Part shown: positions 1 to 35,872 of the stretch, piece after piece
How positions within the stretch are numbered: the stretch's first letter is position 1
Layout: each line of letters opens with the position of its first letter
IMG/VR virus record: IMGVR_UViG_3300043788_000069
Span: 1-35,872 of that record
DNA length: 35,872 nt
Source: a virus
Reading direction: 5' to 3' (one strand)
Program-made: the position numbers and the translations under genes
Notes under the pieces: model-generated
Database searches by the model: none
What the model was told of the DNA's origin: nothing
What the model saw: the letters and a program-made list of their open reading frames with translations, nothing else

Positions 1-92
1 AACAACGGCGGCGCACCCTCCCAACGCTCCGGATGCGCCTCCCTGTCACGCTCCACCGCCTTCACTAACCTCTCCGCCCACGTCAACGCCAT
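1..92 (-). CDS. Partial small early protein, cut by the window start
   Basis: An ATG at 90-92 opens a frame that runs off position 1, so only the first 30 residues are visible (MALTWAERLVKAV, then a charged stretch with EREAHPERW-like composition). It looks like an amphipathic, charged helix. It lies 4 bases after a short upstream frame and continues the direction of the minus-strand early operon, which supports it. The ribosome-binding site is weak. An in-frame upstream ATG at 153-155 would give a longer start. No function can be assigned. Confidence 0.45.
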   Translation of the reverse strand, partial: MALTWAERLVKAVERDREAHPERWEGAPPL

Positions 93-96
93 GAAC

Positions 97-174
97 TTAA
101 TCCCGCGAAATCCCTGAAAACTTTTTGGCGACAAGATCAAGGGGGCGCTGAGCATCACCCGCGGCGGCGGCCAT
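97..174 (-). CDS. Possible 25-residue early peptide
   Basis: A short frame starting MAAAAGDAQRPLDLVAKKF and ending just before the next start at 92. A TTG further upstream could extend it to about 40 residues. It fills the space between the 87-residue zinc-motif protein and the truncated gene at the window edge. Codon use is reasonable, but no clear Shine-Dalgarno is seen. It may not be real. Confidence 0.28.
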   Translation of the reverse strand: MAAAAGDAQRPLDLVAKKFSGISRD

Positions 175-215
175 TTGCCCGTGGTGAACTTCAGCGAGGG
201 GAGCGGATCGAGGGA

Positions 216-479
216 TCAATTCACTTCTGCCGGCTTGCGAGCGAAATCACCGCACCAATCAGAGGCTTGCACGAGAGGCCACGCGGTGCACTGCTGCCAT
301 TGGAGGACCGGTTGGCCCTGTGGATCAGGGACCATGCCGGCCTGCGCGAACACTTGAGGAACGCTGCGCCGGCACACAGTCACCTGAGTACGCTGCTCGA
401 TGTTGGTTATGGTGTCGAAAAAGCGACATTTCGAGCACGTGTTTGTCAGAGTCGATGGAAATAAAGTCTTTTCTGTCAT
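216..479 (-). CDS. Small Cys-rich phage protein (zinc-ribbon-like)
   Basis: This 87-residue protein has CSKCRFF at residues 16-22, a later CRR, a Pro-rich middle and a WPLV....DWCGDF ending. The pattern CxxCxFF...CRR...WP...DWCGxF recurs in small uncharacterised proteins of many temperate phages of Proteobacteria, and the four cysteines probably bind a metal. It is one of the last genes of the minus-strand early operon, in the position of lambda nin-region genes. The start is ATG with AGGA about 10 bases upstream. The function is unknown. Confidence 0.7.
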   Translation of the reverse strand: MTEKTLFPSTLTNTCSKCRFFDTITNIEQRTQVTVCRRSVPQVFAQAGMVPDPQGQPVLQWQQCTAWPLVQASDWCGDFARKPAEVN

Positions 480-531
480 GATGTTGGGTCCTAATGAGTC
501 GCTGATTGATACACAGCGCGTCGCGGTTTAA

Positions 532-1053
532 TCAGCCAAACAATCGCTCGTTAGCGGCATGAAACACGACGCTTTCTGCTTCCGTCCCGACTTCCTTAAG
601 CCACTGATTAGCGACTTCCTTGTCGAGAGTTGTCGTGGTGCGGCGCCATTCGTGGGAAGGTTTATGTGCTCGCCAGAGCGCTTTTGCGTTGGCATGCGGG
701 CTGATTTCGGTGAGGATGATTTCGCCGCGAGCGTGTTGCATGAGGAAGCGTGAGATGCGGCGTCTGCAGGCTTCCGGCAATCCTCCGCGGCCGCGGATGG
801 CGTTGCGGAGTTGTTGCAAGTTGAGTTTAAGTTCGCGTGCGAGTGGTCGCTTGCCGCCCTTTGGCAGTTTGAACCAGACGCGCCTTAAGCCTGCGATGCA
901 CATGAGGCGCGACAGCATTTCGTCACGATGGAGTGGCGGTGCGACCTCTTTGAGCAAACCAGCCCTACCCTGTCGCCGGCGCCAGTGCAGTCCATACCCG
1001 CGTGGCGCGCTCGATCCTGCGAGCGGCGCGCCAGTGTCAGGATTAAGCCTCAT
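532..1053 (-). CDS. Hypothetical basic early protein
   Basis: This is a 173-residue, Arg/Lys-rich protein without a recognised domain. The central part (RELKLNLQQLRNAIRGRGG, then EACRRRISRFL) looks helical and could bind nucleic acid; the C-terminus carries an EWRRTTTTLDKEVANQWLKEVG-like helix. Its ATG overlaps the TGA of the preceding 55-residue membrane protein by four bases (ATGA), indicating translational coupling. By position it is in the nin-like region after the replication genes. A late-gene regulator is one possibility, on position alone. Confidence 0.65.
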   Translation of the reverse strand: MRLNPDTGAPLAGSSAPRGYGLHWRRRQGRAGLLKEVAPPLHRDEMLSRLMCIAGLRRVWFKLPKGGKRPLARELKLNLQQLRNAIRGRGGLPEACRRRISRFLMQHARGEIILTEISPHANAKALWRAHKPSHEWRRTTTTLDKEVANQWLKEVGTEAESVVFHAANERLFG

Positions 1054-1217
1054 GGCCTGAGCCGCGTGTGAATGAGAACGCCTAAATACATCAGGAAGGT
1101 TTCTGGTTGGTTTGCGCCAAGCATCCAGCCGGCCACCAGCGCCACTGCCAGCGCGTAAACCGTATCGGCCACTTGTCTGCCGAACTTATACGCGACCGAT
1201 GTTTGATTAAGACTCAT
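1050..1217 (-). CDS. 55-residue single-pass membrane protein
   Basis: The frame starts ATG at 1215-1217 (MSLNQTSVAYKFGRQVADTV) and ends TGA at 1050-1052. Residues ~17-30 (TVYALAVALVAGWML) form a membrane segment and a second hydrophobic patch (TFLMYLGVLI) follows, so one or two passes are possible. It overlaps the end of the upstream 93-residue gene by 11 bases and shares ATGA with the downstream gene, a packing typical of real phage genes. The function is unknown. Confidence 0.6.
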   Translation of the reverse strand: MSLNQTSVAYKFGRQVADTVYALAVALVAGWMLGANQPETFLMYLGVLIHTRLRP

Positions 1218-1488
1218 CGTCGAGTTCTGCTTCCGCGGATTGAATTAAACCGGGCTTGATTGTTGGACAGCTGGCGACTGTAGCCAGGCGGAGCAACGCA
1301 ATCCACAGCGCGAAGTCTGGTGTCATCTTTTCGCATTGCATCCAGGGCGTCAGATCGAAAGCTTTCTGCCAGGTTGTTGGCTCGTTTGAATCGCAACGAG
1401 TTCGATCTGATGTGATTAAGAAACGCTCTATGCGCCACGCTGGGGCGCGCCAGGGCTTTAATCTTTTGATGTCGGTGACAGTAGGCAT
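1207..1488 (-). CDS. Hypothetical early protein, 93 aa
   Basis: Starts MPTVTDIKRLKPWRAPAWRI and contains ERFLITSDRTRCDSNEPTTWQKAFDLTPW, with an acidic end (AEAELDDES). No family was recognised. It lies 6 bases after the stop of no other gene but directly downstream of the 60-residue Cys protein (start 1677, stop 1495), and overlaps the 55-residue membrane gene downstream. Its place in the closely packed early operon and ordinary codon use support it as a gene. Confidence 0.6.
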   Translation of the reverse strand: MPTVTDIKRLKPWRAPAWRIERFLITSDRTRCDSNEPTTWQKAFDLTPWMQCEKMTPDFALWIALLRLATVASCPTIKPGLIQSAEAELDDES

Positions 1489-1494
1489 GGCGGT

Positions 1495-1677
1495 TTAAGT
1501 CGTCTCTGCGGCGAGCTTATGCGTTTCTGGCGTGAGTCCTGCGAGCCGATCGGCTTTCTGTTTCTTTGCAGCGTCTTTCGCGCACTGAACGCATATCCCG
1601 GTGCGCTTGTAGCGCATGCCATCGTGGCCGCGCTTGCAGGGATTGCCTTGGTACTTGTCAGCGCGCTTGATGAACAT
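1495..1677 (-). CDS. 60-residue protein with a Cys4-type zinc motif
   Basis: The upstream part of the same open frame is a shadow of its neighbour, so the ATG at 1675-1677 (MFIKRADKYQGNPCKRGHDG) is chosen. The core NPCKRGHDGMRYKRTGICVQC is a C-x2-G-H...C-x2-C knuckle like the zinc knuckles beside phage HNH endonucleases, but the HNH part is absent. A similar CPKGHPY...CRQC module is present at the C-terminus of the HNH protein at 12347. It overlaps the preceding gene by 20 bases. It probably binds nucleic acid. Confidence 0.6.
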   Translation of the reverse strand: MFIKRADKYQGNPCKRGHDGMRYKRTGICVQCAKDAAKKQKADRLAGLTPETHKLAAETT

Positions 1678-1846
1678 GTTCAGTATCCTCGGTAGGCTTT
1701 CCAACAGTGCCACTGGAGTGCCGCGCGCTGGGCTGGAGTGCCCGGATCTCCCATTGGCGGCGGGGCGTCCACAGAAACTCCAGCTCAAATAGGCTGTACT
1801 GCGGGAACCGCGTTTTCGCAACCTGAATCGCCTGTTCCACGTCCAA
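1658..1846 (-). pseudogene. Second half of a possibly frameshifted early gene
   Basis: In this frame the peptide LDVEQAIQVAKTRFPQYSLF followed by ELEFLW and QWEIRAL looks strongly protein-like, yet its only possible starts (TTG 1846, GTG 1840) have no Shine-Dalgarno. The 65-residue frame at 1785-1982 overlaps it and runs out into a less protein-like tail. Skipping one base next to the run of five T (minus strand, about 1842-1849) would join them into one protein of about 107 residues. It may be a +1 shift (real or a sequencing error) or two overlapping genes. Confidence 0.4.
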
Positions 1847-1982
1847 AAAGTTGGAAGCGAGTGTCGTCCAGGAGCCAGTCGGCGAGCTCGCGGTAGGTTT
1901 CTTGGCACGCATTGAGGGCGTATCGGCGCTGACAGACCGGAGGCCGGTCGTCGGGGTGACAGGTACACGGTCGTGCTTCCAT
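1785..1982 (-). CDS. Small Cys/His early protein, 65 aa (possibly frameshifted)
   Basis: Starts ATG at 1980-1982 behind a good AGGGGAG site. The N-terminus MEARPCTCHPDDRPPVCQRR then YALNACQETYRELADWLL resembles small phage proteins with a CxCHPDD...C motif followed by a short helix. The last 25 residues (FGRGTGDSGCENAVPAVQPI) look unlike a conserved protein, and the alternative frame continues better from about residue 46. The start is well supported; the C-terminal end is uncertain. Confidence 0.5.
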   Translation of the reverse strand: MEARPCTCHPDDRPPVCQRRYALNACQETYRELADWLLDDTRFQLFGRGTGDSGCENAVPAVQPI

Positions 1983-1992
1983 CGAGCTCCCC

Positions 1993-2238
1993 TCACAGGC
2001 AGTCGTTCAAGATCGCGGAGAACTCAGCATCCAAGATGCCGTGTGTCGCTCGATATTCGAGCTCTCGCTTGATCCCGGCGCAGCACAGACACGCGCGCCG
2101 GCCCTCTGGAAACTTGTCGGTATACGACAACCTCTTCGTAGTATTTTCGGCCTGACAGTACGTCCTGCCGCTGTCATCAATCTCGTGCACTCTGCCCTTA
2201 CGCTTGCGCACGATGTATGCGTACTTCTGTGTCTGCAC
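1993..2238 (-). CDS. Hypothetical early protein, 81 aa, with CxxC
   Basis: GTG start at 2236-2238 with GGAGGG 6-7 bases upstream. The sequence has a basic N-terminus (KYAYIVRKRKGRVHEID), a central Cys (TYCQAENTTKR) and CLCCAGIKRELEYR, giving a possible metal knuckle. It overlaps the helicase-loader-like gene by 41 bases. It is small, basic and likely nucleic-acid binding. No family was recognised. Confidence 0.6.
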   Translation of the reverse strand: MQTQKYAYIVRKRKGRVHEIDDSGRTYCQAENTTKRLSYTDKFPEGRRACLCCAGIKRELEYRATHGILDAEFSAILNDCL

Positions 2239-2659
2239 GTGGGCCCTCCGTCAAGTAGCGTTGGATCTTCGCCTCGATCTCGCCAGGCAACATTCCCTTC
2301 GCCGCACCGAGTTCTTGCACCTTTGGCCTGATCTGACGCAGCCATTCCTCAGGATCTAACTTACGTAACGCCTCAAGACGCAACGCGGACCGCTTGTCGT
2401 ACTCGGCCTTCACTTCGGACCACTGGGTGTCTACGGGCTGGTGGTCATCGCGCGGTCGCAGTTCGCGCGGTTTGGGAAAGAACTTCCCGTGTTTGATGTG
2501 CGATTCAGCTAGCGCTACGAAACTCGAGATCGAAACGTCTTTCAGCGCCTTCCAGTACGTCTGCACCAACGTGTCGGGCACCTCGTGATTAAAAGCCTCG
2601 CCGACGCGGTTCATCGTCTCCCGGAAAGCGTCGAAGTCAGTGCTGTACATCCGGCTCAT
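2198..2659 (-). CDS. Replicative helicase loader-like protein
   Basis: A 153-residue protein directly downstream of the replication initiator and overlapping it by 23 bases. The region FNHEVPDTLVQTYWKALKDV, SSFVALAESHIKHGKFFPKP matches the pattern of short phage helicase-loader/inhibitor proteins (helical bundle; a YW..L.D motif, then a FFPKP.EL signature). The C-terminus holds a charged helix (EWLRQIRPKVQELGAAKG). Known members bring the host DnaB-type helicase to the initiator-bound origin. The call rests on motif pattern and position, since no ATPase motifs are present as in DnaC types. Confidence 0.6.
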   Translation of the reverse strand: MSRMYSTDFDAFRETMNRVGEAFNHEVPDTLVQTYWKALKDVSISSFVALAESHIKHGKFFPKPRELRPRDDHQPVDTQWSEVKAEYDKRSALRLEALRKLDPEEWLRQIRPKVQELGAAKGMLPGEIEAKIQRYLTEGPRADTEVRIHRAQA

Positions 2660-3398
2660 CCGGTGGCGGGCGCCACGTCTGGACTGGTTTTTCTCTCACG
2701 GATGCGGTGGACTTGAGCGGGAAAAGTCCTTGCCATCCGTTCGCGATGGACTGCTCAACTACCGCAGACTGGCTAGTGCCGAATCCGGCCAGCTTCTGCT
2801 GGGCGGCCAGCAGTGAGGCTGGCTTGATCGGTTTGCGAATGTCGCTGCGGTAGACGATCCAGCGCTGCCATGCTTCGGGGTCCAACCCCTCCGCGATGGC
2901 TCTCGGATTGGTGCCCAAGGTTCGCGGGTTTTCACCAACCGAGGTCAAGCGCGCACGCGCGCTTCTTGGTTTCTTCTGTTCTGTATCTGTATCTGTATCT
3001 GTATCTGACTCTGAGGGGCGTAACGTTACGGTGCTGTTACGGGATGAGTTACGGGGTCCGTTACGGTTGCGGACTCTGAATCTGCGCATTCTTTCAGCAG
3101 CGGTCGGGTCAGTGCGGTCCGAAATGAACTGCCGTTTGTCCCAGTTCCGCGGTTGCCAATCCCCATCGATCAGTCCGATCGTCTCTAGACGCTGTCTGGT
3201 CTCCTGGAACGCCATGCCGTCGAGTCCGAGAATTTTCTTCAGCACCTCAATGCGAGCCTGCGGGTGCCCGAATTTTCGATCTAGTAAGCCAGCGCACTTC
3301 AGGCAGAGCACCATCACAAAGTGCCGCTGGTCATCGAAGGACAGGGACTGCGCTACCGGATCGGTAGCGAACTCCGCGTACATCCGAAACCATTGCAC
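2637..3398 (-). CDS. Phage replication initiator (lambda O-like)
   Basis: A 253-residue protein starting MQWFRMYAEFATDPVAQSLS. The N-terminal ~100 residues (WFRMY.EF..DP....L....QRHFVMVLCLKCAG...DWQPRNWDKRQFISD) are the winged-helix domain typical of DnaD/O-like phage initiators; then comes RMRRFRVRNRNGPRNSSRN and a low-complexity SDTDTDTDTE linker. The C-terminal part (WQRWIVYRSDIRKPIKPASL, QKLAGFG, VVEQSIANGWQGLFPL) is the domain that in this family contacts loader or helicase. The start is GTG at 3398; the only Shine-Dalgarno-like GAGGGGG lies inside a hairpin. The origin may be in or near this gene, as in lambda, but no iterons were identified. Confidence 0.8.
   Translation of the reverse strand: MQWFRMYAEFATDPVAQSLSFDDQRHFVMVLCLKCAGLLDRKFGHPQARIEVLKKILGLDGMAFQETRQRLETIGLIDGDWQPRNWDKRQFISDRTDPTAAERMRRFRVRNRNGPRNSSRNSTVTLRPSESDTDTDTDTEQKKPRSARARLTSVGENPRTLGTNPRAIAEGLDPEAWQRWIVYRSDIRKPIKPASLLAAQQKLAGFGTSQSAVVEQSIANGWQGLFPLKSTASVREKPVQTWRPPPDEPDVQH
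2981..3010 (+). repeat. Hexamer repeat (CTGTAT x4 plus CTGACT)
   Basis: Four perfect CTGTAT units and a fifth variant lie inside the replication initiator gene and encode its SDTDTDTDTE linker. The unit is a multiple of three, so copy-number change would lengthen or shorten the linker without shifting frame. Confidence 0.9.
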
Positions 3399-3406
3399 GG
3401 AAAGAA

Positions 3407-3433
3407 CGCCCCCTCTTAATGTCCGAGGGGGCG
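3407..3433 (-). promoter_or_regulatory. Stem-loop covering the initiator ribosome-binding site
   Basis: A perfect 9-bp inverted repeat (arms 3407-3415 and 3425-3433, 9-base loop) sits just upstream of the GTG start of the replication gene. On the minus strand the 3' arm reads GAGGGGGCG and is the only purine-rich Shine-Dalgarno candidate, ending about 10 bases before the GTG. The folded RNA would therefore hide the site. The arm is followed by TTCTTTCC, so it could also act as a terminator. Two further inverted repeats (3440-3446 with 3469-3475; 3483-3489 with 3496-3502) precede it in the same leader. Confidence 0.6.
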
Positions 3434-3528
3434 CAAGGTCCCCGCGTACGTCGAACGGTCGCTTACTTCGCGGGGAGGGGGACTTAAACTTGGCTGTTTA
3501 AGCAAAATTTTTTTCCCAATGTTAGGTG

Positions 3529-3804
3529 TTAGGCCCTAGCCTCTCGGTCGGTGTTCTTCGCGCGTGAACGACGCTTGCGCGTAGGTCTCCCGCGAGGGCG
3601 CATCGGCGCATTGAACGTGAGGAGCTGTGCGAAAGTGACTTCGTGGCCGACGTTACCGACCGCTGCCACAACAGCCGGCCAAGAATCTGAAGGGATCCGT
3701 CGGTGCTTCTTCCATTTGCGCACCGTGTCGGGCCTGACTCCCACCGCCTCGGCCATGGATTTTTGAGTGGGCCAGAGGCGGAATATGTCACTAAGCCCTT
3801 GCAT
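3529..3804 (-). CDS. Cro-like / YdaS-type HTH regulator
   Basis: A 91-residue basic protein starting MQGLSDIFRLWPTQKSMAEA. Residues ~8-45 form a compact helix-turn-helix (W.TQKSMAEAVGVRPDTVRKWKKHRRIP); the C-terminus is very basic (RPRGRPTRKRRSRAK). It is the first gene of the minus-strand replication operon and faces the repressor gene across 53 bases, which is the position of Cro. The likely role is a repressor at the shared operators. Its promoter has TTGACG and TATAAA boxes whose spacer is the operator. The GGTAGGA before the ATG is too close to be a normal ribosome-binding site. Confidence 0.75.
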   Translation of the reverse strand: MQGLSDIFRLWPTQKSMAEAVGVRPDTVRKWKKHRRIPSDSWPAVVAAVGNVGHEVTFAQLLTFNAPMRPRGRPTRKRRSRAKNTDREARA

Positions 3805-3857
3805 TCCTACCTTTTATACCGGATTGTTTATCCCGTCAATACGGGAAAATACATCCG
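3805..3857. promoter_or_regulatory. Divergent immunity promoters and operators
   Basis: Between the two regulators, the minus strand carries TTGACG (3834-3839) and TATAAA (3813-3818), whose 15-base spacer is GGATAAACAATCC plus GG. That 13-mer (3821-3833) recurs with one change next to the promoter at 4236. A second inverted repeat, TCCCGT-caat-ACGGGA (3831-3846), overlaps the -35 region. On the plus strand, TTGTTT (3824-3829) and AAATAC (3847-3852) are a weak promoter that would start transcription almost at the repressor ATG, so a leaderless transcript is possible. Confidence 0.65.
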
Positions 3858-4172
3858 ATGCAAGGGGGTTTAAGCCAGTTAACAATTCCGGGCATGGCAG
3901 CAGGACCAGGCCGACGGATAGGCACGCCGAGCGAGTACCGGAGCGCGATCATGAGGCGCACTCGGCTGGGGCGTGAGTCGCTAGGCTGGTCCCACGCGCA
4001 GATGGCAGCGAAGCTCAGCGAACTCGTGGGCCGGCATATCGCGGCCGACAGCTACCGCAAGTGGGAGACAGACGCCATGATGCCCCACGACGTGATCCTG
4101 CCCTTCTGCGACCTCATTAAAGTGCACCCCTACGAGTTCCTGGGCCGCCAGCGCCCTAGAAGCGCGGCCTAA
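3858..4172 (+). CDS. Short HTH repressor (CI-like, no peptidase domain)
   Basis: A 104-residue protein with an XRE-type helix-turn-helix from about residue 35 to 92: LGWSHAQMAAKLSELVG, then SYRKWE and the closing MPHDVILPFCDLIKVHPYEFL. It faces the Cro-like gene and starts the plus-strand arm, so it is the best candidate for the lysogeny repressor. It has no S24 LexA-like peptidase domain, so RecA-driven self-cleavage cannot be its induction route. The start is either ATG 3858 (possibly leaderless) or ATG 3894 (MAAGPGRR); neither has a strong Shine-Dalgarno. Its stop codon lies in a half operator (4167-4179). Confidence 0.7.
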   Translation: MQGGLSQLTIPGMAAGPGRRIGTPSEYRSAIMRRTRLGRESLGWSHAQMAAKLSELVGRHIAADSYRKWETDAMMPHDVILPFCDLIKVHPYEFLGRQRPRSAA

Positions 4173-4188
4173 ATAATCCAGCTTCTCG

Positions 4189-4208
4189 GATTGCCTTTCC
4201 GGGCAATC
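4189..4208 (+). terminator. Hairpin after the repressor gene
   Basis: A perfect 7-bp stem (GATTGCC at 4189-4195, GGCAATC at 4202-4208) with a 6-base loop follows the repressor stop by 17 bases and is trailed by TTTC. It could be a weak intrinsic terminator that separates the repressor message from the promoter at 4236. The U-tract is poor. Confidence 0.4.
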
Positions 4209-4222
4209 TTTCGGCTATGTTA

Positions 4223-4264
4223 GGATAAATAATCCTTGACAGCCGGATAGCTTTTCCCTACGCT
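4223..4264 (+). promoter_or_regulatory. Operator-controlled plus-strand promoter
   Basis: A perfect TTGACA box (4236-4241) with a 17-base spacer to TACGCT (4259-4264) lies ahead of the plus-strand operon starting at 4289. Directly against the -35 box is GGATAAATAATCC (4223-4235), which differs at one position from the 13-mer in the divergent control region. A repressor bound here would block RNA polymerase. This is probably the early promoter for recombination and integration genes, comparable in logic to lambda PL. Confidence 0.65.
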
Positions 4265-4288
4265 GAAGCCGATTCTTGGAGGACCCAC

Positions 4289-4597
4289 ATGTTCCGATGG
4301 TTTCAGAGCTGGCGCCTCAAGCGTTGGATCAAATCCGCAGGCGTCGACCCCGTCCGACTATTCACAGCGGAGGACGAACGTGCGCTTGTTCAAATTCTTG
4401 CGCTCCTGGCGTCTGAAAAGACACCGCAGCTGGCTGCGACGGAATCGAGTGATTCTGCCGCCGCCGGATCCGCGGACGAAGCGGAACACGACGGAAGCGG
4501 TTACCTAGATCCGAAGTGGGAGCCCGCGGAGCGGTACTGGTACTCGGACGACGAGTACTCCCAAGACGTGTGTGTCAAACGCTGGGGGCCGATATGA
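4289..4597 (+). CDS. Hypothetical early protein, 102 aa
   Basis: First gene after the operator-controlled promoter, with a good GGAGGA site 7 bases before ATG. The N-terminus MFRWFQSWRLKRWIK is a Trp/Arg-rich amphipathic helix; the rest is acidic and probably flexible (SSDSAAAGSADEAEHDGSG), ending YWYSDDEYSQDVC. By position it matches early-left genes of temperate phages, often host-takeover or antitermination proteins, but no family was recognised. It overlaps the next gene by ATGA. Confidence 0.65.
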   Translation: MFRWFQSWRLKRWIKSAGVDPVRLFTAEDERALVQILALLASEKTPQLAATESSDSAAAGSADEAEHDGSGYLDPKWEPAERYWYSDDEYSQDVCVKRWGPI

Positions 4598-4719
4598 GCG
4601 ACTGCCACGTCGTCTTCGCGCTGCTGATCGTTCTCAGCCTAGTCGCGTTTGCAGCGGCAGTGTCGGCCGTCGGCCTGGTTATGGACACGATCTCTCAGTG
4701 GCGCAAGGACCGCTGGTGA
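4594..4719 (+). CDS. 41-residue single-pass membrane protein
   Basis: Starts MSDCHVVFALLIVLSLVAF; residues ~6-28 are one long membrane helix, followed by a polar tail ISQWRKDRW. ATG overlaps the previous stop (ATGA) and its own stop overlaps the next GTG (GTGA), so all three are translationally coupled. The function is unknown. Confidence 0.6.
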   Translation: MSDCHVVFALLIVLSLVAFAAAVSAVGLVMDTISQWRKDRW

Positions 4720-4808
4720 TCTCCTGGTTTAAACGCTGGTGGCAGCGCTACACCGACCGGCGCGCAGTGAAGCGCTGGCTGCGAAGCGATCATCAGCCGA
4801 GGGATTAA
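4716..4808 (+). CDS. 30-residue Trp/Arg-rich peptide
   Basis: GTG start overlapping the upstream TGA. The sequence begins VISWFKRWWQRYTDRRAVKR and ends SDHQPRD. It resembles the Trp/Arg-rich N-terminus of the 102-residue protein two genes upstream (WFQSWRLKRW), which suggests a related amphipathic peptide. It sits 3 bases before the ERF gene. It could be a real small gene or only a coupling leader. Confidence 0.45.
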   Translation: MISWFKRWWQRYTDRRAVKRWLRSDHQPRD

Positions 4809-4811
4809 ATT

Positions 4812-5570
4812 ATGAGCGAACTTAAAGTGATCGACCAACGCGTCGGCCGCGATGTTCAAGTCGCGCCACCTCGAGACGTGACCACGATGGACCTCCTGCG
4901 CATCGCTACGAGCAAGGAGGTGGACCTAGATAGGCTCGAGAAGCTCATGGAGCTACACCGGGCAGAGCAGCGCGAACAGGCGCGAAGGGCTTATACGGAA
5001 GCCATGGCGGCATTCCACCTCGATGCGCCGGACCTCGTGAAGAACAAGCACGTTCAATTTAATACGTCCAAGGGCCGCATGGATTACTGGCACGCGACCC
5101 ACGATGAAGTCACCGGGAAGATCGGCGCTGCGCTCGCGAAGCACGGTCTATCCCACGCCTGGCGCACGAAACAGGACGCAGGAATGATCTACGTGACCTG
5201 CACCCTGACTCACGCGCTCGGCCACTCCGAGAACTTTGAGCTTTTCGGCAGCCCCGATGATTCGGGCCTGAAATCCCCGCTCCAAGCGGTCGCGAGCACC
5301 ATCACGTTCCTGCAGCGCTATACCCTTTTGGGCGCTACCGGCCTCTCAACCTCTGAGCAAAGAGACGCCGATGATGACGCAGCCGGTGGCTCACCCGATG
5401 AGCCAGTGCCCGAAGGATTCGAGAAGTGGCAGGCGGACATGGAAGCGGTGTCGGATGAGGGCATCGCGCGTCTCACAGAGGCGTGGGGTAAGTCTGCACC
5501 GGCATTCAGGCGCTACGTGGTCAAGTACCACGAGACGTGGTGGAACGAAGTGAAGGCGGGCGCAAAGTGA
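4812..5570 (+). CDS. erf: ERF-family single-strand annealing protein
   Basis: A 252-residue protein with the ERF core at residues ~40-185: the MAAFHLDAPDLVKNK helix, KIGAALAKHGLSHAW, VTCTLTHALGHSE, then SGLKSPLQAVASTITFLQRYTL, which is the signature GHSE...D.SG.K...QA..S...RYTL. ERF proteins coat single-stranded DNA and anneal homologous strands in phage recombination and genome circularisation. The C-terminal ~65 residues are an acidic linker plus a small helical region (EKWQADMEAVSDEGIARL) that may contact partners. It is coupled (GTGA) to the exonuclease downstream, forming a Red-like pair. Confidence 0.9.
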   Translation: MSELKVIDQRVGRDVQVAPPRDVTTMDLLRIATSKEVDLDRLEKLMELHRAEQREQARRAYTEAMAAFHLDAPDLVKNKHVQFNTSKGRMDYWHATHDEVTGKIGAALAKHGLSHAWRTKQDAGMIYVTCTLTHALGHSENFELFGSPDDSGLKSPLQAVASTITFLQRYTLLGATGLSTSEQRDADDDAAGGSPDEPVPEGFEKWQADMEAVSDEGIARLTEAWGKSAPAFRRYVVKYHETWWNEVKAGAK

Positions 5571-6244
5571 GCCGTTTCACGGTCATCGACTGCGAGCAGC
5601 GCACCCCCATCTGGTATGCAGCTCGAGCGGGGAAGGCGACGGCCAGCCGCGCCGGCGACATGCTCGCGAAGATCAAGGCCGGTGAGGCTGCCGGACGACG
5701 CAACTACCGCACACAGCTCGTGGCCGAACGCCTCACTGGTCTTCCCCAAGAGCAGAGCTACGTCTCGAAGTACATGGAGCGGGGCGCGGAACTTGAGGAT
5801 ACCGCCATCCCGGCTTACGAGGCGTTCACCGGAAATCTCGTCAAGCGCAGCGGGTTCATTGCGCTCAATGCCATTGAGGCGGGCTGCTCGCTCGATGGAC
5901 ACCTCGGCGACTTTGAGACCTTGGTCGGTGTGAAATGCCCGTTACCTGCAACGCACGTGTCGTACTGGAGGGCGGCTAGGCTCCCCCCTGAGTACGTCCC
6001 CCAGGTGACACATGAGTTGTGGGTGACGGGCGCTCGCAAGTACCACTTCCTTTCCTACAACGAATCCTTCCCTGAGGAGCTGCAGCTGTTTCTCATCGAA
6101 TGCGACCGCAGTGAGTTCGATGTAGAACAACACGAGAAAGAAACGCTGCAGTTCCTCGCGGAAGTCGAGGCTGAAGTGAAGATGCTGCGCAACGCCAAAA
6201 ACCCGTGGGCCATGTATGCGGCTGTGGCTAGCGCGCAGGGGTAG
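5567..6244 (+). CDS. YqaJ-like recombination exonuclease, active-site variant
   Basis: A GTG overlapping the annealing protein's stop is chosen as start, giving 225 residues. The protein shows the YqaJ/lambda-exonuclease layout: QRTPIWYAARAGKATASR near the N-terminus, GAELED (E75, E77), SLDG (D110) and VKCPLPATH (K123), then TYR-poor helices. In the family the metal site is D...E-x-K within a (L)ExKCP motif; here the residue two before the lysine is glycine (G121, codon GGT) and not glutamate. The partner ERF gene supports a role in 5'-end resection, but catalytic activity may be changed or lost. Confidence 0.85.
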   Translation: MSRFTVIDCEQRTPIWYAARAGKATASRAGDMLAKIKAGEAAGRRNYRTQLVAERLTGLPQEQSYVSKYMERGAELEDTAIPAYEAFTGNLVKRSGFIALNAIEAGCSLDGHLGDFETLVGVKCPLPATHVSYWRAARLPPEYVPQVTHELWVTGARKYHFLSYNESFPEELQLFLIECDRSEFDVEQHEKETLQFLAEVEAEVKMLRNAKNPWAMYAAVASAQG

Positions 6245-6626
6245 GTTTCTCGTCCCCACCGATGAGCTGGGCGAAGCCTGGATCAAGCGCCTGCAGATCG
6301 GTGAGTGCGCTGAATTTGAAGTGCGTCGGCCGCGCTCAATACAGTGGAACCGCATGTACTGGGCGCTCTGTCGGTGCATCGGCGAGAATCAGGATCCGCC
6401 GCGGGATGAGGACTCGATCGACTCAGAGCTTCGCATACGCGCGGGACACTTCGAGGTGCTTATCTTCGACGGCATGGAAGTCCGCGTGCCGAAGAGGATC
6501 GCGTTCGACAAGATGGATGCGGATGCGTGGGAAGCCTACTGGGCCAAAGTTGAGGTGGCCGTATCCGAGACCTTTGGCGAGGACTATCTGGCCTTCGGTG
6601 CGACGTGGCGAACCTCCGCAAACTAG
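6216..6626 (+). CDS. DUF1367-like phage accessory protein
   Basis: A 136-residue protein with the pattern WNRMYWALCRCIGENQ, then LRIRAGHFEVLIFDG...RVPKRIAFDKMD, which is typical of DUF1367 (N/K..FWAL...; RxGH.E......P.SIAFD.MD..F..FW). The family is common in recombination/nin-type regions of temperate phages and its biochemical role is not established. It overlaps the exonuclease gene by 29 bases and the next gene by 22, all in the same operon. Confidence 0.7.
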   Translation: MRLWLARRGRFLVPTDELGEAWIKRLQIGECAEFEVRRPRSIQWNRMYWALCRCIGENQDPPRDEDSIDSELRIRAGHFEVLIFDGMEVRVPKRIAFDKMDADAWEAYWAKVEVAVSETFGEDYLAFGATWRTSAN

Positions 6627-6895
6627 CTGAAGGGAAGCCCTGCGACCTACGCGCTCCGTGGGTGTGCAACTCAAGGCCCGAGACGACCGTGCTCGCACAC
6701 CTAAAGATCGGCTGGTTCGGCTCGCTCAAGCCACCGGATGTGTGCGCAATACGCTGCTGCAGTGACTGTCACGACCTCGTTGACGGTCGCACGAAGCACC
6801 ACCTCTACGATCGCCAAGCTATCGAAGCGATGTGCGCTCGAGCGCTCGTGCAGAGGCTGGCGGACTACGTAGTCCAGGGAATTTTGACGTGGTGA
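6605..6895 (+). CDS. DUF1364 / YbcO-like putative nuclease
   Basis: A 96-residue protein starting at GTG 6605. Motifs are CDLRAPWVCNSRPETTVLAH then KPPDVCAIRCCSDCHDLVDG, that is C..R.P..C...PETTVLAH....KPPD.....CS.CHD..DGR, the signature of DUF1364, the family of E. coli prophage YbcO. Cysteines and histidines form an HNH/zinc-type nuclease fold. The likely role is a structure- or sequence-specific endonuclease in phage recombination, in line with its neighbours. Confidence 0.8.
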   Translation: MANLRKLAEGKPCDLRAPWVCNSRPETTVLAHLKIGWFGSLKPPDVCAIRCCSDCHDLVDGRTKHHLYDRQAIEAMCARALVQRLADYVVQGILTW

Positions 6896-6899
6896 TCTC

Positions 6900-7106
6900 G
6901 TGAGTCTCTGGCTCTCACAGGAGGAGCTCGAGCAGCTCACCGGGTTCAAGACGCGTCGCAAGTGGCGCGAAGTACTTGCTGCAATGCACATCCGCTTCCG
7001 CTCGCGGCCAGATGGTTTCCCCTTGGTCGAGCGGGCACAATTCTCGCAAACCGATAAATCCTCCCGGCGGGTCGAGCCGCACTTTCCGTGGAGGGAGAGG
7101 GCATGA
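6900..7106 (+). CDS. DUF4224 protein preceding integrase
   Basis: A 68-residue protein from GTG 6900. The sequence SLWLSQEELEQLTGFKTRRK, WREVLAAMHIRFRSRPDGFPLV fits DUF4224 (LT.EEL..LTG....Q...L...GI.F..R.DG.P.V). Such proteins occur directly upstream of integrases in many Proteobacteria phages. A recombination directionality role has been suggested by position only. Its stop is 3 bases before the integrase ATG. Confidence 0.75.
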   Translation: MSLWLSQEELEQLTGFKTRRKWREVLAAMHIRFRSRPDGFPLVERAQFSQTDKSSRRVEPHFPWRERA

Positions 7107-7109
7107 GTC

Positions 7110-8099
7110 ATGTCAAGACCACGCCAGAAGAATACGCACCTACCGAAGTACGTGACGGTGATTCACGGCAGCTACTGGTATCGCCCGCCGGATGGGGAGT
7201 CGGTAAGGATCGGCGCGGAGGGCGAGGAGCACCTGGTGTGGCGCTTCATGCTCGACAAGACGAGTCCCGTCACCACGTCCACGAGCGCGACGCTCCACGA
7301 GTATTTCGAGCGCTACAAGCGGGAAGTGCTGCCTTTCTTGGGCGTGAGGACCCAGAAGGACTACGCGCGGCACATCGCGACACTCGATACCTCTTTCGGC
7401 CACATGAAGCCGGACGACCTGAAGCCGCGACACATCGGGGCGTTCCTCGATCGGCCCAAGGGCAAGATCCAGGCGAACCGTCAGGTCGCAGTGCTCTCGG
7501 CGCTCTACTCCAAGATGGTCGGCCGCTGGTACGTCGCCGATCACAATCCCTGTATCGGCGTCGAGCGCAACTCCTCCAAGCGCCGCGATCGCTATGTGAG
7601 CGATGCCGAATATGCGGCGCTGTACTCGGGGGCCTCTCCGCGTGTGCGGCTTGCGATGGATCTGGCACTACTCACCGGACAGAGACAGGGCGATCTGCTC
7701 GCTCTCCCATGGAAGAACGTCACGGACGAAGGGATCCTCTTTCGACAAGGGAAGACCGGCAAGCGGCTGCTCGTGGGTTTATCAGACGCTTTGCAGGCGG
7801 TCCTGGCGCGAGCTCGGGTGATGGTTCCGGTGGTGCAGATTGGCGGCTACGTCATACGTACGCGCTCTGGGAAGCCCTACACGTCCGAAGGCTTCCGCGC
7901 CTGCTGGCAGCGGACCATGAATCGAGCGATGCGGAGTGGAGCTCTCCAGGAGCGCTTCACCTTCCACGATCTGCGCGCCAAAGCCGTGAGCGACAGCAAG
8001 ACGCTGGAAGAAGCTTTCGAGCGCGCGGGACATCAGTCGATGCAGATGACGCGCGGGACTTACGACAGGGGAATCCGCAAAGTCACACCACTGAAGTAG
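7110..8099 (+). CDS. int: Tyrosine-family integrase
   Basis: A 329-residue site-specific recombinase. The N-terminal part has an arm-binding-like region (PKYVTVIHGSYWYRPP), then a core-binding SAM-like domain (~residues 60-145) and the catalytic domain. All catalytic residues are visible: R192 (LTGQRQGDLL), K215 (RQGKTGKR), H286 and R289 (FHDLRAKA), H308 (AGHQS) and nucleophile Y318 (GTYDRG). GGAGGGAGAGGG lies upstream of the ATG. It reads toward the tRNA-Lys-like attP at 8534-8638, so it should integrate the phage into a host tRNA-Lys gene. No classic excisionase is seen nearby. Confidence 0.95.
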   Translation: MSRPRQKNTHLPKYVTVIHGSYWYRPPDGESVRIGAEGEEHLVWRFMLDKTSPVTTSTSATLHEYFERYKREVLPFLGVRTQKDYARHIATLDTSFGHMKPDDLKPRHIGAFLDRPKGKIQANRQVAVLSALYSKMVGRWYVADHNPCIGVERNSSKRRDRYVSDAEYAALYSGASPRVRLAMDLALLTGQRQGDLLALPWKNVTDEGILFRQGKTGKRLLVGLSDALQAVLARARVMVPVVQIGGYVIRTRSGKPYTSEGFRACWQRTMNRAMRSGALQERFTFHDLRAKAVSDSKTLEEAFERAGHQSMQMTRGTYDRGIRKVTPLK

Positions 8100-8103
8100 T
8101 CCC

Positions 8104-8520
8104 ATGCGAAGAGTCAGCCCTTACAAGGAAATTCTCTCCCTCAAGAGCCACCGCGTTCCTCTGTCAATTGTGGAGAGACAGAAGCACAGAGGCTTCGCGT
8201 GCGTCTACGTTTTCCCGGCCCGTGAGTTCGTCAAGGTCGGCATGGCTATTGATCCCCATGAGCGGTGGTGCGCCATTAAGGTCGGCAATCCTCTCCTTGA
8301 GAAGCCTCTGTACGTCAGCGGCTGGATTCACGATTGTGGAATCGTTGAGAAGGCTGCTCACAAAGCTCTCTCAGCCTACAGGTACGACGGGGAGTGGTTC
8401 AGGTGCAATAAGTACTTCGCTGCTGAAGTCGTTCGGCAGATCTTCGACGCCCATCAAATAAGAAACGTTGTGTTGTATGAGAAACAGGTCTCCAGAAATG
8501 TTACAGCCAAGTCAGAGTAA
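8104..8520 (+). CDS. T5orf172 / GIY-YIG-superfamily protein
   Basis: A 138-residue protein beginning 4 bases after the integrase stop. The pattern GFACVYVFPAREFVKVGMA, IDPHERWCAIKVGN, EKAAHKALSAYRYDGEWFRC fits the T5orf172 domain (GIY-YIG-like: YV......KIG....P..R.......E...H........EWF). Family members are small DNA-binding or nuclease-like proteins in phages. It is wedged between integrase and attP, so it may be a free-standing nuclease or may influence integration. Either role is inferred. Confidence 0.7.
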   Translation: MRRVSPYKEILSLKSHRVPLSIVERQKHRGFACVYVFPAREFVKVGMAIDPHERWCAIKVGNPLLEKPLYVSGWIHDCGIVEKAAHKALSAYRYDGEWFRCNKYFAAEVVRQIFDAHQIRNVVLYEKQVSRNVTAKSE

Positions 8521-8533
8521 AAAAGTGTTGATG

Positions 8534-8638
8534 TTGGAAAGACTTACTGAGTGTGGGGCGTCAGGGAATCGAACCCTGCTCTCCGGATTAAAAGTCCAGA
8601 CTACCGAACTCGTACAGTGTGATGATTTGGAAAGGACT
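8534..8638. other. Candidate attP site
   Basis: The core is a tRNA-Lys 3' fragment (8554-8611). It is flanked on both sides by a direct repeat, TTGGAAAGACT (8534-8544) and TTGGAAAGGACT (8627-8638), which could be integrase arm sites. The site follows the integrase by about 430 bases. Integration into a tRNA 3' end with the phage carrying a copy of that end is the usual arrangement for tyrosine integrases. Confidence 0.7.
8554..8611 (-). pseudogene. tRNA-Lys(TTT) 3' fragment (attB identity)
   Basis: On the minus strand, a 5-bp anticodon stem CTGGA/TCCGG closes a CTTTTAA loop (anticodon TTT at ~8590-8592), followed by a 4-base variable region, a T-arm CAGGG-TTCGATT-CCCTG (8562-8578), the acceptor half ACGCCCC (8555-8561) and an A discriminator. 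A D-loop-like AGTTCGGTAG precedes it. The matching 5' acceptor half (GGGGCGT) is absent, so this is not a working tRNA gene; it would rebuild the host gene upon integration. No CCA is encoded. Confidence 0.75.
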
Positions 8639-8642
8639 GTGT

Positions 8643-8768
8643 ATGGTCAATTGTTTCCCAAAATCTCACGTTTGCTGGTCGAAGTACTGGATCTTGCGAG
8701 ACGGGCAACCTTACTGCGGAGTGTGCGGTAAGCGAGCGCTAGTGAGGTTCGTATGGAGGAACCACTGA
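8643..8768 (+). CDS. 41-residue CxxC protein beside attP
   Basis: ATG 8643 follows AAAGGA by 6-7 bases. The protein reads MVNCFPKSHVCWSKYWILRD and then PYCGVCGKRALV, a CxxCGK knuckle, ending at a TGA that overlaps the next ATG (TGATG). It is a small metal-binding-type protein of unknown function in the accessory region. Confidence 0.55.
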   Translation: MVNCFPKSHVCWSKYWILRDGQPYCGVCGKRALVRFVWRNH

Positions 8769-8989
8769 TGGCCGATCAGTGGCGCAAGTTGGGCGATGAC
8801 GCCGACGAACTGCCCGCTGAGTGGCAATGGGTTCTCGGCTATACGAAGGACCGCGATCCGCCACTCTTTCAGTGTCGGTGGTATCGCCATGCGGGCTCCG
8901 GGGCGGTCTGCTGGGACCGCAACGGCCTGACAGGCGCCGGTGTCCGCGGCCCCGATTACTGGATGCCAAACCCGGAGCCACCTCGATGA
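8768..8989 (+). CDS. Hypothetical accessory protein, 73 aa
   Basis: An upstream ATG at 8753 exists, but GGAGGA at 8755-8760 is ideally placed for ATG 8768, which also overlaps the previous stop. The sequence is MADQWRKLGDDADELPAEWQ and later FQCRWYRHAG and PDYWMPNPEPP. The WVLGYTKDR...P.YWMP.PEPP layout recalls small DUF551-like phage proteins (which end in THWMPLPEPP). This is a tentative resemblance. Confidence 0.6.
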   Translation: MADQWRKLGDDADELPAEWQWVLGYTKDRDPPLFQCRWYRHAGSGAVCWDRNGLTGAGVRGPDYWMPNPEPPR

Positions 8990-9444
8990 ATGACTCGCTG
9001 CCATCGGATCAGCGTTGCCCGTCCTGCGGTGGGCTGGCTGCGCTGCACCCCGTCGAAGGTCAATGCGTTGATCGTCCCTCAAAGAACCAGCTAATGGAGA
9101 TCGCTTGGACCATTGGCCGACAGCCTGTGCTCGGTCACTGGCCGCATATGCGCGCTCAGCCTGACATGGAAGTCTTGCAGAAAACCGCCGACGAGATCGA
9201 GCGGCTGCGCGCGGCGCTGGAGACGTACGGTCGTCACCGCGAGAACTGCGTTGGCGCTTACGTCACGGGGTCGAACTTATATCAGGCTCAGTGCAATTGC
9301 GGATTGCAGCAGATTTTGCACCCGCGAGGCGCTGACGAGACGGTAGCGACTACTACCGGCTCTAGAACGTGCGCGCATCCGGTTGGCAACTACACTTGCC
9401 CATCATGCGGGATGAAAGTCACAACTGGCGAGACGTCCGAATGA
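8986..9444 (+). CDS. Hypothetical accessory protein with zinc ribbons
   Basis: ATG 8986 shares ATGA with the previous stop, giving 152 residues; the longer open frame upstream is a shadow. There is an N-terminal CPSCGG (residues ~11-16), a central helix (LQKTADEIERLRAALETYG), CVGAYV and CNCG in the middle, and a C-terminal CAHPVGNYTCPSCGMKV. The two CxxCG ribbons flank a coiled coil. It may bind nucleic acid or metal. No family was recognised. Confidence 0.6.
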   Translation: MNDSLPSDQRCPSCGGLAALHPVEGQCVDRPSKNQLMEIAWTIGRQPVLGHWPHMRAQPDMEVLQKTADEIERLRAALETYGRHRENCVGAYVTGSNLYQAQCNCGLQQILHPRGADETVATTTGSRTCAHPVGNYTCPSCGMKVTTGETSE

Positions 9445-9533
9445 CGGTAGGGGATGGGATTGCGTGGGGATGTTTCTGGCTGGCTATCGCGACAGTGTGG
9501 ATCGCGAAGCTGATTTGGAAAGACTCTGAGTAA
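9441..9533 (+). CDS. 30-residue membrane peptide
   Basis: ATG overlaps the upstream TGA (ATGA). MTVGDGIAWGCFWLAIATVW and IAKLIWKDSE form a single membrane helix with a charged end. It is a typical coupled phage micro-protein. The function is unknown. Confidence 0.5.
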   Translation: MTVGDGIAWGCFWLAIATVWIAKLIWKDSE

Positions 9534-9551
9534 GCACCGGAGACTATATAA

Positions 9552-9665
9552 ATGCCTCTTTTTCCCAGAATTATAAAATTGCAGATCTACAACAACACGA
9601 CCTCACTAGCGAGGGTCATCAGGCAGATGGAAAACCTTAAGCGCCATATTAGGTTGAGACGCTGA
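9552..9665 (+). CDS. Possible 37-residue basic peptide
   Basis: ATG 9552 follows GGAG by 9 bases. The peptide MPLFPRIIKLQIYNNTTSLA ends in a basic helix (MENLKRHIRLRR). It is more AT-rich than its neighbours. It fills the gap before the gene at 9700, but coding status is unproven. Confidence 0.4.
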   Translation: MPLFPRIIKLQIYNNTTSLARVIRQMENLKRHIRLRR

Positions 9666-9699
9666 GAACGGGGAAGCGCAACGAGATTGAGGTAACACT

Positions 9700-10263
9700 A
9701 TGAAAGTCGAACAGCTACGAGTTGACCCTACCCACGCGCGCGAATTGTGGCAGAAGTATCAGGCTCACCGTGCGTACCAAAAGCCCTACGACGCCGAGAT
9801 AGCGGCGATCTACAAGCGGCTGGCTCAGGGAAAGACAGTGATCCGCGCCTTGGAATCGATTCGTGCTGCGGGCTTGGGCGGCGATAACAAAATGCCTCGC
9901 CTAGCTATCGCGCGGGCTGACATGACGGAGGTTTTCTTCCTTCGCTCCAGCAACCGCTGCGCTTTCTCCCCGGAGTCATGGGACCGCCGAGCGCGATGTC
10001 GAAAGACGGTGCGCATGGATTGGCTGGGGCTGAACGGAGCCGATCACAATGGCCGAGCTATCGTGCCGCTGATCCCCGTGCACCTGCGTCCGAAACGTGG
10101 GCTGGCGAACTACCACATTCTGTGGGAAGCGGAATGGAGCCGGACGTATCCGGCTGACCCCTACCTGCTGCGCCGCTTCGGTGGCGATGCGTGGCTCGTT
10201 GTGGCTGCGTGGGATCTAACAGACGTTGAACGGGCAGTGATGTCGCAGCGGTTGAGTCACTGA
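9700..10263 (+). CDS. Hypothetical phage protein, 187 aa
   Basis: Starts MKVEQLRVDPTHARELWQKY with GAGGTAA upstream. The second half (IVPLIPVHLRPKRGLANYHI, LWEAEW, PADPYLLRRFGGDAWLVVAAWD LT..ERAV) is a pattern met in hypothetical proteins of other temperate phages and prophages. The N-terminal half is helical and charged. The biochemical function is unknown. It is the largest gene of this accessory cluster. Confidence 0.7.
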   Translation: MKVEQLRVDPTHARELWQKYQAHRAYQKPYDAEIAAIYKRLAQGKTVIRALESIRAAGLGGDNKMPRLAIARADMTEVFFLRSSNRCAFSPESWDRRARCRKTVRMDWLGLNGADHNGRAIVPLIPVHLRPKRGLANYHILWEAEWSRTYPADPYLLRRFGGDAWLVVAAWDLTDVERAVMSQRLSH

Positions 10264-10277
10264 GAGCGAGACGTCAG

Positions 10278-10478
10278 ATGGTCGATGAGTTTGAATTTGA
10301 GAAGTTGAATGACGCCGTCATAAAGCGGCCGATTAGGCTGGCCGTGACAATCCCTGATCCTTACGTTGAGAATCAAAGCATCGTCGTGTCCACGCCGACC
10401 GAAAGACTGCTGCTGATGATTTTGGCTGAATTGCAGGAGCTGAGAGCTTCTGTGGGCAAGTCAGAGGTGCAGAAGTGA
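10278..10478 (+). CDS. Hypothetical protein, 66 aa
   Basis: Acidic N-terminus (MVDEFEFEKLNDAVIKRP), a strand-like middle (LAVTIPDPYVENQSIVV) and a C-terminal helix (TERLLLMILAELQELRAS). Its stop overlaps the next gene's GTG (GTGA). No family was recognised. Confidence 0.55.
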   Translation: MVDEFEFEKLNDAVIKRPIRLAVTIPDPYVENQSIVVSTPTERLLLMILAELQELRASVGKSEVQK

Positions 10479-10701
10479 AGAAACTAGTGTCGTGGTATCG
10501 GTACGGCAACAAGAAGGTGGGAGTGTCGGTGCGGCATACCGACATCAATTCTGACCATCGCGCCGAATACACTACCGATCCCTATGGCAAGCCTTCCGAG
10601 GTCTTAGTCACGGAGTACCTCACGTACCGGATGACGTGGGAACAATATGAACAATTCCGTGGCCGGACCCGCTGATACATCCTCAGAGGTGCAGAAGTGA
10701 A
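10461..10701 (+). repeat. 19-bp direct repeat carrying two gene starts
   Basis: TCAGAGGTGCAGAAGTGAA occurs perfectly at 10461-10479 and 10683-10701. Each copy holds an AGAGG ribosome-binding site and the GTG start of the gene that follows (10475 and 10697). The span given covers both copies and the gene between them. Confidence 0.9.
10475..10675 (+). CDS. Hypothetical protein, 66 aa
   Basis: The GTG start lies inside the first copy of the 19-bp repeat. The sequence MKKLVSWYRYGNKKVGVSVR, HTDINSDHRAEY and MTWEQYEQFRGRTR is basic and aromatic. No domain was recognised. It is flanked by repeat copies, so it may be a movable unit. Confidence 0.55.
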   Translation: MKKLVSWYRYGNKKVGVSVRHTDINSDHRAEYTTDPYGKPSEVLVTEYLTYRMTWEQYEQFRGRTR

Positions 10702-10855
10702 TTGGTTGCACCGCCTGCTATGTTTTCTCGGCTTCCATGAGTGGACGGTGGATCCGGCGGACGTTGTCGAAGAGGAGCGTATTACTTGGTGTAGGAAAGC
10801 CTGTTGTTTACGCTGCGGTTATATTCTTGAGCACGGCGGATACATTAAACGCTGA
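10697..10855 (+). CDS. 52-residue Cys-rich protein
   Basis: The GTG start is inside the second 19-bp repeat copy. The protein (VNWLHRLLCFLGFHEWTVDP, then WCRKACCLRCGYILEHGGY) resembles small phage proteins with a hydrophobic LLCxxGxHxW start and a C..xC..CG knuckle. The stop is 80 bases before the signal-peptide gene. The function is unknown. Confidence 0.6.
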   Translation: MNWLHRLLCFLGFHEWTVDPADVVEEERITWCRKACCLRCGYILEHGGYIKR

Positions 10856-10935
10856 TACTGAAGGGAATGCTGCGTCGCAGCGTGTTACGGGGCTTAAGTC
10901 GGCGTAGTGTGTTCTCGCTTACCGAGGTCGCGACA

Positions 10936-11685
10936 ATGAAAAAGATACTCGCTCTGCTGCTCCTATCAGGGAGCGCTTACGCACAGCAATCCGCACCCTA
11001 TGCCGCTGGCATCTGGTTAGGCGAACAGAACGATCCGGCGGCTCTTGCCACCTACAGTGCGACGCTGACAGTCCTGCCAAATGGTGCGTTCTGGGGGTTC
11101 ATCAACGATCAGACCATGGGGGCTCAGGCCGATGTCCCTGGCTGTCCCTACATGGCAGTGGGAACCCTCTGGAAAGACCTGGTCATCGTTGCCCTGTCCG
11201 CGGTCGATGGCTCTGGTCCCAGTGCTTGTGCCAAGACGCCGAGCGTGTGGGGGACCGTCAAGATCACCAAGACTTCCGCTACCACGGCAACTTGGGTGCT
11301 GACCTCTCCGCTCCTCACCAAGACCTTCAACCTCACGCTCTTTTCGGTCTACAACCAGCCCTCTTCCTTGAAGACGATCTCGGGATTCTGGGGGAGCGAC
11401 AGCTATACCGAGATCGTGACCCCATCAGGGGCTTTCATCTCTTTCAACCAAGTGACCGGTTGTATCGGCAGCGGCCAGTACACCGTGGTTGATGCCACCC
11501 ACAATCTCTATTCTCTCACCGAGACGCTCTACAACTGCGACTCGTCGACCTTCAACGGTGCCAGGAACGGGGTGGCGTTCGTCCAGAACATTTCAGGTGA
11601 GACCGCGAGCCTCAACAAGCAATCAAGCGCCGGAATGACCAATATCTACGAGTCGAGCGCTGGCACCGTCTACTACGGGCACTAG
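10936..11685 (+). CDS. Exported protein with signal peptide (moron candidate)
   Basis: The ATG at 10936 is chosen over 10867 because it follows GAGG by 8 bases and opens a clean Sec signal: MKKILALLLLSGSAYAQ with an AYA/Q cleavage site at about residue 17. The mature part (~232 residues) is Gly/Ser/Thr-rich and beta-strand-like, with paired cysteines (VPGCPYM, SACAKT, TGCIG, LYNCDSS) that could form disulfides in the periplasm. It is not a lipoprotein. It is the last plus-strand gene of the attP-proximal accessory block, a usual place for lysogenic-conversion genes. No family was recognised. A GCTGCG-t-CGCAGC palindrome (10868-10880) lies upstream. Confidence 0.75.
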   Translation: MKKILALLLLSGSAYAQQSAPYAAGIWLGEQNDPAALATYSATLTVLPNGAFWGFINDQTMGAQADVPGCPYMAVGTLWKDLVIVALSAVDGSGPSACAKTPSVWGTVKITKTSATTATWVLTSPLLTKTFNLTLFSVYNQPSSLKTISGFWGSDSYTEIVTPSGAFISFNQVTGCIGSGQYTVVDATHNLYSLTETLYNCDSSTFNGARNGVAFVQNISGETASLNKQSSAGMTNIYESSAGTVYYGH

Positions 11686-11828
11686 TGAATCGGGTGCAGC
11701 ACGATGCCTGAGACCATCAGGCTCAGGACCGTGAGGAAGGCGCCCCACCATCCCCAGTTCTTCGGCATGGCGGCAATCCCGAAGCAGATTAGAGCGGCGA
11801 CCTGAAGCAAGAGCGGCAGTATGTTCAT
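11682..11828 (-). CDS. 48-residue two-helix membrane protein
   Basis: ATG 11828 with GGAG 8 bases upstream. MNILPLLLQVAALICFGIAA, then PKNWGWWGAFLTVLSLMVSG gives two membrane segments with a short polar turn. The start overlaps the stop of the 163-residue membrane gene (ATGA), and its end overlaps the convergent exported-protein gene by 4 bases. It is the last gene of the minus-strand late operon. Holin-accessory or exclusion roles are possible, from position only. Confidence 0.6.
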   Translation of the reverse strand: MNILPLLLQVAALICFGIAAMPKNWGWWGAFLTVLSLMVSGIVLHPIH

Positions 11829-12316
11829 GAAAGACTCCACGCGATGAGCCAGAGACACAGCTGCGTGACTCCGACCTTCTCGGTGACTGAGGGGTTTGGC
11901 ACGAGGAAGTGGGTGGCGATCGGGAACAGCGTCCCGCCAAGCGTGAGGACCCAGAGAGCGTAGTTGTGGCCGTTGCTCAAGAACTGCAGCGCGATCGCCA
12001 GAACGAAGGTTATTGCGGTGCAGATCGTGTGCCAGCGCTCCCCTTGAGGGATGTGCACGGTGGCGGTCCCGGTGAACCCAGTGAGCACAAGGAACACGGC
12101 TGACCCGTCTGCGAGTATTGAGGAGACCCCGTGCCCCCGGAACGCGAATATCAGCGCCACGGCCAGCACCACGAAGGCTGCGTCAAGAGCGACGTGGTAG
12201 TGACCGGTGAGGCCGCTTGAGATCGTCTCCTGGCGCAGTGCCGGAACGAGGTAGTCCTGCACCGCCACCACCGCAAGGAGCGCGAGACAAGCGAGTGCGA
12301 AGTAAAGGTGGGTCAT
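11825..12316 (-). CDS. Multi-pass membrane protein, 163 aa
   Basis: GGAGGATCC precedes the ATG. About five membrane helices can be drawn: LYFALACLALLAVVAV, VALDAAFVVLAVALIFAF, SAVFLVLTGFTGTATV, ICTAITFVLAIALQFL, ALWVLTLGGTLFPIATHF, and perhaps LCLWLIAW. The helix arrangement with a conserved-looking GERWH loop recalls DUF998-type membrane proteins, a weak resemblance. It is coupled to the 48-residue membrane gene. An HNH endonuclease gene on the other strand separates it from the lysis genes. The function is unknown; lysogen membrane modification is one possibility. Confidence 0.65.
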   Translation of the reverse strand: MTHLYFALACLALLAVVAVQDYLVPALRQETISSGLTGHYHVALDAAFVVLAVALIFAFRGHGVSSILADGSAVFLVLTGFTGTATVHIPQGERWHTICTAITFVLAIALQFLSNGHNYALWVLTLGGTLFPIATHFLVPNPSVTEKVGVTQLCLWLIAWSLS

Positions 12317-12332
12317 GGATCCTCCAGCTCGG

Positions 12333-12338
12333 TATAAT
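12333..12338 (+). promoter_or_regulatory. TATAAT box ahead of HNH gene
   Basis: A perfect TATAAT ends 8 bases before the HNH ATG, so transcription would begin almost at the start codon and the message may be leaderless. No good -35 box is found 16-18 bases upstream. Confidence 0.45.
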
Positions 12339-12346
12339 TTAGAACT

Positions 12347-12757
12347 ATGCGTGACCTACTGTGGCTCATGACCGGATCTTCCAGAACGGAAGATGGCTGC
12401 TGGTTGTGGAACGGGACCCCAAAAGCAGACTACCCACATATAACTAAGAAAGGCCTGTTGGTTCACCGAATAGCCTACGAGATAGTGCGTGGCCCAATTC
12501 CAAACGGCTTGTGCGTTTGCCACAAGTGTGACAAACCACATTGTGTAAACCCTGAGCATCTTTTCCTAGGAACCATTGCCGATAACAATCGCGACAAAAC
12601 CGCTAAGAAACGTGACTGGGAATCAAGAAAAACAGCTTGCCCCAAAGGGCACCCATACGATGAAACAAACACTTACTTGAGCAAGAGAAACAAACGCTAC
12701 TGCCGTCAATGTCAGAAAGAACGTCGCTCACTTCGTCATAGCCTTCAGCTCGCTTAA
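12347..12757 (+). CDS. Free-standing HNH homing endonuclease
   Basis: A 136-residue protein with CWLWNG (18-23), VHRIAYEIVRGPIPNGLCVC HxCD (39-62) and CVNPEHLFLGTIADN (66-80): the HNH site is H59, N68, H71 with a CxxC-type metal frame. The C-terminal CPKGHPYDETNTY...RYCRQCQ is the zinc/DNA-binding module frequent in phage homing HNH proteins. It lies on the plus strand within minus-strand late genes, is more AT-rich than its neighbours, and has its own TATAAT. Its 3' end overlaps the spanin gene's 3' end by 30 bases. These are signs of invasion by a mobile endonuclease. Confidence 0.9.
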   Translation: MRDLLWLMTGSSRTEDGCWLWNGTPKADYPHITKKGLLVHRIAYEIVRGPIPNGLCVCHKCDKPHCVNPEHLFLGTIADNNRDKTAKKRDWESRKTACPKGHPYDETNTYLSKRNKRYCRQCQKERRSLRHSLQLA

Positions 12758-13195
12758 ACAAGCTCTATCCCTTGCGCTGACTACATCGCAGGCAAGGGCA
12801 AATCGCTGCAGGCTTGGTCCCAGGTCTCCCCCGCTTCCAGTCCCTCCAGACACTTCTGGAACGCTCTCTCCGGGGGTGGCTGGCTCTCCGGGCTGAGCAG
12901 TTCCGGTGACACCTTTCGGGGCTGGCACTTTACGGGCGTAGCACTGCACGCGGGTAGGATTAGCAGGAGCAACAACGCTCCCACTCCTAAGCCGAGCGAT
13001 TTCACGTTGTAGTTCATCGACGGTGTCCTGGGCGATCTTGGAGTCCTGTATCGCCTGTTTGTCCGCCGCAGCCTTCTCTCGTTGCTGGCATATTTGCTCC
13101 CCGTCCACGATCAGGCTGTGACGGTAGAGAAAGAACCCAGCCACGATCACCACGACCGCGGCCATCCACAGATATCGCTCAATGCTGGTGGTCAT
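12728..13195 (-). CDS. Inner-membrane spanin (Rz-like)
   Basis: The ATG at 13195 (MTTSIERYLWMAAVVVIVAG) is preferred over upstream codons because it puts a single N-terminal membrane anchor (residues ~8-25) at the start. A long periplasmic helix follows (GEQICQQREKAAADKQAIQD and DELQREIARLRSG), then a Pro/Gly-rich region and a Cys-containing end. This is the i-spanin layout. It overlaps the holin-like gene by 17 bases and contains the complete o-spanin gene in another frame. It acts after the endolysin to fuse inner and outer membranes. Confidence 0.85.
   Translation of the reverse strand: MTTSIERYLWMAAVVVIVAGFFLYRHSLIVDGEQICQQREKAAADKQAIQDSKIAQDTVDELQREIARLRSGSVVAPANPTRVQCYARKVPAPKGVTGTAQPGEPATPGESVPEVSGGTGSGGDLGPSLQRFALACDVVSARDRACLSELKAMTK
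12781..13017 (-). CDS. Outer-membrane lipoprotein spanin (Rz1-like), embedded
   Basis: A 78-residue frame wholly inside the i-spanin gene, shifted in frame. It has a lipoprotein signal with a lipobox ILPAC at residues 20-24 (acylated C24) after a run of leucines, and a Pro-rich mature part (PESQPPPERAF). AGGACA lies 8 bases before ATG. The nested Rz/Rz1 architecture is a hallmark of two-component spanins and shows that the host is Gram-negative. Confidence 0.85.
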   Translation of the reverse strand: MNYNVKSLGLGVGALLLLLILPACSATPVKCQPRKVSPELLSPESQPPPERAFQKCLEGLEAGETWDQACSDLPLPAM

Positions 13196-13469
13196 CGTGA
13201 TTCTCTGTCGGGTGCTCGGCCCAGTTGCGGCCGTTGTCGACATACGCCCGAAATACGTATCCAGCAAGTCCAGTCAAGGCAGTGAACACTCCCAAGATAA
13301 CAGCCGTCTCCTGTGTTCCGCGTCCTGTCGCTGGCTGAGCGAAATACCACCCCAAAATATAATCCGTAGTCTTACCGACGAACCAAGCATAGAGAAACAG
13401 CAGCACCCTAGGGACCACCCTGAATGTATCGAACACCTCAGCTGCGTTCATCAGCTGCGCCTTGGTCAA
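13179..13469 (-). CDS. Holin-like membrane protein
   Basis: Two membrane segments (VPRVLLFLYAWFVG, ILGWYF, and ETAVILGVFTALTGLAGYVF) in a 96-residue protein between endolysin and spanins, the usual holin position. The visible start is TTG 13469 (MTKAQL); an ATG at 13451 (MNAAEVFDTFRVV) is an alternative that keeps both helices, and two close starts could give longer and shorter forms. The C-terminus is charged and His-rich (HPTENHDDHQH). It probably forms the lesion that releases the endolysin. Confidence 0.7.
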   Translation of the reverse strand: MTKAQLMNAAEVFDTFRVVPRVLLFLYAWFVGKTTDYILGWYFAQPATGRGTQETAVILGVFTALTGLAGYVFRAYVDNGRNWAEHPTENHDDHQH

Positions 13470-13539
13470 GACTTACCCCATGCGAAGGTCGGACCCAACG
13501 CTCTGCGGCCCCCGCAATTTCGCCGGCAGAGAACGGCGA

Positions 13540-13950
13540 TTACGCATTGCCTGTCAGCAAAATCTGGCCGAGTTGCTCGTACCTCGCTTCGTCCTCGGCG
13601 GTCGAGGTGTGACACTCGGCCTGTGCGCCCGCCCAGTCCTCCACCGTGAGCGCCTGGATGAGCCGCGGCCAGTTGTTCACAAAGCCGTACAGCCCTTCGT
13701 TCAGAGCGATGTCGATGCACACGGACTGGCGCGCATCGTTCAGCGTGCCGTACCACACAAAGGTATGGAGCGATCGGTCGAGTTCTTGCACCTGAGCCAC
13801 AAGGAGTGCAGAGGCTGCGTATTCGCTGATCCCGGCTGAGGTATTGAACCCATATCCTATCGTCACGTAGCCGCGGGTATCCGTGTAGGCTTTGGCCCTG
13901 AACCCCTCCTCCACCTTGAGTCTCGTCACCGCGATGTCGACCGCGCTCAT
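13540..13950 (-). CDS. T4-type lysozyme endolysin (GH24)
   Basis: A 136-residue muramidase. The E-9-D-6-T triad of T4 lysozyme is exact: E15 (VEEGF), D24 (YTDTRGY) and T30 (VTIGYG). The C-terminal ALNEGLYGFVNNWPRLIQAL and DWAGAQAEC fit the helical lobe. It has no signal or SAR segment, so it needs a holin for release. The ATG overlaps the stop of the membrane/coiled-coil gene upstream (ATGA). It cleaves peptidoglycan glycan strands at the end of infection. Confidence 0.92.
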   Translation of the reverse strand: MSAVDIAVTRLKVEEGFRAKAYTDTRGYVTIGYGFNTSAGISEYAASALLVAQVQELDRSLHTFVWYGTLNDARQSVCIDIALNEGLYGFVNNWPRLIQALTVEDWAGAQAECHTSTAEDEARYEQLGQILLTGNA

Positions 13951-14270
13951 TGTCGTTTGAAGTTCCCAGAGCGGCCACGCAGGTACGCCACGTCTTCCTT
14001 TATCTCCATCATGTCGTCATGAAGTTTTTGGCGTTCGGCGAAGCTCTCGTTTAATTGCTGTTCCACTCGCAGGATGTCCCGCCGGTTTTCCTGGTGACGC
14101 TTCTCGATTGCTGCCTGGGCTTCCTCAAACTTGTCTTTAAGCATCTCCTCAATCTGCGATTTGATCCCCGGAAGCAGTATCACCCTTGCCAACCACAAGA
14201 CGCCTGCCGCCACTGCGCTGGACGGCAGGATCCACTGCAGCCATGGCGGGACATCACTCACGCCGCTCAC
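13947..14270 (-). CDS. Membrane-anchored coiled-coil protein before endolysin
   Basis: GTG 14270 overlaps the stop of the virion gene upstream (GTGA); the upstream part of the same open frame is a shadow. GTG 14261 is an alternative. The 107-residue protein has one membrane segment (WLQWILPSSAVAAGVLWLAR, ~10-30), then a long coiled coil (KDKFEEAQAAIEKRHQENRR, EQQLNESFAERQKLHDDMME). Its place just before the endolysin suggests a lysis role such as holin, holin regulator or pinholin-type anchor; it has no recognised family. Confidence 0.65.
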   Translation of the reverse strand: MSGVSDVPPWLQWILPSSAVAAGVLWLARVILLPGIKSQIEEMLKDKFEEAQAAIEKRHQENRRDILRVEQQLNESFAERQKLHDDMMEIKEDVAYLRGRSGNFKRQ

Positions 14271-14836
14271 ACGAGCGACACGCCAATGGTGGCGACGATG
14301 GAAGTGACGGTGCCTCCAGCCACCGCTGAGATGCGCCAGGTGCGCGGCAGGTTCGCGTTCGCGACCGAGTTCGCCGCTGCGGTAAGGGAGGGACCTATCT
14401 GCAGCAGGGTGAATCCCGTGGCGGCCAACGCGGTACTCGCGAGCAAGGTGTAATAGGTGCCGCTCGCGACATCTTGGCCCTGAGCGGTCACAGTGAGCGT
14501 CGGCGTCGTGCCGGTGATGGTCCCGATGTTGATGCCGACGTTCATCATGCGTCGGCCGTTGTTGATGTAGTTGGAGCTGTTCGTCGTGCCCGCAGAGACG
14601 AGATTCAGTGAGAGCGCGGTGAGGTCCTGTGAGACCCCCGGCTGGCCGGAGAGAACCCAGGCGCCATTCCACTGGAAGGTGTTCCCAGTGTCGGTCTCCA
14701 TGAACGTATCCCCGGGCTGGGGACCGCCGATGGGAGTCTGCGTGCCGGCCGTAGCGGCGGGCGTCGAGGCCTTGGTATCGGTCGAAAGCCCGATGAAACA
14801 CGCGGTGTTGCCGAAGCGGAATTGGCTGATCGCCAT
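14267..14836 (-). CDS. Putative virion/tail-associated protein, 189 aa
   Basis: Gly/Thr/Ala-rich, low in charge and beta-type, with GDTFMETDTGNTFQWNGAWV near residues 42-61, a phrase similar to phage tail-fibre or collar proteins that begin a beta domain. The second half (TGTTPTLTVTAQGQDVASGT, TWRISAVAGGTVTSIVATIG) looks like a jelly-roll or sandwich. Starts ATG with TGAGG 8 bases upstream. It may be a decoration or appendage protein. It is coupled to the membrane gene downstream. Confidence 0.65.
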   Translation of the reverse strand: MAISQFRFGNTACFIGLSTDTKASTPAATAGTQTPIGGPQPGDTFMETDTGNTFQWNGAWVLSGQPGVSQDLTALSLNLVSAGTTNSSNYINNGRRMMNVGINIGTITGTTPTLTVTAQGQDVASGTYYTLLASTALAATGFTLLQIGPSLTAAANSVANANLPRTWRISAVAGGTVTSIVATIGVSLV

Positions 14837-14845
14837 GGCGGCGCC

Positions 14846-15052
14846 TCAGTAGAACCGCTTGATGCGGATGCCCCGCTTGGCGGCATTGGGGCCGCTCGAG
14901 GTGTATTCCGTGGTGGGCGGCTCGACGTTCTGATCGGAGCCGCCGAAGGCGAAGCGGAAGTTGGTGTAGTTGCCGGAGTTGCCCCCTTCGGGGACGCCGC
15001 GGCGCGTCTGGATGTTACTGATCCGCCGCACCATCTTTACTGGGTTTGCCAT
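14846..15052 (-). CDS. Small hypothetical late protein, 68 aa
   Basis: ATG 15052 is favoured by GGAGGGG just upstream; the longer frame to 15091 is less likely. The protein MANPVKMVRRISNIQTRRGV then NYTNFRFAFGGSDQN is basic at the start and ends KRGIRIKRFY. It overlaps the next upstream membrane gene by 38 bases. Virion association is likely from position. Confidence 0.6.
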   Translation of the reverse strand: MANPVKMVRRISNIQTRRGVPEGGNSGNYTNFRFAFGGSDQNVEPPTTEYTSSGPNAAKRGIRIKRFY

Positions 15053-15239
15053 GACCCCTCCAGAGAACTGGTAAGAAAACCAGGATGGCAAAGGCGCAGG
15101 CAGTGCCTACCGCCAGAGGGGTCCCCATCCACATCGCCCAACAATAGAGCCCGAACGACATGCTCATCGACACGAGTACGGTAACCCGCGCGGATACCGC
15201 CTGCAATGCGAGCGTCAGGAAGTACGCAACGTCAGCCAT
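15015..15239 (-). CDS. Small membrane protein, 74 aa
   Basis: About two or three hydrophobic helices: VAYFLTLALQAVSARVTVLV, MSFGLYCWAMWMG, LAVGTACAFAILVFLPVLW, then a charged tail (RGHGKPSKDGAADQ). Overlaps both neighbours (8 and 38 bases). It lies between ejection-protein and lysis genes, so an infection-stage or holin-like role is possible. Confidence 0.6.
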   Translation of the reverse strand: MADVAYFLTLALQAVSARVTVLVSMSMSFGLYCWAMWMGTPLAVGTACAFAILVFLPVLWRGHGKPSKDGAADQ

Positions 15240-15423
15240 CGGTCTTGCCTCCGGCGATTAAAGTAAATTTGCCGCCCTTACGTTGATCGGTGAACTTGTA
15301 TTTAAGCTGCAGCATCTTGGTGAGTCTGTCCATGATTTGGAGGCGCAGCTTAGCGCTCTTGGTCTTCTTAAGCATCGCTTGCACGAGCTGAATCGCCTCA
15401 TCTAGGTCCTCAGTTTTGCTCAT
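15232..15423 (-). CDS. Small helical late protein, 63 aa
   Basis: A charged helical N-terminus (MSKTEDLDEAIQLVQAMLKK, LRLQIMDRLTKMLQLKYKF) and a short beta tail (GGKFTLIAGG). ATG overlaps the stop of the 910-residue ejection protein (ATGA). The function is unknown; a small virion or chaperone protein is possible. Confidence 0.6.
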   Translation of the reverse strand: MSKTEDLDEAIQLVQAMLKKTKSAKLRLQIMDRLTKMLQLKYKFTDQRKGGKFTLIAGGKTDG

Positions 15424-18152
15424 CGCTCACCCCGCGCTTCTTCCTTGGCTTTCTTCCGCAGTGCTGCCTTGCCCTCGAATTTCTCCTGCAGCGCTTCCTG
15501 AGTCTCGGGAGAGGCGACAGACATCGGCGCGCGCTGAATGCCGACAAACTGAGCCGCTCTACCGAACTCGCCTGAGGGTGCGCGCTTGGCGCTGCCAGAG
15601 CGCATGGTGAACGGGGTGTACTGAGCCGCGAGGAACTTCGCGAAGTCCTTCATCTGCTTCTGCCACGGATCGTGCGGGTTGGTGATCGCGGCATCGAAGA
15701 AGTCGCGGTTGTGCCAGATGTCCCAGAGATCGCTCCACATCGGGTGGATCTTGGAAGCGACCGTGCCGCCGGGATCGCGGTTGTAGGAGTCGAGATCCTT
15801 CACATAGGTCGGGAGCGAGATGCGCTCGTCGTACCCGTACTTCGGATCCTTGGCACCCGTCCTAGGGAAAAAGTAATCGCGCGGCGTCTGCGGACCCTTG
15901 CCGGTGTAGAGGTACTGGATCGCGGCGGCGGTGCCTGCGGTCGTGGCCGTGGTCGCGAAGATGTAGGCGGTACGCCGGCCGATCCCTTGCCAGTCTCCGG
16001 TCTGCATGAACTTGTCCAGGTCCTTGACCGCATCCACAGCCCCGCCGCCGAACTCTCGTATCGTCCCTAGATTCCAACCGACCGCCCTGATCCCTAAATG
16101 CATGCTGTCGCGCAGCGTCCGGTTCCAGAAGAGGTTGTCGTAGACCAGCTGCCCCATGCGGTTGTCGACCGAGTCCCAGATGCCCTGCATAGTGAGGCGA
16201 AGCTCTGAGCCGCTCATCCCGGGATTGCGGCGGATCGCATCCGCGATCATGTCGTAGGCGACGCCGAGCTTCTGGCGCGGGACGTAGTACTCCATGAGCC
16301 ACGAGTTACTGGTCTCGAGCGCGCGCGTGGCGAGCTCGAGCGGCGCCTTCCAGGGGTGATCCTTGAAGGCTTCAAGCACTTCCTTGCGGATCGTGCCGTT
16401 CTTGAACGATTTGACGAACGAGCCCGCTGGGGTCGCTTGGTAGAGCTCCGGCATGGAGATGCGCGCGCCGCCGGCTTCTAGCGCATCAGCCATCTTCTGC
16501 AGTTCGGGTGTCGCGCCGCCTGGATTAAGCCACGCATTGCGCAGCGCCTTACCCTTGCCGAGCCCGGTGATCGGAGCGAAGGGTGCTGCGACCGCGTTCT
16601 TAAGTCCCTCGCCGAGCTCGCCGCGAGAAAGTTGCTGCACTGCCAGCGAAACCTTGCTGGTAATCGAGTCCATCGTCACGAACCCGCCGTGGAAGGCGGA
16701 GAAGGACAACTGACTCATGTTCATCAGGTTCCCCACCGTACGCGTCCACTGGATGGGATCGCGGTGCCCGATATCGGTGGCTGAGAGATGGTTGTTCAGC
16801 ACCCTGGCGGCATTCTCAGGCGCGGCGTAGCGCCCGGCGATCACGACTTCGCCTTGGTCGTTCACGTAGCGGACTGAGGCGATGGGGTCAGTGATTTCCT
16901 TCCAGCCTTGCGGCGCGGGACCCTTGAAGAACTGAAGGAGTCCATTCCCCTTGAGCTCGTCCACCAACTTCGAGCCCACGATGAGACGATCCATGCTTCT
17001 GAGCTTAAGCATGGTGAGGTCGATCGGGTTGGTTGTGACGGGCTCGAGCCCCTGCGCGATGCCATCCGCCAACGTCGGGATGCGCCGCGTTTTTAGGAAC
17101 TCCTTGGAGCCAAGCAGTGGTGATCGAGCATTGGATGCCAGAAACGCATCGCGTCCTTCCTGCTTCCAGAAGTGCGGGAAGTAGTTCTCGATGTAGTTGA
17201 TGTCCTTTCCGAGCGCTTTCACCTCTCCCCATCGATCGTCCAGCAGCGTGCGGAAAGTTTTCGCTGCAGTCTCGAGCTGAGGAGTGAGTTGCGCCGTGCC
17301 AGCTTCCATACGGTTGATGAAGTCCAGTTGCACCGCGCGCGGCGCGTTGGCGAAAGTTTTCGAGAACTGCTCGACCTGGCTACGAGCCTGATCGCCGCGG
17401 CGGGCGAGCTCGGCCCACTTCTCAGAAGTAAGACTCGCGGTCTCCCGCGCTTCAGGACCGAGAGTCCCCGGTGCGAGGACTGCTTTGGCGGTAGTCGCGA
17501 AGGAGGACTCCGGGATCCCTGAGATCGCTGAGCGTGCCGCCATACCGACCGACTCCAGGGCTTTCCCCAGCGTCTCCCACTTTTGTGCCGCTACGGGGAA
17601 AGCGAGCTGCACGAGGTTGCTGGTGAGGTCTTTCGGGATCGCGCCGGACTGGGTTGTTAACGGCGTATCACCTTTGAAGTCCGAAAATGGATCCAGCTCC
17701 GAGTGACGCAGACTCCCCTCGACCGAAGACAGCAGGCTATTCACGGTTGAATCTTTAGGCAGCAGTCCCTTAGTGGCGGCTTCCGTGGGTCCACCGAGAA
17801 AGGTCTCCGCCGCCGCGGTTGCAGGGGTCAGCACAGTGCTCACCCCTTCCAACGCCGACATGAAGGCTGCCTTGCCGCGCTGCGACCACGTCTTGGCGTG
17901 GAACAGCTCATCGATCGACTGAGAGGTGTCGGCGATGCCCTGGCTCGCTTGTCGCTTAAAGGTCGGCCACCACTCGGTGACGGGCATCGCCATCTTCTCG
18001 GCTGTGCTCTTGCCGGCGAGCGCTTCAGGCGTCCAGTCGTCGGCGCTCTCGGTGATGTGCGAGCTCGACCCGCCGATATCAGGCGCGAACCGCCCGGGCG
18101 TCGCCTCATCGGGCACGAACTTACCGGCGGGCGGATCTGGGACAAAGGGCAT
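15420..18152 (-). CDS. Large internal virion / ejection protein, 910 aa
   Basis: The N-terminus has three short repeats (PFVPDPP, KFVPDEA, RFAPDIG), a pattern seen at the start of large podovirus internal proteins. Then come Ala-rich and charged helices (QARSQVEQFSKTFANAPRAV), a middle domain (YIENYFPHFWKQEGRDAF) and a C-terminal domain with NSWLMEYYVPRQKLGVAYDM and NRMGQLVYDNLFWNR, which resembles the C-terminal regions of large polyvalent-type phage proteins. A weakly hydrophobic stretch (AYIFATTATTAGTAAAIQYL) could insert in the membrane. It is the last of three consecutive large genes, as for the P22 and T7 ejection proteins. No lytic transglycosylase motif was seen. Confidence 0.75.
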   Translation of the reverse strand: MPFVPDPPAGKFVPDEATPGRFAPDIGGSSSHITESADDWTPEALAGKSTAEKMAMPVTEWWPTFKRQASQGIADTSQSIDELFHAKTWSQRGKAAFMSALEGVSTVLTPATAAAETFLGGPTEAATKGLLPKDSTVNSLLSSVEGSLRHSELDPFSDFKGDTPLTTQSGAIPKDLTSNLVQLAFPVAAQKWETLGKALESVGMAARSAISGIPESSFATTAKAVLAPGTLGPEARETASLTSEKWAELARRGDQARSQVEQFSKTFANAPRAVQLDFINRMEAGTAQLTPQLETAAKTFRTLLDDRWGEVKALGKDINYIENYFPHFWKQEGRDAFLASNARSPLLGSKEFLKTRRIPTLADGIAQGLEPVTTNPIDLTMLKLRSMDRLIVGSKLVDELKGNGLLQFFKGPAPQGWKEITDPIASVRYVNDQGEVVIAGRYAAPENAARVLNNHLSATDIGHRDPIQWTRTVGNLMNMSQLSFSAFHGGFVTMDSITSKVSLAVQQLSRGELGEGLKNAVAAPFAPITGLGKGKALRNAWLNPGGATPELQKMADALEAGGARISMPELYQATPAGSFVKSFKNGTIRKEVLEAFKDHPWKAPLELATRALETSNSWLMEYYVPRQKLGVAYDMIADAIRRNPGMSGSELRLTMQGIWDSVDNRMGQLVYDNLFWNRTLRDSMHLGIRAVGWNLGTIREFGGGAVDAVKDLDKFMQTGDWQGIGRRTAYIFATTATTAGTAAAIQYLYTGKGPQTPRDYFFPRTGAKDPKYGYDERISLPTYVKDLDSYNRDPGGTVASKIHPMWSDLWDIWHNRDFFDAAITNPHDPWQKQMKDFAKFLAAQYTPFTMRSGSAKRAPSGEFGRAAQFVGIQRAPMSVASPETQEALQEKFEGKAALRKKAKEEARGER

Positions 18153-19262
18153 TTACTGCCACGTCCCTGAAACGCCGCCAATGACGATCTTATCGCCGGG
18201 TTTAATCTGCCCTGACGCCGCGGCTTTCTGCGCGTCCGCTTCGCTCGCAAAGGTCGGCGTGGACTTGGGCGAGGAAGCTGGAGCCGGCGGCTCGGACACG
18301 CCCTGCCCGCGATCGATCACACCGGACTTTGCGGACTGACTTCCAGACGGTGCTCCCGTTGCGGGATCCACTCCCGTTCCGACACTCGGACGCTCGATCC
18401 CGGTCTGGCGTCCCTGCTCCATGAGCTCCTGGCGGCGCACGTTCAGCTGTCCCATGCGGGTGAGAAGGTCGTTGTACTGCTGCTCCTCATCGGGATTGAG
18501 TTGTCGCAAGCCCCCAGTCTTCGCCTGGATCGCGCGCGCCTGCGTGTTCAGGTCCTTAATCATCCCGTCGATGTCTTTCAGTGAACTCGTGCCCTGGAGC
18601 TTCTGGTCGAACTGTTGCTTCTGGATATCGGCCTTCATGCGCGCGGTGTCGGCATTCATGCGCCGCACCGAGTCCATAACGTTGTCCTGTTCGATCTTAT
18701 GGATGAGTTCCTGCTGCTTGAGATAGGCCGTCTCCTCATTCATGCCGTTCTTCATCGCGGCGAGCTGATCCTTGTACTCGTGCTGCCACTCATCGTTGGT
18801 GAGCTGGCGAGCAGCCTGGATGGCTTTGAGCTTGGCATCCGCCCGCTCGCTATAGGCTTTGGAGAGGGTGTCGAAGTAGCTCTGCTGGAGCTTCCAAGTG
18901 TCGAGCAGCTTCTGGCGGTTCTCTTCGTACTGCTTGGTGGCGTCATCGAACGCCTGCTGGTTGCCCATCAGCATGCCCTTCACCATGCCGTTGGTGGCGC
19001 CGAGCATGGTGCGCGCGTGAAGGCCGATCGCCTTGCCGCCGAGCGCCGTGAGCGCGATGAGCAGAGGCGCCTGCGAGAAGATCCCGGTGTTCCGCTGCGG
19101 CGGCTGCATCGTGGAGAGCGTCTGCGCGGTCTGCTGCGTGGACGCTGCAGCCTGCTCCTGCGCGCCTGCCGCTTGGCCTTCCAGGTCCTGGAACTGCTGG
19201 AGGTCGTTGGCGGGCTGATTCATGCCCGGGAGTCCTGGCATCTGGTCTGGTGAGACTGACAT
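18153..19262 (-). CDS. Ejection-type coiled-coil virion protein, 369 aa
   Basis: The N-terminus is Gln/Ala-rich (LEGQAAGAQEQAAASTQQTA), followed by a hydrophobic helix (QAPLLIALTALGGKAIGLHA), long coiled coils (QAFDDATKQYEENRQKLLDT, TARMKADIQKQQFDQK, QYNDLLTRMGQLNVRRQELM) and a Ser/Pro-rich linker. The C-terminus (TFASEADAQKAAASGQIKPG DKIVIGG) is a small domain found at the end of various phage structural proteins. It abuts the 910-residue gene without overlap. It probably forms part of the DNA-ejection channel. Confidence 0.7.
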   Translation of the reverse strand: MSVSPDQMPGLPGMNQPANDLQQFQDLEGQAAGAQEQAAASTQQTAQTLSTMQPPQRNTGIFSQAPLLIALTALGGKAIGLHARTMLGATNGMVKGMLMGNQQAFDDATKQYEENRQKLLDTWKLQQSYFDTLSKAYSERADAKLKAIQAARQLTNDEWQHEYKDQLAAMKNGMNEETAYLKQQELIHKIEQDNVMDSVRRMNADTARMKADIQKQQFDQKLQGTSSLKDIDGMIKDLNTQARAIQAKTGGLRQLNPDEEQQYNDLLTRMGQLNVRRQELMEQGRQTGIERPSVGTGVDPATGAPSGSQSAKSGVIDRGQGVSEPPAPASSPKSTPTFASEADAQKAAASGQIKPGDKIVIGGVSGTWQ

Positions 19263-19263
19263 T

Positions 19264-21363
19264 TCAGCTCCCGTAGGCAGCGGTTATGGGGGACCCCTGC
19301 CCTGCGATGCCGGTGAACTTCCCGCCCATCCCCTGCTGGTACTGCTGGATGATGTTCGTGAGGAGATTGCCGATCGCCTGCTTCTCAGGGGCACCTTTGC
19401 TCGTGCTGGTGTTCTGCCAGCCGCCGGGCGACATGGAGTTGATCCAGGGCTCGACCACTTTCTGGTAGATCTCTTGCGCGGTGGCGTTCTTCGGCACCTT
19501 GCCGGAAGTGACCGCCTGGTTGATCTGGCTCGTCATCGACTGCATGAAGGCACCCTCTCCCATGCGGCCGAATTTTTGATAGAAGGGGATGTTCGAACTG
19601 CGCGCATCGAAGATGCCGGCGAGCATCTGGTAGTTCTGAGCTGGGGTAGCGCCAGACACTCCCTGCGCGCCCTTGGACGCAAAGGTGCCGGCGTAGTTGT
19701 CCCAAGTCTGCGTCTCGGGATCTTTCTTGCCGGGGCCGAAGAGGGAAGAGATCGCGCCGACCGCCGCTCCCCCAACCGCTCCAATCGCAGTCCCGACCCC
19801 AGGAAGAATCGCAGTACCGATACCCGCTCCCGTCTCCGCGCCGCCGCGGATGTCAGAGCCCGTGGCACCCGACTGCCAGTTCTGCGAGAGATCGTAGATG
19901 CCACCAGCAGCCCCCAAGGCGCCGCCCGCTATGCCCAGTGCGCTAGCCCCGCCTGCCGCATCTCCAGCGGTTCCTGCGTCTCCTGCGGAAGCGCTATAGG
20001 CATCCACGGCAGCATTGTTGGTCGACTGCACATCGCTTGCGACTTGAGCGCCTTCGGCTGCACCGTAGTCTCCTGGTGCGCCGACCGACACCGAGCCGGA
20101 AGGCAGCGGCGCCGTATACGATCCCATCTGCGAGGCCGTGGCGGAATTAAATTCAGATGCCACATCCGAGGATGCGGTTGATGCCGCAGCGCCCGCCCCA
20201 CTCGCCGCAAACGCGTTGTTGAAATTCGCCACCGAGGCGGGTGCGGATCCACCGAGGAGGCTCGACAGCAGCGTCTTGGCGTTGCCGAGTGTCCCGCTGC
20301 CAGAGGATAGCCCGTTCTGCAGCGCGTAGGCCGCCATCAGGTTCTGCATGAGGTTGCCGACTTGTTGCGAGAGCGCGGTGTCAGACTGGATCTGTAAACC
20401 TATGGCCGTTTCAAGGCCCTGCATGCCGATCTGCCCGAAGCCCAAGGACGCCTGCAGCATCTCCTGGAAGGCGGTCTGGGCGAACTGAGCGCCGAGCGTC
20501 TTGACCTGGATGCCCTCGGCAGTTGAATTAAGCCAGGTGTTGTACGCCTGATCGCCGGTGGCGAAATAGGAATTGAGGACGTTCTGCTTGGTGACGGCGG
20601 CTTGATTGTCGATCTGCTGGGTGTAAGCGGCGGCGACGGACGAGTCCTGTATCCCCTGGCTCGCGAGCATGGAGGTGATCTGCTGCTTCTGCGCCTGTGT
20701 CTGCTGATCGAGCGCCAACTGGTCGGCGGGTTTAAGTGTGCCCGCCTGGTAGTCGGCAAAGTTCGTTTGCGCGATCGTCTGAGCGGCTTGGCCCGAATTG
20801 ATGAGGTCCTGCGCTTCAGTGCTCGTCCAGTCGACGTACTGCTGCTGGGACGGGGTGAGTTGCTGGTTCTCGAACTGCTTGAGGAACGACTGCGAGGCGT
20901 TGAGGTACGGGGCTGATGCCGCCGTGATGGCTCCAACCTCGGAGTTCGTCTGGTTCTGCGCACCCTTAGCCTGCAGCAATCCCACGCCCGCCGCGACCCC
21001 GTAGGGCGCGAGCTGCCCTAAAAGGCTGGCCCCGCTCTGCCCTCCGGTGAGGCCGCCCAAGAACTGCTGCCAGGTGGAGGGAGTCGTGTAACCTCCGGGA
21101 GAAGTAGTTCCGCCCCCTGTACCTGTGGTGGGAGGCAGCGGGGAAGTCGTGCCGATGCTGGATGTAGCGGGAGTCCCCGATCCTGAGCCCATGACGCCCG
21201 CGAGAGAGGGATCGGTGAGCCCGATGTTGGCGTTGGCAGGACCCGCGGGACCGGCGGTGCCAGAGGTGGAGCCCCCGAACTGCATCACGGTCGGATCGGG
21301 ATTAAACAACTGATAGCTCGGGTCCGAGCTATCCATTGTCGATGACCAGTCAGTGCCCGGCAC
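19264..21363 (-). CDS. Ejection-type virion protein with glycine zipper, 699 aa
   Basis: GTG 21363 follows AAGGAG. It has a Pro/Gly/Thr-rich start, a Gln-rich helical body (NQQLTPSQQQYVDWTSTEAQ, DQLALDQQTQAQKQQITSML) and, at residues ~471-543, a strong glycine-zipper region (ASALGIAGGALGAAGGIYDL, TGAGIGTAILPGVGTAIGAV, GGAAVGAISSLFG) expected to insert in membranes. The end is polar and helical. This layout suits a podovirus inner protein that forms a trans-envelope channel. It is first of the three-gene ejection block. Confidence 0.75.
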   Translation of the reverse strand: MPGTDWSSTMDSSDPSYQLFNPDPTVMQFGGSTSGTAGPAGPANANIGLTDPSLAGVMGSGSGTPATSSIGTTSPLPPTTGTGGGTTSPGGYTTPSTWQQFLGGLTGGQSGASLLGQLAPYGVAAGVGLLQAKGAQNQTNSEVGAITAASAPYLNASQSFLKQFENQQLTPSQQQYVDWTSTEAQDLINSGQAAQTIAQTNFADYQAGTLKPADQLALDQQTQAQKQQITSMLASQGIQDSSVAAAYTQQIDNQAAVTKQNVLNSYFATGDQAYNTWLNSTAEGIQVKTLGAQFAQTAFQEMLQASLGFGQIGMQGLETAIGLQIQSDTALSQQVGNLMQNLMAAYALQNGLSSGSGTLGNAKTLLSSLLGGSAPASVANFNNAFAASGAGAAASTASSDVASEFNSATASQMGSYTAPLPSGSVSVGAPGDYGAAEGAQVASDVQSTNNAAVDAYSASAGDAGTAGDAAGGASALGIAGGALGAAGGIYDLSQNWQSGATGSDIRGGAETGAGIGTAILPGVGTAIGAVGGAAVGAISSLFGPGKKDPETQTWDNYAGTFASKGAQGVSGATPAQNYQMLAGIFDARSSNIPFYQKFGRMGEGAFMQSMTSQINQAVTSGKVPKNATAQEIYQKVVEPWINSMSPGGWQNTSTSKGAPEKQAIGNLLTNIIQQYQQGMGGKFTGIAGQGSPITAAYGS

Positions 21364-21555
21364 TCAAGTCTCCTTCGCGATGCCATTGCCGGCCGCAGGC
21401 CCGTTGCCGGCCTTGGGCGGTTGCATGATTCCCTGTTCCTTGGCCTGACGCACCAGATTGTCGATGAGCCCCGCCACATCGATGTAGCGCCCGATACCGA
21501 TGGCTTGCAGGATGAGCGAGAGTTCCTGCTCGGTCACGGTGAGATTGATCTTCAT
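21364..21555 (-). CDS. Small late protein, 63 aa
   Basis: ATG 21555 shares ATGA with the fibre-like gene's stop and is preferred to ATG 21567. MKINLTVTEQELSLILQAIG, VAGLIDNLVRQAKEQG is a compact strand-helix-helix protein of a type common in phage late regions, where such TEQELxLILxAL proteins stand next to tail genes. The function is unknown. Confidence 0.65.
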   Translation of the reverse strand: MKINLTVTEQELSLILQAIGIGRYIDVAGLIDNLVRQAKEQGIMQPPKAGNGPAAGNGIAKET

Positions 21556-22673
21556 GTGAACTGCCATTTCGCCGAGACTGGGACGTACGTGACGATGACG
21601 CTGTCATTCTGAGCGAGCGAGAGATTATTGGCGGAGCGGAACTGGTTAGCCGCAAGCGACCCACCATTGAGCGAGTCGAGCACCAGTGTGTTCGCTCCGA
21701 TATTGGTGATGAGCACCATCTGGAAGGCGCCTCCTGCTGCAAGTCCGGTGAGCGTGATGTTACCCCCAGAGGTATCCATCTCGAGTATTCCGCAGTTCGG
21801 CCAGCCGCCGCCTGGATTAAAGTCGTTGTAGGTCCCCGAGGCGATCGATGCTTGGATCCGCGTCGAGCTCGAGACCAGTCCTCCGTTGAGATTCGTCCAT
21901 TCGACGGGTGCCCCGAGGCCCTGGGAAGTGAGCACCTGACCCACTGTGCCGGCGCCTGTGCCACTCGCAGTTAAAAAAATCTCTCCGTGCTGCAGGAACT
22001 GCATGAGGATGGTGGAGTTGACGCGGATGCGGACATCGCCCGAGACGCCATTGAGCAGCGTCATGATGAGGTGGACGTTCGCTCCCGCAGTGCCGTTCTC
22101 ACCCCCAACAACAAAGGCATCGGCTGCCGGCCCGTTGGTGGAGTTGCCGCCTTGGAGTACCGCCAAGCCCCCGGGGCCGTTCATCGATGTGCCGCCCTGG
22201 AGCTGGAGCGTGCCACCGGTCCCGCCGAAGGAGGCCCCTCCGATCAGCCACAGCAGGCCCCCGGGCTGCGTACCCGATCCCTGAGTCTCACCGGCGGTGA
22301 TGCCGAGGTTGTTCCCGGGAGTGTTCGCATCGAACGCCTGATCGGTAATGATCCACGTCGAGACAGCCGTCCCGTTCCCACCCCCGCTCCCTAAGAGCAA
22401 TGCGGGTCCGGGTATCCCCGAGGGGTTCGGGAGCGCGAGACCCACGATGAAGTTGGTGTTACCGGCAAAAGTCTGCTGGTTGCCGGTGTACTGGATGTAG
22501 CCCGACTGGAAGGTGGGACTGTAAGCGCCCGCTGCCGCCAACGTGAAAACCGACGGCGGGATGCCCGCAATGGTCGCCGCCTGGTCCGAGAGCGTCTGCG
22601 AGAGAATCTCCATCCATGCCGTCCAGTCGCCCTGGCTCGGGTCGTACGGCAAGGGTTGGATGATCCCGGACAT
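21552..22673 (-). CDS. Tail fibre / spike-like protein, 373 aa
   Basis: The N-terminus (IIQPLPYDPSQGDWTAWMEI, SQTLSDQAATIAG) looks like a helical attachment region. The middle is Gly-rich with repeated strands of about 12-14 residues: LLWLIGGASFGGTGG, TLQLQGGTSMNGPGG, LAVLQGGNSTNGP, AFVVGGENGTAGA, a beta-solenoid pattern. The C-terminal third (LTGLAAGGAFQMVLITNIGA, LSLAQNDSVIVTYVPVSAKW) is a beta sandwich like those closing phage fibres. It is probably a receptor-binding appendage. It follows the propeller-like tail protein. Confidence 0.7.
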   Translation of the reverse strand: MSGIIQPLPYDPSQGDWTAWMEILSQTLSDQAATIAGIPPSVFTLAAAGAYSPTFQSGYIQYTGNQQTFAGNTNFIVGLALPNPSGIPGPALLLGSGGGNGTAVSTWIITDQAFDANTPGNNLGITAGETQGSGTQPGGLLWLIGGASFGGTGGTLQLQGGTSMNGPGGLAVLQGGNSTNGPAADAFVVGGENGTAGANVHLIMTLLNGVSGDVRIRVNSTILMQFLQHGEIFLTASGTGAGTVGQVLTSQGLGAPVEWTNLNGGLVSSSTRIQASIASGTYNDFNPGGGWPNCGILEMDTSGGNITLTGLAAGGAFQMVLITNIGANTLVLDSLNGGSLAANQFRSANNLSLAQNDSVIVTYVPVSAKWQFT

Positions 22674-22674
22674 A

Positions 22675-24243
22675 TCAACTTAAGAACATGTGCCAGCGCT
22701 CGCGCAGCTTGTACTCGAGCGCGAACAGCTTGAATTTGTAGATGAGTCCCTGCGTGTTGATGGTCATGCCGACGTGGCGGTTGAAGGTCGAGGGGAAGTT
22801 CACTCCGCCTGCGACATGGAGCTTGGTTCCGAGGGCGGGTTGTTGCGGGAAGGTGATGGGACGGGACGGAAAGTCGGTGTCGGCCGTGTCCGCAGTTGCG
22901 GTGATTGACCCGCCGACGAGGCTATAGGTCGCCTCGAATCCACCCACTGTCACTTCCTTCTTGGCGAGCTCGTCCTCCATCGGGTAGAGACCGGTCATGA
23001 TCTGACAGTTTGGAGCTGTGGTCGGATCCCCGAACAACTGATAGATGTTGCTGCCGATCATGCCAAAGAGAGCCGGCTGGTTTTGCACGAAGCCGCTGAC
23101 GAGTAGCGTGATCGTGCCGGCACTGCCGTAGTTGGCGAAAAACCAGCGTCGGTCGCCGGGTTCCTTCTCGAAATTCACCGCCACCACGGTGTTGCTGCCG
23201 AAGACCGGGTCATTGGCACGCTGAATCAGGAAGGCGGAGCACAGGATGTTGGCGATCGTGACCTGTCCGCCTGACATGGGCTTGGTGAAGTCGATGTACT
23301 GCCAGGTGCCATCGATGTCGCTCGATATCTTGGTGGCCGTGAGTCCATAGAGGATGAAGGCGCCATAGCGGTTGCCGAACAGCATGAAACGGTCGAGCGG
23401 GAAAACCGATCCCGGCTGATCGCAGCCGATCAGCGCCTGGATGTTGGTGTTCTGGAAAGTCGGAGTCGGCGGGATCGAGCCGAACGGCACGACGACATTC
23501 GATATGACATTGATGCCGGCAGTGCTGATGATGTAAAGCAGCCCGTTGGAGACGGTCAGCCTTTGAACCGTTGTCCTGATTTGTGGATCCGTAAGGGTAA
23601 AGAACCCCGCACCGTTGGCCGGGAGCCACGACGCTGCCGAATAATCTCCTGCCCCGGAGAAGAATATCTGACGCCCAGAGGCGATCCAGACGCGGCCGCC
23701 GAAGACGGCGATATCGTTGCCCGACGTAGGGACACCGGGACCGGTGATTTGGGTGAGTTGCGCGTAGGGGGTGTTCCAGACATATAAGCCTCTGCTGTCG
23801 ATGACGAGAACGACGGTATTTTGCCACTGAACCGCACGGGAACCCGCCCCGCTCAAGGAGGCGGAAATCTGCTGGACAGTATTTTTGGGAATCCATTGGC
23901 CGCCGGAATTGAATCCCCCGATCACGAACTCCCACACGTTCCCCGTGCTGCCGAAGAGAAGCAGGACTTCGCTGACTCCGCCGCTTAAGAAAACGATCGA
24001 GAAGGAGGCGCCGTAGTAGATGTTATCGGAGCCGAAGGTCCCCAATGCCGGGCTGATGTTCGGCACCACCTGGGCGTTCTCGGGACCGATCGGGATGATG
24101 TTCTCGAGGTTGTAGACCTTCCCCTGACCCACGGCCGTACGGGAGCCCGAGGTATCGACTCCCGTGATCTCGTTCTGCGCGAAGATGAGAGCCGGTGCCG
24201 GGTCTTTATCCGCGGCATTCGGGGGTTGCGGGACCTTCGGCAT
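22675..24243 (-). CDS. Beta-propeller tail protein (P22 gp10-like)
   Basis: A 522-residue, strand-rich protein with repeated blade-like motifs: YYGASFSIVFLSGG, VQWQNTVVLVIDSRGLYVWN, FGGRVWIASGRQIFFSGAGD, RFMLFGNRYGAFILYGL. An early N-terminal loop (GQGKVYNLENIIPIGPENAQ) is typical of the tail hub proteins that close the portal channel. P22 gp10, the packaged-DNA stabilising protein, is a similar length (about 470 residues) and follows gp4 in gene order, as here. The likely role is a tail adaptor/hub holding DNA in the head. The assignment is by pattern and position. Confidence 0.65.
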   Translation of the reverse strand: MPKVPQPPNAADKDPAPALIFAQNEITGVDTSGSRTAVGQGKVYNLENIIPIGPENAQVVPNISPALGTFGSDNIYYGASFSIVFLSGGVSEVLLLFGSTGNVWEFVIGGFNSGGQWIPKNTVQQISASLSGAGSRAVQWQNTVVLVIDSRGLYVWNTPYAQLTQITGPGVPTSGNDIAVFGGRVWIASGRQIFFSGAGDYSAASWLPANGAGFFTLTDPQIRTTVQRLTVSNGLLYIISTAGINVISNVVVPFGSIPPTPTFQNTNIQALIGCDQPGSVFPLDRFMLFGNRYGAFILYGLTATKISSDIDGTWQYIDFTKPMSGGQVTIANILCSAFLIQRANDPVFGSNTVVAVNFEKEPGDRRWFFANYGSAGTITLLVSGFVQNQPALFGMIGSNIYQLFGDPTTAPNCQIMTGLYPMEDELAKKEVTVGGFEATYSLVGGSITATADTADTDFPSRPITFPQQPALGTKLHVAGGVNFPSTFNRHVGMTINTQGLIYKFKLFALEYKLRERWHMFLS

Positions 24244-24905
24244 CAGGTCGGGCTCGAGTAGGGATTCGGGATGATGCGAGTGGCATACCCTGCAAAGCAG
24301 GCTTTCTTCACCCGCTGGTATTCGTTGAGGAAGAACGCCGCCTCACCCTGCGACTGCTGGTTTATTTTGGCCTTGTAGGCGGCGTAGTACTGCACCGGCT
24401 CCTGGAAGGGGATCGGGATGGTGTCCTGATCCGTGAGGTTCACCATGGGTGTCGGGTTGATCGCGACGTCCCACTCGGTGGTGTAGGTGATGTTCGGCAC
24501 CGGCGCGATGCAGAACTGGATCGGCGACACCCGGCTCCAGAACTGCGGCCACTGCTGGTAGTTCGCCCAGGACCTCATGAAAGTGGTGAGCCACGTGTAC
24601 GGACGATAGAGGAGCGTCGTGCGCTGCTGGTTGACGATCACCACGATGTTGAGCACATCGACCAGCTGTGCTCCGAATGGTGAGGGTAAAAAAGTCTGTG
24701 GGGTAATGAACTCCGTCCCCTGCACGAACTGCATCGAGGGGTAAACGTCGGGCGTGAGTATCTGGCGCAGGCACTTGGTGTCCTGCGCGAGTCGGTTGCG
24801 CGCCTCGTTGATGTAGTTGGTGAGGCTAGAGGTCGGCCACTGCTGGGCTAGCGGGTCGTGCAGGAGGTCCTGCACCTGCGCCTGGTAGTCAGAGAGAGCT
24901 GCCAC
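24243..24905 (-). CDS. Head-tail adaptor (P22 gp4-like)
   Basis: GTG 24905. A 220-residue protein with SDYQAQVQDLLHDPLAQQWP, TSSLTNYINEARNRLAQDTK CLR, the helical N-terminus usual in podovirus adaptor proteins that ring the portal. The middle is strand-rich (RTTLLYRPYTWLTTFMRSWA) and the end helical (QYYAAYKAKINQQSQGEAAF, YQRVKKACF), matching the gatekeeper pattern of an array of helices around a wing. It shares its terminal base with the next gene's ATG. Confidence 0.75.
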   Translation of the reverse strand: MAALSDYQAQVQDLLHDPLAQQWPTSSLTNYINEARNRLAQDTKCLRQILTPDVYPSMQFVQGTEFITPQTFLPSPFGAQLVDVLNIVVIVNQQRTTLLYRPYTWLTTFMRSWANYQQWPQFWSRVSPIQFCIAPVPNITYTTEWDVAINPTPMVNLTDQDTIPIPFQEPVQYYAAYKAKINQQSQGEAAFFLNEYQRVKKACFAGYATRIIPNPYSSPT

Positions 24906-24911
24906 ATCCCA

Positions 24912-25340
24912 TCACGCCTTCTTCGCGAGGGTCTTAGGGGGAGCGTCTTCGCCGGAAGAAACGCTCCCCCCTTGCCCCATCGGCGCATGCGTAGGACCCA
25001 CCCGCGCCGCCGATTCTGCTTTCGGTTTCCTGAACTCGCCCACCGAGTGAGGGAAGGGCGGAACCTCGTGGAACTGCACCAGAGCGAGAAGTTCCAGAGC
25101 CTCCCGCAACTCCAGGTTCCGCTTGCCGCCGAGCCAGCCGAGCCGCAGGAGAGCCGCTTCCTTGTTCGGATTCATGAACCCGAAGATGTGATGGGCGACC
25201 TCGCGCTTCACATCACGGTAGGTGCCATCGTGGCCGTCCGGGAACTCGAAATCCTTGCCGTCGTAGCGACCCGTGATGGTCTCGCCGAGGTAATGAACTA
25301 CGCGGACATACTGTTCGTTCAGGTCCTGCTCGATGTCCAT
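24912..25340 (-). CDS. Hypothetical structural-region protein, 142 aa
   Basis: Starts MDIEQDLNEQYVRVVHYLGE; a middle DGTYRDVKREVAHHIFGFMN and a Pro/Gly-rich C-terminus (PTHAPMGQGGSVSSGEDAPP). It lies between a head decoration-type protein and the adaptor. It may be a head-completion or assembly protein. No family was recognised. Confidence 0.65.
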   Translation of the reverse strand: MDIEQDLNEQYVRVVHYLGETITGRYDGKDFEFPDGHDGTYRDVKREVAHHIFGFMNPNKEAALLRLGWLGGKRNLELREALELLALVQFHEVPPFPHSVGEFRKPKAESAARVGPTHAPMGQGGSVSSGEDAPPKTLAKKA

Positions 25341-25347
25341 GGGGTCC

Positions 25348-26067
25348 TCAGTTGACGACGCTGATGGTGGAGGTGGCCGTGGTGCCCGACGCCTGAATCA
25401 TGTAGTTGCAGAGGACGCCTGACAGCATGAAGCCGTTGAAGTTGGTCGAGGCCGCGGCGATCGTGTTGAGCGTCGGCGCGGTCGATGGGGTGTTACCACC
25501 CGAGCAGGCCGCGGTCGTGTAGGCATCCAGCAGGATGATGGAGTTGTTGAACTGCCCACCGGAGGTGATGTTGGGCGCCATCGAGACGACGCAGTTCGCT
25601 GCGAGCTGGGCGTGCACGTAGGCACCCTCGAGGTTCGCTGGCGGGAAGGGAGTGACGGTCGCCGAGATCGTCTGCGTGGGACCACCGGCGAAGCTCGACG
25701 TAGACTGTGCAGTGAAGGGCGCGAAAAAGACCGGGATCACGGTGGTGGAGGTCACCGTCGCCGCCGTGATCGTGCAGTAGAACGTGAAAGTGGTGGTGGA
25801 CGGGATCGTCAGGATCCTGAATACGTTGCCGACCAGGATGCCGTTGCCGGTGAGTCCCGAGGTCGAGCCGCCGAAGGTGACGTAGTAGTTCGGCGGAACC
25901 CCCGCTGCGGGGTTCATGGTGAGTCCGTGCGCGGCGTTCGACGTGAAGGTCGCGATGTTGTTGGACACCGCGTAGGTCGCCCCCGCGCCCGCGGGAATCA
26001 CGAACTGCGAGATGCTCAACTGGGACTGAAGGTCAAACCCAGGAGTGCCGAGACGAAGCAGTGACAT
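25348..26067 (-). CDS. Head-associated beta protein, 239 aa
   Basis: Directly downstream of the major capsid gene (9 bases). It is Thr/Ser/Gly-rich and low in charge with VSNNIATFTSNAAHGLTMNP, GNVFRILTIPSTTTFTFYCT and later NCVVSMAPNITSGGQF. This is a beta-rich, Ig-like composition suited to a capsid decoration or head-fibre protein. The NNxATFTSxxAHGLT motif recurs in other phage virion proteins. Confidence 0.65.
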   Translation of the reverse strand: MSLLRLGTPGFDLQSQLSISQFVIPAGAGATYAVSNNIATFTSNAAHGLTMNPAAGVPPNYYVTFGGSTSGLTGNGILVGNVFRILTIPSTTTFTFYCTITAATVTSTTVIPVFFAPFTAQSTSSFAGGPTQTISATVTPFPPANLEGAYVHAQLAANCVVSMAPNITSGGQFNNSIILLDAYTTAACSGGNTPSTAPTLNTIAAASTNFNGFMLSGVLCNYMIQASGTTATSTISVVN

Positions 26068-26076
26068 ATGTGACCC

Positions 26077-27105
26077 TCAGATCGTCAGGAAAGTGAACTG
26101 CGTGCCGCTCGATCCGACCGTGCCCACGCGCGCCGTGGTGCGGGGCTTCGCCAGTACGAGCTCGAGCAGCGTCACCACCGCCCCGATGTACCCGAGCTGG
26201 TAGACGGGCAGCAGCGACTCGAAGCCGGTGAAGGCGAAGTTCGCCATCTGGTGGAAGTAGATCGAGAGGTAATTGCTGTTCCAGATGTAGAGCAACCCCT
26301 CCGGGCAATAGGGGTCGGCGTACACCGGCACCCCGCCGATATCGACCGCCCTGAAGAGCGCCCGCGGCCGGTCGGCATCGGAGTCGAATCCCATGCCGGG
26401 CTGGATCTGGTAGGACTCGAGCGGGGCGAAGTCATTGGCGACGAGCTTGAGCCACGTCCCAAGTCCGCAGACCGCCATGGTCGGCATCTCGGAGCCGTAT
26501 TTATTGGCCCCCACCAAGTACTGAAGAATTAAGGCCCGAGTAGGCGCGACACCGCCGGAGTTGTAGACCTTGGCCTGCCAGAAGGAGGAAGCCGTGCGGT
26601 TGATGTTGCCGTAGGTCGCGGCATTCGTCCCGTCATCGATCGCGCCATTGAGGCCGATCAGCTGCTGCGTGTTCGTGACGTTGTTGAAGAGCGCCTGCGA
26701 GAGCACGTCCACGGTCGAATTGGTGGCGTCGTTGAACACGGCCTCGATGCGCGGCACCACGGCGTGATCGTTCTGGATCGCCGCTTCCATCCCATAGAAG
26801 GGGATGGGGGTGATTAAACCCTTGAGATTAAACTCCGCCGGCTGAATGCCCTGGATGTTCGCTGGCTGCTGGAAGCCGCCATCGAATCCCACCCACTGCG
26901 GGATGGTGAGCGCCTGGCCTTGCACCGGGACGGTGACGGAGGAAATTCCCCCCGTCGCCGTCTTCGCGTTCTGCATCAGTCCCGCGATCGTCGGTGAGGC
27001 GTTGTAAATCTGCACGTACATCGTCGGGACGAACGCGCGACGGGTGATGGCTTGGTACTCAGTAAACTGTGCACCAACCGGCATTACGCCCGATGAAAAA
27101 GGCAT
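26077..27105 (-). CDS. Major capsid protein
   Basis: A 342-residue protein after a scaffold-like gene with AGGAGTCCGT before ATG. FTEYQAITRRAFVPTMYVQI, TVPVQGQALTIPQWVGFDGG and PFYGMEAAIQNDHAVVPRIE resemble the N-terminal and E-loop regions of HK97-fold coat proteins. The C-terminal part (LYIWNSNYLSIYFHQMANFA FTGFESLLPVYQLGYIGAVV) fits the P-domain strands. Length, context (portal-scaffold-coat) and composition make the call firm, although no family was aligned. Confidence 0.85.
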   Translation of the reverse strand: MPFSSGVMPVGAQFTEYQAITRRAFVPTMYVQIYNASPTIAGLMQNAKTATGGISSVTVPVQGQALTIPQWVGFDGGFQQPANIQGIQPAEFNLKGLITPIPFYGMEAAIQNDHAVVPRIEAVFNDATNSTVDVLSQALFNNVTNTQQLIGLNGAIDDGTNAATYGNINRTASSFWQAKVYNSGGVAPTRALILQYLVGANKYGSEMPTMAVCGLGTWLKLVANDFAPLESYQIQPGMGFDSDADRPRALFRAVDIGGVPVYADPYCPEGLLYIWNSNYLSIYFHQMANFAFTGFESLLPVYQLGYIGAVVTLLELVLAKPRTTARVGTVGSSGTQFTFLTI

Positions 27106-27166
27106 ACGGACTCCTACACCGTCACACGTCGCGGTGACTTATGCGCGGGGTCCTATTCCGAAATCG

Positions 27167-27685
27167 TCAGCCGGTCTGCCGGATAGGCTTGCGGCCTCGT
27201 AACTCTTGCTGGATGGCGTAGCCTTCCTTCTCGCGCCACGCCACGGGGTTCTCCCACATCTCTTTGAGATTGGGGACCTTGAGCGGCTGGAACTGAGGAG
27301 TCGAGGGCTCGGCGAGTGCCGCTCGCGACTGGAACAGCTCGATCACCACATCGATGTCCGTGATGCCGCGCTTCTCCATGAACTCCCGCACCGCTTTGAC
27401 CTCGAGGCCGGCTTCCTCGATTTTGGACTCTTCGGCCTGGAGTGCGGCTTTCGCCTGATTCGTGCGGATCTCATCCTTCAGCGCCTGCACGCGCTTCTCG
27501 GACTCTTCCTGCACCTTGCGCAGCGCTTCAGCCTGATCGAGCTCGGGGAAATTAAGCTCGGGCTTTTTCTGCTTGAGGAGTCGCTTGGTCTGCTCCGCGA
27601 GGTTGGGGTCGTTCATCATCTCGTGGACGAGCTTGCCGAGATTGATTCTCGCGCGGTCCTCGGCCGAGAGATCTTCGAGACCCAT
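27167..27685 (-). CDS. Scaffolding protein
   Basis: A 172-residue, highly charged, helical protein just upstream of the capsid gene. Coiled-coil segments LGKLVHEMMNDPNLAEQTKR, EALRKVQEESEKRVQALKDE and KAALQAEESKIEEAGLEVKA fill the first two-thirds. Its C-terminus (WREKEGYAIQQELRGRKPIR) is basic, as scaffold coat-binding ends often are. It would guide procapsid assembly and then exit. Confidence 0.8.
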   Translation of the reverse strand: MGLEDLSAEDRARINLGKLVHEMMNDPNLAEQTKRLLKQKKPELNFPELDQAEALRKVQEESEKRVQALKDEIRTNQAKAALQAEESKIEEAGLEVKAVREFMEKRGITDIDVVIELFQSRAALAEPSTPQFQPLKVPNLKEMWENPVAWREKEGYAIQQELRGRKPIRQTG

Positions 27686-27688
27686 GTC

Positions 27689-27901
27689 TTAACCCTTGGA
27701 GGGGAACTTGCGCTCGGTCTGACCCGGAGGTGAGACCGTCATGTCGGCCTGGCCCAATCCGCGGGCGTTGCCGGATGAAAGCCCGCCGACTTCCGAGTAG
27801 CGCCGCGGGTTCATGATGTTGCCCTTGCGGCGCTCGTTCGTGAGCGGATCGCGGATCGAAAGTCCATCGGCCGGCATGAAGAGTTTGCGGGGGGCTGGCA
27901 T
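27689..27901 (-). CDS. Small head-region protein, 70 aa
   Basis: Start ATG 27901, one base after the upstream stop; the upstream part of the frame is a shadow of the Gln-rich tail. It is basic and Pro/Gly-rich (MPAPRKLFMPADGLSIRDPL, NPRRYSEVGGLSSGNARGLG). It lies between a Gln-rich protein and the scaffold. The function is unknown. Confidence 0.6.
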   Translation of the reverse strand: MPAPRKLFMPADGLSIRDPLTNERRKGNIMNPRRYSEVGGLSSGNARGLGQADMTVSPPGQTERKFPSKG

Positions 27902-27902
27902 A

Positions 27903-28277
27903 TTAAACCTGCTGCTGCTGTTGAGGCTGCTGCTGTTGCTGAGGTTTCTGTTGGGTCTGTGGCTGTTGAGGCTCACCGGCTCCAATTTCGGCTGCGATCA
28001 TACGCTTCAAATCGGCTGGCAAGAAGCGATCTGAGTCTTCCTCATACTTTCCATACTTCTGAGTCATTGACTCACGCAGCCTGAACAAAAAATCCTTATC
28101 CTCACCTTCACCGAAATTCGCAATCGCTCTATCTATGAGTTTAACCATGTGACGGACAGCGACTTTCGCGGCTTCGTAGTCACCCTCTGGAGCTTGCGGA
28201 GTCAGAGCGCCAGAAGCTGCTGGCCCACCTCCAACTGCGGGCGAGTCCCTCGGCATCTGAATGTTGTCGTCTGGCAC
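27903..28277 (-). CDS. Head-region protein with poly-Gln tail
   Basis: Either GTG 28277 (VPDDNIQMPRDSPAV) or ATG 28256 could be the start; neither has a Shine-Dalgarno. A charged helical core (YEAAKVAVRHMVKLIDRAIA, EDKDFLFRLRESMTQKYGKY) is followed by PQQPQTQQ-type repeats ending with five Gln and Val, encoded by CAG/CAA runs. The core could be an assembly or scaffold-like protein. It follows a terminator, so a promoter may lie around 28278-28302 (TGG-TATTTT, weak). Confidence 0.6.
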   Translation of the reverse strand: MPDDNIQMPRDSPAVGGGPAASGALTPQAPEGDYEAAKVAVRHMVKLIDRAIANFGEGEDKDFLFRLRESMTQKYGKYEEDSDRFLPADLKRMIAAEIGAGEPQQPQTQQKPQQQQQPQQQQQV

Positions 28278-28292
28278 GCGCGGAAAATACCA

Positions 28293-28321
28293 CAAAAGAG
28301 AAGGGGCGGATGTACCGCCCC
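28293..28321 (-). terminator. Intrinsic terminator between portal and capsid operons
   Basis: A perfect 7-bp GC stem (28315-28321 with 28303-28309, loop of 5) is followed on the minus strand by TTCTCTTTT. It lies 10 bases after the stop of the 12-residue peptide and would end or attenuate transcription from the terminase-portal genes before the scaffold-capsid genes. Confidence 0.7.
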
Positions 28322-28330
28322 TCACTCTGT

Positions 28331-28369
28331 TCAGCGCTTCCGTCGAGCGCGTCGACCACGTCGTGCCAT
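28331..28369 (-). CDS. 12-residue Arg-rich peptide gene
   Basis: A tiny frame MARRGRRARRKR with eight basic residues of twelve. AAGGAGA lies 6 bases before ATG, one of the strongest ribosome-binding sites in the window, and the 15 bases around it are repeated upstream of the gene at 32670. The stop is followed by a terminator. Such a strong signal for so short a frame suggests that it is translated, perhaps as an RNA-binding or DNA-condensing peptide. Function is unproven. Confidence 0.45.
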   Translation of the reverse strand: MARRGRRARRKR

Positions 28370-28374
28370 GATGC

Positions 28375-28389
28375 TCTCCTTAATTTAAG
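28375..28389 (-). repeat. 15-bp repeat with strong ribosome-binding site (copy 1)
   Basis: CTTAAATTAAGGAGA on the minus strand is identical to 32675-32689. It joins an A/T-rich enhancer-like stretch to AAGGAGA. Both copies lie just before a small gene start and just at the stop of the previous gene. Confidence 0.85.
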
Positions 28390-28457
28390 TTACGGGTCCT
28401 GCCGTCGCGCATCCACCTTGCGGTGAGCAGCGGTATGGCGCCCAAAGGAGCGCTCAT
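28380..28457 (-). CDS. Possible 25-residue peptide after portal
   Basis: ATG overlaps the portal stop (ATGA). MSAPLGAIPLLTARWMRDGR ends TRNLN, with a stop inside the A/T-rich repeat. It is coupled to the portal and followed by the Arg-rich peptide gene. It may be only a coupling frame. Confidence 0.4.
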   Translation of the reverse strand: MSAPLGAIPLLTARWMRDGRTRNLN

Positions 28458-30181
28458 GTCGCTGATTGATTATTACCACCCGCTTGCCGTTTGGACAAGA
28501 TCGAGAGCTTCTTGATGTTGTTTTCCTCTTCCTTCGCGCGTTGCTCGGCGGGCTCGATCTCGGACTTTAATTTGTGGAGCAGCTGCTGCTTGCGCGGGAT
28601 GTCCAGCAGCTTGAGCGCTTCCTCTCTGTCGATGGCCTGCAGCTCAAGCAGCTTAAATATCTTGGCTTCGTAGTTCTCGAGGAACACTGGGGATGACGAG
28701 TGTCCGTCCACCTTGGCGACGAAGTCCTCCGGGAACTGGTTCGCGAAGAATTGCGCTGGGGAATCGGTGCGGTCCTCCCGCATCGGCCGCTTGTCGTAGC
28801 GGCGCAGGATGCACACGATGGTGGTGGCGACTGCATCGAGGGAGTTCTCGACGATGAGCGCCTTGCTCTTGGAGCGCGTCGAGCCGAGTTGCGAGAGCGT
28901 CTGCGCCTGGCCCTGAGAGCGAACCCCCTTCTCGCCCTTGCCCTGGTTGATGGCGGAGAGGCCCGAAGTCTCATCCATCATCTCATCGATCTTGTCGACA
29001 TCGTGCCAGAGGTCGGCGGGGATGGTCGGCTGGTGTTCCTTGACCGTAGCCACCGGGCTATCGGCCGTCATGATCCCGGACGGTGTATCGAGTGCCATCT
29101 GCATCTCATCCGGGATCGCCGAGATGCCGGTCATCGAGAAGGGCGAGTGCGCCTGTTTCTTGAGCAGATGGCGGATGTCGGCAATTCTTTCGTTGCGCAT
29201 GTCCTGGAGCGGGACCAGCTTCTCCACCGCGGAGTGTCCCCACGCGTAGTCGTGCGTCGGGAGTGGGCAGACCTGGATGTAGGGCAGCACCCGCGAGACG
29301 AAGATCTTCCCGAGCGGCCGATCCCAGATCGGATAGGACGGCTTCATGAAGGTCACGACGCGCCAGTCGGCGATGGCATCGTCGTACACGTAGAGCTCGG
29401 TGAGCTCGACCATGTCCTCGATCGTCGTCGGCCGGTACATGGTGGCAAGCGGAGTCGCCCAGAACGAAGCGTTACCCGTAATCGAGCCACCTTGAATGGA
29501 CGTTACAATGAGACGGTCGATGGGACCGGCGGAGATTTGCTCGGTGTTCGACCAGGCGCCGGCCTGTGCGTTGGCGATGATCTCGTCCTTACGTGCGTTC
29601 ATCCCAGCTTCGAGCTCGTTGGCGAGCTGGGACTTGGTAATCATGTAGGTCTCGCAGAAGGCTTCCTGCCGGTAGAGCCCGTAGCGATCCTCGCGCAGTA
29701 ACCCTAAGTTGTGCGGCTCGACCAGGAAGTGCTGCAGCTGAAAGCCCTTGCTGCCGTCCTCGTTCTCCCAGAGCTTGGGACGCAGCTTGACGAACATCGA
29801 GCCGTAGACGCCCGACCACTCGAGCGCGATCTTGAAGTCATCATCGATCCCGCCCTCTGACTTGCCGTGCCACGCCTCGTGCAGCCGTTCGGTCATCGCC
29901 TCGACCTTGAACTGCTCATCGGCCGGCACTGACACGCCGAGGTCGATGTTGAAGCGCGTCGTCTCGGGCGAAAACATGAAGGAGGACAGCTGCTCCATGT
30001 GCGAGAAGATCTTGTTATACCGGCCGCCCATGTCCTGGAGGCCCTGCTCGTCCGTGCCGAACAGGTAGTACGCGCGCATCATGCGATAGAACGAGCGGCG
30101 CTCCTCGCGGCTGGCGGTGCATTTGCGAATGAGCTCTACGTACAGCTGCAATCGCTCGACTGAACTCTCAGGGACTTTCAT
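28454..30181 (-). CDS. Portal protein
   Basis: A 575-residue protein located after the terminase. SVERLQLYVELIRKCTASRE, ERRSFYRMMRAYYLFGTDEQ and FSHMEQLSSFMFSPETTRFN start the helical wing; the middle has LQHFLVEPHNLGLLREDRYG; the crown/stem region shows KLVPLQDMRNERIADIRHLL and TSGLSAINQGKGEKGVRSQG, typical of portals (a conserved helix then Gly-rich tunnel loop), and the C-terminus is a long coiled coil (LLHKLKSEIEPAEQRAKEEE). It forms the dodecameric DNA channel. Coupled (ATGA) to the 150-residue gene. Confidence 0.85.
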   Translation of the reverse strand: MKVPESSVERLQLYVELIRKCTASREERRSFYRMMRAYYLFGTDEQGLQDMGGRYNKIFSHMEQLSSFMFSPETTRFNIDLGVSVPADEQFKVEAMTERLHEAWHGKSEGGIDDDFKIALEWSGVYGSMFVKLRPKLWENEDGSKGFQLQHFLVEPHNLGLLREDRYGLYRQEAFCETYMITKSQLANELEAGMNARKDEIIANAQAGAWSNTEQISAGPIDRLIVTSIQGGSITGNASFWATPLATMYRPTTIEDMVELTELYVYDDAIADWRVVTFMKPSYPIWDRPLGKIFVSRVLPYIQVCPLPTHDYAWGHSAVEKLVPLQDMRNERIADIRHLLKKQAHSPFSMTGISAIPDEMQMALDTPSGIMTADSPVATVKEHQPTIPADLWHDVDKIDEMMDETSGLSAINQGKGEKGVRSQGQAQTLSQLGSTRSKSKALIVENSLDAVATTIVCILRRYDKRPMREDRTDSPAQFFANQFPEDFVAKVDGHSSSPVFLENYEAKIFKLLELQAIDREEALKLLDIPRKQQLLHKLKSEIEPAEQRAKEEENNIKKLSILSKRQAGGNNQSAT

Positions 30182-30630
30182 TTGGGCTTCTGGAACACGG
30201 TTCTTGAACGGAGCGACGGTTTGCTGTCGAGCAGTGGTTTCATGGGCGTGTTGGTGCCCTGAAAGCCCGCCTGCTCGTGGGAGTACCGCGGGGCTTCACC
30301 TGTCCCTGCCCAGCCGGTCGGTAGCATCGCCTTCCACTGCGCCACCTGATGCTGCGCGTATTCGCGCTTCACGCCGCCTGAGCCGACGAGAGTCGAGGAC
30401 ATCACCGATTGACCGTCACGGTTGCTCATGTCGGTCATGCCGAGATCCTGTGCCATCACCCGCATGTTTCGATCGGTCGCGGAGGTGCTGCCGGAACGAA
30501 TGCGGGGAGCCGTGCGGAACTCCTGCACCACGAACCCCGCCGAGCAGCCATGCGGGCAACGGGGCTTCTCCTCGGTGGACTCGAAGTCGGTCACGCACGC
30601 CACACACTTCCACTCTTTAACGACTGCCAC
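30178..30630 (-). CDS. Zinc-ribbon protein between terminase and portal, 150 aa
   Basis: GTG 30630. An N-terminal WKCVACVTDFESTEEKPRCP HGC forms a Cys4 ribbon; the rest has RIRSGSTSATDRNMRVMAQD LGMTDMSNRDG and ends basic. It overlaps terminase by 14 bases and portal by 4. The position suggests a packaging accessory or small virion protein. Similar short CxxC...CPHGC proteins sit at this place in other podovirus-like genomes, as far as I recall. Confidence 0.65.
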   Translation of the reverse strand: MAVVKEWKCVACVTDFESTEEKPRCPHGCSAGFVVQEFRTAPRIRSGSTSATDRNMRVMAQDLGMTDMSNRDGQSVMSSTLVGSGGVKREYAQHQVAQWKAMLPTGWAGTGEAPRYSHEQAGFQGTNTPMKPLLDSKPSLRSRTVFQKPK

Positions 30631-32467
30631 GACCTTGCTCCACGTTGTAAACCTTGACTCCCGCCGCTTCCTGCTTCCTCTTGTAACCGAGATTGACGAG
30701 ATACCCCTTCACCGCGCGGTCGACCATCTGACCCACGTCCGGTCCTTCCTTCGCAGGAGCGGAGGGTTTCTCGTCTTCCTTGTACACGACGTTGCGCGCG
30801 ATCAGCTTGAGTCGCAACTGGTCGTTGTAGGCTTTGTAGGCAAGCGCCGCGGCGATCACTCTGTCGTCCTTGGAGTTTCCAGACGCTCCGATCCAGCCAC
30901 CATCTCTCACGATCGACTGCATCTCATCGAGTAGCTGTCGGCTGTGCGGCTGATACACCCCGCGCTCGAAGGCGTCGCGGTACATGGAGAGGTAGGAGTC
31001 CTTAATCCGGTCGGTGGTGAGCGTGTGCTTACCCGCAGGTCGGCCTAGCAGCGAGTCCTCCTTGACGTACAGGAACTCCTGCATCTTGCGCACCACATCC
31101 ATCATGGTCTTGGCTTGACCCGGGATGTAGCTTCTACCCGCTAAACGACGGAGGTTGTCGATCTCCTGGATGATGGCGCCTCCGGGTCCGTTGATCTCGA
31201 TGTTGTAGACGCAGGGCTGATAGCAGCCGCAGAGGTAGCAGATCACCCACGCGAAGGTGTAGGTCGACATGTCCACGACGTTGAGCTCGGCCACCTGCTC
31301 GACGCGGTTGCCCCAGCATCTATCGACTGAGATGCAGAACTTGTCCGCCTGCTCGGAGGAGCCGTAGGCGGGATCGGCGCCGAGGGTGTAGAACCCACCC
31401 TTCACCGGCTCCGCCCATATCTTAAGGTGAGCGGAGCGCTCGGGGACTTCGATCACATTGGTGTCGGTGAACTCTTCCCCGAACTGGAAGCGATAGCAGG
31501 CGAGTGGCCTACCCTCGCCCAGCACGCGCTTGTAGGCGCTGGTTAAAGAAGCGCCGGTGAAGAAGTTCGTACCACTCGCAACAAAGGCTTCCTCGGGAGT
31601 GGTCGGATACTCCCGGCGCATCTCCATCTCGTCCGTGATCTTCTCGGCCCGCATCCAGCGATACCAGGCGAACTGCTCATCGTCGAGTTCGTGACCGTAC
31701 GTGCGCTCAACGTAGCGGCGCACGTCCCGCTCCTCGGCGGAGGCGCGGCCTTTCACACCCCAGTATTGCGCGTACTTCGCGGATCCCTTGGGCACGCGGT
31801 AGAACTCATTGCTCCACCAGGAGATGAAGATGGGCCGCACGGACACCGAGTCGTGCGCTTCCCGCCACATGCGCTCGAAGTGGTTGAAGCCGTTGGCCGT
31901 GGTTTCCCAGTGATAGAAGCGGTCGGGGTTGTGCTCGGCCATGGTGGCCTTGAAACCCGCGATCTGCGCCGGGTCGCCCCAATACGCCACCTCAGTCGCA
32001 TGGGCGAAGGAGAGCGCCGAGGAACGACCCAAGGTCTTGGCGGAAGTCTCACGGACGCCCGCGACCTTGTACTGCAGCACCGACCTATTACCGAGGACCA
32101 GCTGATACTTGTTATCGACCACCACATCCTGCGACCACTCATCCGGGAGGCCCGCGATGTAGGTCGACATGATGGCGCGGAACTGTTCTCTAGCGCCCTC
32201 CTCGTGCACCACGATCGCGCCAGAGGTGCCCGCGTGCTTGAAGGCGTGGTACATGTCCAGTGCTAAAGAGATGGTGGAGATGCCCACCTGGCGGGCTTTG
32301 AGCGTCACGAACTCGTGAACGTCCTGCTCAAGGCCCTTGCGAATCTCCGCGAGGAAGCGCTTCTGAGTGCCCAAGAGCGCCTTGCCCAAGACCTGAGCAC
32401 CCTTCTCCTTCGTGTCAATAGTCAGGGCATTCAGGAAGCCCTGGAGGTTGTCGAAGTCGAGGCTCAA
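30617..32467 (-). CDS. terL: Terminase large subunit
   Basis: TTG 32467 overlaps the upstream stop (TTGA), with GGAGGA 9 bases before. A 616-residue packaging motor. ATPase: the Walker A-like KARQVGIST (57-65), a Walker B-type ALSFAHATEV with E159, and the coupling motif ETTANG (188-193). Nuclease (RNase H-like): D365 (GADPAYG), E424 (YNIEINGPG) and D534/D535 (KDDRVIAAA). The C-terminal tail is basic (LGYKRKQEAAGVKV). It cuts concatemers and drives DNA into the procapsid through the portal. No small subunit was recognised nearby. Confidence 0.93.
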   Translation of the reverse strand: MSLDFDNLQGFLNALTIDTKEKGAQVLGKALLGTQKRFLAEIRKGLEQDVHEFVTLKARQVGISTISLALDMYHAFKHAGTSGAIVVHEEGAREQFRAIMSTYIAGLPDEWSQDVVVDNKYQLVLGNRSVLQYKVAGVRETSAKTLGRSSALSFAHATEVAYWGDPAQIAGFKATMAEHNPDRFYHWETTANGFNHFERMWREAHDSVSVRPIFISWWSNEFYRVPKGSAKYAQYWGVKGRASAEERDVRRYVERTYGHELDDEQFAWYRWMRAEKITDEMEMRREYPTTPEEAFVASGTNFFTGASLTSAYKRVLGEGRPLACYRFQFGEEFTDTNVIEVPERSAHLKIWAEPVKGGFYTLGADPAYGSSEQADKFCISVDRCWGNRVEQVAELNVVDMSTYTFAWVICYLCGCYQPCVYNIEINGPGGAIIQEIDNLRRLAGRSYIPGQAKTMMDVVRKMQEFLYVKEDSLLGRPAGKHTLTTDRIKDSYLSMYRDAFERGVYQPHSRQLLDEMQSIVRDGGWIGASGNSKDDRVIAAALAYKAYNDQLRLKLIARNVVYKEDEKPSAPAKEGPDVGQMVDRAVKGYLVNLGYKRKQEAAGVKVYNVEQGRGSR

Positions 32468-32670
32468 TTCGCCGGCTCCTCCGGGGCGACTGTGACTTCG
32501 ACCGGTGGCTCTGGGGGCGGGTCGAGTACATTCGCCATCTTCAGGAGCTCGGTGGCGAGATAGCGCGCCTCTGCGTGGGTCATCTGCAGTACGCGGTCTC
32601 TGAGCGATAACCGGATCCCGCCCTCGGGATGATCGGGGACGGTGTTGAGTGAGATGTGATGCGAGAACAT
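32464..32670 (-). CDS. Small protein before terminase, 68 aa
   Basis: ATG 32670 with AAGGAGA 6 bases upstream, in copy 2 of the 15-bp repeat. MFSHHISLNTVPDHPEGGIR, LSLRDRVLQMTHAEARYLAT ELLKMA, then a Pro/Glu-rich tail (PPPEPPVEVTVAPEEP). The helix-rich middle could be a DNA-binding piece, but it is too short for a typical small terminase. Coupled to TerL by TTGA. Confidence 0.65.
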   Translation of the reverse strand: MFSHHISLNTVPDHPEGGIRLSLRDRVLQMTHAEARYLATELLKMANVLDPPPEPPVEVTVAPEEPAN

Positions 32671-32674
32671 GTCG

Positions 32675-32689
32675 TCTCCTTAATTTAAG
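32675..32689 (-). repeat. 15-bp repeat with strong ribosome-binding site (copy 2)
   Basis: The same 15 bases as 28375-28389, exactly 4300 bases apart. It contains the TAA stop of the repeat/PASTA virion gene and the AAGGAGA of the 68-residue gene. Confidence 0.85.
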
Positions 32690-34229
32690 GCACGGAAGTC
32701 GTGACGGTGGTGCTGTAGGAAGGATACTGCGGCCCTTGGGAAAGCGTGAGGATGATGACCGTGCCGAGCGTTGCGAGCGATCCTCCGACGAGTGACTGGT
32801 TCACCACCGTACCTCCGGGCGAACCGCTCGCTACCCACATGTACGGCCCGAGAGAAAGTCCCGCATTGAAGATCGCTTGGTCTGCATCCTTGGCGAAGAG
32901 TCCGATCACAGTCGGCACCACGACCTGACCGTAGGCTGGCGATGCAGGTCCCGAGGAAGCCGTGATGGTGACGACCGAATTGACCGGGAGCAGTGTCCCG
33001 GACGGTGGCGACTGCGAGAGCACGATGTCCGGCTTCACCGTGGTCGAGGGCGCATAAAGGACAGTCGGCTCTAACCCCGCGTTCACGACGTTGTAGATCG
33101 CCTGTTGTAGCAGGAGCCCAACGAGCGAGGGGACCGTCTCCCACAGGAGCCCCGGCCAGCAGAAATTGAACGTCGCCGCCAGATCACGCGGGTCGTAAGT
33201 CTGCATCGGTAGGACAGCGGTGCCCGAGGGGAGGACGAGAAGCGGCACGGGAGGCGTGAATTGGGTGAAGACATAGGGTGCGGTGTCTCCCGGCTGCTGG
33301 AGTGCAAAGGCGAAGTCCGTGACCGAGAGCGTGCTCGGTATGAACGGAACCGGCGGGTGATCCCGGAAGAACGCGAACGGCGCTACCGGATCATCGTGGA
33401 GCTTCGCGAACACCCCGGGGCGCGGCAGCTGGATGGTGGTGATGACCCTGTAGGCGACCCAGACAAAAGGGGCGGTGTCGGCCTCGAGTGCGCGGGTGAG
33501 GATCTGCGCGCCGAAGGGCGGGATCTTCCCCGGCACCGGCATGACGAAGCGCGAATAGGCGAGAGGTGCGCCTTCTGCCAGCTGCTGAAGTCCGAATGCC
33601 TGTCCTGCGATCGGGGGACGTGAGATCTGCGTGTTCGCTGCCGGGGTGAATGGCGAGCGGACGTGAGTGAATGCTGCGGTGTCGGCCTCAAGCTGACGCG
33701 TGAATATCCCGTATCCGAACGGGCGGAATGACCCGGCGGTCGTGATGGGCTTTGCCGTGCCCGTCCACGTCCAGGGAGCGGTGTCTGCGACATGCTGCGG
33801 CGGGAATGCAAAGTCGGTGACGGTGACGTTGCCCGGGAAGATCGGGATGAGCGTCGATTGCGTGAACGTGAATGGCGCAGCGGAGTCCGGCTGCAACTCC
33901 GAGATCGCCCGCATGTAAGGCGGTCCAGGAGGATGGACCGCGTAGCCCGCCGCAAAGAAGAACGGCGCATCGGAGAGCAGATCCCACCAGCCGCCTGCCT
34001 TGCCGAAGGACGCCCTGAATCCCGGTGCCTGAAGATTAAGGAACCGCGCGAAGCCGGGACTTAAGAAGCTGAAGGCTTCGCGGTAGTCCTCGGTCAGTCC
34101 CTTCTGGATGAATACCGCGGCGCCGCGCGCGGGGTTCTTCGGTGTGACGACGCCTGGGAACGTCGACAGCGTGTAGACGAACGGCGCCCCGCCGAGGGAG
34201 GAATTAAGTTGCGAGCAGACGACGGTCAC
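32685..34229 (-). CDS. Virion protein with ~33-residue repeats and two PASTA domains
   Basis: GTG 34229 with GGAG 7 bases upstream; 514 residues. Residues ~12-345 are built from about ten imperfect repeats of roughly 33 residues centred on a D(T/A)APFxF motif: GGAPFVYT, SDAPFFFA, DSAAPFTFT, ADTAPWTWT, ADTAAFTHV, ADTAPFVWV, PVAPFAFF, GDTAPYVFT. Residues ~365-428 (VPSLVGLLLQQAIYNVVNAG) and ~437-500 (VPTVIGLFAKDADQAIFNAG) are PASTA-type modules: a VP..vG....A...l..aGL opening and a closing V.....P..G. PASTA domains bind peptidoglycan in bacterial kinases and PBPs. It is probably a virion or tail-surface protein that touches the cell wall. Confidence 0.75.
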   Translation of the reverse strand: MTVVCSQLNSSLGGAPFVYTLSTFPGVVTPKNPARGAAVFIQKGLTEDYREAFSFLSPGFARFLNLQAPGFRASFGKAGGWWDLLSDAPFFFAAGYAVHPPGPPYMRAISELQPDSAAPFTFTQSTLIPIFPGNVTVTDFAFPPQHVADTAPWTWTGTAKPITTAGSFRPFGYGIFTRQLEADTAAFTHVRSPFTPAANTQISRPPIAGQAFGLQQLAEGAPLAYSRFVMPVPGKIPPFGAQILTRALEADTAPFVWVAYRVITTIQLPRPGVFAKLHDDPVAPFAFFRDHPPVPFIPSTLSVTDFAFALQQPGDTAPYVFTQFTPPVPLLVLPSGTAVLPMQTYDPRDLAATFNFCWPGLLWETVPSLVGLLLQQAIYNVVNAGLEPTVLYAPSTTVKPDIVLSQSPPSGTLLPVNSVVTITASSGPASPAYGQVVVPTVIGLFAKDADQAIFNAGLSLGPYMWVASGSPGGTVVNQSLVGGSLATLGTVIILTLSQGPQYPSYSTTVTTSVP

Positions 34230-34275
34230 GGCCTACTCCTGCTCGCAGCCGGAGTGAGGAGAATGAGCTGGCGGC

Positions 34276-34737
34276 TTATTCGCGCCAGTTCACGTAGTAG
34301 CTCGAGCCGTTGGCATCGGTTCCCAGACGGTTGCGGCAACTGAGTTGCTGCGAGCCGGCGGTGGCCGATCCCGAGACGAGCCAGGAGCCATAGACGGGGA
34401 AGGTCATGATGCCCACCCCGCCGAAGGCGTTCCACGCCATCTCCAGCAGGCCCGCAGGTTCCGCCGGGATAGTGGGCTGAGTCGTCCAGGACGTTACAAG
34501 CTGCGTGAGCGGTGTGGTCCCCGGGTTGCCGGAGACCGGTGTCTGGGTTGTGGCGGTGGCGCCGTTGGCGGTCGGGCGGCTCCAGGCGGTGCGGTAGGAC
34601 GTCGCGGTGTTGAGGTTGCCGCCCCAGGAGATGGACTCCACCATGGCGATCGCGCCCACGGTGTTCATGTTCATCGTCCAGTTATCGTTCGACGTGTTGG
34701 GGGTGAAGGCCGACTGACCGCCGCCGTATGAAGCCAT
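34276..34737 (-). CDS. Minor virion protein, 153 aa
   Basis: Asn/Thr/Trp-rich and beta-type: TPNTSNDNWTMNMNTVGAIA, MVESISWGGNLNTATSYRTA WSRPT, ending SSYYVNWRE. The WGG....S.RTAW.RPT phrase is one I associate with small structural proteins of podo- and siphoviruses. It is probably a decoration or tail protein. It follows a 13-base gap from the zinc-cluster gene. Confidence 0.65.
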   Translation of the reverse strand: MASYGGGQSAFTPNTSNDNWTMNMNTVGAIAMVESISWGGNLNTATSYRTAWSRPTANGATATTQTPVSGNPGTTPLTQLVTSWTTQPTIPAEPAGLLEMAWNAFGGVGIMTFPVYGSWLVSGSATAGSQQLSCRNRLGTDANGSSYYVNWRE

Positions 34738-34750
34738 GGAACGCTCCTAT

Positions 34751-35095
34751 CTAGGTATGACCTCGATAGGTGAACAAAGACTGTTCCGGCTCCAGGCCCG
34801 CCACCTTGCGGAACTGCGCACGCGCGTAGTCCGCGCTCATCAGTTTCTCTATTTTCTTCAGGAATGGCAAGCAGCCGTGTGTCTTAAAGTGCTGCCCACA
34901 CTCGCCGTTGATGCAACAGGGGCTCATGCACTTCATGCACCAGCCGTTCATGCCGGTGCCGATGTCGCGCCACTCCTGTAATTTAATCACCTTCTGGCAG
35001 TGCGGGCAGAGTCCCACGTCGCACTCCTCCATCCCCTCGCCTGCGGCGCGGTTGTCGTTCATCAAATACCCGGCGCCTGAAGTGAGCGTTTTCAT
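34751..35095 (-). CDS. Cys-rich zinc-cluster protein, 114 aa
   Basis: ECDVGLCPHCQKVIKLQEWR, then GWCMKCMSPCCINGECGQHF KTHGC LPF give about ten Cys plus His, enough for two or three zinc sites. The motif GxCMKCxxPxC...C....C.PFLKKIE is found in short proteins encoded in head/tail regions of other phages. It may act in assembly or bind nucleic acid. The ATG overlaps the stop of the 230-residue gene (ATGA). Confidence 0.7.
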   Translation of the reverse strand: MKTLTSGAGYLMNDNRAAGEGMEECDVGLCPHCQKVIKLQEWRDIGTGMNGWCMKCMSPCCINGECGQHFKTHGCLPFLKKIEKLMSADYARAQFRKVAGLEPEQSLFTYRGHT

Positions 35096-35784
35096 GGCGT
35101 CACAAAAACTCCGCTCGATGTAATCTGCTGCTGGATCACTTCCTGGAACACCGCGATCAGCACGTACCGACCTGACCCTTCCGCCACCGTGAAGGTGGCG
35201 GCGTAATTCCCGGGCGCGATGATGCGCTTGTCCTCGGCGAGTGCGAAGAAGGTGGCTCCGCTCTCATTCCAGGAAGGAGTTCGCCCTGTGTAACCCGTGC
35301 CCGCCGCAGGCGCTTGATTGTAGTTGTGGATCTCGGCGATGAATCCCCATGCCATCGCGGGGAAGCTCCCGACGCTGACATTGCCCGAGGTATAGGCGTC
35401 GGCTCCCGTGCCGGGGGATTCATTCTCCTGGCCGTTCGCGGTGATGAGATTGGTGAGGCCCGCGTACTGCCCCGCATAGATCGCGCGATTGGTACAGGTC
35501 GCGGAGTAATTCGAGGTGAATGTAGTGTTGCCGGCGGCGGAGTTGAGCGCATAGAAGAACGCGCAGCCGGCGCCGTTCACGGAATTGAAGTAGGTTGCTA
35601 TCGGTACGTAGACGTTGCCGCCGACGTTGTCAGATATCGTGGTGGTGACGGCGGTCGCATTCGCGTAGCGCGAGGCGAACACCAGGAGGTTCCCTTGGGC
35701 GACGGCAATCGCTGACGCCGGCATGGACGTCCCAGTGGATCCATCGGTGGAGGCTTGCGTGTCGTTGATGAAGTTGTAGGCCAT
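35092..35784 (-). CDS. Virion beta-sandwich protein, 230 aa
   Basis: MAYNFINDTQASTDGSTGTS is followed by AIAVAQGNLLVFASRYANAT, NVYVPIATYFNSVNGAGCAF FYALNSAAGNTTFTSN, RYVLIAVFQEV. The GNLLVV....N.......SD..GN.Y........ pattern is typical of small Ig-like or adhesion-type phage and bacterial surface proteins. It is likely a tail or capsid-surface protein that binds cells. Ends with TSSGVFVTP. Confidence 0.65.
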   Translation of the reverse strand: MAYNFINDTQASTDGSTGTSMPASAIAVAQGNLLVFASRYANATAVTTTISDNVGGNVYVPIATYFNSVNGAGCAFFYALNSAAGNTTFTSNYSATCTNRAIYAGQYAGLTNLITANGQENESPGTGADAYTSGNVSVGSFPAMAWGFIAEIHNYNQAPAAGTGYTGRTPSWNESGATFFALAEDKRIIAPGNYAATFTVAEGSGRYVLIAVFQEVIQQQITSSGVFVTP

Positions 35785-35785
35785 G

Positions 35786-35872
35786 TCAGGCTGTCACGAA
35801 AATCTGCCCGCCGATGATGTTGGGCGGTGGAGGGACAACTTCCCCAAAGATCATCACCGCCGAATAGAACGT
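35786..35872 (-). CDS. C-terminal end of a late gene cut by the window edge
   Basis: The last 28 residues of a minus-strand frame (TFYSAVMIFGEVVPPPPNII, GGQIFVTA) enter from the right edge and stop at TGA 35786-35788, one base before the next ATG region. Its final QIFVTA resembles GVFVTP at the end of the downstream virion protein, so it is likely another virion surface protein. Confidence 0.6.
   Translation of the reverse strand, partial: TFYSAVMIFGEVVPPPPNIIGGQIFVTA

Follow-up and report, generated by a model that had tools for sequence, protein, structure and literature searches.

A repeat-bearing phage protein with two C-terminal PASTA domains encoded upstream of the terminase gene

PASTA domains have been investigated as the cell-wall-sensing parts of bacterial kinases and PBPs, and among the papers listed by full-text searches of open-access PMC, none describes one in a phage late-gene protein, judged by title and abstract. 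What, then, could a protein that ends in two of them do beside the terminase gene of a phage? We addressed this question for IMGVR_UViG_3300043788_000069, a single virus record of 35,872 bases that is covered whole by the stretch analyzed here (the window).

The PASTA gene and its surroundings

Judged from its gene content, the phage nature of the window is secure: it encodes an integrase, an endolysin, a major head protein and a terminase large subunit (TerL), together with weak portal matches (Table 1). Among annotated phages, two Manatee Spring genomes come closest (MCP ~51% and TerL ~41% identical), and closer MCP relatives, at 79–83% identity, were found among IMG/VR contigs. MCP relatives are scattered over MAG contigs of several phyla and so point to no single host; the sole hint of a diderm host is a spanin-like gene, read by eye and without a family match.

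An earlier note on this DNA had placed a gene at 32685-34229, directly upstream of the terminase genes and away from the tail genes. The gene is real and its position was borne out, with two refinements: it runs on the minus strand, from 34229 to 32685 (the plus-strand reading contains several stops), and a possible 68-aa ORF, which matched neither Pfam nor PHROG families, intervenes before TerL. The window genes around it are tightly packed and share the direction of terL, and the coding strand shows no terminator-like site from the PASTA gene to terL. The adjoining 153-aa neighbor has no significant family match or homolog of its own; the family of the L064 protein that it resembles by eye is located between portal and MCP in L050.

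Table 1. Features of the window and PASTA genes of related lineages
Feature	Position	Strand	Remarks
Integrase	7110-8099	+	
HNH_3 endonuclease gene	12347-12757	+	adjoins lysis region; strand opposite to endolysin gene
Endolysin	13540-13950	-	
Major head protein	26077-27105	-	
Portal	28454-30181	-	weak portal matches
TerL	30617-32467	-	matches annotated phage terminases, ~41% identity
Possible 68-aa ORF	32464-32670	-	between PASTA gene and TerL
APF-repeat/PASTA protein, 514 aa	32685-34229	-	whole ORF; GTG start at 34229
PASTA domain 2	32730-32924	-	~residues 436-500, boundaries approximate; second Pfam stretch and A1 profile
PASTA domain 1	32955-33137	-	residues 365-425; Pfam E 8e-15 and structural match
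Repeat region	33144-34229	-	residues 1-362; eleven motifs spaced 30-37 aa, eight of them individually supported
153-aa neighbor	34276-34737	-	likeness to L064:2488-2958 by eye only
230-aa cassette neighbor	35092-35784	-	homolog in same L064 slot (1753-2478), phmmer E 6e-14
PASTA gene, G005/L022			804 aa, three PASTA stretches; short ORF between gene and TerL
PASTA gene, G006/L023			148 aa, PASTA only; short ORF between gene and TerL
PASTA gene, L063			149 aa; ends within ~12 bases of TerL; A1 profile only, E 3e-20
PASTA gene, L064			286 aa, three stretches; ends within ~12 bases of TerL
PASTA gene, L067			430 aa, three stretches; ends within ~12 bases of TerL
PASTA gene, L056			176 aa, one stretch; ~6 kb upstream of TerL

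Two PASTA domains and a repeat array

The Pfam PASTA family PF03793 matched the 514-aa protein in two stretches, the best covering residues 365-425, with an E-value of 8.2e-15 and a score of 55 bits that passes the cut-off of 23.2. The protein also matched PknB PASTA chains with phmmer, and a three-sequence A1 profile recovered PknB (E 2e-13) as well as PrkC. The PASTA fold consists of one helix packed on a three-stranded sheet, and the AF2 model has this topology, with a block pLDDT of ~65–89 over residues 361-460 and 71–75 over 471-500, dropping to 44 at residues 461-470. VIA-align comparison of the model with solved PASTA chains gave Z scores of 11–12; model residues 361-427 superposed on PBP1, PknB and StkP chains at Z 9–11 with an rmsd of 1.3–1.9 Å. 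Two-domain structural matches (5e10 and 3py9) were obtained with a large rmsd, and the way in which the model orients the two domains to each other is therefore not reliable. The Pfam and structural evidence confirms the two C-terminal PASTA domains that had been proposed. Apart from PASTA and a single sub-threshold match, Pfam found nothing in the protein, neither a kinase nor a transpeptidase domain. The PASTA pair (residues 363-501) is poor in charged residues, with no Arg and two Lys.

Along the N-terminal region, A-P-F-type motifs end at residues 17, 53, 90, 120, 153, 187, 223, 255, 285, 319 and 354. Nine A[PAT][FWY] motifs were counted, where shuffled sequences averaged 2.3 and never exceeded 8, and the best 18-residue self-match scored 61, compared with at most 45 after shuffling. 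Leave-one-out profiles supported R1 and R4-R10 (0–2 of 2000 shuffles were as good), ruling out a chance origin for eight of the eleven units, and gave no support to R2, R3 and R11. The "about ten" repeats noted previously thus become eight clear copies and three that are degenerate but in register. Their best-conserved core is D-T-A-P-F-x-F, preceded by A-F about eleven residues upstream and followed by a Pro-rich stretch. Structure prediction had been suggested as a check on both parts of the protein; it yielded the PASTA fold for the domains, while the repeat array received no confident fold, either in the plain AF2 run (pLDDT ~30) or with the repeats' self-alignment (pLDDT 33).

No homolog of the repeat region was detected. 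The 514-aa protein matched no PHROG family at E ≤ 1, IMG/VR contained no relative by the P0001 peptide patterns, and pairs and triples of DTAPF/DTAAF, searched as DNA patterns, retrieved unrelated or short-period repeats only; a search of plasmids and 297 genomes of the L051 phylum also returned nothing, which shows little as it had no positive control. Many phage adhesins belong to no described family. Arrays of ATEAGDTAAF / ATEGPDTAAF repeats were observed in L034:4779-7229 and L037:9474-10358, and Rhizobium phage RHph_TM3_14A carries a similar EGPDVPDF array downstream of its capsid gene. These EGxDxAAF / ATEAxDTAAF repeats share with the window repeats a similar-looking motif around D-T-A-[AP]-F but have a shorter period, and the short window repeat profile (27 columns) gave no support to a kinship, reaching L045 at E 10 with L034 and L037 not among the matches listed. 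Likewise, MAFFT aligned the repeats in register with the N-terminus of the L064 PASTA protein, and the repeat profile did not support the relationship.

A variable slot before TerL in related lineages

PASTA matches are nearly absent among 50,697 phage records. Within the terminase clade of the window, six further lineages also encode a PASTA protein upstream of TerL; in five of them the gene is either adjacent to TerL or separated from it by a single small ORF (Table 1). Every one that was scored with Pfam passed the cut-off; L063 was scored by the A1 profile alone. When 32 TerL sequences were placed on a tree, the clade of five that includes the window held four of the seven PASTA carriers, and the others fell outside it; PASTA carriers cluster on this tree and require at least three changes, and the placement of L056 and L067 is unsure because of their long branches. 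Five PASTA pairs, once aligned, proved too divergent for scanning, and the L063/L064 pair retrieved only itself.

What precedes the PASTA domains differs among these proteins. Pfam identified He_PIG Ig domains in L022, IPT-like sequence is seen by eye in L022 and L067, and the L064 N-terminus possibly holds one or two APF-like units. L023 and L063 have no N-terminal part and appear to be PASTA-only.

The neighboring genes vary as well. HNH genes beside the terminase are known members of packaging modules; an HNH endonuclease family occurs upstream of TerL in many clade loci (Pfam HNH in L063, L023, L056 and L022), and the PASTA gene lies between the HNH gene and TerL in L022, L023, L056, L063 and L068. 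The window contig ends on the PASTA side before any HNH gene is reached. The PASTA gene is accompanied by a legume-lectin protein in L056 and by a protein with a weak Fn3 match in L067, and a family of 423–627 aa is common to L022, L064 and L067, with no convincing Pfam domain besides the weak Fn3 and a hydrolase-like appearance by eye only. In other clade members the slot holds a family 2 glycosyltransferase, an FkbM methyltransferase, a DNA methylase or a radical SAM gene. In this clade, the interval ahead of TerL emerges as a variable site for surface-related genes. Given the enzymes encoded there, late-operon position alone is no proof of virion membership.

A 274-aa protein directly precedes TerL in a sub-clade (L097, L101, L113, L120, L123 and L129; DUF5672 in L097); others carry glycosyltransferase or radical SAM genes in its place. 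The G001/G002 slot (L031:13241-14359, L025:19082-19981) encodes proteins without a Pfam match that look glycoside hydrolase-like by eye. A 988-aa fiber-like protein of G006 (L024:4946-7912), with ~ten SGQTATFTEGT-type repeats near its C-terminus, matches phrog_36177, a family of unknown function. Upstream of TerL in L056 (3459-8001), three consecutive proteins have signal-peptide-like starts by a crude hydrophobicity check, and in two of them, one being the legume-lectin protein, the start is followed by the motif AKLARGGA. A simple hydrophobicity check revealed no obvious signal peptides in the cassette proteins of the window, L022, L064 and L067.

Possible roles of the PASTA protein

We consider that the gene encodes a swappable late-operon adhesin module contacting the host envelope, probably as an appendage of the virion, and give this reading about an even chance (roughly 0.5). 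In such a temperate phage, a modular adhesin-type protein would be encoded among the late genes for packaging and head, relatives retaining its C-terminal PASTA pair and exchanging the N-terminal part. The protein would most likely be displayed on, or released with, the virion; the APF repeats would serve as an extended Pro/Phe-rich spacer, and the PASTA pair may touch a component of the host envelope or form a compact tip. The observed PASTA fold, repeat array, conserved gene position, exchanged N-termini and adhesive-type neighbors in relatives are the ground on which we infer virion membership, a spacer role and envelope contact, and the labels "virion protein" and "stalk or fibre" of the earlier note belong with these latter proposals. 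The kept PASTA end, the swapped arms, the adhesive neighbors and the lack of an evident signal peptide fit a modular appendage; against it stand the enzymes in the slot, the signal-like starts in L056, the repeats without a modeled fold and the missing PHROG structural match.

Some of these same points suit an accessory cassette with no share in the virion, expressed in the infected or lysogenic cell, whose products would act at the host surface in superinfection exclusion, envelope modification or adhesion. The slot is accessory in character, given the glycosyltransferases, FkbM methyltransferases and DNA methylase encoded there in other members of the clade, and L056 cassette proteins begin with signal-peptide-like sequences, as expected of exported proteins; both points keep this explanation open, and the window does encode an integrase. 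We nevertheless regard it as somewhat unlikely, since the cassette proteins of the window, L022, L064 and L067 lack obvious signal peptides and the genes are co-directional and packed with terL. That the PASTA pair is a ligand-free structural stalk unit, interchangeable with the Ig-like units of relatives, appears very improbable: PASTA adjoins other beta-sandwich-type modules in L022 and L067 and the pair has few charged residues, but a mere spacer would not be expected to be kept while other modules change, nor to stand alone as it apparently does in L023 and L063.

The earlier note had also suggested that the PASTA domains bind peptidoglycan during entry. PrkC and PknB use their PASTA domains to bind muropeptides of the DAP type (PMC3601408, PMC6428115), which together with the confirmed fold speaks for binding of peptidoglycan or lipid II during cell-wall passage. 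In PrkC, however, Arg500 is required for DAP-muropeptide binding (PMC3601408), and the arginine-free pair of the window protein cannot contain this contact; the SK and NQ linker residues proposed as contacts in PknB (PMC6428115) align with SS...GQ and are not conserved. With only two Lys in the pair as well, the residue content does not support binding of DAP-muropeptides through the known arginine mechanism, and another ligand or contact mode may be compatible with the missing residues. If the host is diderm, as the spanin-like gene hints, peptidoglycan would moreover not be surface-exposed. The suggestion is therefore weakly supported at best, and we consider it distinctly improbable.

The window protein shares the PASTA fold and its tandem arrangement with PknB, PrkC/Stk, StkP, PBP1 and PBP2x, but differs from these kinases and PBPs in having no kinase or transpeptidase domain, in being phage-encoded beside the terminase and in its arginine-free pair. 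Modular phage adhesins and tail fibers with Ig-like, Fn3 or lectin modules are alike in their swapped modules and in the lectin/Fn3 neighbors of the relatives, whereas the PASTA gene lies upstream of TerL and not downstream of the tail genes, and its product, a putative virion component, ends in PASTA.

The position near the terminase is kept across diverged lineages, which suggests that the module is under selection. As a speculative and, on balance, unlikely extension, bacterial PASTA domains captured by this phage clade could have become a conserved virion-borne module for envelope docking, encoded in the packaging cluster, with exchangeable N-terminal arms and a ligand or contact mode distinct from DAP recognition through arginine. 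The natural arginine-free PASTA pair would offer a test of envelope binding without the known contact residue.
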